A stretch of 45,114 nt of DNA from Myxococcales bacterium. Lineage in GTDB: Bacteria > Myxococcota_A > Polyangia > Polyangiales > Polyangiaceae. The position numbers were made by a program, and so were the translations under genes. The notes under the pieces were generated by a model. It did no database searches. It was not told the DNA's origin and saw nothing but the letters and a program-made list of their open reading frames with translations. The stretch's first letter is position 1. Each line of letters begins with the position of its first letter. Shown here piece by piece: positions 1-45,114 of this stretch. Location: NCBI GenBank assembly GCA_023248745.1, contig JAHFDZ010000008.1:1-45114 (forward strand), read 5' to 3'.

Positions 1-41
1 TTGATCATAGCGTGCTCGAATTAATGCGGTACATCCGGGCC

Positions 42-479
42 ATGATCGATGTGGATCTCGTGCGATCGACGAGCCATGTGCCCGTGCGTGTTCGGTTTGC
101 CGAAACGGATGCGATGGGCGTGGTCCACCATGGAAGTTATCCCCTCTACCTCGAGCTTGCGCGCGTCGAATGGCTGAGGCGCAGGGGCGTGAGCTATCGC
201 GAATGGTCGGGCAGTGACCTTCACTTGCCGGTGGTTGAGCTCAACTTGCGTTACCGCTCGCCTTCGTTTTTTGATGATGAATTGCTTATCGCCGTTTCAA
301 TCGCCGAAGTGCGCACGGCTTCGCTCCGTTTCGAATACCAAGTGCTGCGAGACGCAACGGTCATCGCAGAGGCAAGCACGCTCCTTGCGTGCGTTTCTTC
401 GGATCGCAAATTGATGCGCCTATCGCCCGAAATACTTGGCGTCCTTGGTCGTGGTGAAGTGCCGACCAATCCGGCGTAG
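42..479 (+). CDS. YbgC/FadM-type acyl-CoA thioesterase (4HBT hotdog fold)
   Basis: Predicted to hydrolyse acyl-CoA thioesters in the cytoplasm. The protein has the 4HBT signature: RVRFAETDAMGVVHHGSYP near the N-terminus, with the catalytic-type Asp (ETDAMG), followed by a long helix (LELARVEWLRRRG). This matches the YbgC/FadM group, and about 145 residues is the usual length. The start is uncertain: ATG at 42 gives the normal family length, while ATG at 24 or GTG at 12 would add a short tail. No good Shine-Dalgarno site is visible for any of them. A lipoprotein gene follows after 13 bp, then two more genes overlapping by 4 bp each, so it probably heads a small operon unless that begins left of the window. 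The family is clear; the substrate is not. Confidence 0.85.
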   Translation: MIDVDLVRSTSHVPVRVRFAETDAMGVVHHGSYPLYLELARVEWLRRRGVSYREWSGSDLHLPVVELNLRYRSPSFFDDELLIAVSIAEVRTASLRFEYQVLRDATVIAEASTLLACVSSDRKLMRLSPEILGVLGRGEVPTNPA

Positions 480-492
480 ACTAGCGGTCCGC

Positions 493-864
493 ATGCAGAA
501 CCTTGTGCTTTTCGGGCTTCTTTCGGCGTCACTGCTCGCGTGCGACGCCGGATCGTCGCAGCTGCAGGGAGCGTGGACCGGAGAGCGAGCCGAGGGCATT
601 CGCGATGATCAGCAAGCCCAAGCAGCGGCATTTGTGAGCGGCCTGAAACTGGTGTTCGACCGCGACACGATTTCGGTCGTGCAGGACGGCAAAACGAGCG
701 TTGGGCGTTACAAATTATACCACGAAGATAAGAACACCGTCGTCATCTACAGCGGCGACGGTGAGGTCGAAACGCAAACGTTTACCTTCGTCGGGGGTGA
801 CAAGCGCGTGCGCTGGGTTCTGCCTGACGGACGGTCAATCATCTTGACTCGAGCGAGCAAGTGA
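493..864 (+). CDS. Small putative lipoprotein, unknown function
   Basis: Unrecognised protein of 123 residues. The ATG at 493 gives a hydrophobic signal peptide ending in LLAC, a lipobox with Cys at about residue 16. An upstream in-frame start at 436 would put a basic tail before the signal and is less likely. The mature part begins GAWTGERAEG and alternates polar and hydrophobic residues (KLVFDRDTISVV, VVIYSGDGEVETQTFTF), as expected of a small beta-barrel or lipocalin-like fold; that fold is inferred. The stop overlaps the next start in GTGA at 861-864, indicating translational coupling with the methyltransferase gene. No function can be given. Confidence 0.75.
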   Translation: MQNLVLFGLLSASLLACDAGSSQLQGAWTGERAEGIRDDQQAQAAAFVSGLKLVFDRDTISVVQDGKTSVGRYKLYHEDKNTVVIYSGDGEVETQTFTFVGGDKRVRWVLPDGRSIILTRASK

Positions 865-1691
865 AGCGCGATCGCGCCAGCCTCACTGCGCTCGCCGTTG
901 CTGCGGCGCGTGCGCTTTCTGGGGTCGATCCGTACGCGCACATGTTCTTGCCACAATGGCTCGCGGAGCGCGTCGACACCGCATCGTTCGCGAAACGAAA
1001 GCAGGCGATCGCTTGGTTGTCGTTCGGACTCGTTGCGCACATCAAGAGCCGCACGATTGCGATTGATGAAGCCCTCGCACAAGCCGTATCGCGGGGCGCA
1101 AACCAGGTGATCATATTGGGGGCGGGCCTCGACTCGCGCGCGTACCGCATGCACCAACTCGCATCTGCAACCGTCTATGAAGTTGACCATCCCGCAACGC
1201 AGGCCAAAAAGCTCGAGAGTCTGCACTTCATGAAGGCCGGTGCGCGCATGGTGCGCCATGTCGCGGTGGACTTCGAACGCGATTCGCTTACTGACGCGCT
1301 GGAGGCCGCAGGGCATCAACCCAATCAGCCAACGGTGTGGGTTTGGGAGGGCGTTACGATGTACCTCGCACCAGCCGCCGTACGAGCCACGCTCTCGGTG
1401 ATCGAGCAACGCAGCGCATCGTCAAGTCACTTGATCGTAACGTATATGACGCCGTCATTTTTGGGGATCCCACTCGTGGGACCTCTATTGGCGCGCACTT
1501 CGTTGGCAACTGTGGGCGAGCCGCTGCGCGCGAGCTACTCACCAAGCGACATGCGCACGTTGCTTGCGCGCCACAACTTTGACGTTGCGTGGGATGGGTT
1601 CCCGAGCGAGTGGCCGTCGGTGGAGCGCGCGGGTTTCCACTTTCCGTTCATCGAGGAACGAACCGTCGTGGCGGAGCGTGGCGATACGTGA
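861..1691 (+). CDS. SAM-dependent methyltransferase, LCMT/TIGR00027-like
   Basis: Class I methyltransferase of the leucine carboxyl methyltransferase-like family common in actinobacteria and myxobacteria. The SAM site is visible as VIILGAGLDSRAYR at about residues 89-102, followed by the acidic loop YEVDHPATQ and the family motif WEGVTMYL. The full length of 276 residues is normal for the group. The GTG start at 861 lies inside the preceding stop (GTGA), and its own stop overlaps the next gene's GTG at 1688-1691 in the same way, so three genes are translationally coupled. Family members are mostly uncharacterised O-methyltransferases, some in polyketide clusters. No biosynthetic cluster surrounds this one, so the substrate is unknown. 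Confidence 0.85.
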   Translation: MKRDRASLTALAVAAARALSGVDPYAHMFLPQWLAERVDTASFAKRKQAIAWLSFGLVAHIKSRTIAIDEALAQAVSRGANQVIILGAGLDSRAYRMHQLASATVYEVDHPATQAKKLESLHFMKAGARMVRHVAVDFERDSLTDALEAAGHQPNQPTVWVWEGVTMYLAPAAVRATLSVIEQRSASSSHLIVTYMTPSFLGIPLVGPLLARTSLATVGEPLRASYSPSDMRTLLARHNFDVAWDGFPSEWPSVERAGFHFPFIEERTVVAERGDT

Positions 1692-2515
1692 AAGCGCGAC
1701 ATGGCGGAGGCCTTGTGCTGCTCGTGGTCTTCGCGTGTGGCGGGCGCATCGCCGTCGAAGAAGGCCCTGCGCTCGCACCGATTCCGGAGGACCAATTCGT
1801 TCACGCATGGACGACCGCGCATTGCAACGCAATCGAACCTTGTTGCGTGCTCGCTGGCTACAAGCGTGCGAGCGCGACGTGCACCGAGGTTTGGAAAGCG
1901 AGCCTTGCGACCGAAATCAAAGCGGCGCGATCGGCAAACGCCGTTTACGACGGAGCAGCGGCAGCGGTGTGTGTGAACGCGCTTCAAGCCGTTGCGCGAA
2001 GTTGTCCCACCGGCAAGCAGTTCGCTTGGACCAAACTTGAGGCCTGCGATCGCGTCTATGCCCACGGCACGACGCCTGTGGGAGCGCATTGCGAGACGCG
2101 CTGGGAGTGCGCGCCGGGTGCGAACGAGCGTGCCAAGTGCGAGTCCAGTGTGACGCCGGATGGCCAGCAAATCAGCGCTTGCCTGAGCTTTCGATACGAA
2201 GAGGGCGGTCTTGGCGCGGCTTGCTCGTACGAGACGCCACCCCACGAAAGTCCGTATTGGCACTCGTGCCAACCGCGCCTCAATTGTGTTGCGAGCCGAT
2301 GTACTCCACTACCTGGACGAGGCGAGGCGTGCTCGAGCGTGATGGGCGACGACTGCGACATCGGCTCTGTTTGTCGAATCGACACCAGAACGTGCGGCGC
2401 ACCCATACCGGTCGGCGGAACGTGCATTTCGCTCTACGAGTGCGAGACCTACGAATGCCGAAACGGTCGGTGCGCACCGACGGCGCGGCTTTTCAACGAG
2501 AAGACGTGCGAGTAG
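1688..2515 (+). CDS. Cys-rich lipoprotein, myxobacterial type
   Basis: Secreted lipoprotein of about 275 residues. GTG at 1688 is chosen because it overlaps the previous stop and puts a short signal peptide right at the N-terminus: KARHGGGLVLLVVF then the lipobox cysteine in FACGG. The longer frame open from 1589 would bury the signal. The mature protein is very rich in cysteines, in a CxxxxxCxxG-like pattern towards the C-terminus (for example CDIGSVCRIDTRTCG and CETYECRNGRCAP). This resembles the EGF/dickkopf-like Cys-rich lipoproteins that myxobacteria carry in large numbers. Function is unknown; binding at the outer surface is a guess. It ends the coupled gene group, 48 bp before the convergent gpsA stop. 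Confidence 0.8.
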   Translation: MKARHGGGLVLLVVFACGGRIAVEEGPALAPIPEDQFVHAWTTAHCNAIEPCCVLAGYKRASATCTEVWKASLATEIKAARSANAVYDGAAAAVCVNALQAVARSCPTGKQFAWTKLEACDRVYAHGTTPVGAHCETRWECAPGANERAKCESSVTPDGQQISACLSFRYEEGGLGAACSYETPPHESPYWHSCQPRLNCVASRCTPLPGRGEACSSVMGDDCDIGSVCRIDTRTCGAPIPVGGTCISLYECETYECRNGRCAPTARLFNEKTCE

Positions 2516-2563
2516 GCGCGCTTATCTCGTTTTCTGATTTTCCGAAGACCTTCCTTGGCGCAC

Positions 2564-3553
2564 CTAAACCGTAAGGACAACCTTCTTGACCGTCTCGTCA
2601 ACCGGCTTATTCTCCCATACGATTTCGTAAAGCGCCTTGAGCAAAGGCAGGCGCTCCACGCCAAGCTCGCGCGTGTACTGCCAGGCGCTCTTGATCGCAG
2701 GATACCCTTCGGTCAGTTGACCAATCGCGGCGAGTTCTTCGGCGACAGCCTTTGCGGGCTTGCCGCGGCCGATGTGTTCACCGAACAACCGATTGCGGCC
2801 TGCGGCGGCGGTCACATGCAAGTCGCCAACGCCCGCACCACCGTAGGCCGTTTCGATGTGACCTCCCGCCGCAACGACCACGCGCGACATCTCGTCGATC
2901 GCTTGGGTGAACCACGCTGCGCGGGCGTTATGCGAATCGGCGCCGAGAAGTCCGTCCCAAATGCCGAGGCCGGTGGCGTACGCGTTTTTGAGCGCCGAGC
3001 ACACCTCCGCACCTGCGATGTCGGCGGTCGTCGAGATGTGAATGTGGGGAGCGGCCATCGCCTTCGCGCACACCGAGGCCGCTGCGCCCGCAAAGGTCAT
3101 CAGCGTGGGTACATTGCGAGCAATTTCGATCGCCTTTGCTGGACCCGAAGCGTGCACATAGTGAACGTGCCTTCCCGCGACCTCGGCGACCGTTTGATCG
3201 ACACGCGCCATCTTGCCTGAACGTGCCACGAGGAAACCCTTGGTTGGCGAGAGGACGGGCACATCAGGGACCAGCGAAGCCGCCTTGGTCCAAACGGGCA
3301 CGACACCATCGCTGCTCACTGCCGAAACCACAAGCTCGGCGCCAGCAAGCGCATCTGCAAGACGTGCGGCCCGATAGAACGACAGCTTTCCAAGCTTGAG
3401 CTTCAATCGAGGGTGCTCGTCGCCCCGCTCGCACGGCTCAAGCATGGGATCGTCGAGCCAAGTGCCCCACAGACGAACGTCGTGTCCACCATCAGCAAAG
3501 ACTTTCGCCATCGCTGAACCCATGTAACCTGCACCCAATACGGTGATGCGCAT
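2564..3553 (-). CDS. gpsA: NAD(P)-dependent glycerol-3-phosphate dehydrogenase
   Basis: Reduces dihydroxyacetone phosphate to sn-glycerol-3-phosphate for phospholipid synthesis in the cytoplasm. The Rossmann motif GAGYMGSAMA occupies residues 7-16. SPTKG (102-106) contains the lysine of the first conserved site. CSALKN (185-190) matches the catalytic-lysine region of the family. The length of 329 residues is normal. It runs opposite to the response-regulator gene. If that gene began at 3543 the two coding regions would overlap by 11 bp at their 5' ends, but the better start at 3597 leaves 43 bp between them for promoters. No partner from the phospholipid pathway lies beside it. Confidence 0.93.
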   Translation of the reverse strand: MRITVLGAGYMGSAMAKVFADGGHDVRLWGTWLDDPMLEPCERGDEHPRLKLKLGKLSFYRAARLADALAGAELVVSAVSSDGVVPVWTKAASLVPDVPVLSPTKGFLVARSGKMARVDQTVAEVAGRHVHYVHASGPAKAIEIARNVPTLMTFAGAAASVCAKAMAAPHIHISTTADIAGAEVCSALKNAYATGLGIWDGLLGADSHNARAAWFTQAIDEMSRVVVAAGGHIETAYGGAGVGDLHVTAAAGRNRLFGEHIGRGKPAKAVAEELAAIGQLTEGYPAIKSAWQYTRELGVERLPLLKALYEIVWENKPVDETVKKVVLTV

Positions 3554-3587
3554 CCTTGGCCATCTAGTCTCAGCTGCGGCGGACGAT

Positions 3588-3592
3588 AAGGA
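3588..3592 (+). promoter_or_regulatory. Ribosome binding site deciding the response-regulator start
   Basis: AAGGA lies four bases before GTG at 3597. The alternative GTG/ATG starts at 3543 and 3546 have no comparable site and would place the 5' end inside the divergent gpsA gene. The spacing is on the short side. Confidence 0.45.
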
Positions 3593-3596
3593 CCAA

Positions 3597-4475
3597 GTGC
3601 ACTTTGCGCGAAGGACAGATGCGTCCTATGTTCCGGCGGCCTTGCGTAACGTTATCTATCGCTATCCCGATTTGGCGAGCTTCCGGGCGGTTCTGCTCGC
3701 TGCGGATCAAGAGCTCGGCTTGCCCGAAAATGAGCGTGTCCGCGATGGCGAGTGGGTACTGGCTATCTTCGAAATCGGTGAGTCCAAGGGACGGGCAACC
3801 GCCGCGGCCGCGCGTGGCTTCGACCGCGGCGAAGAAGGCCTTGCCCTCGCGTTCGAACGTCGCGATTGGGAGCGCCTGACCGACTTCGGCGAGTCAACGA
3901 GCTGGAGCGCTTTTCCAGCAGCCCGCGTGTCAGTGCCGCCACCACCCGACAACCAAGATGACACCACGCGCTTTCGGAAGGCATCGATGCCGCCGCCGCC
4001 GCTTCTCCCGAGCGAGCCGCCACCTCCGCCATCCGACATGCTCACGCCAAGCGTTCGTACGCTCAAGACCGCCGCAGCCGCTCACCGTGGTGCGCGCTTG
4101 TTGCTTGTAGATGACGATCATGACGTGCGCGAACTGGTCGGCACGCTGCTCAAAACGCTTGGCCTCGAGGTCGACGAAGTCGAGAGCGCCGAGGATGCGA
4201 TCTCGGCGCTCCAACGCGAAATGTACGATCTTTTGTTGCTCGATTGGTCGCTGCCTGGAATGCACGGGCTCGATCTTTGCAAGAAACTACGAACGGCCGA
4301 TTCGTTCACCTACTTGCCTATCGTTTTTTTGACGAGCCACTCCTCGTCAAAGGACATCGTCGAGGCGTTCGCGGCCGGCGCCGACGACTACGTCGTGAAG
4401 CCATTTCGTGCTCCTGAGCTGGGCGCGCGAATTTTTGGGCTTCTACGGCGCGCGCGCATGGCCGAAGCAACATGA
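3597..4475 (+). CDS. Response regulator with N-terminal domain of unknown type
   Basis: Two-part protein of about 292 residues from GTG 3597. The first 105 or so residues form a globular domain (DGEWVLAIFEIGE, ARGFDRGEEGLALAFERRDWERL) that could be PilZ-like; I cannot confirm that. A Pro-rich linker (MPPPPLLPSEPPPPP) follows. The C-terminal REC domain has the acidic pair in LLLVDDDHDV, the phospho-acceptor Asp in LLLLDWSLPGMHG, the conserved Thr/Ser at FLTSHS and the Lys in DDYVVKPF. There is no DNA-binding output domain, so signalling is probably through protein contacts. The stop overlaps the start of the ATPase-J-HTH gene in ATGA at 4472-4475, so the ATPase is the obvious candidate partner. 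Confidence 0.8.
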   Translation: MHFARRTDASYVPAALRNVIYRYPDLASFRAVLLAADQELGLPENERVRDGEWVLAIFEIGESKGRATAAAARGFDRGEEGLALAFERRDWERLTDFGESTSWSAFPAARVSVPPPPDNQDDTTRFRKASMPPPPLLPSEPPPPPSDMLTPSVRTLKTAAAAHRGARLLLVDDDHDVRELVGTLLKTLGLEVDEVESAEDAISALQREMYDLLLLDWSLPGMHGLDLCKKLRTADSFTYLPIVFLTSHSSSKDIVEAFAAGADDYVVKPFRAPELGARIFGLLRRARMAEAT

Positions 4476-6049
4476 GCGAGCGCGACAGCCCCGACCCCGA
4501 CGATATCGTGAGCGATTCGGCCTACACGGCCAGCCGTTTGATCGTGATCGGTGGCGGCCGCGCTGGCGTGGGCAAGAGCGTCATTGCGGTCAACTTGGCG
4601 ACCTACCTCGCGCAGCTCGGCAAGGCGGTGATTCTCGTCGACGCCGATCCGACCGGCGCCAATCTTCACGCGCACTTCGGTCTGAATGCAGCGTCGCGCG
4701 ACGTTCTGTTCGAGGGTGGAATCGAAACGCTTCAGAAGCAACTCGTCCCCACGAACGTTCCCGGCCTCTTGATGCTGCCCGCCGCGCACGATGCCACGAC
4801 GCCACCCCTCTCACTTCGCGCAGGTCGGCGCGGCACTTGGCTATCGCGGCTCCGATCGCTTTCGGCCGAGTACTTGGTCATCGACGTGGGGCCCGGGTAC
4901 ACGCACTACTCGCTCGACGTCCTGCTCGCAGCCGACATCGCAATCACCGCGATCGTTCCGGAGCCCGCCGCGATTGATGCACTCTACCGCTTACTGCGCG
5001 CAAGCTACAGGCGCCGCATGCGGCAATCGCTGCTTCGCGATCGACTTCGGTTGTCATTGTTTGATCGCACACTTCGCGAGCTCGGACACTTGCCATCGCC
5101 GCTAGAGCTCGTGCGCGCCACAAGCAAAGTGGACACGCAGCTTTCCGAACTTGCGTTCGCCGAAGCGCAGCGCATTCGCTTTCAGCTCGTCGTCAACCAA
5201 ACGCGCACACGCACCGATCTCGAACTGGGCGCGTGGATTTGTGACTTGGTCGAACGCCACTACGGCATGCCGCTCTTCGAGCTTGGGCATATCGAAAACG
5301 ATGATGCCATCTGGATGACGGCGCGCCGGTTTCGCCCACTGCTCATTGACAGCCCAACGGCCAAGAGCGCGCGCAACATCGAGCGCATCGCGCGACGAAT
5401 TTTAGCGCTCGGAGCTTCACGCCACCAATCGATCAAATCGCGATCTATTTCAGATGCGCTTACAGAACCTTCGCTCTATTTCTCTCTTGGAACAACGCGC
5501 ACCGCCAGCGACGAGGAGATTCGGCGGGCGTACAAGAGGCAGCGTGAGATCTACGCAACGGGCGGTCTGGCGACGACCGCACTTTTGTCACACGATGAGA
5601 TACAATTAATGCTGAGGCGCCTCGACGAGGCGTACGACACGCTGCTCGATCCCGTGAGGCGACGCGCTTACGATCTGTCGAATTTTCCAGACATACCCAC
5701 CGCAATCCCTGACTTGCCGCGCGAGCCGCTCACGCTCGCCACCGAGCAATTGATGCTTCAAGCGCAACTGAAGCGAGAGATCGGACCCGAAACCGAGTTC
5801 ACCGGCTCGCTACTCGGACGCGTGCGCGACTCGCAAGGGATCGAACTTGCCGACATTAGCGCGCGGACAAAAATTGCGCGCTCGCACCTGCAGGCCATTG
5901 AAGAAGAGGCTTACGAGAAGCTTCCGGCCGCGGTCTACGTTCGTGGCTTTTTGATCGAGATCGCGAAATGTCTTGGCCTCGATTCGCATCGCGTACAAAC
6001 GACGTATTTGCGTCGCATGCGCGAAATCGGTCGGCCAATTGATCAGTAA
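4472..6049 (+). CDS. MinD/FlhG-like ATPase fused to degenerate J domain and RodZ-like HTH
   Basis: Cytoplasmic protein of 525 residues with three domains. (1) A ParA/MinD/FlhG-like ATPase: P-loop GRAGVGKS at residues 29-36, Walker A' VILVDADPTGANL at 53-65, Walker B LVIDVGPG at 135-142, then AADIAITAIVPEP, which is close to FlhG/YlxH. The signature lysine of the deviant P-loop (KGG in MinD) appears as Arg in GGRAG. (2) At about 333-403, a J-like domain (SLYFSLGTTRTASDEEIRRAYKR, ending DPVRRRAYD) lacking the HPD tripeptide, so it probably does not stimulate DnaK. (3) At about 445-515, an HTH_25/RodZ-like domain (GIELADISARTKIARSHLQ, LPAAVYVRGFL). It is translationally coupled to the response regulator upstream. 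A role in positioning envelope or motility machinery is inference. Confidence 0.85.
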   Translation: MSERDSPDPDDIVSDSAYTASRLIVIGGGRAGVGKSVIAVNLATYLAQLGKAVILVDADPTGANLHAHFGLNAASRDVLFEGGIETLQKQLVPTNVPGLLMLPAAHDATTPPLSLRAGRRGTWLSRLRSLSAEYLVIDVGPGYTHYSLDVLLAADIAITAIVPEPAAIDALYRLLRASYRRRMRQSLLRDRLRLSLFDRTLRELGHLPSPLELVRATSKVDTQLSELAFAEAQRIRFQLVVNQTRTRTDLELGAWICDLVERHYGMPLFELGHIENDDAIWMTARRFRPLLIDSPTAKSARNIERIARRILALGASRHQSIKSRSISDALTEPSLYFSLGTTRTASDEEIRRAYKRQREIYATGGLATTALLSHDEIQLMLRRLDEAYDTLLDPVRRRAYDLSNFPDIPTAIPDLPREPLTLATEQLMLQAQLKREIGPETEFTGSLLGRVRDSQGIELADISARTKIARSHLQAIEEEAYEKLPAAVYVRGFLIEIAKCLGLDSHRVQTTYLRRMREIGRPIDQ

Positions 6050-6055
6050 TTGTCG

Positions 6056-7507
6056 ATGATCGCTTTCCCGGAACTGAAGAAGGGGTTTTCTCGCGACACG
6101 CGGTTTGCGGTCGGGCTCTTTGCCGTAGTGCTCTTTGCCGTAGCGCTCGCACCGCGCTTGTTTGTCGCGCTCTTTTGGGCGCAAGAACCCGTGTGGGACG
6201 GCCACTATTACGACTTTGGCGCGCGCCGCATCGCCGAGGGCTTTGGCTACTCCGACGACATCTTCGTGGGCGGCGTGAAGGTGTGGCATCCGTGGTGCCA
6301 CTACCCGGTAGGCTATAGCGCCTTTCTCGGTTTCTTCTACCGGATCTTCGGCGCCAATGCCGTCGTTGCAGCGTTCGTCAACGCGGTTGTCAGTTCGTAC
6401 GTGGCGGTGATGACCTACGCGCTCGCGCGGACCGGATTGTCGGAATCGCGTGCACGCGTTGCAGGAACATTGGTCGCGCTGCACCCAGGACTCATTTTGT
6501 ACTCGGCGCTCGTGATGACCGAGCCCCTTGCGACACTCGCAACGTTGACCGCCTTTTGGCTTGCAGCGCGAAAGCCGGGAAACATGAAGTGGCTGGCGGC
6601 TTCGGCGCTGGTGCTTGGGCTCGCCGCGCTTGTGCGACCCCAGGCGCTCTTGTGTTTGCCTTTTCTTGCGCTCGTCGAAGAGCGCCATTTGTTTTCGGGC
6701 AAGTTTCAACTCTCGTGGGGATGGGCGAGGCAGCTTGGGCTGCGTCTTTCGATACTTGCAATCTGCACATTACTTCCCATCGCCCCGTGGACGGCGCGCA
6801 ATTGCAAGGTCATGGACTCGTGCGCGCTAGTCAGCACCAACGGAGGATGGAATCTCGCCATCGGATCATTTCCGCGTGCGACTGGACGATTCGAAACGTT
6901 GCGTTCGTCAGATGGCTGCAGCGACGTCACGGGCCAAGTGCAGCAAGATCGATGTTGGCTGGCATACGGCGTGGATCACGTCAAACGCGACCCGTGGCGA
7001 TGGATCAAACTGATGCCTACGAAGCTGCGACACACCTTCGATCACGAATCGTTCGCGGTCGGCTACCTGAAAGAAGCACGTCCTTCGGCGTGGCCAGAGT
7101 GGAAGGCGACGCGCGTGCGTGAGGTGCTCACGGTGGGTCACGTCCTGCTGCTGGTGCTCGCATGCTTTGCATCGGTCACGCGCGCGAGCGGCCGGGCGCG
7201 TTGGGTGCATATTGCGCTCTTTGGCGCAATTGTGCTCTTTGCCGGTTACGTATTCATGACCCCTGTGCCTTCGTTCTGGCCGTTCTCGGTGGTTGCAGCG
7301 CTGTTGCCTTTCTTGCCGCTGCCCGCGAGCTCTGAGCGACCGCCCGCCGTCATCTTGAGTGCCGCATTCCTGCTCACCACGTGCATGACGCATGCAATCT
7401 TCTTTGGCGAGGACCGCTACCACATGGTCGTAACGCCGGTATTCGCGCTGCTTGCCGCAGCAAGTCTGAGACCCCCGAAAGGTGCCCAGCCCAAGGAGGT
7501 CGTGTAG
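6056..7507 (+). CDS. Polytopic glycosyltransferase, ArnT/PMT (GT39/GT83-like)
   Basis: Integral membrane protein of about 483 residues with many hydrophobic helices. The loop after the first helix reads QEPVWDGHYYDFGARRIAEG, the acidic Asp-containing loop expected of GT-C fold enzymes that use polyprenyl-phosphate sugars. Further helices lie around TYALARTGL, LATLTAFWLAA, LLCLPFLALVEE and the C-terminal third. The predicted role is sugar transfer on the periplasmic face; donor and acceptor are unknown. TTG at 6050 directly follows the previous stop, and ATG at 6056 is an equally likely start. It sits six bases behind the ATPase-J-HTH gene and 17 bases before the next gene, in the same operon. 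Confidence 0.8.
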   Translation: MIAFPELKKGFSRDTRFAVGLFAVVLFAVALAPRLFVALFWAQEPVWDGHYYDFGARRIAEGFGYSDDIFVGGVKVWHPWCHYPVGYSAFLGFFYRIFGANAVVAAFVNAVVSSYVAVMTYALARTGLSESRARVAGTLVALHPGLILYSALVMTEPLATLATLTAFWLAARKPGNMKWLAASALVLGLAALVRPQALLCLPFLALVEERHLFSGKFQLSWGWARQLGLRLSILAICTLLPIAPWTARNCKVMDSCALVSTNGGWNLAIGSFPRATGRFETLRSSDGCSDVTGQVQQDRCWLAYGVDHVKRDPWRWIKLMPTKLRHTFDHESFAVGYLKEARPSAWPEWKATRVREVLTVGHVLLLVLACFASVTRASGRARWVHIALFGAIVLFAGYVFMTPVPSFWPFSVVAALLPFLPLPASSERPPAVILSAAFLLTTCMTHAIFFGEDRYHMVVTPVFALLAAASLRPPKGAQPKEVV

Positions 7508-7524
7508 GCTTCCAGCCCACCGCG

Positions 7525-8418
7525 ATGGGTCAAGGTCCACAGTCTTCACGCATTATTGTGCTCGGTGAGCCGGCTACCGAGGGCGCCTCGCACGCCCCAA
7601 GCGACTCGGTGGTACGCACCACCGATCCCGGCCCCATGGCACCCAGCTCTCCACACGCCGGAGATACCGACCCTGGCCTCCAGGCGACGACGACGGTGCC
7701 CATGTTTTTGGGGGTTCCCTCGCCTGCAGGCGAGCCCGAAGTCGAGGCGGACGCGCTGCTCGACGCACTTGCGCCGCGCAATCTTCCCGAGGTTACGGCG
7801 ACCTCGGGTGAGGTGGCGGCTGTCTATGCAACGGACGATGCAGCGCCAGCCCCGCGGCATCAGACACCGGTGCCCGAGCCCGCGGTGATTGTGCCGGATC
7901 CACGGCGAGAGCCAACGCATCGTATTCCGCGCGAGTGGGTTGAGCCGCTCAATGCGATCGCGAAGCAAGCGATGGCAGCGCGCGACGGAGAAGAAGAGGT
8001 GCCACCGCCGCCGATGTCGAGTGGGCGCTGGGCGGTTGTCGGGTTGATGGGTGGGGTGATTGCGGTTGTGGCGGTTGGCGTCGGGTTGAGGGGATCGGGG
8101 GTGTCAGCGCAAGCGTCGGCGCAAGCGTCAGCGTCCGCGCAAACGTCGGCACAAGCGTCAGCGTCCGCGCAAACGTCGGCACAAGCGTCAGCGTCCGCGC
8201 AAACGTCGGCGCAAGCGTCAGCGTCAGCGTCCGCGCAAACGTCGGCGCCGGAGGCTTCGGCGCGGGCGGCTCGGGTGTCGGACGTGGCGGTAGGGGGGAA
8301 GCCGAGAACGACGGCGGCTGAGGATCCTCGACCTGCGGTGGCGACTTCAGCAAAGGCGCACACCAAACCGGTGGCCAGCGCGGTGGCCGAAGATCTCGAT
8401 TACAAGCTTCTCAAGTAA
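7525..8418 (+). CDS. Single-pass membrane protein with Ala/Ser/Gln repeat tail
   Basis: Unrecognised protein of 297 residues. ATG at 7525 is preferred because the frame upstream runs inside the previous gene. The N-terminal 180 or so residues are Pro/Ala/acidic and probably disordered. One transmembrane helix follows (WAVVGLMGGVIAVVAVGVGL). The C-terminal part is built from a 10-residue repeat of Ala, Ser, Gln and Thr encoded by a 30-bp tandem repeat (8101-8246), ending in a basic stretch and YKLLK. By the positive-inside rule the N-terminus is likely cytoplasmic and the repeat tail periplasmic, perhaps spanning cell wall. It stops one base before the next start at 8420. Confidence 0.7.
   Translation: MGQGPQSSRIIVLGEPATEGASHAPSDSVVRTTDPGPMAPSSPHAGDTDPGLQATTTVPMFLGVPSPAGEPEVEADALLDALAPRNLPEVTATSGEVAAVYATDDAAPAPRHQTPVPEPAVIVPDPRREPTHRIPREWVEPLNAIAKQAMAARDGEEEVPPPPMSSGRWAVVGLMGGVIAVVAVGVGLRGSGVSAQASAQASASAQTSAQASASAQTSAQASASAQTSAQASASASAQTSAPEASARAARVSDVAVGGKPRTTAAEDPRPAVATSAKAHTKPVASAVAEDLDYKLLK
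8101..8246 (+). repeat. In-frame 30-bp tandem repeat (VNTR)
   Basis: Three near-identical 30-bp units begin at 8131, 8161 and 8191 (gcgtccgcgcaaacgtcggc then ACAAGCGTCA or GCAAGCGTCA). A degenerate unit precedes them at 8101-8130 and a partial unit follows at 8227-8246 after a 6-bp insertion. The period is a multiple of three, so copy-number change lengthens or shortens the tail without a frameshift. Confidence 0.9.
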
Positions 8419-8419
8419 G

Positions 8420-9439
8420 GTGACGGCGATGCGCGCTTTGGGTCATGTCGCGACTGGATTGATAATAACTTCGTTCGCTCTATTTTCGATGCCGGCGCGG
8501 GCGGGGTCGTCGCAAGCGAACGCGCGCTATGAAGAAGGGCATGTGTTTGCGAAGAAACACGATTGGGAAAATGCGCGGCAGTCGTTCGCGCAGGCTGTCC
8601 TGCTTGAACCCAACGACATGCGCTACTTGTGGAACCTCGCGCTGAGTGAATCCAAGACGCACCACGAAGTCGAAGCGCTTCGGCATTTTCGACACTACGC
8701 GCATCATCCGCAAGTGGCCTCCGACGACAAGCGCGAGGCGCTTCACTATGTCGCCGAGCTCGAGCGCCACACAGGACGCATCTCGATTGATGCCCCCAAG
8801 TTGGTGCAAATTCGCGTCGACGACGAAGCGTTCGGTCTGACGCCCATGGATGCGATCGACGTTGCGCCTGGCGTGCACACCGTCGAGGGCAAAGACACGC
8901 ACGGCGTCAGTCGAAAAGTGATCGTGCGCGCAATTCAGGCGGCCTTTGTGGTTGCGAAGCTCGATTTCGGGACCGATCCAACCGCTGCATTGCCAAGCGC
9001 CAGCGCGCCTGCTCCTGCGCCGTGGAAGCACGACCCACCGCCGTCACCGAAGAAGAGCGGTCCGCCCGTACTTTCGTACATTCTCGCAGGAACGGCGGTT
9101 GCGGGCGCTGCGGTTGGGTCAATATTCTTGACCAATGCGTATTCGGCGGCCGCCGACGCCCGGAGCATTCGCGGGGCAAGTCCCGCTGGATTCTGCAACG
9201 ACCGCAGCACGGGTGCGTGCAGATCGCTCATCGACGCAAACGATTCCGCATCGACTCGCGCGAGCGTTTCCACCGCGCTATTTGTCACCGCAGGCGTTGC
9301 ATTAGCAGGCGCGGCAGTTGCCTGGATCGTTTGGCCAGCGCCAAAGCACCACGAACGCGCGGTGGGCGAAAGGCGCACATGGCTCGCGCCGGCCGTTGGC
9401 GAGGGTCAGTTAGGGATCGCCGCCGGCGGCACTTTCTAA
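8420..9439 (+). CDS. TPR/PEGA-like envelope protein
   Basis: Exported protein of 339 residues. The GTG start is followed by a signal peptide (GHVATGLIITSFALFSMPARA, cleavage near ARAG). TPR-like helices come next (ARYEEGHVFAKKHDWENAR, LEPNDMRYLWNLALSESK), then a beta-rich PEGA-like segment (ISIDAPKLVQIRVDDEAFG), a Pro/Lys-rich linker and two hydrophobic helices (LSYILAGTAVAGAAVGSIFL and ALFVTAGVALAGAAVAWIVW). The same order occurs in the protein at 14346-15557, so the two are distant paralogues of a type frequent in myxobacteria, often beside Ser/Thr kinases. It lies two bases after the preceding gene and seems to close the operon. The molecular role is unknown; an envelope scaffold is a guess. 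Confidence 0.75.
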   Translation: MTAMRALGHVATGLIITSFALFSMPARAGSSQANARYEEGHVFAKKHDWENARQSFAQAVLLEPNDMRYLWNLALSESKTHHEVEALRHFRHYAHHPQVASDDKREALHYVAELERHTGRISIDAPKLVQIRVDDEAFGLTPMDAIDVAPGVHTVEGKDTHGVSRKVIVRAIQAAFVVAKLDFGTDPTAALPSASAPAPAPWKHDPPPSPKKSGPPVLSYILAGTAVAGAAVGSIFLTNAYSAAADARSIRGASPAGFCNDRSTGACRSLIDANDSASTRASVSTALFVTAGVALAGAAVAWIVWPAPKHHERAVGERRTWLAPAVGEGQLGIAAGGTF

Positions 9440-9506
9440 CAACGAAGGCCTTGTCGAGCGAGCTGGCACTCCCTACGCAAGCTTATTCTTACCCTGTGAG
9501 GCCCCT

Positions 9507-10313
9507 ATGAGTTCGGACGTTATTCGGTACGAAGTCGTCGCCAACGTGGCGCGAATTACGCTCAACCGCCCAAAGTCGCTCAACGCCCTCAATCGCGAGC
9601 TGCTCGAGGGCTTGGCGCACGCAGCCTCAAAGGCGCTCGTCGATAACAGCGTGCGCGCGGTGCTTCTTACCGGCGAAGGTCGAGGTTTTTGCGCAGGGGG
9701 CGACGTAAAGGCCATGGCCGGCGGTAGCTTTCTCGGCAACGGTGGGGAATCCCCCCTCGAGGGCGCGTTAGGCGGTGCGGCTGTGCTGCATAAGGCGATC
9801 ACGACATTGCATCGCTTGCCAAAGCCCGTGATCGCCGCCATCAACGGACCCGCGGCGGGTGCTGGACTTGGCGTCGCGATGGCGTGTGACATCCTTTGGG
9901 CCGCCCAGAGTGCGTCGTTCTCGACCGCTTACTCCGCGATTGGCCTCTCGCCCGACGGTGGCACCACACACTTCTTGCCGCGTCTGGTGGGCGCCAAAGT
10001 CGCCGCCGAGCTGTTCTTCACGAGCCGCAAGTTCGATGCTCAAGAAGCTTTACGATTGGGTCTCGTGAGTCGTGTTTTTCCGGATGCGGATTTACTGCCC
10101 GCCGCAATTGAACTCGCCAACTCACTGGCAGAAGGACCCACCCTTGCGTACGCATCGGCGAAAGCACTTCTTCGAACGACTGGCCAGCAGTCGCTCGAAA
10201 CTCAAATGGAAGACGAACGCATCGGCATCATGCGCTCGACAACCACCGAAGATTTCATGCGCGGTGTGATGGCGTTTGCGACTCAGCAGAAGCCGGATTT
10301 TGTGGGGAAGTAA
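9507..10313 (+). CDS. Enoyl-CoA hydratase/isomerase family protein, PaaG-like
   Basis: Crotonase-fold enzyme of 268 residues, the normal length. The oxyanion-hole region is visible as GRGFCAGGDVKAM, and the second signature as KPVIAAINGPAAGAGLGVAMACD. Near the active site it reads YSAIGLSPDGGTTHFLPRLVG, with Asp where PaaG-type isomerases carry their acid, so ring-oxepin or double-bond isomerisation is as plausible as hydration. A Shine-Dalgarno-like GTGAGG at 9495-9500 supports ATG 9507. Its last 59 bp overlap the 3' end of the opposing DUF2339 gene. No other beta-oxidation gene is adjacent, so the pathway cannot be read from context. Confidence 0.9.
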   Translation: MSSDVIRYEVVANVARITLNRPKSLNALNRELLEGLAHAASKALVDNSVRAVLLTGEGRGFCAGGDVKAMAGGSFLGNGGESPLEGALGGAAVLHKAITTLHRLPKPVIAAINGPAAGAGLGVAMACDILWAAQSASFSTAYSAIGLSPDGGTTHFLPRLVGAKVAAELFFTSRKFDAQEALRLGLVSRVFPDADLLPAAIELANSLAEGPTLAYASAKALLRTTGQQSLETQMEDERIGIMRSTTTEDFMRGVMAFATQQKPDFVGK

Positions 10314-13092
10314 TAAGTCCGAGCAGCCGCTTGCCAAAACGCGCGTAAAGAAAGCCTGCGCCGAGCATCAAGCCACCGATGCCAACCAAAACTAAGATTT
10401 GATAGGCGCGCGGTAGATTCCAAATGTCCCACAGCGCGAGCTTGCCCACCGTTACGCTCATCAGCACTAGGCCGCCGAGGCGGTGAAAGCGACTGCGCGC
10501 AGCGAATCCGCCGGCCAAGAGCGCAGCTGCGTAAATGCCAAGCACCATCGTTGTGAGCACACCGAGTCGCGCCGACTGCGTCTCGAGATAGGCGCTCATC
10601 GCCGCGACCCACTTTTCGAACTGAGCCGTGTCGCCCACAGCCGGCATCGTGAGCACGTCAGTAAAGAGCCTTCGCAAATCGGTCACGAGAACGAAAAGCA
10701 GACCCAAGTGCGCCGCCGACAGGCTCAGTGTGCGAATGATCGGAGACGACGGGGACGCGAATCGTTTCGCCGTACGTTCCGCTAGGAGCAAGACCGCAAC
10801 GTTAGCGATTACCGAGATGGATCGCGGATTCAAGAATGCGCGCGGCGCGTAGCTACCGTCGTGCCCCAACGTTTCGAAAAAGCGCGACTGCTCCTCAATC
10901 GGGATGACCAAGTCGCAGGTCAGCATTCGCACGGCAGCGAAACCGAGAATGCCAAGCCCACCGATAAACCACGCTTCGTTGTGATCGGCCATTGCGACCA
11001 CCATCGCGATCGCGGCAAGCGCCGCCCAGAGCACCGTGATCGTAACCCCCGATTGCGACAGCCCAACCGATCCCATGAGACACGCTGCGCCGAGCGCGAG
11101 AAATAAGTTGGATGCCCACTTGGCAGCCGGATGCTTTGCGCGAAGGGCTAGACCGAGCGCGAGCGCAAACGGAACCGCCGCAAGAACGATGAGCCCCTGC
11201 TGCGTACGTGAATGATCGTGCGTGAGCGCGAGTGCGACGTACCCCAAAAGGGAGACGCTGGCGGTTGCAGCGCTGGCGGCAGTAGGACCCGAAGGTCGTG
11301 CGACCATGGCGACCGCAAGCGGAACAAAATAGACCAGTACCCACAAGGCAGCGAAGGTGACAAATGAGCCCGACTGCGCGAGTGCGGCGCAAAGCATGGC
11401 GACAAAAGAGATAAGCGAGGCAACGCCCGCAAAGGTTCCCTTGCCGCTCGCGAGAGCGAGTGCCGACGCGATGGCCGAGAGCGCGATGATCAGCCATGCG
11501 AACGTCGATGCACGCTCGGGCAAAAGCAAGATCGCAAAGAGGATCGCGAGTGGAAACATCACCATGCCGACCGACGGAACCAATTGGTCAATGGGCTTTA
11601 CCTCTTCATTCCCGCGCGAAACGAAGGCAAACGCGGCTGCATAAGTTGCGGCCCAACCCGACGAAGCCAAGAGCAACTGAAGCGGATCGTTGCGACTCGC
11701 AAGCGCGCAATAGGTGAGCGCACAAAACGACGCGCCGATCGGCGCAAAGAGCGCCCAAAAAATGCCTTCGCGTTGGAACGCTGCGATCGACGCTGCGGCA
11801 AGCGGGAGCATCAGGCAGCCGAGGAGCAGCGGATGGTCGTAGAGCAGCGAAGACAACGCGACGTGCGCAAAGAGCAGCGCAACGACAGTCAATGTACCTG
11901 ACGAAAAGACGTCAACCTTGCGCTTAGCCAGTGCGTGAGCCGTTGCGTACCACGCAGCAGAAAAGACGACCGTCGCCGCCAGAGGTACAGCGCGCGCAGT
12001 GAGCGTAAAATAGTGCACGGTCGTGTCGACCTTGCGCATCAACATCGCCGCGGGATCGGGAAGGTCAAAGAACTTGACGTACCAGCTCGAAAGGAGAGCC
12101 ACGCTCCCGAGCACGCTGATCCAGATCGACGCAAGAAATCCGGCGCGGATCGAGAGCACGATGGCGCCAGCGGTCATCGCAAAAATGTAGCCAGATAGCG
12201 CGAGCGGCCGGTCCTCACCGGTGCTCAGAAGAACCGGGTTAGCAAACGCCGCAGCGAGCGACACGATGAGCATGGCTTGCGCGCGATGCCGCAACGCCAT
12301 GAGACCCCCCAGGACCGACGTCGCAGCCACAGCCGCAAATGCAACCGAGACTGGTACTAATTTGTAAAATGCCGAGCTCGCATATGCGGTCGCGTAGAGG
12401 AGCGCGAGACCAACGCCTGTCAGCACATTCGCGAAGAGCGGATTGACGCGCTTTCGTTGATGCTCCGACACACCGAGCACCGCGACCCCCAAGAGCGCAC
12501 CCACGGCGATTCGACCGACCGGGCCGATCCATTGATTGTCGACCGCGTACTTAAAAAAGTAAGCGGCACCCAGAATGAAGATGGCAGCCCCAACACGTGT
12601 GAGCCACGTAAGGCCAATGCGCTCTTCGAGCGTTTGGGCAACGGGCGCAGGTTCAGGAAGCACCTGCGCGAACGGTGACGGAGCGGCAGCCGGGTACTCA
12701 GTCGTCGCCTGGTCTTCGACCGCGAGAGGCACAGTTTCGTCGTCGCGAGCCTCATGCTGCGCGGCAGCGGCTTTTGCTTGCGCGAGTGCGACGACGGTCG
12801 GCGTCGCCGCGGCGTTTGCAACAGGCGAGACCCACGACGCTGGCGCGTGGCTCTCTTCGGCAGCAGCTTGCTGCGGCTGCGCCAACGCACTTTGGGCTGC
12901 ACGGTCTTGTTCCATGCGCTGCCTGCCGAGCCAGTCAACCCAAGCGCCCATTGCGTACACGTGACTTCGTAACTCGCGAAGTACGTTTTCAGTGCGACCC
13001 AAGCGCGCGCTCAGACTGGAGATCGTCGCCATCCCAATCAAGCAACCGAGAACACTGACGAGAAGCGCAAAGGTCGCGATGCTTTCGGCCAT
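10255..13092 (-). CDS. DUF2339 family polytopic membrane protein
   Basis: Very large membrane protein of about 945 residues. ATG at 13092 (MAESIATFALLVSVLG) is preferred over 13125 because it starts directly in a hydrophobic anchor. A coiled-coil-like stretch follows (RLGRTENVLRELRSHVYAMG), then an Ala/Gln-rich linker, then the conserved family motif ERIGLTWLTRVGAAIFILG. After that come some two dozen hydrophobic helices, including KYAVDNQWIGPVGRIAVG. DUF2339 proteins are widespread and have no firm function. The last 59 bp overlap the end of the opposing crotonase gene. It is the last gene of a leftward group behind the MFS transporter, about 80 bp away. Confidence 0.88.
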   Translation of the reverse strand: MAESIATFALLVSVLGCLIGMATISSLSARLGRTENVLRELRSHVYAMGAWVDWLGRQRMEQDRAAQSALAQPQQAAAEESHAPASWVSPVANAAATPTVVALAQAKAAAAQHEARDDETVPLAVEDQATTEYPAAAPSPFAQVLPEPAPVAQTLEERIGLTWLTRVGAAIFILGAAYFFKYAVDNQWIGPVGRIAVGALLGVAVLGVSEHQRKRVNPLFANVLTGVGLALLYATAYASSAFYKLVPVSVAFAAVAATSVLGGLMALRHRAQAMLIVSLAAAFANPVLLSTGEDRPLALSGYIFAMTAGAIVLSIRAGFLASIWISVLGSVALLSSWYVKFFDLPDPAAMLMRKVDTTVHYFTLTARAVPLAATVVFSAAWYATAHALAKRKVDVFSSGTLTVVALLFAHVALSSLLYDHPLLLGCLMLPLAAASIAAFQREGIFWALFAPIGASFCALTYCALASRNDPLQLLLASSGWAATYAAAFAFVSRGNEEVKPIDQLVPSVGMVMFPLAILFAILLLPERASTFAWLIIALSAIASALALASGKGTFAGVASLISFVAMLCAALAQSGSFVTFAALWVLVYFVPLAVAMVARPSGPTAASAATASVSLLGYVALALTHDHSRTQQGLIVLAAVPFALALGLALRAKHPAAKWASNLFLALGAACLMGSVGLSQSGVTITVLWAALAAIAMVVAMADHNEAWFIGGLGILGFAAVRMLTCDLVIPIEEQSRFFETLGHDGSYAPRAFLNPRSISVIANVAVLLLAERTAKRFASPSSPIIRTLSLSAAHLGLLFVLVTDLRRLFTDVLTMPAVGDTAQFEKWVAAMSAYLETQSARLGVLTTMVLGIYAAALLAGGFAARSRFHRLGGLVLMSVTVGKLALWDIWNLPRAYQILVLVGIGGLMLGAGFLYARFGKRLLGLITSPQNPASAESQTPSHRA

Positions 13093-13171
13093 GGCCAAAA
13101 GTTGTAGCACCGAGCAACGGCGCAACCTTTCGGCGAAACGTCACAAATTACGGCCTTAGGCCACAATACGG

Positions 13172-14329
13172 TCATGCGCGGCGCGCCATTCGCGACCAGA
13201 CAACGAGCATCAGCGTCGCAAGCAATACAAGACCCGACGCGAGTGTTAGCGCTACGCGCGACGACTGCCACGTCCAGAGTGCGCCCATGAGCAACCCGGC
13301 CGGAATTGTCACTATGCCGATTACAAAATGAAACGCGCCAAAAGCGCGACCGCGACTTTCTTCCGGCACGAGATCGCGCACGAGCGCCTTTTCGCTCGGC
13401 TCTGCCAAACCGTAGTAGCCGCCGTACACGATGAAGAGCAGCCACACGTGCAGTGGCCGTGTTGCGTATGCGAAGCCAACATACGTCACCGCGAAAATGA
13501 GCCACCCGATCACCATCATGCGAACGCGTGGATACCGATCAGCGAGCCTGCCGCCCAGGTAAGAGAGAGTCGACTTCGAAACGTGAAAGGCTGCCCACAC
13601 GAGCGGCAAGGTGTGGCGCGGAATGCCCAACTCGCTGGCCCGTAGCAGAAGGAACGCGTCGGAAGAATTGGCGAGGCAAAAAACCGCCAACACCAAAAGG
13701 TAACTTATAAAGGTACGATTGAGCGGCTTCACGCCTTGAGAGGTCGCTTTCGCCTTCGGAGTCGTCGCGTCTTCGCGAACGCTCATCAGCGTGATCATCG
13801 CAAGCAACCCTGGCACGAGCGCAAACAAGAACACGTTGCGCACCGAGACACCCATCGCGAGCAACGCTGTCGCCGCAAGCGGTCCGACGATAGCGCCGGC
13901 GTGATCCATCGCCTGATGCAGACCAAAGGCGCGGCCAGCGTCTTCGCCCTTCACCGCATTTGCGAGCAACAAGTCACGCGGCGCTGTTCGCAATCCTTTG
14001 CCCACGCGATCGGTCACGCGCACCGCAAGCACGTGCCAAGGCGCCGTTGCGAAAGCGACGAGGGGTCTGACGAGCGAAGCAAGCGCGTACCCAGCAAAAA
14101 CCACCGGCATCCGTTTCGTCGTGCGATCAGCAACGATACCCGACGCAAGCTTGAGCACACTTGACGTAGCGTCTGCGACGCCTTCGATGAGACCAAGAAA
14201 GAGCGGCGTTGCGCCAAGGCTCGCCAAGTACGCAGGCAAGAGCGGCGCGATCATTTCGGTGCCGATGTCGGTGAAGAAGCTCGTGATCGCGAGTGCGATT
14301 ACAATTTTCGGCAAGCGGGGCGCAGGCAT
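13172..14329 (-). CDS. MFS transporter
   Basis: Major facilitator superfamily permease of 385 residues with about twelve hydrophobic segments. The region LFLGLIEGVADATSSVLKLASGIVADRTTKR holds the loop 2-3 type motif (GxxADR). Another conserved block reads RVTDRVGKGLRTAPRDLLLA, typical of a bacterial MFS subgroup without a known substrate. The second half repeats the pattern (GGRLADRYPRVR). It lies 16 bp behind the TPR/PEGA gene on the same strand, so the two may be co-transcribed. The substrate cannot be predicted. Confidence 0.88.
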   Translation of the reverse strand: MPAPRLPKIVIALAITSFFTDIGTEMIAPLLPAYLASLGATPLFLGLIEGVADATSSVLKLASGIVADRTTKRMPVVFAGYALASLVRPLVAFATAPWHVLAVRVTDRVGKGLRTAPRDLLLANAVKGEDAGRAFGLHQAMDHAGAIVGPLAATALLAMGVSVRNVFLFALVPGLLAMITLMSVREDATTPKAKATSQGVKPLNRTFISYLLVLAVFCLANSSDAFLLLRASELGIPRHTLPLVWAAFHVSKSTLSYLGGRLADRYPRVRMMVIGWLIFAVTYVGFAYATRPLHVWLLFIVYGGYYGLAEPSEKALVRDLVPEESRGRAFGAFHFVIGIVTIPAGLLMGALWTWQSSRVALTLASGLVLLATLMLVVWSRMARRA

Positions 14330-14345
14330 CAGTGCGTAATCATCT

Positions 14346-15557
14346 TTAGAAATCGCCGCGGATCACCAGGCCAGTGCCTGTCGGCGACACCTTCATGCGC
14401 CGAGCGAACGTACGATCAGGTCGCAACGGTGACGGGGGTGGGTCCGGCAGATCGAACCAATAAAGCGCTGCTCCCAACGCAAACGCAGCCACACCCACGC
14501 CGAAGCCCGTCCCCGCAGCCACGGTCCAATCGCCTCGATGGCCCAAACGTGCGTCTGCGCGCGTTGCTTCTTCTTGGCTCGTGGATTGGCGATCGTTGAT
14601 CTTCGCGTGCGTCGCAATCGCGTCGTTCTCGGCGCTAATCGCGAGACCTACCGATACCGCGCCAAACAGCACGCTTGCGGTCCCCGTTGCGAACATGCCG
14701 TACGACACCACGCGCGTGGTCGATCGCGGAAGTTGCTTCACCGGCAACTCGCGCGTTTCGCCTCGTTCGACGTTCACAAATGCGTGCACAGGATCAGCGC
14801 CACGTTTGCGAATGAACACGTCGTTGGTACCGTGCTCAAGCTCGAACACGGTCGGCTCCTTTTGAATATTGGCGACATGTTTTTGCTCGATCCAAATTTC
14901 GGCGCCGACATTTTGAGGCGCTCCAATCACAACCAAACGCGCGGGAAGCGGCGTGAGCGTCAGCGCAACGAGTCCCTGCTCTTTTGCGAACGAACGTATT
15001 TTTTCGTCGGTCGTGAAGCCTCTCCGCTGGGCGCGAAATTTGTGTTGGGCGTTCCGGCTCACGAGCTGCCCCACCGTCCAATCCACCTGTTGGTCGTCCA
15101 CGAAGACCTCTGTTCCCTCGCGCGCGCCACCGGGCTCGACATTCAGCGTGACAAGGGTCTTGTCCTCCGCCTGCTTCACTTCTGGTTTTCTTAGCTTGCC
15201 GCGCAGGGCATCGATCAGTCCTTTTGCGTCGTCGGCACGCGGCCCCCGCGCGTCCACGTACTTTGTGAAGTGCTGGATCGCACGCTCACAAAGCGCGTCG
15301 GCGCCCGGATCGTCATGTTCGGCGGCCTGAAGCCATTGCCGACGTTTCGCTTGCGCCATCGCGAAGAGGAACTTCAACTCACCCGCATTCGATTCGTACG
15401 CGCGCTCGAATTCACGGCCTGCTGCTTCATACTTCCCGTCGTCATAGAGCCGGACGCCGCGATCGTAGTCCGCGCTTCCCGTCATCTGCGCCCACGACGC
15501 GATGGGCAGGAACGTCAAGAAGAGGGCAATCGCCGCGGCTCGACATGTGCGTGGCAT
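14346..15557 (-). CDS. TPR/PEGA-like envelope protein
   Basis: Exported protein of about 403 residues. ATG at 15557 is chosen because it gives a classic signal peptide (CRAAAIALFLTFLPIASWA, cleavage after SWA); the frame stays open upstream to 15761 but runs into the divergent kinase gene. TPR-like helices (DYDRGVRLYDDGKYEAAGRE, LKFLFAMAQAKRRQW) precede two PEGA-like beta segments (EGTEVFVDDQQVDWTVGQL and GAEIWIEQKHVANIQKE). Two hydrophobic helices follow near residues 295-360 (YGMFATGTASVLFGAVSVGLA and TGFGVGVAAFALGAALYWF). Gene order of this type, divergent from a Ser/Thr kinase with 106 bp between, is common in myxobacteria and hints at shared regulation. It is a distant paralogue of 8420-9439. 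Confidence 0.78.
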   Translation of the reverse strand: MPRTCRAAAIALFLTFLPIASWAQMTGSADYDRGVRLYDDGKYEAAGREFERAYESNAGELKFLFAMAQAKRRQWLQAAEHDDPGADALCERAIQHFTKYVDARGPRADDAKGLIDALRGKLRKPEVKQAEDKTLVTLNVEPGGAREGTEVFVDDQQVDWTVGQLVSRNAQHKFRAQRRGFTTDEKIRSFAKEQGLVALTLTPLPARLVVIGAPQNVGAEIWIEQKHVANIQKEPTVFELEHGTNDVFIRKRGADPVHAFVNVERGETRELPVKQLPRSTTRVVSYGMFATGTASVLFGAVSVGLAISAENDAIATHAKINDRQSTSQEEATRADARLGHRGDWTVAAGTGFGVGVAAFALGAALYWFDLPDPPPSPLRPDRTFARRMKVSPTGTGLVIRGDF

Positions 15558-15663
15558 TGAGTTCGATCGTCGCTCTTCGAGCGCACAAGTGCAACATGGC
15601 CACAAAACGCCCCAAATCGCGACCTTGCGCATCGCACTCGCTCCTGCGACGCTTAGAGTTGAT

Positions 15664-17100
15664 ATGGCGGATCCCGGCGGCATAGACGGCGAGCGAGCCG
15701 CATTGTTTGGCGCGACGAACATGCTTGAACGAGGCGTCGACGAACCCCTCACCCCCGGCACGATCGTCGGTGAATTTTCGATCGAGGCGCAGATTGGGCA
15801 AGGTGGCTTCGGTGCCGTCTATCGTGCGAAGCACCCGCTCATCGGCAAGCGAGCAGCTATTAAGGTCCTCTCCGACGACGTCGGCGCGAGTGCCAACGCG
15901 GTTGCTCGTTTTGTTCAAGAAGCGCGGGCCGTAAACGAAATTCAGCACCCGAACATCGTCGACATCTTCAGCTTTGGTCAGCTCGTCGACGGCCGCCATT
16001 ACTTTGCGATGGAGATCCTTGACGGGCAAACTTTCGACGCATTCCTTCGCAAGCGCGATCCCATCTCGGTAGGCGAGCTCGTGTGCGTCCTCGATCCGGT
16101 CGTGAGCGCGCTCGACGCCGCGCACAAGAAGGGCATCATTCATCGCGACTTGAAGCCCGAGAATATCTTTCTGTGCTTCCACGAAGGGCGCATGACAAAA
16201 GTCAAGTTGCTTGACTTTGGAATCGCAAAACTGTCGGGCGACTCTTTGCAAGGCGGGTCCAGTCCGCCCAAAACCAAAACGGGTTCACCCCTTGGCACAC
16301 CGGCATTTATGGCCCCCGAGCAAGCGCTCGGCCGCGAGGCTACTGCGGCAGCCGATGTGTATGCGCTCGGCGTGATTTGCCACCTTGCGCTCACCGGTGA
16401 GCCTCCATTTTACTCCGACTCACTTATCAACTTACTTGCCCTTCACATCAACGCCCCACCACCGCCAATGAGCATGCACAACCGAGACGTGGCGCCTGAG
16501 CTCGACGCCATTGTCTTGCGCATGCTCGCGAAGGCTCCAGAAGTTCGCTTTGCCTCCGCAGGCGAAGCGCTCGATGCGCTCGTAAGCGCGGCAAAAGAGG
16601 CGGGCCTTGAAGCTGATCGACGCGCGCAGATCGTACTCACAGAGCAGCCCGCGCACCCGCGTACCCGCCGCGCGAACCAAGCCACCGCTGCGAGCGCCGG
16701 CACAGGCAAGGCGCTCACGACCGACGCACCGCAGGTAAAGCCGCGGAGTCGCGCCGCGGTGATTGCAACGGCAATTGCTGCCCTCGTAATAGGTGGCGTG
16801 TCGATTGCCACCTACGCTCGCCTGACGAGCGCAGTTCCGTCGAAGCCACTTTCGTCGGCACCACTAAACGACGTCCCCACCGCTTTGCAAACGCTGAGCG
16901 CAACCGGATTGCCCAACGCTGCGCCCTCGGTGGGATCAGCCGCCCCACAACCGTCCGGATCGGCGCCTTCAGCCGCACCGCTAAGCCCTCTCGTCGCGCC
17001 GCCCCCTCGCGGTGGCCGGAAGGAACCCAAGCCGCCGCCCCCCGGAGCGAGCGCCTCGGCCGTACCGCCGAAGCAATCCCAAATCGACGGTCTGCGCTGA
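15664..17100 (+). CDS. Hanks-type Ser/Thr protein kinase, single-pass membrane
   Basis: Eukaryotic-like kinase of 478 residues from ATG 15664. All key elements are present: Gly-loop GQGGFGAVY at 45-53, ATP-binding Lys67 (AAIKVL), Glu86 in helix C, catalytic HRDLKPEN at 160-167, DFG at 184-186 and the APE motif at 217-219 after GTPAF. It should therefore be active. The kinase domain ends near residue 315. One transmembrane helix (364-385, AAVIATAIAALVIGG) leads to a Pro/Ala/Ser-rich extracytoplasmic tail without PASTA or other sensor domains. The last codons form part of a 21-bp direct repeat continued just past the stop. The divergent TPR/PEGA protein is a plausible functional neighbour. Confidence 0.93.
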   Translation: MADPGGIDGERAALFGATNMLERGVDEPLTPGTIVGEFSIEAQIGQGGFGAVYRAKHPLIGKRAAIKVLSDDVGASANAVARFVQEARAVNEIQHPNIVDIFSFGQLVDGRHYFAMEILDGQTFDAFLRKRDPISVGELVCVLDPVVSALDAAHKKGIIHRDLKPENIFLCFHEGRMTKVKLLDFGIAKLSGDSLQGGSSPPKTKTGSPLGTPAFMAPEQALGREATAAADVYALGVICHLALTGEPPFYSDSLINLLALHINAPPPPMSMHNRDVAPELDAIVLRMLAKAPEVRFASAGEALDALVSAAKEAGLEADRRAQIVLTEQPAHPRTRRANQATAASAGTGKALTTDAPQVKPRSRAAVIATAIAALVIGGVSIATYARLTSAVPSKPLSSAPLNDVPTALQTLSATGLPNAAPSVGSAAPQPSGSAPSAAPLSPLVAPPPRGGRKEPKPPPPGASASAVPPKQSQIDGLR

Positions 17101-17123
17101 ACCAATCCCAAATCGACGGTCTG
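17074..17123 (+). repeat. Direct repeat across the kinase stop codon
   Basis: A 21-bp sequence ending in AAATCGACGGTCTG occurs at 17074-17094 (last kinase codons) and again, identical, at 17103-17123. The two copies flank the TGA stop with a 29-bp period. This looks like a recent small duplication at the 3' end of the gene. Confidence 0.85.
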
Positions 17124-17146
17124 TCGCCTTGGTACACGCACGCCCG

Positions 17147-17181
17147 TTGCCAGACGAGCCTTCAGTTGCGATCCTCCCTCA
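17147..17181 (+). promoter_or_regulatory. Conserved two-box leader of FG-GAP lipoprotein gene 1
   Basis: TTGCCAG (17147-17153), 12 bases, TTGCGAT (17166-17172), 9 bases, then ATG 17182. The same boxes with the same spacing precede the two following paralogues. TTGCCA followed 17 bases later by GATCCT has sigma-70-like spacing and would place transcription start at or next to the ATG, suggesting a leaderless mRNA. No Shine-Dalgarno site is present. The promoter reading is inference. Confidence 0.5.
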
Positions 17182-20016
17182 ATGGGGCGAGCGGTATGGA
17201 GGGTTGGACTGGTCGCTACGCTCTGCACGCTTCAGTGCGCGAAGCTCGACTACCTCGGAAGCGATTGCGGCAACGGTGCGGTAGACCCCATCCACGAGGA
17301 CTGCGACGGCGCAAGCTTTGGCTTGGCACCTTCGGGCAATCGCTTGCTTGTTTGCGGCAAAGTTGCCGCGAGTGCTTGCCGCTTCGTTTGCGGGAAGGAC
17401 TCGCAATGCCCGAGTGATGACTGGGCGTGCAAGGCAGGCGTTTGCATTAAGATTCCTGACGGCTTTACGGCGCCTGGACTCGACGTTCTGGGGCCTGCGG
17501 GATCAGTCAAGTCAGTTGACTTTGACGCTAACGGCACAGACGACGTGCTCGTTGAGCCACTCGATGTCAATGCACCGTACATCGCTTATTTTGGAATCGC
17601 CGATCCAGCGAAAGCGAAAGCGCAAACACTGTTTCCTGCAGGCGCGATGTGCGTAGCGGACGCCCCACGAGGAGAGGGCGCAGAGAAGCAAGCCCGCGCC
17701 ACACTGGTTGCAAGTTTCGACGATGGCATGCAAGTGACGATGGCGCGCGCAAGAGAATCAGGTGAGCACAACGCGACGACGGAGCTTGAGCCGCTTTCTT
17801 TCGCGTCTGCAGAAGTTCGGTCTGCAGGCATTGATTTTCTCTACTCCACTCGGTACGGCGGAAATCTCAATGGCAGACTTACGGCGTGGGTACACGGTGG
17901 GGATGGCGAAGACGACACGCTTTCAAGTTTTGACTACTTGCAAACGCGGCTGCTTTCGATGCGTGCACCCGTTGACACGCATCGCATCGTGACCGTCGTG
18001 CCCGCAGACGCGGGCAATGGCTGTTTGCGACTTGCCATTTTCACGCGCGGTGTTCTAAGCCCCGATGCGGGCAGTCTTCAAATTCTAACGCCGGACTCGA
18101 ACTGCACTTGGGCGAAGTACAGCACGCGGCTGTTGGAAGGACACTATCCGGCAAGTCGCGGACACCAAGGGGTTTTCGTCGCCGACCTCGATGGCGATGG
18201 CGTCAACGATCTGATCGTGAACGCGCGAAAAGCGACGCCAGCTGGATCGCAAACCGAATCGTTCGTGCTCCGCGGCCCGCTTGACGGTCAACTTGTTCCG
18301 TTACTTGACGACACGTCTCTTCCCAATGGCGCTCAAAGTGTCGTGATCGCGGCCGCAACGGTGAAAGGTTACAAAAAACCAGCCCTGCTGACCTGTCAGC
18401 GTTACGGAACGCTCAACCCCGACGGGCTGTGCTTGAGCGAATCTGGCAGAACCCTCTCGGTATTGTTAATTCGCTTTCCAAACGATGCCGCGAGCGCGTA
18501 CCCAACCCGCGAGACGCTCGCGCTCGATCCCCTTGTCGCTGGCTTTTCGGATCTCAACGGCGACGGCCAAGATGATGTCTGGGCTTGGTCGCAAGGCAGC
18601 ACGGGGCCGCGGATTTTTGCGGCAACGCCGAGCGGATTTTTTAGCACCGGCCTCGTCGAACACCGGTCATCAACGCCGCTCGGCATCACGTCGATCATGA
18701 TCGACAAATTGCCGCGCGACATCATCGCGCTCACCGAGTCAACCGATTCGTCTGCCGGCCTCGAGAGCGCCGTGCTCGTCACGCGTGGCAACCGCGTTGC
18801 TTCGCAATTGAACGCGAGGCAAGTGGCGCGCGTCGCTGGGCGTGCCCAACTTGCCGCGTTTGAGCCCACCTACAACACGACGCCGGCGCTGATTCCCCTC
18901 GTCGCGTGTACGTCCGCCGATTGCGACCCGTCGCCCGATTCACGCAAAATCGCTTCGTTCGACGTCACGACATTGCGGCCATTGGCGAGCCAATGGCTCG
19001 CATCCCCTAGCCTCCTCTGGTGCGGAACCGCCGTCGAACCGCACCATTTCTTCACGGACCACCCTCACGTGCGTGCTCAAGTGAGCGCTTTCACACTCAC
19101 AACGACCTCGGGCAGAGTCGCTCTCGAACCTGACACACGCGCGTTGACGGTGTCAGCGGGAAGGTACGGCACGTCAGCTCAAGGACAGTTCTTCGGCGCG
19201 CGATTGCGTTGGGGACGACTCCGCGCCGGACGAATCCCCGATCAGCTGGACTGCACGCAAGAGATCTCTCGCGTGACCGAAAGCGTCGCCGTTGCTCCGA
19301 TGCTTGCCGCAAGTGATCCTCGATTTGCGGGTAGCGATGTGTCGCTCTTACTCGCAACCTATTCGCAACGTGCCAACAGCCCGTTTGGAGAATTCGCGGG
19401 GCGGGCCTTTGCCGTGAGCCCTTCGGCGAGCCCGAAGACGGTCTCGATTGTGCCCGAGCCGGCATTCGGAGGCTACCGCGCTATCTACGCCGAGGCCCAC
19501 GACGTCGACGGCGACGGCGACAATGACTTTATCGTTCTCGAACGCGAACGCGGCATCGATGGAGATCGCACGCGTGCTCGGCCGGTCCTCTACATGAACG
19601 TACCCTGCGAAAGCTCCGGCAGCGGCCGATGCCTCTTCGTCAAAAATATTGTCGATACCCAAGGCAAGACTCTTGACCGTTTTGACGCGGCCTCGGGTGA
19701 GGGGCTCGCGCTCTCACGTTCACCCACTGACGGTGGGCTCGATAAGGTATGGCGCGAGTGGTGGCTCGCAAGCATCCGACAGGACGTCGACACGAAGACG
19801 GGCATGACACACGATAGTGTGGTCACCCAACGCATTCGCGCAGTTGGCACTGACGATACGATTGCCTTCGACACGACAAGCGAAAGGCACGAACTCACGC
19901 CGCTCCAACTCAACGCCCAAAACCAACATCTGGCTTGGGGCGACTTTGATGGCGACGGCGTTTTGGACCTTCTCTACGCAAGCGACAAAGGGTCGCGGTT
20001 GCACAGGCGTGAGTAA
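17182..20016 (+). CDS. FG-GAP/VCBS repeat lipoprotein, paralogue 1 of 3
   Basis: Surface lipoprotein of 944 residues. The signal peptide (RVGLVATLCTLQC) ends in a lipobox Cys. A Cys-rich head follows with CGNGAVDPIHEDCDG, resembling the DUF4215-type motif of myxobacterial proteins, and paired cysteines to about residue 90. The rest is beta-rich with five DxDxDGxxD-type calcium loops: VDFDANGTDD, VADLDGDGVND, FSDLNGDGQDD, HDVDGDGDND and WGDFDGDGVLD. These are FG-GAP/VCBS blades of a likely beta-propeller. It ends with a basic tail (GSRLHRRE). It is followed by two paralogues of the same layout. FG-GAP proteins bind ligands or partners at the cell surface; no partner is evident here. Confidence 0.85.
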   Translation: MGRAVWRVGLVATLCTLQCAKLDYLGSDCGNGAVDPIHEDCDGASFGLAPSGNRLLVCGKVAASACRFVCGKDSQCPSDDWACKAGVCIKIPDGFTAPGLDVLGPAGSVKSVDFDANGTDDVLVEPLDVNAPYIAYFGIADPAKAKAQTLFPAGAMCVADAPRGEGAEKQARATLVASFDDGMQVTMARARESGEHNATTELEPLSFASAEVRSAGIDFLYSTRYGGNLNGRLTAWVHGGDGEDDTLSSFDYLQTRLLSMRAPVDTHRIVTVVPADAGNGCLRLAIFTRGVLSPDAGSLQILTPDSNCTWAKYSTRLLEGHYPASRGHQGVFVADLDGDGVNDLIVNARKATPAGSQTESFVLRGPLDGQLVPLLDDTSLPNGAQSVVIAAATVKGYKKPALLTCQRYGTLNPDGLCLSESGRTLSVLLIRFPNDAASAYPTRETLALDPLVAGFSDLNGDGQDDVWAWSQGSTGPRIFAATPSGFFSTGLVEHRSSTPLGITSIMIDKLPRDIIALTESTDSSAGLESAVLVTRGNRVASQLNARQVARVAGRAQLAAFEPTYNTTPALIPLVACTSADCDPSPDSRKIASFDVTTLRPLASQWLASPSLLWCGTAVEPHHFFTDHPHVRAQVSAFTLTTTSGRVALEPDTRALTVSAGRYGTSAQGQFFGARLRWGRLRAGRIPDQLDCTQEISRVTESVAVAPMLAASDPRFAGSDVSLLLATYSQRANSPFGEFAGRAFAVSPSASPKTVSIVPEPAFGGYRAIYAEAHDVDGDGDNDFIVLERERGIDGDRTRARPVLYMNVPCESSGSGRCLFVKNIVDTQGKTLDRFDAASGEGLALSRSPTDGGLDKVWREWWLASIRQDVDTKTGMTHDSVVTQRIRAVGTDDTIAFDTTSERHELTPLQLNAQNQHLAWGDFDGDGVLDLLYASDKGSRLHRRE

Positions 20017-20042
20017 GGGCTAGCCGTTCATTACGACCTTCC

Positions 20043-20077
20043 TTGCCAGGATCGCGCACGCTTGCGATTCTCGTTCG
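20043..20077 (+). promoter_or_regulatory. Conserved two-box leader of FG-GAP lipoprotein gene 2
   Basis: TTGCCAG (20043-20049), 12 bases, TTGCGAT (20062-20068), 9 bases, then GTG 20078. Spacing is identical to the leaders at 17147 and 22943, and CCTTCC just upstream is shared with the third leader. The possible promoter is TTGCCA, 17 bases, GATTCT, with the start codon at the expected transcription start. Confidence 0.5.
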
Positions 20078-22930
20078 GTGCGTCGGATCTCGTGCAACAT
20101 CGGAATGGTCGTAGCGCTCTTCACGATCCAGTGCGCGAAGGTCGATTTTCTTGGCAGCTATTGCGGCAACGGCGCGGTCGATTCATCTGGCGGTGAAGAT
20201 TGTGACGGAGACAGTTACGTTTCGTTACGCGAAAGTATCACGAGGCACAATTGGCAGTGCGGGGCCGAAGGGCGAAGCGCGTGTCACTTTATTTGCAGCA
20301 AAGATGTGCCTTGCCCCAGCGACAATTGGGCATGCGGCGCAGGTATTTGCGTCAAGAAAACTGACGAATTTGATAGGGAGCCGCTCGACGTCGTTGGCCC
20401 TGCAGGCCGCGTCGCGGCGATCGATCTTGATGGCGATGCGACCGATGACGCCATCGTCGAACCTATCGACGAGAATGCCCCACACATCGCGCGCTTTTCA
20501 ATTTCCGATTCTATCAGGTCGAAAGCGACAACGCTCTTTCCAGCAGACGCGGTAATTGCCCTGACGCGCACAAATGCAGCGCAACTCAAAGGAACAAGCC
20601 CGACGGAAACGGTCACCCTCATCGCGCAACTTGCGCATGGAGCACAAGTCACACTCGCAAGCGCAAGTGAAGGGATTGATCACACTCGCGAACTTGAAGG
20701 CTTGCCGTTGGTGTCAGAAGAGATCAACGCCGCAGCGATCGATTTTCTCTATCCCGTAGCCGGAACGAATCACGTCGCGCTGTTTGCGTGGGTCCATGGG
20801 GCGAATGGAAACGACGACGCACTTGCACTCTTTGACTTCACGGAAAGAACGACCAAGACGCTGTTCAATTTGCCCGTCGTCGACCGGTACGGAGCGCCGC
20901 TGACGGAGCATCGCATCGTCGTCGCGATTCCGCCCGATAGAGAAGCGCCTTGCATGCGCCTCGCCGTGTTCACCCGCGATGCGGAAGCGCCGGCTTCCGG
21001 AGAGTTGCAAATACTGCGGCCAAACGCGGCGTGCGACTGGTCCGTACCGCATGGGTCCTATGCAATCGCTGGACGTTACCCCGTTACGCCACCTGGAAAA
21101 AACGCGGTGTTCGTCGCCGACGTCGACGGCGATGGTTTGAACGATCTTATGGTCAACGCGAGGCACAAAACAGAGTCAAAAACAGACCCCATCTACCTGC
21201 ATGGTCCACTAAACGGACAGTTCGCTTCGTTTACGGGCATTGCATCAGGCACCGGCGCACTGCAGAACGTGCTGCTCGGCGTGGGCAAGCTTGCGGGGTA
21301 CAAGCACCCCGTATTCTTGGGGTGTCAGCGCTACGGTGTTCTCGCTGAAAACCTCTGCGCGACAGACGACGGAGACGATCTGTCCTACAAAGTCATCTTC
21401 GCCCCGAACGCCACCGCAACTTCCTATCTTACCGTGCCGCTCGAGTACGTCGATCGTGACGTCCGCTCAGCAGGCTTCTCTGATCTCAATGGGGATGGGC
21501 TCGACGACGTTTGGGCTTGGCACGTTGGTGCAACGGGTCCTCAGATCTTCGAAGCCACGCCGACGGGTCATCGCGAGACCGCGTTCCTCGATTACGCGTC
21601 ATCCAATCTACTCGGCGTAGCGTCCATTTCCCTCGATGGCTCGTCAGCTCGCGATCTCATCGCGGTCACCCATTCGAGCGAACAGGTCGGTAGCGCTAGC
21701 CGCACCAGTGAAGTCCGGTTGGCAAGAGGCAATCCCGATATCGAAAAAATGAGCGCCTCGCACGTCGTCCGCGTTCCTGGGCGTGCGTCACTTTCGGCGC
21801 ACGACGCCATCGGGAAAGGCGCTCCGTCGCTCGTAACGCTCGCGTCATGCGTGTCGGACAATTGCAGTGAGGCGTCAAATTCGCGCGTATCGTCATCCTT
21901 CAACGTCACCACCCTCAGACCCCTCAGCACCGGATGGCTCGCAGCTCCCGCATCTCTTCCTTGCAGCCCAGCGGACCTCATTTTTGGCGAAGTGTTTGAG
22001 CACCCCAATTCGCGTCCACGCATGGGCAATCAAGTCGGCGCCGTGACGCAGTCGAACGATGCTAGCGACGCCCAAATCGTCACAGTGGCTGCCTGGCAGA
22101 ACGTGTTTGACCCCAATAACCCTTCTATTTTTGGCGGACTCCAACCCGTGGGCATTGTTCGATGGGGACGACTGCGATCGACCAAACTGATTACAGACGT
22201 CTCATGCAGTTTTATCTTGGGCCTGACCGAGAGCATCGCGCTCGCGCCATCTGCGACCGAAGGATCAGATTCATGGATCATGTTGGGCACGCTGTCGAAG
22301 TCAAAGACGTGGACGCCCACAGCGACGGATCTCAAAGGCGTCGCCTATCTCCTGACACCTTCGACGGAATCAAGGGCGATTACGATTGTCCGCACCGCGT
22401 CCGAGAGCGATGGCTACCGCGCCGTCTACGCCGAGCATCACGACGTTGACGGCGACGGCGACAATGATTTTGTGGTGCTCGAACGCGTCAATGGCCTCGA
22501 CGGAGACCGCACGCGCGGCAGGCCCGTGCTCTACATGAACGAACCGTGTGAAAAGGACGCTACCCGGCGTTGCCTTTTCGTAAAGAAAATTGACGCATTC
22601 GAAGTGGCGTCGGGCGAAAGTTTCGCGTGGCAACGTTCCCACGTCGACGAAGCGCGCGCTTCCAAGTGGCCTGAGTGGTGGCTCGCGACGATTCGGCACG
22701 ACGAAGCGGAAGCGAAAGATACGTTCGTCACCCAACGCATTCGCATCGCCGGCACCGATCGCAACGTCACGTTCGAAGCCACGAGCGAGAAGCACGAGAT
22801 CGACGTGCCCAAAATCGGCGCAACGCAGCAGCGCCTGACGTGGGGCGACTTCGACGGCGACCAGATACTCGACTTGCTCTACGTCACCGACCGTGGCTCT
22901 CGTCTCTATCGACGGCAAATGGCGCGCTGA
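20078..22930 (+). CDS. FG-GAP/VCBS repeat lipoprotein, paralogue 2 of 3
   Basis: Lipoprotein of 950 residues with the same plan as its upstream neighbour. The signal peptide (NIGMVVALFTIQC) ends in the lipobox Cys, and CGNGAVDSSGGEDCDG begins the Cys-rich head. Five calcium-loop motifs lie at matching positions: IDLDGDATDD, VADVDGDGLND, FSDLNGDGLDD, HDVDGDGDND and WGDFDGDQILD. The tail is GSRLYRRQMAR. GTG at 20078 is supported by the leader spacing shared by all three genes. The paralogues have diverged clearly in sequence yet keep length, cysteines and calcium loops, so all three look functional. Whether they form hetero-oligomers is open. Confidence 0.85.
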   Translation: MRRISCNIGMVVALFTIQCAKVDFLGSYCGNGAVDSSGGEDCDGDSYVSLRESITRHNWQCGAEGRSACHFICSKDVPCPSDNWACGAGICVKKTDEFDREPLDVVGPAGRVAAIDLDGDATDDAIVEPIDENAPHIARFSISDSIRSKATTLFPADAVIALTRTNAAQLKGTSPTETVTLIAQLAHGAQVTLASASEGIDHTRELEGLPLVSEEINAAAIDFLYPVAGTNHVALFAWVHGANGNDDALALFDFTERTTKTLFNLPVVDRYGAPLTEHRIVVAIPPDREAPCMRLAVFTRDAEAPASGELQILRPNAACDWSVPHGSYAIAGRYPVTPPGKNAVFVADVDGDGLNDLMVNARHKTESKTDPIYLHGPLNGQFASFTGIASGTGALQNVLLGVGKLAGYKHPVFLGCQRYGVLAENLCATDDGDDLSYKVIFAPNATATSYLTVPLEYVDRDVRSAGFSDLNGDGLDDVWAWHVGATGPQIFEATPTGHRETAFLDYASSNLLGVASISLDGSSARDLIAVTHSSEQVGSASRTSEVRLARGNPDIEKMSASHVVRVPGRASLSAHDAIGKGAPSLVTLASCVSDNCSEASNSRVSSSFNVTTLRPLSTGWLAAPASLPCSPADLIFGEVFEHPNSRPRMGNQVGAVTQSNDASDAQIVTVAAWQNVFDPNNPSIFGGLQPVGIVRWGRLRSTKLITDVSCSFILGLTESIALAPSATEGSDSWIMLGTLSKSKTWTPTATDLKGVAYLLTPSTESRAITIVRTASESDGYRAVYAEHHDVDGDGDNDFVVLERVNGLDGDRTRGRPVLYMNEPCEKDATRRCLFVKKIDAFEVASGESFAWQRSHVDEARASKWPEWWLATIRHDEAEAKDTFVTQRIRIAGTDRNVTFEATSEKHEIDVPKIGATQQRLTWGDFDGDQILDLLYVTDRGSRLYRRQMAR

Positions 22931-22942
22931 TCGCGGCCTTCC

Positions 22943-22977
22943 TTGCCAGACCCGAGCAACCTTGCGATCCTTTTCGG
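22943..22977 (+). promoter_or_regulatory. Conserved two-box leader of FG-GAP lipoprotein gene 3
   Basis: TTGCCAG (22943-22949), 12 bases, TTGCGAT (22962-22968), 9 bases, then ATG 22978. It begins 12 bp after the stop of the preceding paralogue. It decides the start of gene 3, whose frame is open far upstream inside gene 2. Confidence 0.5.
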
Positions 22978-25815
22978 ATGCGTCGGGCAGCATTCGCAGT
23001 AGCCACGCTAAGCGTGCTCGGCACGGTTCAGTGCGCAAGGCTCGAATCGCTTGGATCCGCTTGCGGCAACGGCGCCGTTGAATCCCAGCGCGAGGATTGT
23101 GACGGAAGCAGCTACATTTCAACCGCGACGCCAACCCCTGGGCGCGCGTGGGCTTGCGAGCCCGCCGGCGGGGTCAACGCCTGCCGCTTTGCGTGTGGTC
23201 TAAGCGTGTCATGCCCCAACGATGATTGGGTTTGTCGCTCCGGTATTTGCGTCAATGTTGTTGACGAATTTGTTGCGACGCCACTCGACAAAGTTGGATC
23301 GGTGGGCCACGTGAGCGTGACCGACCTCGATGGCGACAAAGTGGATGATGTTCTCGCTGAGCCGATGAGCATCAATGCACCGTACGTGGCGCACTTCGCG
23401 ATCGCGGATTCGGCAGGCACAAGCACAACGCCACTATTTCCTGCCGAAGCGGCGGCACTTGTTCAATATTCGAACGGTTCACCTCCCGCGATAGCTATGC
23501 AACTTGACGATGGCGCGCGCGTGACGATCGCTCGCGCTGCCGGGCTGCGGGAACTCGAAAGCGTGCCTCTGGCGTCTGCAGAGGTGCAAGCGGCGGCCAT
23601 CGACTTCCTCTCTCCCGCGGAGAATACGACCATCTTCACGCTGTATCCGGGAGGTGACACCGTTCACTTGGCGCTGTTCGCCTGGGTGCACGGCGCGAAG
23701 GGGAATGACGACACCTTTTCACGCTTCGACTTTACGAACAGCGCTCGCACCGATTTTTTCAAGATGGCCGCGATGGATCAACACGGCGCACAGCTCGATG
23801 AGCATCGCATCGTTATCGCCATTCCGAGTGACAGCAAGATCCCTTGCACGCGATTCGCCGTCTTTACGCGTGACGCAGCAGATCCTAGTTCTGGGCTTCT
23901 TCAAATTCTAACGCCCGAGCTCACGCGGTGCGATTGGTTGAGACCGCACAAAACCTACGCCATCCCGGGTCGCTATCCCGCTTCGCGCCAAGCAGGCGCC
24001 GTGTTCGTTGCCGACCTCGACGGCGATGGAGATAGCGATCTGATCGTGAATGCGAGAAAGACGACCGAGTCGGCCTCTGAACCGATGGTGCTTCGCGGTC
24101 CACTCGACGGGCAATTGGTTCCAATTCTTGACAATAAAGTCCAAACCGTCGTCGTGGGAGTGGGCCGCGTGCAGGGCTACGCACATCCGGCGCTGCTGAC
24201 GTGCAATCGCGTTGGCGCGCTCGTCGATGAGGGCCTGTGCATCAGCGAATCGACATTGCAAACGTTGATGGCGATTCGATATCCAAACGACGACGCAAGC
24301 GCCTACACCGGCGCCCTAGTTGCGGCGGACTCGATCGTCGCCGGCTTCGCCGATCTCAACGGCGACGGCTACGACGACATCTGGACATGGGGTCGCGGCG
24401 GCACAGGGCCGAGCTACATTGAGACCACCCCCGACGGTTTTTTTCGAAGCAGCCTCATCGACCATGGTTCACCTGCCGTCATCAGCGTGGCATCGGGTTC
24501 ACTCGACGAGTCCAAGGCGCGAGACCTCGTCGCGGTCACAGAGCTCGCCTCTGACTTAGGAGTCACGAGCGAGGTGCGCGTCACAAGAGGCCATCCACTC
24601 GCGCAAGAAATGGTCGCAAAAGTTGTCGCGCGATTGCCGGGACACGTGAAGGCAACCGTACATGACGCCTTTGCTCGCCGTGCGCTTCCGTCGATCGCGC
24701 TCGTCTCGTGTGATTCAAGCAATTGCAACCAAGCTTCGAACTCGCGCGATGCGGCTCCGTTCACTGTGACGCCCCTTCGTCCACTCGCACCCGACTGGCT
24801 CGCAGCGCCTGCCTATCTCGGTTGCTACGATCCACAAACGGCGCTGTTCGACCGTACCGATCCCCATCCGCGACTGCGCAAGCGTCTGGGCGTCGTCGCA
24901 CTTCCGACCAAGAGCACAACGGGAGTACCTGATGTGCAAGTTGTGACCGTCGCTACCGGGAAGTTCGCGAGCGGAAGCATCGTCGCCACGCTTCGATGGG
25001 GTCGCCTGCGCGCAGGTAAGGTTGCTGATCAAATCCGCTGCGGCGACGCCGAGTCCATTCCGATCGCGCACCTTACCGAAAGCGTCGCTCTGGCACCCAC
25101 GATAACCTCCATCGCCGATGCTTGGCTCATGCTCGGCACGTACTCGAAAACGACAAAGACCGTCCCCGACCCGCGCGATCTCAAAGGCGTCGCGTACGCG
25201 CTCACGCCTCTCGCGCCGCCCAAAGAGACACGCATCATCCCAGCACCCGCATTCGGCGACTATCGCGCGATCTATGCCGAGTCGCATGACATCGACGGCG
25301 ACGGCGATAGCGATTTCGTCGTCCTCGAGCGCAAGGACTCGCCAGACGGCACAAGCGCCGCCCGGCCAGCGTTTTACGTAAACGCACCGTGTGACGACGC
25401 GCCACAGGAGCGCTGCTTATTCGTTAAGTACATTGACATGCAAGTTAAGAAACCTGACGGAACGGCCGACCATTTTTTTGTGAGCGCATCGGGCGATGGC
25501 GTTTCACTCCAGCGCTCGCACATCGATGAAGCCCGCGACGCGAAGTGGCCCGAATGGTGGCTCGCCATCCTTGTGGGCGACGCCGCCGCAGGCACTGGTA
25601 AGGTGGTCACCCAGCGAATTCGGATCGCAGGCGTCGATCGCAACGTGACGTTTGCACCAAGCACCAGCGACCCTCCTCGCGAAGTCCCTACGCCGAGAAG
25701 CGATGCGACCCATCAAGAAGTCGCCTGGGGCGACATCGACGGCGACGGCGCTCTCGACCTTCTCTACACAACCGACCGCGGCTCGCGCTTGTATCGGCGC
25801 GCGCAGCAGAAGTAG
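22978..25815 (+). CDS. FG-GAP/VCBS repeat lipoprotein, paralogue 3 of 3
   Basis: Lipoprotein of 945 residues. The frame is open from 22675, but ATG 22978 gives the signal peptide (RRAAFAVATLSVLGTVQC) and the conserved leader spacing, so the longer version is an artefact overlapping gene 2. The Cys-rich head has CGNGAVESQREDCDG. Calcium-loop motifs are TDLDGDKVDD, VADLDGDGDSD, FADLNGDGYDD, HDIDGDGDSD and WGDIDGDGALD. The basic tail reads GSRLYRRAQQK. Together with its two neighbours it forms a tandem triplet that probably arose by duplication of a whole gene including its 5' leader. The function of the family is unknown; display at the outer surface is likely from the lipobox. Confidence 0.85.
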   Translation: MRRAAFAVATLSVLGTVQCARLESLGSACGNGAVESQREDCDGSSYISTATPTPGRAWACEPAGGVNACRFACGLSVSCPNDDWVCRSGICVNVVDEFVATPLDKVGSVGHVSVTDLDGDKVDDVLAEPMSINAPYVAHFAIADSAGTSTTPLFPAEAAALVQYSNGSPPAIAMQLDDGARVTIARAAGLRELESVPLASAEVQAAAIDFLSPAENTTIFTLYPGGDTVHLALFAWVHGAKGNDDTFSRFDFTNSARTDFFKMAAMDQHGAQLDEHRIVIAIPSDSKIPCTRFAVFTRDAADPSSGLLQILTPELTRCDWLRPHKTYAIPGRYPASRQAGAVFVADLDGDGDSDLIVNARKTTESASEPMVLRGPLDGQLVPILDNKVQTVVVGVGRVQGYAHPALLTCNRVGALVDEGLCISESTLQTLMAIRYPNDDASAYTGALVAADSIVAGFADLNGDGYDDIWTWGRGGTGPSYIETTPDGFFRSSLIDHGSPAVISVASGSLDESKARDLVAVTELASDLGVTSEVRVTRGHPLAQEMVAKVVARLPGHVKATVHDAFARRALPSIALVSCDSSNCNQASNSRDAAPFTVTPLRPLAPDWLAAPAYLGCYDPQTALFDRTDPHPRLRKRLGVVALPTKSTTGVPDVQVVTVATGKFASGSIVATLRWGRLRAGKVADQIRCGDAESIPIAHLTESVALAPTITSIADAWLMLGTYSKTTKTVPDPRDLKGVAYALTPLAPPKETRIIPAPAFGDYRAIYAESHDIDGDGDSDFVVLERKDSPDGTSAARPAFYVNAPCDDAPQERCLFVKYIDMQVKKPDGTADHFFVSASGDGVSLQRSHIDEARDAKWPEWWLAILVGDAAAGTGKVVTQRIRIAGVDRNVTFAPSTSDPPREVPTPRSDATHQEVAWGDIDGDGALDLLYTTDRGSRLYRRAQQK

Positions 25816-25825
25816 GTTCTAACAA

Positions 25826-26139
25826 ATGGCGACGGACAAATTCGAAATGATTGCTGTCGCGGTCTCCCTGTCGTCCATCTCCTCACGATTGCGCTCGTCA
25901 TCGCGTTCGTTCGTCAACGGAGCGTCACGGCCATGGTGCTGATGATCACATCCGCTTGCCTCAACCTCTTTAGCTCTGCGCTGTCTCTCGTCATGGTGAG
26001 CGTGCGCACGGATTTCATCTTGGCCACTTCGATCGCGACGAACGCTGTCAACTTGCTTGGTCACGCCTCGCTCATCGCAAGCTGCGTCGTACTCGCCACC
26101 GCCCGAAAAGCCGACCCGCAACCCACCCACCGATGGTGA
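25826..26139 (+). pseudogene. Small three-helix membrane protein gene, apparently frameshifted
   Basis: Two adjacent frames together read as one protein of about 104 residues. ATG 25826 begins ATDKFEMIAVAV. The coding signal then shifts to the other frame around 25855-25870 and goes on through LPVVHLLTIALVIAFVRQRS, MVLMITSACLNLFSSALSLVMVSV and LATSIATNAVNLLGHASLIASCVVL to a stop at 26139. These are three clear transmembrane helices. The change corresponds to one missing base. In the first frame translation would stop at about 38 residues; in the second, only ATG 25933 could start, losing helix one. It lies 10 bp after the third FG-GAP gene. It may be a pseudogene or an assembly error; no slippery heptamer for programmed frameshifting is visible. 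Confidence 0.55.
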
Positions 26140-26249
26140 TGCGCGCCATTGATCGCTTACGTCCGAGCGCGATCCCCACGTGGCATCAGCCAACGCGGTT
26201 AGCTGGTGGTCCACGTCCGACTCACCCAAGCGCCCCGCGATCCCCGACT

Positions 26250-27530
26250 CTATCGGACGTATCGAATTTGAATCGCGCGGTCGCCCGGAGTTGCGAACTT
26301 CGTGCGGTAGATAACCGCCGATGCACACGTCATTGCAGCCGGCGAGATCGCGGGATTGAAGCGAGCCGCTTGCACTTGCCCGTCGGCACCGATGCGCAGC
26401 AGCAACGACGTCGTAACGCTCGCGCCGTTCGAATTCTCTTCGTCTCGCTTTCCAAAGACGACAGCGTCGGACTCAATGCAACGTTGAACGCCGCTCGTGA
26501 TCTCTGCCGCTGGATCGAGCAGGCGAACAGGTGCTTTCGGAGCTTCGGGCTCTTTGTCAGGCGGCGGCGCTGCTGGGTTTTGCGAGTCTGACTGCGATGG
26601 CGAAAGAAGTTCTGATACTTGACCATTTGTGCCCAGGGCACCATTTTGCAGGTTTCGAAGCGCAAGCGGCGTCTTCGAGAGCGGCGTGCTCGGCTCCTTT
26701 GGTCCCATTGCAATCGACGGCACGAGTTCTGCCCAACGGCGCAACGTCACCGGCACACGCACGCGCGATTGCTCGCGATCGACGCGTAACGTTTCGCGAA
26801 CACGATTCGCGTTGAACTCGGCGTGCACCGGCGCAATGAGCACCTCGCGCGTACCATCGACGGTACCAAGCGAAATCACGCCTTCACTCAAGTCAACCGT
26901 GACGAACTCGCCTTCACGCGCAACGCGCAAGTGTGTTCCATGCACGGCGACGCGTGCTTGACCCACATCAACCGCGAATGCATCGCCCGTCTTGATGTGC
27001 TGCACTTGCGCTTCGACAGCACCTGTCTCGAGTGCAAGCACAAGCGTTGGAAGCGCATCTTTTACAAGTGCGCGTGTCCCTGATTCAAACGTGTAGGCGA
27101 TTCCGCTCGGGTCAACACGCTCGAATACAACGCGCGCGCGCTCGGCTTCGAGGCGCTGACCTCGATGAAGTGCCGAACCGTTTTGTGCCGATTGATGATC
27201 AATTTTGATGTCGCCTGCGCCATCGATCGAAACGACCGTTCCGACCGAAGGACCGAGCGACGCGGGCAATGCCGCGAGCGGCGTAGGATTGCGTGCGGCA
27301 TCACCGCGATTTGCGGGCACTGCGATCCAGATTCCGGTTGCTGCCGCAGCGACTGCAAGCGAGCCCACACCCCAAGCGATGCGGCGACGACGCTCAAACT
27401 CGCCGCGCGAACGCTCAGCCGCGATGCGCTGGAACAACCGATCGTCAACCTCGGCCCAATCAATTTCGGGCGTGGCTGCATCGGCGTCGCTCTTGGCGTT
27501 CCGCACAAACTCGTCATACGGGCGGGTCAT
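26250..27530 (-). CDS. FecR-like regulator with AgmX-like C-terminal segment
   Basis: Probable anti-sigma or sigma-modulating membrane protein of 426 residues. ATG 27530 overlaps the sigma-factor stop in ATGA. A cytoplasmic N-terminal part (DEFVRNAKSDADAATPEIDW, with QRIAAERSR) is followed by one transmembrane helix (IAWGVGSLAVAAAATGIWIAV). A FecR-type beta domain comes next (AVDVGQARVAVHGTHLRVAREGE, VTVDLSEGVISLG). After a Pro-rich linker the last 90 residues (VQRCIESDAVVFG, LLLRIGADGQVQAARFN, ISPAAMTCASAVIYRTKFATP) resemble the AgmX/PglI C-terminal domain of myxobacteria, with its two cysteines. The pairing with the ECF sigma gene is the main evidence for an anti-sigma role; the added C-terminal domain may sense periplasmic events. 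Confidence 0.8.
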   Translation of the reverse strand: MTRPYDEFVRNAKSDADAATPEIDWAEVDDRLFQRIAAERSRGEFERRRRIAWGVGSLAVAAAATGIWIAVPANRGDAARNPTPLAALPASLGPSVGTVVSIDGAGDIKIDHQSAQNGSALHRGQRLEAERARVVFERVDPSGIAYTFESGTRALVKDALPTLVLALETGAVEAQVQHIKTGDAFAVDVGQARVAVHGTHLRVAREGEFVTVDLSEGVISLGTVDGTREVLIAPVHAEFNANRVRETLRVDREQSRVRVPVTLRRWAELVPSIAMGPKEPSTPLSKTPLALRNLQNGALGTNGQVSELLSPSQSDSQNPAAPPPDKEPEAPKAPVRLLDPAAEITSGVQRCIESDAVVFGKRDEENSNGASVTTSLLLRIGADGQVQAARFNPAISPAAMTCASAVIYRTKFATPGDRAIQIRYVR

Positions 27531-28150
27531 GGCGCATCTCCTTGTGCGGTGCGGGAGAATGTTCCCGCGATGCCGCGCAGCGAGGGTTCCTCGCGTAGCA
27601 TGCCCTCGATCTCGCGCCGCGCGTAAAAAAGACGCGTGCGCACGGTGAGAACGGGGCAACCAACCATTTCGGCAATCTCGCTCGGGCTGTGACCCTCGAG
27701 TTCGTGTAGGATAAACACATCTCGCTTCTTGTCGCCGAGACGCTCCAGCAGCGCGGAAAATGCGCGGATGCGCTCACGGCGCTCCGCATCAACATCGGGA
27801 AGTGCTTGTGAATCGCGAAGCTCATCTTGCCAGCCTTCTGAAGTGGCTGAAAATAGGGGTCGGCTCTTCTGGGCGCGGCGCGCCATGAGAACAACGTTGA
27901 CCGTTACGCGATGAAGCCACGTGCTGAATTTCGACTGTCCGCGAAAATCCTTGAGGCTGCGATACACCTGGAAGAACACCTCTTGGACGAGGTCGTCGAG
28001 ATCGCCGCGCGGGCCGACCATTCGGAAAACGAGGCGGGCGACATCGTTTCGGTGTTTTTGGTAGAGCGCGCGAAAGGCAGCTTGGTCGCCTTCGCCCGCT
28101 CTCGTGATAAGCGCATCATCGTCTGTCATCGGACGTGCCAAAGGTTGCAT
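27527..28150 (-). CDS. ECF RNA polymerase sigma factor
   Basis: Sigma-70 family ECF factor of about 207 residues. Region 2 is visible as LITRAGEGDQAAFRALYQKH through GDLDDLVQEVFFQVYRSL and KFSTWLHRVTVN. Region 4 runs from LLERLGDKKRDVFILHELEG through SPSEIAEMVGCPVLTVRTRLFYARRE. The start is uncertain: ATG at 28150 or 28129 puts region 2 close to the N-terminus as usual, while GTG at 28264 would add a Pro/Gln-rich tail. None has a clear ribosome site. It overlaps the FecR-like gene by 4 bp and should be controlled by it. Many FecR-linked sigma factors activate surface protein genes. The target genes here are unknown. Confidence 0.9.
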   Translation of the reverse strand: MQPLARPMTDDDALITRAGEGDQAAFRALYQKHRNDVARLVFRMVGPRGDLDDLVQEVFFQVYRSLKDFRGQSKFSTWLHRVTVNVVLMARRAQKSRPLFSATSEGWQDELRDSQALPDVDAERRERIRAFSALLERLGDKKRDVFILHELEGHSPSEIAEMVGCPVLTVRTRLFYARREIEGMLREEPSLRGIAGTFSRTAQGDAP

Positions 28151-28232
28151 CGGGGGCTGCGGCGGTCCCTGCGGCGGCTGTCTTGACCGCGCATTCGAGA
28201 ATACGCCTGAATGCGGAGTGACGACGTTCGAT

Positions 28233-28429
28233 TGAACTAATGTTTGAGCCGGTAAAGAAGGCACATCCCATTGAGATGCGTCGACGGGTCACAACGTTCA
28301 GAACTTTGGTGCGACTCACACATCGAGCACAACGTACACAGTCAACCCACTGAACTGTTGCTACTGCACAAAAAGTGTGCTCCTGAAACTAGACCTGCGC
28401 CGATCGGCGCGCGAAGCTGAACTAATGTT
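28233..28429 (+). repeat. 12-bp direct repeat TGAACTAATGTT (two copies)
   Basis: TGAACTAATGTT occurs at 28233-28244 and 28418-28429, both between the sigma-factor gene and the next lipoprotein gene. Each copy contains the ATG of a micro-ORF. It may be a regulator or sigma-factor site, or a shared start context. The rest of 28150-28747 holds no convincing gene, terminator or RNA that I can see. Confidence 0.5.
28240..28353 (+). CDS. Possible micro-ORF (37 residues, basic)
   Basis: ATG 28240 to TGA 28353 encodes a 37-residue Arg/His/Thr-rich peptide beginning FEPVKKAHPIEMRRRV. Its start lies within TGAACTAATGTT, the same 12 bases that begin the micro-ORF at 28425. No Shine-Dalgarno site is seen, and it sits opposite a possible N-terminal extension of the sigma factor. 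Only the repeated start context supports it, so it is a weak candidate. Confidence 0.2.
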   Translation: MFEPVKKAHPIEMRRRVTTFRTLVRLTHRAQRTQSTH

Positions 28430-28508
28430 ACTCGTAACGATCGCTGTAGTTGGTGCACTTGTGGCGGTTGACCTTCGAGACCTTTGGTCGCGGCGCACGA
28501 GTCGCTAG
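28425..28508 (+). CDS. Possible 27-residue single-pass membrane microprotein
   Basis: ATG 28425 to TAG 28508 encodes 27 residues: a hydrophobic segment (LLVTIAVVGALVAV) followed by an amphipathic basic end (DLRDLWSRRTSR). This is the classic layout of a small inner-membrane protein with a cytoplasmic C-terminus. It lies alone in the gap between the sigma-factor start and the lipoprotein at 28747. There is no clear Shine-Dalgarno site upstream (GCGAAGCTGAACTA). GTTACTCGTAAC at 28427-28438, inside the ORF, is an imperfect dyad and could also be an operator. An ORF of this length can arise by chance, but such composition is unusual for random GC-rich DNA. Confidence 0.35.
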   Translation: MLLVTIAVVGALVAVDLRDLWSRRTSR

Positions 28509-28746
28509 GCGCAATCAGCGGCGCTTAAGCCTCAGACGAGACCTGGGGTCAAGCGGCTGCTTTGGCGCGATTTTTCTGCCCTGGCCACGGCATTGCGCAA
28601 GCTTTGGCGCGCAAAGATTCACTGTTTAACGGCCACACGCGAAGAAAATTGGTAGTTGCAGACACTGGTAAAGAACGCGCGCACAAGATGTGTCCGCATC
28701 ACCTGATCAGTGTCCTGCGCGCCAAGCTCGCGCTACTGGAGTTTGC

Positions 28747-30063
28747 ATGAAGCGTTTGTCGTTGCCCGCCCTCTTTCTCGCGTCCCTTTACGCCGCTTGC
28801 TCGGGCGAAAAGTCTGACGGTCGCTTTCCCGATGCCTCGACAAACGGCGATGCCTTCACGTTCACACCGGACACCGGCCCTGGACTTGGCGATGCCCCTT
28901 CCGAGTGCGTCGGTCTCGAGTGCCGTCGACCCAACTGTGGAGGCAGCAACACGACCACGTTGACCGGAACGGTGTACGCGCCCAACGGTGCCGACCCGCT
29001 TTATAACGCGCTCGTCTTTATCCCCAACGGGGAGCTGCAACCCTTCACGGACGATGTCACATGCGAAACGTGCGCAACGTCGCTTGGCGCAACCGCAGTA
29101 TCGGCGGCCCTCACCGATACATCAGGACATTTCGAACTGAAGGACATGCCAGCAGGCGACGACATTCCACTCGTCGTTCAAGTCGGGCGGTTTCGTCGGA
29201 AGATCATCCTTCCGAAGGTTAACGACTGCAAAGAGAACACCGTCGCGAAAGGCGACGCGCGCTTGCCGAAGAACACCACCGAAGGCGACATCCCACGCAT
29301 CGCAATCGTAACGTCGACGTACGATCCAACCGAGTGCATCTTGCAGCAAATCGGCATCGATTCGTCAGAGTTCAGCGGAAAGACCGGCACTGGCCGCATC
29401 CACCTCTACACGGGCAACGGCGCCACGATTAGCGGCGCGATGCCTGGCGCTTCGTTGTGGGACACCGTTGAGAACCTGAAGCACTACCAACTCATCGCAC
29501 TTCCGTGCAGCTCGTACCCAACAGACGATCACGGCAAGGACACCATCTTTCAGTACGCGAGTGCCGGTGGCCGCGTCTTCGCGACCGATTTGTCTTACCC
29601 AGTCGTGTCCGCAAACCACATCGAATGGATGAAGACGGGCGACTTCACATCACCCGGAAGCTTCGTCAGCCCTGCGCAAATTGACCAGACGTTTCCAAAG
29701 GGGCAAGCGCTTGCCGAGTGGCTGCAAAAGCTCGGCGCAGCAACGAACGGCACCATTCCGCTCACCGACACCTACAGCCGCGTGGGCAAAATCAACGCGC
29801 CCGCGCAGCGTTGGCTCTACTCAGGAACCAACACCCAGTCGTACACCTTCAACACGCCGACAGACGCCGAAGAGAAGAATCAGTGCGGTCGCGTATTTTA
29901 TTCGAGCTTCCACATCGGAAGCGGACGCGGCGGGTTCGGCACGTTCCCCTCGTCGTGCACGTCAAAGCCGCTTACGCCGCAAGAGCGCGTGCTCGAATTC
30001 ATGCTGTTCGACTTGGCGTCCTGCGTTCAGAGCGACAGCACAACACCCGTCGTTCCGCGCTAG
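28747..30063 (+). CDS. Lipoprotein with carboxypeptidase-regulatory-like domain
   Basis: Exported lipoprotein of 438 residues. ATG 28747 is supported by GGAG at 28738-28741 and by the signal peptide it opens (KRLSLPALFLASLYAACSG, lipobox AAC). A short Asp/Thr/Gly-rich linker and a Cys cluster (ECVGLECRRPNCGG) precede a beta-sandwich of carboxypeptidase-regulatory type (TLTGTVYAPNGADPLYNALVFIP, with TDTSGHFELKDMPAG). The second half (PRIAIVTSTYDPTECILQQIG, YQLIALPCSSYP, YASAGGRVFATDLSYP) looks like an alpha/beta domain resembling class I amidotransferase or ThuA-like folds. That match is by pattern only. Similar proteins are multicopy in myxobacteria and have no established function. Confidence 0.8.
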   Translation: MKRLSLPALFLASLYAACSGEKSDGRFPDASTNGDAFTFTPDTGPGLGDAPSECVGLECRRPNCGGSNTTTLTGTVYAPNGADPLYNALVFIPNGELQPFTDDVTCETCATSLGATAVSAALTDTSGHFELKDMPAGDDIPLVVQVGRFRRKIILPKVNDCKENTVAKGDARLPKNTTEGDIPRIAIVTSTYDPTECILQQIGIDSSEFSGKTGTGRIHLYTGNGATISGAMPGASLWDTVENLKHYQLIALPCSSYPTDDHGKDTIFQYASAGGRVFATDLSYPVVSANHIEWMKTGDFTSPGSFVSPAQIDQTFPKGQALAEWLQKLGAATNGTIPLTDTYSRVGKINAPAQRWLYSGTNTQSYTFNTPTDAEEKNQCGRVFYSSFHIGSGRGGFGTFPSSCTSKPLTPQERVLEFMLFDLASCVQSDSTTPVVPR

Positions 30064-30143
30064 ACGCACACGCTCGACTTGCAACGTTCAATGAGCCCCG
30101 CGCACTCGACTAGGCCAAGTGCGCCTCACGGAAACACAAGCGC

Positions 30144-30476
30144 TTAGAACAGGTCTTTAAGCGCTGCGACCGCTTGCTTCTTCTGCCCAAGAATCACGTT
30201 CACGGCCGCCAAGATGCGCGTCTTAACCGGACCCGCAATCGCGGTGCCGCTAAGCGCAGCTTGCAGCGCCCGATCCGTAACGGGACGACCACTACGCGTC
30301 TTGCCCTTAGCAGCTTCCTTTTGCGCCTCAGTCGACTCCCCACCGCGCGCGATACGCTTTGCAAGGCGAAGCTTACGGTCCTCCGGACGGAGCCGCTCGA
30401 GCTCATTCGAAGCCGCGGCAATGCGACGAACGTCAATCTTCTTAGCGGTAAGGAACTCAGCGAACTTGGTGGCCAT
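30144..30476 (-). CDS. Small basic conserved-type protein, unknown function
   Basis: Protein of 110 residues, rich in Lys, Arg and Ala, without signal peptide or membrane helix. It begins ATKFAEFLTAKKIDVRRIAA and contains SELERLRPEDRKLRLAKR, a short glycine/lysine hinge (AKGKTRSGRPVTDRAL) and a C-terminal helical part (PVKTRILAAVNVILGQKKQ). The helical, basic layout would suit a nucleic-acid-binding or ribosome-associated protein, but I recognise no family. A GGA lies about ten bases ahead of the ATG. It ends 80 bp from the convergent lipoprotein and stands alone, with 480 bp of repeat-bearing DNA upstream. Confidence 0.65.
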   Translation of the reverse strand: MATKFAEFLTAKKIDVRRIAAASNELERLRPEDRKLRLAKRIARGGESTEAQKEAAKGKTRSGRPVTDRALQAALSGTAIAGPVKTRILAAVNVILGQKKQAVAALKDLF

Positions 30477-30572
30477 GGTTTTTCCGTCTGTTGATTTCCG
30501 TTAGAGGGCCGCCGAACCTAATCCAACCCGCGGTTTCGAGCAAGCAGACAGGGTTTGGGGGAATTCAGGACG

Positions 30573-30604
30573 AGGATCAGGTGAAGGATCAGGTCAAGGA
30601 TCAG
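30573..30604 (+). repeat. 12-bp tandem repeat, three units
   Basis: AGGATCAGGTGA, AGGATCAGGTCA and AGGATCAGG follow one another at 30573, 30585 and 30597, just left of the long dispersed repeat. This non-coding stretch, upstream of the 110-residue protein gene, holds no ORF I would support. Confidence 0.75.
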
Positions 30605-30625
30605 GCTTCCCAGAGCTCCGCCAAG

Positions 30626-30945
30626 CCAACGCCAGGCAGCACCACCCGACCCCCAACCTAGCGACCGAGCACGCTCTTAGCGTGCGTAGGGAAGCGATCC
30701 AGGTGGACACCAGGGTAGCCAATTGCCCAGGTGCACGAATCATCTCTTCGTAGTGAAAGGAAGATGGGGGTTTGAGGCCTCCAGCCTCTGGCGAGCGAAG
30801 CTCGACAGGAGCGAAGCGATAGGCTGGAGCTGAGCGAAGCGAAGGGGCGAAACCTCGGTTTCGGCCCCCAAATAGCCGTGCGCAGCACATACCCGCGAAG
30901 CGCAGCGCCCATACAAAAGGCCACGTGCGCGGTTACGCGTCAGCG
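30626..30945 (-). repeat. Dispersed ~320-bp non-coding repeat, copy 1
   Basis: Nearly identical to 36397-36717, in the same orientation. It ends 12 bp before the stop codon of the minus-strand lipoprotein gene at 30958. Three stem-loops are visible: GCACGCT (30669-30675) with AGCGTGC (30679-30685); CTCCAGCC (30779-30786) with GGCTGGAG (30822-30829), enclosing a GAGC-GAA-GCTC hairpin; and GGGGCGAAACC (30844-30854) with GGTTTCGGCCCC (30857-30868). GAGCGAAGC occurs three times in the middle. It could be a MITE/REP-like element, a structured RNA or a 3'-end element. Frame-breaking differences from copy 2 argue against coding. Confidence 0.85.
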
Positions 30946-30957
30946 TTCAGCGCAGCG

Positions 30958-31401
30958 TCACGGCCTAAAAGACGTCATCACCTTCTCAATCTCACCCTTC
31001 TGCGGATCAAACACCTCCGCATCCCCCCCAGCCTCGATCAAATAAACATGATTCGGCGTCGTCACGACAGCAAGCCAGTACCGATGCTGTCGTCCATCGA
31101 ACTTGCGCGAGTACCGCAGCGACTTACCCTCGAGGCCCCCAAGCTTCACCGGATCGAGCGTTTCACGCGTGTAGCCACCTTCCGTAAGTCGTCGATCGAG
31201 CAGCTCTGCCCAAAAGCCTGAATCTGCGCGCAGTTCGTTTTTTTCTGTTCGCACGGCGACCACAACACCGGAGGCGCTAACGCCACGAACGTTAAAACTT
31301 GTTTGGCCGCTCAGCTTGCCGAAATTTGGAGGCAGGTCGACTTTTGCGGAGCCACAACCTGCAAGAAAACTGACCATCAATACTATTGACCATTTTTTCA
31401 T
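30958..31401 (-). CDS. Small putative lipoprotein, unknown function
   Basis: Lipoprotein of 147 residues. ATG 31401 follows a GAGG ribosome site by six bases and opens a signal peptide (KKWSIVLMVSFLAGCGS, lipobox AGC). The mature protein is compact and beta-rich (SFNVRGVSASGVVVAVRTEK, YWLAVVTTPNHVYLIEAGG) and ends in EKVMTSFRP, a style seen in proteins that test periplasmic stress or assist secretion; no family is recognised. It lies eight bases after the DUF4349 protein gene and is probably co-transcribed with it. The dispersed repeat begins 12 bp past its stop. Confidence 0.75.
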   Translation of the reverse strand: MKKWSIVLMVSFLAGCGSAKVDLPPNFGKLSGQTSFNVRGVSASGVVVAVRTEKNELRADSGFWAELLDRRLTEGGYTRETLDPVKLGGLEGKSLRYSRKFDGRQHRYWLAVVTTPNHVYLIEAGGDAEVFDPQKGEIEKVMTSFRP

Positions 31402-31409
31402 CTGAGACC

Positions 31410-32279
31410 TCAAAAGCCTTGAACATTGAGGAGGTTTGCCAAGCCGACGGACTGAAGCCACTCCACCGGAATGGTCACCGGTGCGAGACGTTGTCCTTCC
31501 TTGACCACAACGGCGGGTGCCGCTCGCTCGATTGGGGCCGAAACCGTCAAGGTAATTTCCGACATTGCAGAGCGCTCTCGGAGCAGGTGCAGCCGACCTT
31601 GGATGCGATCGATCTCCATCGCCACGCGCTCAAGTTCCTTTTCGACCGTCAGCGTGTCGCTCATTTGTTGCGCGCGTTTGAGAAATTCTTCGATGCGGGA
31701 GCGCGTCGCGCGGAGGTTCTGTAGGCGCACTTCGAGATCGCGGAATTCATCGGTGACATCTGCGGCGTGGATCTCTTCGTTGGTGACCTCTCCGAGGGTT
31801 GCGATCGTGTGCATCGCGTCACGAAATGATGCTGAAGGCACCTTCAGTACGACACTGGCGCGTTCAAGTTTGACGAGATGACCGCCTAGGTCAAAGGCGA
31901 CGCCGATCGCTTTTTCGAGGGTGTTCGATTCAGTTTTCGGCGCGACCGAGAGCCTCAGTGCACCTGCGTAGATGATGTAAAGATTCGAGACCGTCGCCTT
32001 TGTGGAAGCCGCAGTCGACGTCGCAGCAGGCGTCGTTGGTCGTTGCGCAGATGGGGTTGCGGAAGACGCAACCACGGGCGTGACAGGAAACGCGGGCGCA
32101 TTTTGCGCTCCTGCTGCGTACGCAGCTGGCGTCGGTTGCGCACCAGGCATCGGTAACGTGGCCACGTCTGCGGCTTCCATCCTCGACTGAGGCGGCGCAC
32201 TCGCGGGCATATAGTTTCCGGCACCGCATCCCGTGATGGCGATGACGAGCGGCAGCACGCTCAACGAGACATTTCTCAT
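31410..32279 (-). CDS. DUF4349 domain lipoprotein
   Basis: Lipoprotein of 289 residues with signal peptide RNVSLSVLPLVIAITGC (lipobox TGC) and a long Ala/Pro/Thr linker. The DUF4349 region begins near residue 105 (YIIYAGALRLSV), continues with GGHLVKLERASVVLKVPSAS, then TDEFRDLEVRLQNLRATRSR and a coiled coil (RIEEFLKRAQQMSDTLTVEK, ELERVAMEIDRIQGRLHLL), and ends with a beta segment (SEITLTVSAP). DUF4349 proteins usually carry a C-terminal membrane helix. Here the C-terminus is short (WLQSVGLANLLNVQGF) and anchoring is by lipid instead. Function unknown. It heads a two-gene unit with the small lipoprotein downstream. Confidence 0.85.
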   Translation of the reverse strand: MRNVSLSVLPLVIAITGCGAGNYMPASAPPQSRMEAADVATLPMPGAQPTPAAYAAGAQNAPAFPVTPVVASSATPSAQRPTTPAATSTAASTKATVSNLYIIYAGALRLSVAPKTESNTLEKAIGVAFDLGGHLVKLERASVVLKVPSASFRDAMHTIATLGEVTNEEIHAADVTDEFRDLEVRLQNLRATRSRIEEFLKRAQQMSDTLTVEKELERVAMEIDRIQGRLHLLRERSAMSEITLTVSAPIERAAPAVVVKEGQRLAPVTIPVEWLQSVGLANLLNVQGF

Positions 32280-32356
32280 GGCCGTCTAACGCGAACGATT
32301 GCAGCGCCTTACACTGCACGCGCGCTTTTCACGCGGCCGCTTCGAATCGCTCGCGG

Positions 32357-32983
32357 CTAGCGCTGACCGCTCGCGACCAATACCCAGCCGAACGCGATCG
32401 CACGAACTTGCGCGTTTTTTATCCCTGCATCCTGCAAGACATTTTGCAACTCTTTGTGAGTCATTTTGCTTGGATGAATGTGTGCGCGCGAGAAGCCTTG
32501 CACGCGCGCAATCGCTTCGAGCGCTGTTCGTTCGATGAGGCCGAGCGAACTAAACCCGTAGTTCGGCGTCGTCAAAAAGAGACGCCCCCCGGGTTTGAGC
32601 ACGCGCACAAGCTCGGAGACCCAAGGCAACGGTTCAGGCACGTGCTCGATCACGTCCATCGAGATCACCAAGTCGAAACTTGCAGCTTCGTACGGGAGGC
32701 GACCCTCTTCGCCAATGACTTGAGCGCCAGCGAGGCGCGAGCCATGCAACGTTCGCGCTAAATCGATCGCTCGTGGATCGATATCGCAAATCGTGTACTT
32801 TCGGCGATCGAGGCCGAGCAAATTGAGTTCGAAAAACGGACCGGAGCCGACATTAAGAATGTCGAGACCAGGCGTCCTTGCGATCTCCATCCGCAAGGCT
32901 TCGACGATCGGTCGATGATACAGCCGCCAAGGAAATCGCAGCTTGTACGCATGATTCGAAAAGTAATCGACGTCTTCGGCCAT
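32357..32983 (-). CDS. Class I SAM-dependent methyltransferase
   Basis: Methyltransferase of 208 residues. Motif I is LDILNVGSGPFFELNLLG, motif II the acidic CDIDPRAIDLA, and motif post-I/III reads FDLVISMDVIEHVPEPLPW followed by LKPGGRLFLTTPN. This is the Methyltransf_11/25 type often found with sugar or quinone pathways. The N-terminus (AEDVDYFSNHAYKLRFPWRLY) resembles glycan-cluster methyltransferases. It is the last of four minus-strand genes spaced by 11-21 bp, so it shares an operon with the other methyltransferase, the GH113-like hydrolase and the metallophosphoesterase. Substrate unknown. Confidence 0.87.
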   Translation of the reverse strand: MAEDVDYFSNHAYKLRFPWRLYHRPIVEALRMEIARTPGLDILNVGSGPFFELNLLGLDRRKYTICDIDPRAIDLARTLHGSRLAGAQVIGEEGRLPYEAASFDLVISMDVIEHVPEPLPWVSELVRVLKPGGRLFLTTPNYGFSSLGLIERTALEAIARVQGFSRAHIHPSKMTHKELQNVLQDAGIKNAQVRAIAFGWVLVASGQR

Positions 32984-32998
32984 TGTGACAGCTCTTGG

Positions 32999-33808
32999 TT
33001 ACAATTTCCGTCGCAGAGCGATGAGAAACTCGGCCGTCTTCTCGCTGTCGCCAGCGAGGGCGAGGGCGCGCTGGGCCCACCCGAAGGCGACCTTTGCGGT
33101 GCGCCTCCGAAAGCCCGGGAAATTTGTCCATCGTGTTGTTAGGCGCTTGTTCACCCAACCGAGCGTGCTTGGCAGAAGGAACATTTCGAACGCGATTGTC
33201 GTCGCCGTCGATAGAACGGGCTCGAGGTGTTCGATCTCGAACGGCGTGCGATCCATGACCTCGCGCCAGCCCGCTTCGTCATAGAGGTGGCTATGTTTGA
33301 ACAAATGATCGAGACGCTCTTGCATCGTTCGCGAAAGACCGCTTGCTCCGATCGCCCGAAGCGCTTGGAGGACCCACATGTTCTCTGCCCAATCGCGTTG
33401 CGGCACAAAGAGGTATGCGCGCCCGCCAGGCTTGAGCGAATCGTGAATCGTGTTGAGCGCTCCGTCGATATTGGGAACATGCTCGAGCGAGCAGTTGGCG
33501 ACGCACGTTTCGAAGAAGCCGGCTGGGAGCTTCGCACGCGTGACGTCACCGAGAATAATCTGTGAGTACGCTCGACTCGCCTGCGCCCAGCGGCTTTCGC
33601 TTGCGTCGATGTCGATGCCCCATATTTCGCGTCCGTCGAACGCGATGCGTGCAAAGAGACCGTCACCGCAGCCGACGTCGAGAATGGGCCCTGGACATTC
33701 GAATTGGCGCAAAGCCGAAAGCCGCGCGCACTCCTTGATGCAAAGGGCCGTCGGCGCGTGCGGGTAGTACTGCTCAAAGTCCGAGAATGCGATTTCTTGT
33801 TTGCTCAT
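32999..33808 (-). CDS. Class I SAM-dependent methyltransferase
   Basis: Methyltransferase of 269 residues from ATG 33808 (SKQEIAFSDFEQYYPHAPTA); the longer frame to 33874 would overlap the upstream gene. Motif I is PILDVGCGDGLFARIAFDG, then WGIDIDASESRW, NCSLEHVPNIDGAL and LKPGGRAYLFVPQRDWAEN. The C-terminal half contains a hydrophobic stretch (TTIAFEMFLLPSTLGWV), perhaps membrane-associating. It sits between the GH113-like hydrolase (20 bp) and a second methyltransferase (15 bp). Two tandem methyltransferases suggest successive steps on one molecule; that is inference. Confidence 0.87.
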   Translation of the reverse strand: MSKQEIAFSDFEQYYPHAPTALCIKECARLSALRQFECPGPILDVGCGDGLFARIAFDGREIWGIDIDASESRWAQASRAYSQIILGDVTRAKLPAGFFETCVANCSLEHVPNIDGALNTIHDSLKPGGRAYLFVPQRDWAENMWVLQALRAIGASGLSRTMQERLDHLFKHSHLYDEAGWREVMDRTPFEIEHLEPVLSTATTIAFEMFLLPSTLGWVNKRLTTRWTNFPGFRRRTAKVAFGWAQRALALAGDSEKTAEFLIALRRKL

Positions 33809-33828
33809 CGCGTGTGTGGCCAGAACAC

Positions 33829-35007
33829 CTAAGGATAGACCCCTGGGACAAGCGCTCTTGGCGCGTGCGACCACAGCCTATCGCGATCGGTCAACCAGCG
33901 CGCACCGAACGCATCGCGCAAAACGAGCTCGGCCAGTTTTCCACGTGGCGAGAAGCCATACTCAGCTTCTTGGGATACGTCGTCAGGGTCGCTGTAAGTC
34001 CGCCACACGAAGAAACCCGCAAACGCGGCTTCGTCAAGGTGCGGAGCTATCAAGGCACTGTACGCTTTGGCTTGGGCGCGTTGATCGACGCGAACATCCT
34101 TCATGTCATCGGGCCACAACCACGGCTCGACAGCGGGATCGGCACGGTTTGTGTAACCAACTTCGGTAAATAAAATTGACTTGTGCCACACTTCCGCGAG
34201 CCTCCGCACGCGATCGGCGACGCGCTTTCCGCCCTCGAGCAGCGTCTTGAGCGACGCCCCTTCCTTCTTCTTGGCCGGCGTCGTAAGCGACTCGTCGTCC
34301 TTCTCGGCCAGCGGGTAGAACGCGTTGATCCCGATGACGTCGAGTTCCCCAAGAATCACCGTATCGTCAACGTCGTCCCAGTTTGCGGAGTACGTAATCG
34401 GGCCACGATACGTTTTGCGCACCTCGCGGATGACACGCGAAAATCCGGGGGCACGGCCGCTCGTCACCCATGAGCGAAGTTCGACGCCGCACGAGAACAA
34501 GTCAACGTGCGTCGCTTCTGCAACCTCGGCCCAGGAGCGAACGAAACTCGTATAGTTTCTTTCCCATTCGACCCAACCCTCGTCGGAACCGGGATCGATG
34601 AGCGCGCGCCACTCGTGCGTCTCGGTCCAAAGGTGCGGAACGAGCATGACGCTCAAGCCGCGTGCATGCGCCATATCGATCGCGCGCGCGATATCTTTGC
34701 GGTTGTCCTCGAAGGGTCGTTCGAACGTGAGATCGATGCCGCGACTGCTGAGACCATACACGCGACCGAAGGGCGTTAACGCGACCCACGTCGCGCCCAT
34801 CTTGCGTGCCTCGTCAAGCGCACGACCGTACGCTTCGCTGCCATAGCCAAGACCCGGATGAACCGTATTTTCGATCGGCCCGATTGTCACGCCGCGAATC
34901 GGAAGCGCAAGCCCACGAGATGACGGTGGACTCACGGGCGCCGCCGCGGCACTTGTGACAACACACGCAGCTGCAAGAGCACCCAATCGCGACCGCACGC
35001 TCGACAC
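33829..35007 (-). CDS. GH113-like glycoside hydrolase, exported
   Basis: TIM-barrel protein of 392 residues resembling GH113 beta-mannanase-type enzymes. GTG at 35007 is chosen because AAGG lies eight bases before it, it begins 10 bases after the upstream stop, and it opens a signal peptide (RLGALAAACVVTSAAAAP). Motifs include RGVTIGPIENTVHPG, MLVPHLWTETHEW, SCGVELRSWV (probable acid/base Glu) and ILFTEVGYTNR (probable nucleophile Glu), plus NAFYPLAEKDDES. It presumably acts on a polysaccharide outside the cytoplasm. The frame extends upstream to 35211 inside the metallophosphoesterase gene, but that part is not protein-like. Confidence 0.82.
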   Translation of the reverse strand: MSSVRSRLGALAAACVVTSAAAAPVSPPSSRGLALPIRGVTIGPIENTVHPGLGYGSEAYGRALDEARKMGATWVALTPFGRVYGLSSRGIDLTFERPFEDNRKDIARAIDMAHARGLSVMLVPHLWTETHEWRALIDPGSDEGWVEWERNYTSFVRSWAEVAEATHVDLFSCGVELRSWVTSGRAPGFSRVIREVRKTYRGPITYSANWDDVDDTVILGELDVIGINAFYPLAEKDDESLTTPAKKKEGASLKTLLEGGKRVADRVRRLAEVWHKSILFTEVGYTNRADPAVEPWLWPDDMKDVRVDQRAQAKAYSALIAPHLDEAAFAGFFVWRTYSDPDDVSQEAEYGFSPRGKLAELVLRDAFGARWLTDRDRLWSHAPRALVPGVYP

Positions 35008-35017
35008 AATAGTGACC

Positions 35018-36301
35018 TTAGCCGCAAACGAGGACGATTTTTGTGACCTCGGGTCGCGCGCCAACGCGCACCGGAACACCCGCCGTCCCAAAACCACGAT
35101 TGACATAAAGCTGAGTGCCATTGCCAATCGTGTAGAGGCCGTGGACGTATCGCAGAATTCGGTTCGCGATCGAAAATCCCGGATTGATCTGGCCGCCGTG
35201 GGTGTGTCCACTCAGCTGAAGGCCGACGCGGCCTGGCCACAGCTCGACGGTCGTCGGTTGATGCGAGAGCAGTACGATAGGCCTATCGCGAGGCACGCTC
35301 TGTTCGGCAAGATCGAGGCGCGGTGTTCCGCCCCGAACGCGATAGGGAAACAGGTCGTCGACACCCAACAACGCGAAACCACCACCGTCACCGGGTCGGA
35401 TGTGACGGCCTCCATCGACCAAGATATTGACGCCCGATCCACGAAGCGCGTGCACAACTTGGTTTGAGCCTGCGTAGTAGTCGTGATTGCCCAAAATTGC
35501 GGATACGCCATCTTTCGCGACCCCCTGTAGGCTCGCGAGCGCATCCGCCATCTTCTTCGCGTACGCCGGATCGTGATCCACAAGGTCGCCGGTCGCCACG
35601 ACGAGATCGGGCTTGATCTTGATGACGTGCTCAAACCCGCGGCGAAGCTGAGCGTCCTCAACAAACGTGCCGACGTGAAGATCGGAAATTTGCGCGATGG
35701 TGTATCCCTCGAGCACGCGAGGCAGTCCCGGCAATTTGACAACGACCTCGATAGTTTCGAAGTCGATGCGTCCCCTTACGGCACCCCAAGAGAAGATGCT
35801 GCCGGTCGTTGCAGTGAGCGCAAGACCCGCAGCGCGTTCAATCAATACACGACGAGGAAGAACCGCAGGAGCGGAAGCGCCAGCGGAAGAGGGAGCGTCA
35901 GCGCTAGCGGAAGCCTCAGCGGAAGAGGGAGAGGGAGAGGGAGAGGGAGAGGGAGAGGGAGCGCCAGCGGGTACCGAAACGCCACGTCCGACGTATCTCA
36001 AAACCCCCGCCCCAACAGGCGCAACCGCTCCGATGACCATTTGAGCAAACAAAATCGGGAGCGCAACGACCGCAATGAAGCTCATCTCGCCCGCGAAAAA
36101 AGCCGTCAAACTCGAAGGCACATGCATCACGCGAAACAACGTTGCCGCGCGTGCAAGAAGCGCGAGCCCAATAAAGATCGCAACGCCCATAGCGATCGCC
36201 CTGCGATGCACCCGAAGCCCAGGAAACGAACGCTCAGCCCAGCGCGCCACGATGAAATGAAACGCCGCGGAAGCAAGCGAGAACATTAACGCGCGACCCA
36301 T
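35018..36301 (-). CDS. Membrane-anchored metallophosphoesterase, YaeI/YkuE-like
   Basis: Protein of 427 residues. About four transmembrane helices (ALMFSLASAAFHFIVAR, IAMGVAIFIGLALLARAATLF, FFAGEMSFIAVVALPILFAQ) occupy the first 125 residues. A Ser/Pro/Ala linker encoded partly by a GAGGGA hexanucleotide repeat follows. The catalytic domain has the full metal-binding set: ISDLHVGTF (DxH), VATGDLVDHD (GDxxD), ILGNHDYY (GNHD), VLLSHQP and SGHTHGGQ. This is the calcineurin-like YaeI/YkuE group; UDP-diacylglucosamine or lipid pyrophosphate hydrolysis is known for relatives but not shown here. It is first of four co-directional genes. Confidence 0.88.
   Translation of the reverse strand: MGRALMFSLASAAFHFIVARWAERSFPGLRVHRRAIAMGVAIFIGLALLARAATLFRVMHVPSSLTAFFAGEMSFIAVVALPILFAQMVIGAVAPVGAGVLRYVGRGVSVPAGAPSPSPSPSPSPSSAEASASADAPSSAGASAPAVLPRRVLIERAAGLALTATTGSIFSWGAVRGRIDFETIEVVVKLPGLPRVLEGYTIAQISDLHVGTFVEDAQLRRGFEHVIKIKPDLVVATGDLVDHDPAYAKKMADALASLQGVAKDGVSAILGNHDYYAGSNQVVHALRGSGVNILVDGGRHIRPGDGGGFALLGVDDLFPYRVRGGTPRLDLAEQSVPRDRPIVLLSHQPTTVELWPGRVGLQLSGHTHGGQINPGFSIANRILRYVHGLYTIGNGTQLYVNRGFGTAGVPVRVGARPEVTKIVLVCG
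35925..35960 (-). repeat. Hexanucleotide repeat (GAGGGA x6) in linker
   Basis: Six perfect GAGGGA units on the plus strand encode alternating Ser-Pro in the linker between the membrane part and the phosphoesterase domain. Unit gain or loss keeps the frame and would only change linker length. Confidence 0.9.
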
Positions 36302-36396
36302 TCAACAAGAGCGTAGCTCGTCCCGCAACTCAACGCGCTCCACGCACACCCAACCCCATTTCGCCCGCACCAAAGAGCGCAAGTTGATCAGCAGGC

Positions 36397-36717
36397 CCAA
36401 CGCCCAGGCAGCACCACCCGACCCACAACCTAGCGACCGAGCACGCTCTTTAGCGTGCGTAGGGAAGCGATCCAGGTGGACACCAGGGTAGCAAATTGCC
36501 CAGATGCACGAATCATCTCTTCGTAGTGAAAGGAAGATGGGGGTTTGAGGCCTCCAGCCTCTGGCGAGCGAAGCTCGACAGGAGCGAAGCGATAGGCTGG
36601 AGCTGAGCGAAGCGAAGGGGCGAAACGCAGTTTCGGCCCCCAAATAGCCGTGCGCAGCACATACCCGCGAAACGCAGCGCCCATACAAAAGGCCACGTGC
36701 GCGGTTACGCGTCAGCG
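36397..36717 (-). repeat. Dispersed ~320-bp non-coding repeat, copy 2
   Basis: Second copy of the element at 30626-30945, with few substitutions and small indels. The indels lie mostly in hairpin loops: the first stem GCACGCT/AGCGTGC (36441-36447, 36452-36458) has a 4-base instead of a 3-base loop. The third stem is GGGGCGAAAC (36617-36626) with GTTTCGGCCCC (36630-36640) and loop GCA. The right end covers the stop codon of prmC at 36705; the left side leads to the metallophosphoesterase start at 36301 through about 95 bp with nothing recognisable. Confidence 0.85.
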
Positions 36718-37568
36718 CCAGCGTTGCGCAGCGCCCCACTCACAATCCTCTCCACCTGCCCATAATCACGTTGCACGCGCACATCCCCAAACGCACTTTC
36801 GAAAAGCGCCGCCGCGCGCCGCGCATCACCATCGCCGATCTCGATCGCCAGCACACCTCCAACGTCAAGAATATTGACTGAATGCTCAACGATACGACGC
36901 ACAAAATCGAGACCATCGACGCCGCCATCGAGTGCGATCCGCGGTTCGTGTTTCGCGACTTCGGGGGCGAGGGTGTCGATCTCAGCCGAAGCGATGTAGG
37001 GGGGGTTCGAGACGACGAGGTCAAACTTTGCAGGGGGCGGAAAGAGGTCTGCCTCTTCGAAAGCCACGTTGTAGGCGCCGAGGCGAAGCGCGTTTTCGCG
37101 CGCGACGTCGAGTGCACCTCTGGAAATATCGGTTGCGACAACGACGCTTGTTGGCCGCTCTTTTGCGATCGTGATGGCCACGCATCCGGAGCCGGTGCAG
37201 AGGTCGAGTGCACGCAGCGACATCGATCGGGACGACGTCCGTGAGAGCGCGACTTCAACCAAGTGTTCGGTCTCGGGCCGAGGCACAAGCACGCGGGCAT
37301 CGACGCGAAATGTGCGACCGTAAAATTCGCGATCGCCTCGAATGTACGCGACGGGCTCGCGGTTGCGGCGGCGTTTAACAAAGTCGCGGAAGCGCGCGAG
37401 TTCGTCGGCAACGAGAGGTCGCTTTGCGTCGAGAATCAGCTGCATGCGCGTCGTGCCGATGGCTTGCGCAAGAAGCAACTCAGCGTCGAGACGCGGCGAA
37501 TCGATGCCCTTCTGCCGAAAGTCATCAGCAGCCCATTTGAGCATCGATTCAATCGTCCAATCGGTCAT
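36705..37568 (-). CDS. prmC: Peptide chain release factor N5-glutamine methyltransferase
   Basis: Methylates the glutamine of the GGQ motif in release factors RF1/RF2. The protein has 287 residues, normal for the family. The N-terminal helical domain (TDWTIESMLKWAADDFRQK, DSPRLDAELLLAQAIG) is followed by VLVPRPETE (RPET at 97-100), motif I LDLCTGSGCVAI (121-132) and the catalytic NPPY in VVSNPPYIASAEI (188-191). The last four codons and stop lie in the right end of the dispersed repeat, so the extreme C-terminus (NAGADA) may have been reshaped by it. It is usually next to prfA, which is not seen here. The next gene upstream on the same strand is PMM/PGM, 36 bp away. Confidence 0.93.
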   Translation of the reverse strand: MTDWTIESMLKWAADDFRQKGIDSPRLDAELLLAQAIGTTRMQLILDAKRPLVADELARFRDFVKRRRNREPVAYIRGDREFYGRTFRVDARVLVPRPETEHLVEVALSRTSSRSMSLRALDLCTGSGCVAITIAKERPTSVVVATDISRGALDVARENALRLGAYNVAFEEADLFPPPAKFDLVVSNPPYIASAEIDTLAPEVAKHEPRIALDGGVDGLDFVRRIVEHSVNILDVGGVLAIEIGDGDARRAAALFESAFGDVRVQRDYGQVERIVSGALRNAGADA

Positions 37569-37604
37569 GTGCGGTCAGTCATGGTCGTCAACTCAACGAA
37601 CGCC

Positions 37605-38993
37605 TCATGCACCGAACGATGCACGCGCCTTTTTCACTTCGGCCTCCACCTCGTGATGCAAGCGATCGCGCTCGGCTTCTGTGGGCGCTTCGAAACGCAT
37701 CACCAAAATAGGTCCGGTGTTCGACGCGCGAACGAGGCCCCATGCGGGAGCGCCGGGCTTGCCAAATTGAACGCGTGCCCCATCGATGTCGACCACGTCG
37801 AGCCCAGCCTTTTTGTAGTGATCGGTGATGGCGGCGACGACTTTGAACTTCACGGCGTCAGGACAGTCGACACGCAACTCTGGCGTGACGAATGTGGTGG
37901 GCACGTCGGACAGCATCTGACCGAGTGTTCGCTCATCGTTCGAAAGAACTTCGAGCAGACGCAAGCCTGCGTAGATCGCATCATCGTAACCGAAGTAACG
38001 ATCGGCAAAGAACAAGTGGCCTGACATCTCACCTGCAAGGAGCGCGTGTTCTTCTTTCATCTTGGTCTTGATGAGTGAGTGTCCCGTCTTCCAAAGGATG
38101 GGTCTTCCTCCGTGCTTCGCAATATCGTCGTAGAGCGTTTGTGAACACTTCACTTCACCGATCACCGCTGCACCAGGATGATCGCGCAAGAGGGCGCGCG
38201 CGAAAACAATGAGCAATTTGTCGCCCCAAATGACGTCGCCATTGGCGTCCACGGCACCCAGTCGATCGGCGTCGCCGTCGTACGCGAGACCGACACGCGC
38301 ACCCGTCTCGCGTACACGAGCGACGAGCGCATCGAGATTCTTCGGCACTGTAGGATCGGGGTGGTGGTTAGGAAATCGCCCATCCATATCGCAAAATAGC
38401 GGGTCGGGATTGAGCCCAACCTTGCGCATGCACTCGAGGCCGAGGGGCCCTCCTGATCCATTGCCCGCATCGATCACAAACTTGACGTTCGTGTTCTTAA
38501 ACGTAACACGCGATGTTACACGTTCGACGTACTCGGCTTTGTGATCGAGTGCGATGCACGCTCCGCTCGATGCGGCGTCGACGACGAACCGTTCTTCTTC
38601 GATGAGCGCTCGCAACGTTTGGATGTCTTTGCCGTAAAAACTCCCTTTGTTGCGCACCATCTTAAAGCCGTTTTCATCGGCCGGATTATGACTGCCGGTG
38701 ATCATAATGCCGCCGCCAACGTCCAAAGCGTGCGCTGCCGAATACAAATAGGGCGTTGGGCCAACTCCGATATCGACCACTTCGAGTCCCGTTCGGCGAA
38801 TGCCAGCCGTCAACGCCGCAAACAACCGATCGCCTGAGAGCCGGCAATCACGGCCAACGGCGATGCGCCTGCTGCCGTCTTGCCAGAGGGAGCCGAGCCC
38901 TCGGCCGATCGCGTGCGCGACTTCATCGGTCAGATCGCGATCGGCAACGCCGCGAATATCGTACTCACGAAAGATCTGTTTCGGAACCTGCAT
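37605..38993 (-). CDS. Phosphomannomutase/phosphoglucomutase
   Basis: Alpha-D-phosphohexomutase of 462 residues, interconverting hexose 1- and 6-phosphates for polysaccharide, LPS or glycogen precursors in the cytoplasm. ATG 38993 gives the normal start VPKQIFREYDIRGVAD. The phosphoserine loop is ITGSHNPADENGFK with Ser101. The metal loop is DGDADRLG (239-246), the sugar-binding loop GEMSGHLFF and the C-terminal phosphate-binding region RASNTGPILVMRFEA. These fit the AlgC/ManB branch. The frame is open to 39116 but that extension is not protein-like. It runs just upstream of prmC on the same strand and may share its transcript. Confidence 0.93.
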   Translation of the reverse strand: MQVPKQIFREYDIRGVADRDLTDEVAHAIGRGLGSLWQDGSRRIAVGRDCRLSGDRLFAALTAGIRRTGLEVVDIGVGPTPYLYSAAHALDVGGGIMITGSHNPADENGFKMVRNKGSFYGKDIQTLRALIEEERFVVDAASSGACIALDHKAEYVERVTSRVTFKNTNVKFVIDAGNGSGGPLGLECMRKVGLNPDPLFCDMDGRFPNHHPDPTVPKNLDALVARVRETGARVGLAYDGDADRLGAVDANGDVIWGDKLLIVFARALLRDHPGAAVIGEVKCSQTLYDDIAKHGGRPILWKTGHSLIKTKMKEEHALLAGEMSGHLFFADRYFGYDDAIYAGLRLLEVLSNDERTLGQMLSDVPTTFVTPELRVDCPDAVKFKVVAAITDHYKKAGLDVVDIDGARVQFGKPGAPAWGLVRASNTGPILVMRFEAPTEAERDRLHHEVEAEVKKARASFGA

Positions 38994-39094
38994 GACGCTG
39001 TTCTTCGTACGACTTCTCTTCTGCGGCAAGATGGATTGCCAGGCATCTACCGAGCCACGAGACAACTTGGCCCGAATGTGGCAAGACTCCGCCT

Positions 39095-39700
39095 GTGGAT
39101 GCACCGCCACCGCCACCGGCCATCATCAGACCCGCGCCTGCGCACGTGTACGGGCCCGGGGACATCTATCCGCGCGGCGAGCGGGAACGGCGGTTGTGCG
39201 AAAAGGCAGCCACGACCGATTGGCTCTATCTCTCTGCGGCAGGCGTCGCGACCATCGGTTCGGTTTGGGTCAACGCAGAAACCAAGTATTCGTCCCCTTG
39301 GCCCGTTCGGTTTTTAGGACCGGCGAGCATCGGCTTGTCAATGGGTTGGCTCATCGGAAGTTTGCCGCTTGCGCTTCCTCAGTGCAGCGAAACGGGCATG
39401 CGCTTTGGTGGGCGCGAAGGCGACGTGCGAAAGCCCGCGATTGTCGCAATCTCGCTCGCACTCGGAAGCGCTGCACTCTCCTCGATCACGATGGCAATCG
39501 CCACCGGTCAGCAACCGCAGGCCTGGGACAATGCCGAGCGCGCTGGACGTGTGATTACCACCTCAAGCTTCGCGATATCGGGCGCTCTGCTCCCCTATCT
39601 TTTGCCACCAAAAACGTGGCGGGCCGCAGAAGAGCTTCGCAAGATGCGGTTCGAAGTGAACGAAGCGCGAGCGTTTCTCACGTATTCGACTTCTTTCTAA
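39095..39700 (+). CDS. Membrane protein of unknown function
   Basis: Protein of 201 residues with a Pro-rich N-terminus (DAPPPPPAIIRPAPAHVYGPG) and about four hydrophobic helices (LYLSAAGVATIGSVWV, FLGPASIGLSMGWLIGSLPLA, AIVAISLALGSAALSSITMA, ITTSSFAISGALLPYLL). The charged ends are typical of a small inner-membrane protein. The start is uncertain: GTG 39095 is the only usual start codon here. The same frame is open back to 38996 without an ATG, and a different frame opens with ATG 38992 and a hydrophobic TLFFVRLLFC, so a lost 5' end or frameshift is possible. It diverges from the PMM/PGM gene by about 100 bp. Confidence 0.65.
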   Translation: MDAPPPPPAIIRPAPAHVYGPGDIYPRGERERRLCEKAATTDWLYLSAAGVATIGSVWVNAETKYSSPWPVRFLGPASIGLSMGWLIGSLPLALPQCSETGMRFGGREGDVRKPAIVAISLALGSAALSSITMAIATGQQPQAWDNAERAGRVITTSSFAISGALLPYLLPPKTWRAAEELRKMRFEVNEARAFLTYSTSF

Positions 39701-39759
39701 AGGCGTCACTTGGCGTCGCATGCCAATTGTTCCAACGATTGACGAAATACTCAATCGCA

Positions 39760-39789
39760 TTGGACAGGGTCATCCGTGACTCGTATACC
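39760..39789 (+). promoter_or_regulatory. Candidate sigma-70-like promoter of the DUF4352-like lipoprotein gene
   Basis: TTGGAC (39760-39765), 18 bases, TATACC (39784-39789). Transcription would begin around 39796, ahead of the strong ribosome site AAGGAG (39800-39805) that precedes ATG 39815 by nine bases. The match to the consensus is moderate. Confidence 0.35.
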
Positions 39790-39814
39790 CCTGCCCGCGA
39801 AGGAGCATAGAAGC

Positions 39815-41170
39815 ATGAGCTTGCGGTCTTTTCGAAATACATTGGGTTTGATGGTCGTTTTCTTAGGAGTCGCGGGTTGCGGCAAGGGCACCAAGTCCGA
39901 CGCAGACGCGGCACCAACCGCATCGGGGTCCTCCAGCGGTGGTGGCGAGACCAAAATGGTCGCGCCAAAGTCCGAAGGCGCCACCGAGCGCGATCAGATC
40001 ATCAATCGCTCTTGCGAGCTTCAGGCAGCAAGTGAGTGCGTCGCTAAAGAGCGCGCAACGGCCGGCTATTTCGCGAGCCAGAGTCAAAAGATAGCGTCCG
40101 CTCCGTTCGACTTCGACGTCGAACGCGTATGGCTCAAAGGATCGTGCGCGAAGGGTGACAAGCCCGAAAAGCGCGACGACACGGATGGCCTCAAACTCAT
40201 CGCCGAAGGTAAGGCCACTTACAAAGGCACCGAGCTACTGGCGGCGGCTTCGCTCGACGGCGTTCTCTACGTCGACAACGGTGGCGAACGTTTCATCACG
40301 CTGCGCGCCGAAGAACGCGCGTATTCATACTGGGGCGGAACCAAAGAGGTAAGCAAGTTTACGAGGCGCGTGCGCGGCTCCGACCCTTGGGTCAACGGCC
40401 AGACACGTGACTTTCACTGGGAATCGAAGCCGCTCAGCGAAGCCTTCTGCGAGGTCGTTCCAAAGCAAGTCGCCGCCCTGCTCGAAGTCGATAGCCTCAG
40501 CGTGAAGTCCGGACAGCAAAAGCACCAAGTCAAAGTCGTCCCCGTCAACTGGGACGAAGTCATCGGCATGTCGGCACGCGAGAACGTCACGATTCGCAGA
40601 CCCAAAGGCGAGAAATACGTCGATGAGGCCGGACAGTCGCTCTTTAGCCGATTCGACAAGATGCTTGTCGTTGGCGCTTCGGGCAAGGCCGAGTGGATTT
40701 CACACGCCGCCGTTTCGCACAGTGCGCTCTTGAAGAAAGGGCCCGCGGCAACGCTGCCTGTGAAGCTCGACTCACCGGCGTGGAAGGTCACCATCAACGC
40801 CATTTCGACAACCAAAGAGTTCGGTGGCTATTCGCCGGCCGGCGAGGACCAGTTCTTGGCGGTGCTCGATGTCGACATCGAAATGAAAACCGAAGGGGCC
40901 GACGGCAAGCCGCTCAAGGCAACCAAGCTCAAGTCTGTGGGTTTCAAGCTCGAGACCGCACCCGGCACTTGGCGTGACATCGTTGGTAAAGCAACTGGAC
41001 AACTCGACGGCTCGGCGGAAATTGCGCCTGGGACGAAGACATCCGGAAAGATCGTGTTTCCTCGACAGCAGTTTGAGCGACCGTTCCGACTCGAAGTGAA
41101 GACGCCAGACAAGACGACCTCGATCGCCGAGGTATTCAGTTATGATCTGAAGCCCGCGAGCTGGAAGTAA
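39815..41170 (+). CDS. Lipoprotein with DUF4352-like C-terminal domain
   Basis: Exported lipoprotein of 451 residues. ATG 39815 follows AAGGAG by nine bases and opens a signal peptide (SLRSFRNTLGLMVVFLGVAGC, lipobox AGC); the earlier start at 39776 is unlikely. The mature protein starts with an Ala/Ser/Gly linker, then a domain with two cysteine-containing stretches (NRSCELQAASECVAKERAT) and a beta-rich middle (GVLYVDNGGERFITLRAEE). The last 150 residues (WKVTINAISTTKEFGGYSPA, QFLAVLDVDIEMK, LKSVGFKLETAPGTWRD, SGKIVFPRQQFERPFRLEV) match the pattern of DUF4352 immunoglobulin-like domains. Function unknown. It converges on the penicillin-binding protein gene 38 bp away. Confidence 0.78.
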   Translation: MSLRSFRNTLGLMVVFLGVAGCGKGTKSDADAAPTASGSSSGGGETKMVAPKSEGATERDQIINRSCELQAASECVAKERATAGYFASQSQKIASAPFDFDVERVWLKGSCAKGDKPEKRDDTDGLKLIAEGKATYKGTELLAAASLDGVLYVDNGGERFITLRAEERAYSYWGGTKEVSKFTRRVRGSDPWVNGQTRDFHWESKPLSEAFCEVVPKQVAALLEVDSLSVKSGQQKHQVKVVPVNWDEVIGMSARENVTIRRPKGEKYVDEAGQSLFSRFDKMLVVGASGKAEWISHAAVSHSALLKKGPAATLPVKLDSPAWKVTINAISTTKEFGGYSPAGEDQFLAVLDVDIEMKTEGADGKPLKATKLKSVGFKLETAPGTWRDIVGKATGQLDGSAEIAPGTKTSGKIVFPRQQFERPFRLEVKTPDKTTSIAEVFSYDLKPASWK

Positions 41171-41208
41171 CGACGAACCCGCCAAAGCCAACACCGCCCA
41201 GAAACGCC

Positions 41209-42519
41209 TCAGCGACGCTTGTACGCTGCGCGCTTTCGCGGCGGTGGCTGGCCACTCGGCTTCGTCACCTTCGCAACGCCGCGTGATGCAAAATAGGCAC
41301 GAAGCACATCGCGAGCCATGACATTCGCCTTAACCTGCCAGTTGGGATCGTTCACCACCAGGACGGCAATCGCAACTTGCGCGACGCCTTGCTTGAGTGG
41401 CTTGGTCGGCGCGAAGCCTGTGAACCACGTGAAGTAACGATTGGTTTGCGCATCGGTGAGCGTTCCGGTCTTGCCGGCAACGGCGACGCCGGGCAAAAAG
41501 GGTCGCTTTTTTCCATCGTGAAACGCTTTGAACGACGTGCCGTCGCGTACGGTTGATTCCATCATCTCGGTGAGCGCTTTGGCACCTTCGTGACTGATGA
41601 AGCGACGCACAGCTGTACTCGGCGACGCGCGGTAGAATGAGCGGCCCGTGGCATCGAGCGCTTCGGACACAACGAACGGCCGAATCGCTTCGCCACCACG
41701 CGCGATCGTCGCGCTGATCCAAGCCGCGTGGAGCGGTGAGAGCGTGCTGTGCCAAAAGCCCGCTGCGGTTCGCGCGTACTCAAGCGGCTCGTCTGGAATT
41801 CGTAACGAGCTTGGTTGCGTTGGAAGGTCAAACGGAACGGAGTCACCAAATCCGAATCGTTTCGCTGTCGCTTCGAGCGTCTGAGGCGTCAGATGCTTCT
41901 GCGCAAGGCGTGCGAACACCGTGTTAATGCTGCGCCCCATCGCATTGGTCAAGTTGGTGCACCATCGGTCGCGCTTGGGATCGTCGACAAGGTCACGCTC
42001 ATTGATGCGCTGCTCGCCGCCCGAGTAGCATTGTTGGGTGTCACCGGTGAGCTTGCCGTGCTCGATCAGCGCGGCGCCCGTAATCACCTTAAAGACGCTC
42101 GCCGCCGGCGCGGTGGCTTCTACGCACAAGTCTCGTTGTGGGCCGCGCTCGAGATGGCTTGCATAGGCAAGAACCTTGCCCGTTGTCACTTCGATAACGA
42201 CGGTTGCGGCCTCCGGAAAGTGGTAGCTCTTCATGAGCGCCTGCGCGGTCGCTTGAAGTTCGGGATCAAGCGTTAGTCGCGCCGTCGCGCCATCTGCAAT
42301 CGCCGATGTCACACCAATATCGTCGACGCCCAGATGCGACAGTTCGAGTCCGGCGAGGTTGACGTCGGTCCGCACCGATCGTTCGACCTTCACGGCATCG
42401 TTGGACGGCTCACTTTCGACGGGCAATACTGGCACCTTTGGACGCCAATTGCGGTAAGCGAGGAGGCTCGCACCGACGATGACGCAGCCGAAGCCCAAGG
42501 ATACGAACGAACTGCGCAT
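41209..42519 (-). CDS. Penicillin-binding protein, transpeptidase domain
   Basis: Cell-wall DD-transpeptidase-type protein of 436 residues. ATG 42519 opens an N-terminal membrane anchor (SFVSLGFGCVIVGASLLAY); the frame is open to 42822 but runs inside the divergent gene. The catalytic set is complete: SxxK as SVFK at 141-144, SIN at 197-199 and KTGT at 350-353 (VAVAGKTGTLTDA). Compared with class B PBPs it lacks a clear large N-terminal dimerisation domain, so it is a short PBP, or a penicillin-recognising regulatory or carboxypeptidase-like member. It ends in a Lys/Arg/Pro tail (PPPRKRAAYKRR). It is 58 bp from the divergent HEAT-repeat gene. Confidence 0.9.
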   Translation of the reverse strand: MRSSFVSLGFGCVIVGASLLAYRNWRPKVPVLPVESEPSNDAVKVERSVRTDVNLAGLELSHLGVDDIGVTSAIADGATARLTLDPELQATAQALMKSYHFPEAATVVIEVTTGKVLAYASHLERGPQRDLCVEATAPAASVFKVITGAALIEHGKLTGDTQQCYSGGEQRINERDLVDDPKRDRWCTNLTNAMGRSINTVFARLAQKHLTPQTLEATAKRFGFGDSVPFDLPTQPSSLRIPDEPLEYARTAAGFWHSTLSPLHAAWISATIARGGEAIRPFVVSEALDATGRSFYRASPSTAVRRFISHEGAKALTEMMESTVRDGTSFKAFHDGKKRPFLPGVAVAGKTGTLTDAQTNRYFTWFTGFAPTKPLKQGVAQVAIAVLVVNDPNWQVKANVMARDVLRAYFASRGVAKVTKPSGQPPPRKRAAYKRR

Positions 42520-42577
42520 CAGGCTCTGGGGAATCTCACAGGCGCCTTCATGTGGCCAAAAAAGCAACAGGTGTAGG

Positions 42578-44827
42578 ATGCAGCAAAATTTACCGCGATT
42601 TTGTAGGTTCTCGATTGCACTTGTCGGCGTTGTGGCGGTTTCAAACTCGTTTGCGGTCGAGCAGAACGGCGTTCCGGAGAGAAAAGAGGCAACCGTCCTT
42701 GTGATGACAAGTCCACATCCCACCGGTGGTGCGTCCCTCAGCGTGAGCACGAGCTTGGGGCGCGGGTCGCACGCCGTTGCAACCTTTGAGACGCCGGATC
42801 TAGGCGCGCTTCCCAAGAACACGCATCACACATTTCGATTCGATGGGCGCTCGTACGAGTATCTCGCACGCGAAGGAACGACCGGAAAATTTGAGGCGAT
42901 CATTGCCCACGGAGGAACGCACGCAGTCTTTACCGGCGTCACGGGGTTCGTCGGCGAACCCGGCGAACGCGAGGGCGTCTTCCTTAGGCTCAGCGGCGAG
43001 CCGAGCGAGCCAACGAGCGTCGACTTGGCGACCCAGCGCGAAGGCACACGCGTGTGCGGTGAAGACGATCTTGCTGCGACCGAAACTCGAACGCTCAAAG
43101 GGGGTCGGTTTGTTCGCTCCAAGCCAGTGTCGCTATCCGAAGGCCGCATCGCAAATGCCGTAGACACGAAGATCGGACCCTTATTTGTTACTTCAAATGT
43201 TACGTTATTCGCACCGACTTCAGCGAGTCGAAGAGAGCTCACTCGTTCGATCGCAGATGGCGCGAAACTCGACTCGCGTGAATTCGTCACTTTTCAAGCG
43301 CCAAAGTTGACAGTCGAGCGCGTGCGGCTCGCGTTCGTCGCAGCGCGTTCCGATCGAACCCTCTACCTTGTGTCACGCAAAACGGTCTATCGCCTCACCG
43401 TTCCCAAAGGGTCGAGCGAGCTCGTCGCCGCTCTGCCCGCCGCGGAAGCCAGCACATGCTGGTCAATCGTCGCCGATGAACCGACCGAACTTCGCGGCAT
43501 CGACGCTCACTCACCCATTTTCGACAAGGCACAGACGCCAGGCGACCTTGCGGCACTCGTCGCGCGTGGTGACGCCGACGCGCCTTCAGCCCTCGAAACG
43601 CTTCGCATCCTCGGACCCGAAGGAGGCGCAGCCTTGGACGCGCGCATGGTGGACATACCGGAAAGATTGTTGCCCAATGTTGAGGGCGCCCTCAGCGGTT
43701 TGCCTTGCGACGCGCTTGTTTCACCGATGTCGAAACTCGGCGCGCGGGCAAAGGTCCCGCTTGCGACACGGGCAAGGCACCACCTCGAGCGGTGTGCCCG
43801 AACGGCCTTGGGCAATATGGTCAATCTTCTTTCCGAACCTTCGCCGCACGGCCTTCTCGTCGGCGACGCGTTGGTTTCATCATCGCCACAAGCCGTCTGC
43901 GCCGCCATGTTGAAATGGGCAGGAAAGGGCGACCCGCAACTGCGTCGTGGCGCGCGCGCGCTTTTGTCGAGAGTCGCCGCTCGATGCGACGCCGACGCCG
44001 CGAAGGCTGCTCTTTTCCGATCCACAGGCGACGCGCAGACCGACTTGCTCGGAGGACTTCGCAGCCGTGAGCGCGATCTGAGTGAGCCGCTTTTGGATCG
44101 CGCGCTCGTCGCCCTATCGGGAGACTTTGACTCGCGCTGGATGGCGATTCGTGCGCTCAGCGCACTTGCGATCGATCACCACGAAGCTGCAATTGCGCTC
44201 GAAGGCGTGCTCGAGATAGAGAAGGATGCTCACCTTCTTGCGCTGGCGTGCGGCGGACTTGTCCAGGGTCGAGGATCACAATCCGCGCTTGCACTCGCAG
44301 CGACGAATCCGCACCCTCGCGTTCGTGAGGCCGCGATCTTCGCGCTCGAGCGCATCGATGGGAAGCTCGCGGGCGGCGCCGCAGCAGACGCTTGGGCCTT
44401 CGTCCGAGAAGCGGCGGCCGCAAAAATCGCCGAGCCAAAGCTCCTCGAAGCACTCTTGCGAGACCCAGTTGCCGACGTTCGCATCGCAGCCGCACGCGCG
44501 ATTGCGAGCGGCAAGCAAATGTCCCTCGCGCCGCACATCGCGACGCGCCTTCGCGACAGGAATGAGCGCATTCATGTGCGCCGAGAGCTCGCGGTCGCCC
44601 TTGGCGCCATGTGCGCGAAGTCTTCCATCGAAGCGCTCGCCGACGTTGCCACGACGGCCGCTCACGGAGACGACGCGGATCGCGATCTGGGGCCCGACGT
44701 CCTTCGGGCACTGGCCAGGATCGACGACGCGCGCGCGCTCACGCTTGCAAAACAGTGGCCTCCGCGAGCAGCCAAGGTGCTCGCAGCCGAGATTCGTTAC
44801 GCACAACGCGTGGGCACGTGCAAATAG
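42578..44827 (+). CDS. Exported HEAT-repeat protein, unknown function
   Basis: Protein of 749 residues. ATG 42578 is preferred because it opens a signal peptide (FSIALVGVVAVSNSFAVEQ); the earlier frame start at 42479 lies inside the divergent PBP gene. The first 330 or so residues are beta-rich (TPHPTGGASLSVSTSLGRG-like region, DRTLYLVSRKTVYRLTVPKG). From about residue 470 on there are repeated alpha-helical units typical of HEAT/PBS-lyase repeats, for example HPRVREAAIFALERIDGKLA and DPVADVRIAAARAIASGKQ. HEAT arrays bind other proteins. Its divergent arrangement with a PBP suggests a possible envelope link, which is inference. A rhodanese gene starts 11 bp after its stop. Confidence 0.75.
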   Translation: MQQNLPRFCRFSIALVGVVAVSNSFAVEQNGVPERKEATVLVMTSPHPTGGASLSVSTSLGRGSHAVATFETPDLGALPKNTHHTFRFDGRSYEYLAREGTTGKFEAIIAHGGTHAVFTGVTGFVGEPGEREGVFLRLSGEPSEPTSVDLATQREGTRVCGEDDLAATETRTLKGGRFVRSKPVSLSEGRIANAVDTKIGPLFVTSNVTLFAPTSASRRELTRSIADGAKLDSREFVTFQAPKLTVERVRLAFVAARSDRTLYLVSRKTVYRLTVPKGSSELVAALPAAEASTCWSIVADEPTELRGIDAHSPIFDKAQTPGDLAALVARGDADAPSALETLRILGPEGGAALDARMVDIPERLLPNVEGALSGLPCDALVSPMSKLGARAKVPLATRARHHLERCARTALGNMVNLLSEPSPHGLLVGDALVSSSPQAVCAAMLKWAGKGDPQLRRGARALLSRVAARCDADAAKAALFRSTGDAQTDLLGGLRSRERDLSEPLLDRALVALSGDFDSRWMAIRALSALAIDHHEAAIALEGVLEIEKDAHLLALACGGLVQGRGSQSALALAATNPHPRVREAAIFALERIDGKLAGGAAADAWAFVREAAAAKIAEPKLLEALLRDPVADVRIAAARAIASGKQMSLAPHIATRLRDRNERIHVRRELAVALGAMCAKSSIEALADVATTAAHGDDADRDLGPDVLRALARIDDARALTLAKQWPPRAAKVLAAEIRYAQRVGTCK

Positions 44828-44838
44828 GAGAAACGACG

Positions 44839-45114
44839 TTGCCCTCATTCCCACGCATATCGCCGGCGGAGGCGCAGGCATTAGTAAGCAACAATGGTTA
44901 CATTTACATCGACGTGCGATCCGAGCACGAGTTCGAAGCGGGCCATCCTGCTGGCGCATACAACGTGCCGCTCATGCACATGGCTGCAGGTGGCATGAGT
45001 CCGAACCCTGACTTCGTCAATGTTATCCTCGCAAGCTTTGGCAGCGAAGCCAACGTGATCGTGGGTTGTAAGGCAGGCGGACGGTCTTTGCGCGCCGCCG
45101 AAGCGCTCGTCGCC
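44839..45114 (+). CDS. Rhodanese-like sulfurtransferase, cut by the window edge
   Basis: Partial gene with 92 codons in the window. TTG 44839 is supported by AGGAG at 44826-44830, eight bases upstream, and gives PSFPRISPAEAQALVSN. Conserved features of a single-domain rhodanese are present: YIYIDVRSEHEFEAGHPAGA and the active-site loop VIVGCKAGGRSLRAAEAL with the catalytic cysteine (CxxGxRS). The predicted role is transfer of sulfane sulfur, possibly to thiophilic acceptors, in the cytoplasm. It is probably co-transcribed with the HEAT-repeat gene. Its C-terminal end lies beyond the window. Confidence 0.9.
   Translation, partial: MPSFPRISPAEAQALVSNNGYIYIDVRSEHEFEAGHPAGAYNVPLMHMAAGGMSPNPDFVNVILASFGSEANVIVGCKAGGRSLRAAEALVA

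Follow-up and report, generated by a model that had tools for sequence, protein, structure and literature searches.

A conserved two-box element beside the start codons of tandem FG-GAP genes in a Myxococcota lineage: candidate leaderless promoters

Three tandem genes for FG-GAP proteins in a Myxococcales genome each carry, hard against the start codon, a two-box element that is probably a sigma-70-type promoter with an extended −10, one per gene, producing a leaderless mRNA. The genes lie in a window of 45,114 nucleotides, the whole stretch analysed here; it corresponds to contig C427 of the draft genome, which totals 6.13 Mb. In the proposed layout, a −35 hexamer TTGCCA, a 17-bp spacer and a TG-extended −10 (TTGC-GATYCT) would be followed after 6 bases by the start codon. 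RNA polymerase would initiate at the first base of the start codon (A or G), ∼7 bases past the −10, and ribosomes would start on the resulting leaderless mRNA (with a 0–2-nt leader in relatives) without the aid of a Shine-Dalgarno site. The promoter would have been copied along in tandem duplication and held by selection while its surroundings were replaced. We infer all three parts of this account (the promoter, the RNA start site and leaderless translation) from sequence, the last of them from the position of the boxes, the absence of Shine-Dalgarno sites and a genome-wide class of leaderless-type genes.

The products of genes 1–3 match the FG-GAP family (Pfam PF13517 at 44–58 bits, cut-off 26.9) and are 46–49% identical to one another; the genes are tandem paralogues with 47–61 bp between them. 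Their N-termini suggest that the products are lipoproteins. Gln precedes the presumed lipidation Cys in the window proteins (LQC, IQC, VQC), which is unusual for a lipobox; distant homologues (loci L112 and L119–L126) carry the usual Ser, Gly or Ala at this position. Some of these distant homologues have no promoter of their own; their start codon overlaps the stop codon of the gene before (TGATG). Kinase-like genes, read by eye, also adjoin the homologous genes of relatives (neighbours of L112 and L113), and a 21-base direct repeat (CAATCCCAAATCGACGGTCTG) at 17074–17094 and 17103–17123 runs from the end of the kinase gene into the gene 1 leader. At its other end, the array is convergent with an ECF sigma/FecR gene pair. 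The named genome collection yielded one related locus, which carries the homologous array and comes from the MAG ‘Myxococcales bacterium isolate nzgw256’; this places the organism with the Myxococcota. An Rfam search of 15000–29000 gave no match. A terminator scan between genes 1–3 gave no more hits than shuffled sequence did, so transcripts begun further upstream, those of the kinase gene included, may read through.

The initial annotation had placed the boxes TTGCCAG and TTGCGAT exactly 35 and 16 bases before the start codons at 17182, 20078 and 22978, and these offsets are indeed identical in all three genes, as is the gap of 6 bases from the −10 hexamer to the start codon. Its description of variable surroundings also holds: the spacers are no more alike than chance would give (identity 0.33 among the three genes, against 1.00 for the boxes), and four-fold degenerate sites are 0.36–0.37 identical between the window paralogues. 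None of the three genes has AGGA, GGAG or GAGG in the 20 bases before its start, and the genes that had been put forward for contrast do have Shine-Dalgarno-like sites, at 28747 (ctGGAGtttgcATG), 39815 (aaGGAGcatagaagcATG) and 44839 (taGGAGaaacgacgTTG). A promoter scanner run at canonical thresholds did not call the predicted promoters of genes 1–3. Two other interpretations were tried and dropped. A sigma-54 promoter of the −24/−12 type would place GG ∼10 bases before the GC of TTGC, and inspection by eye found no GG there in the three genes; base-pairing between GATYC and the 16S rRNA tail fails for GATGCT, the form in the homologue from a relative (G001).

Table 1. Features of the array, its predicted promoters and its neighbours, with genes elsewhere that carry variants of the boxes
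Feature	Position	Strand	Description
Serine/threonine protein kinase gene	15502..17100	+	Directly 5′ of gene 1; Pfam PF00069, E 3.5e-44
Box 1, gene 1	17147..17153	+	TTGCCAG; predicted −35 hexamer TTGCCA
Box 2, gene 1	17166..17175	+	TTGCGATCCT; predicted TG-extended −10, hexamer GATCCT 17170–17175
FG-GAP lipoprotein gene 1 (putative)	17182..20016	+	944 aa, ATG start; predicted transcription start 17182 ± ∼1 base; gap of 6 from −10
Box 1, gene 2	20043..20049	+	TTGCCAG; predicted −35
Box 2, gene 2	20062..20071	+	TTGCGATTCT; predicted extended −10, hexamer GATTCT 20066–20071
FG-GAP lipoprotein gene 2 (putative)	20078..22930	+	950 aa, GTG start
Box 1, gene 3	22943..22949	+	TTGCCAG; predicted −35
Box 2, gene 3	22962..22971	+	TTGCGATCCT; predicted extended −10, hexamer GATCCT 22966–22971
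FG-GAP lipoprotein gene 3 (putative)	22978..25815	+	945 aa, ATG start
FecR-domain protein gene	26250..27659	−	Probable anti-sigma partner
ECF-type sigma factor gene	27527..28264	−	
Exported TPR protein pair	G000:C4:16123-16160, G003:C245:22535-22572		TTGC-N15-TTGCGACGCT-N6-GTG; proteins 69% identical, spacers diverged
PlsC-like acyltransferase pair			TTGGGY-17-GATACT with TGC, N6, GTG; 92% identical
Phosphatase-like protein pair			TTGCGC-17-GACCCT, gap 8 or 5/8, CGC not TGC before hexamer; 96%
Single lipoprotein-like gene			TTGACC-17-GACTCT, gap 7

Eight upstream regions from four species of one genus were compared: three from the window, three from G003 and one each from G001 and G002. G003 has a tandem array of three homologues (matched segments 42–51% identical in protein), each preceded by TTGC-N15-TTGCGATYCT. 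The G001 leader reads TTGCAAC-N12-TTGCGATGCT and that of G002, a weaker form, TTGATTC-N12-CTGCGATTCT. The G001 and G003 homologues, with proteins 35–51% identical, keep TTGC-N15-TTGCGATnCT, and no Shine-Dalgarno site lies upstream of the homologous genes of relatives. With G002 left out, TTGC and TTGCGAT are 100% identical across seven regions from three species, and spacer identity is 0.28; the invariant columns are TTGC, TTGCGAT, the following nCT and one isolated base on either side, upstream and downstream. The initial annotation had counted a lack of conservation in relatives among the outcomes against it, and the boxes are kept in two other species and, more weakly, in a third. The pattern goes beyond chance or mere duplication, since the boxes are 100% identical though synonymous sites of the paralogues are saturated (36%). 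That the boxes are functionless remnants of a recent tandem duplication or of gene conversion is suggested by the tandem paralogy of the three genes; with flanks, spacers and synonymous sites at or near saturation (0.27–0.45), and the same boxes kept in two other species, this is hardly credible.

The conserved columns look like those of a promoter. Box-to-box distance is 12 in all eight regions, and the −10 lies 6, 6 and 6 bases from the start codon in the window, 7, 6 and 6 in G003, and 8 in both G001 and G002; a rigid pair of boxes with a start codon shifting by 0–2 bases is what would be expected of a −35/−10 pair with initiation 7–9 bases downstream. The TG-n ahead of the hexamer is invariant in seven upstream regions, as are A at −11 and T at −7, and TTG stands 17 bp from the −10 in 8/8, with C rather than A as the fourth base in 7/8. 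Sigma-70 prefers T at −12. This T is absent, and G is found there in all eight regions; retention of this non-consensus G would make more sense were the site recognised by another sigma factor or by an overlapping regulator.

A rival reading is that the boxes form a direct-repeat operator for a transcription factor, the two TTGCnAK copies lying 19 bp apart, and that the true promoter is somewhere else. In its favour, both boxes share TTGC at a fixed distance. However, in relatives box 1 keeps only TTGC (TTGCATC, TTGCAAG, TTGCAAC; TTGATTC in G002), whereas seven bases of box 2 and also the CT are retained. Position is also tied to the start codon within 2 bases, and 47–61 bp from one gene to the next is scant space for a separate promoter. 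We consider the operator improbable to a high degree and favour a promoter with leaderless transcripts over it.

Genome statistics point to a class of genes into which genes 1–3 would fit. In a 1.01 Mb sample with 554 gene calls, TANNNT stands 6–7 bases before 32/554 called starts and 51/8437 internal in-frame ATG/GTG codons (Fisher 4e-18), with a sharp peak at gaps 6 and 7, although these class rates are rough because the calls came from a simple home-made gene caller. A Shine-Dalgarno-like site was seen in 0/32 of the TANNNT-preceded starts compared with 108/522 of the others (p 0.001), which indicates that Shine-Dalgarno-led and leaderless-type genes coexist in the genome. TTG-17-NANNNT at a gap of 6–8 is ∼6-fold enriched near starts (14/1345 versus 15/8437, p 8e-6); at control gaps of 3–5 and 10–12 it is not enriched near starts. 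Genes 1–3 fit the leaderless-type class with GATYCT in place of TANNNT, a replacement that would be offset by the TG extension and the TTG −35. GANNNT on its own shows no enrichment before starts (19/434 versus 342/8437), and the common leaderless −10 has T at −12, so GATYCT promoters would be a minority form.

The initial annotation had proposed looking through the genome for the exact pattern before start codons. It precedes the three array genes and no other gene in the 6.13 Mb, so that of the two outcomes that were together to count against the annotation, a lack of enrichment elsewhere was found for the exact string and a lack of conservation was not. Exact TTGCCAG-N12-TTGCGAT occurs only in these three copies in the whole 6.13 Mb genome, and exact TTGC-N15-TTGCGATYCT only before FG-GAP genes across the four genomes of the genus. 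A one-mismatch search returned chance or coding-internal sites only, bar homologues and a few orthologue pairs, and hits with up to four mismatches showed no start-codon peak at +35 apart from the three genes. When two mismatches were allowed and a start codon was required, most hits were again chance or inside coding sequence, and orthologous pairs stood out. These variants, TTGnnn-17-GAYnCT, mostly TGC-extended and 5–8 bases 5′ of the start, precede unrelated genes (Table 1; the protein names were read by eye from sequence, except for a weak TPR match). One orthologous pair, CTGCC..TTCCGATYCT (G000:C305 and G001:C4), was dropped, as its codon-like pattern of differences looks like coding sequence. 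Separately, a distant FG-GAP paralogue in the same genome (L118, G000:C341:290-3007; ∼25% identical) has TTGGCA-18-GACTCT with TGC, 9 bases before ATG, possibly a relic of the same promoter. Because orthologous pairs of unrelated proteins carry variants, the two-box element is more plausibly a promoter type shared by several unrelated genes than a signal specific to the array. The earlier suggestion that the boxes form a promoter with transcription from the start codon itself is supported by the rigid spacing, the invariant −35 and extended −10 columns, the leaderless-type class and these variants, and would extend to each of the three genes.

The same boxes could instead be the −35 and −10 recognised by a specialised, alternative sigma factor whose small regulon consists of envelope genes; the mRNAs would still be leaderless. 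G at −12 and the whole of TTGCGAT are invariant in seven diverged regions, which is more than sigma-70 would demand; in four genomes the exact pattern is limited to the FG-GAP family, and an ECF sigma/FecR pair adjoins the array. On the other side, variants with a TTGACC or TTGGGY −35, together with the TANNNT class, grade into the sigma-70 pattern, and we judge a specialised factor unlikely. The neighbouring ECF factor itself makes a poor candidate. Autoregulation is usual for ECF factors. The block upstream of the ECF gene that is conserved in a relative (GCAACAGTTCAGTGGGTTG) holds nothing box-like, the best match having 5 mismatches, homologues included, so autoregulation is not seen; and no FG-GAP gene was seen beside the G002 homologue of this ECF gene. 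With no box copy at its own gene, the adjacent sigma factor is not supported as the driver of the boxes, nor is the FecR-domain protein as part of an array regulator. This lowers the idea of a specialised sigma factor and does not remove it, as another of many sigma factors could act. The block 5′ of the ECF/FecR pair, CTTTTTGTGCAGTmGCAACAGTTCAGTGGGTTGrCTGT, is conserved in G001 and may be the pair's own promoter. A narrower version, in which a dedicated alternative sigma factor reads TTGC-N15-TTGCGAYnCT to yield a few leaderless mRNAs encoding surface lipoproteins and further envelope proteins of this myxobacterial lineage, is a long shot; if true, it would tie a single sigma factor to a single way of initiating translation.

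The sigma-70-type leaderless promoter has relatives among known systems. Like leaderless genes with TANNNT, genes 1–3 have a −10 at 6–7 bases before the start, no Shine-Dalgarno site and, on our reading, a separate promoter for each gene; unlike them, the −10 here is GATYCT, which the TG extension and TTG −35 would compensate. Extended −10 sigma-70 promoters (TGnTATAAT; mycobacterial TGNTANNNT) share the TG dinucleotide one base upstream of the hexamer, along with A at −11 and T at −7, but the array differs from them in having G at −12, in also keeping a −35, and in a transcription start that would coincide with the start codon. The −35 consensus of ECF promoters is of the GGAAC type. The array resembles these promoters in its strict two-box pattern, few targets and adjacent ECF/FecR pair, and departs from them in lacking a GGAAC-type −35 and a box copy at the ECF gene itself.

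A TANNNT −10 by the start codon marks leaderless genes described in Deinococcus-Thermus and Actinobacteria (Zheng 2011, PMC3160421; Cortes 2013, PMC3898074; Zhong 2025, PMC12340547), and the −10 motif published for leaderless genes of Deinococcus has the same gap of 6–7 as here (PMC12340547). Leaderless mRNAs are common in M. tuberculosis, where no −35 motif was found, and among 33 delta-proteobacterial genomes, 8 were predicted to contain leaderless genes, at a mean of 15.8% of genes. Our literature search, partial in coverage and weak as evidence of absence, found no transcript mapping of myxobacterial leaderless genes. Leaderless genes are already known elsewhere, and the array promoters are a well-conserved variant of them.

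What the array would add is a case in which comparison alone points to leaderless-type promoters under strong selection in a Myxococcota lineage. It suggests that such promoters can work with a −10 that lacks the usual T. A compact, conserved set of this kind is suited to a direct test of housekeeping versus alternative sigma factors. Recognition of leaderless-type promoters may also help to correct start codon calls in such genomes.
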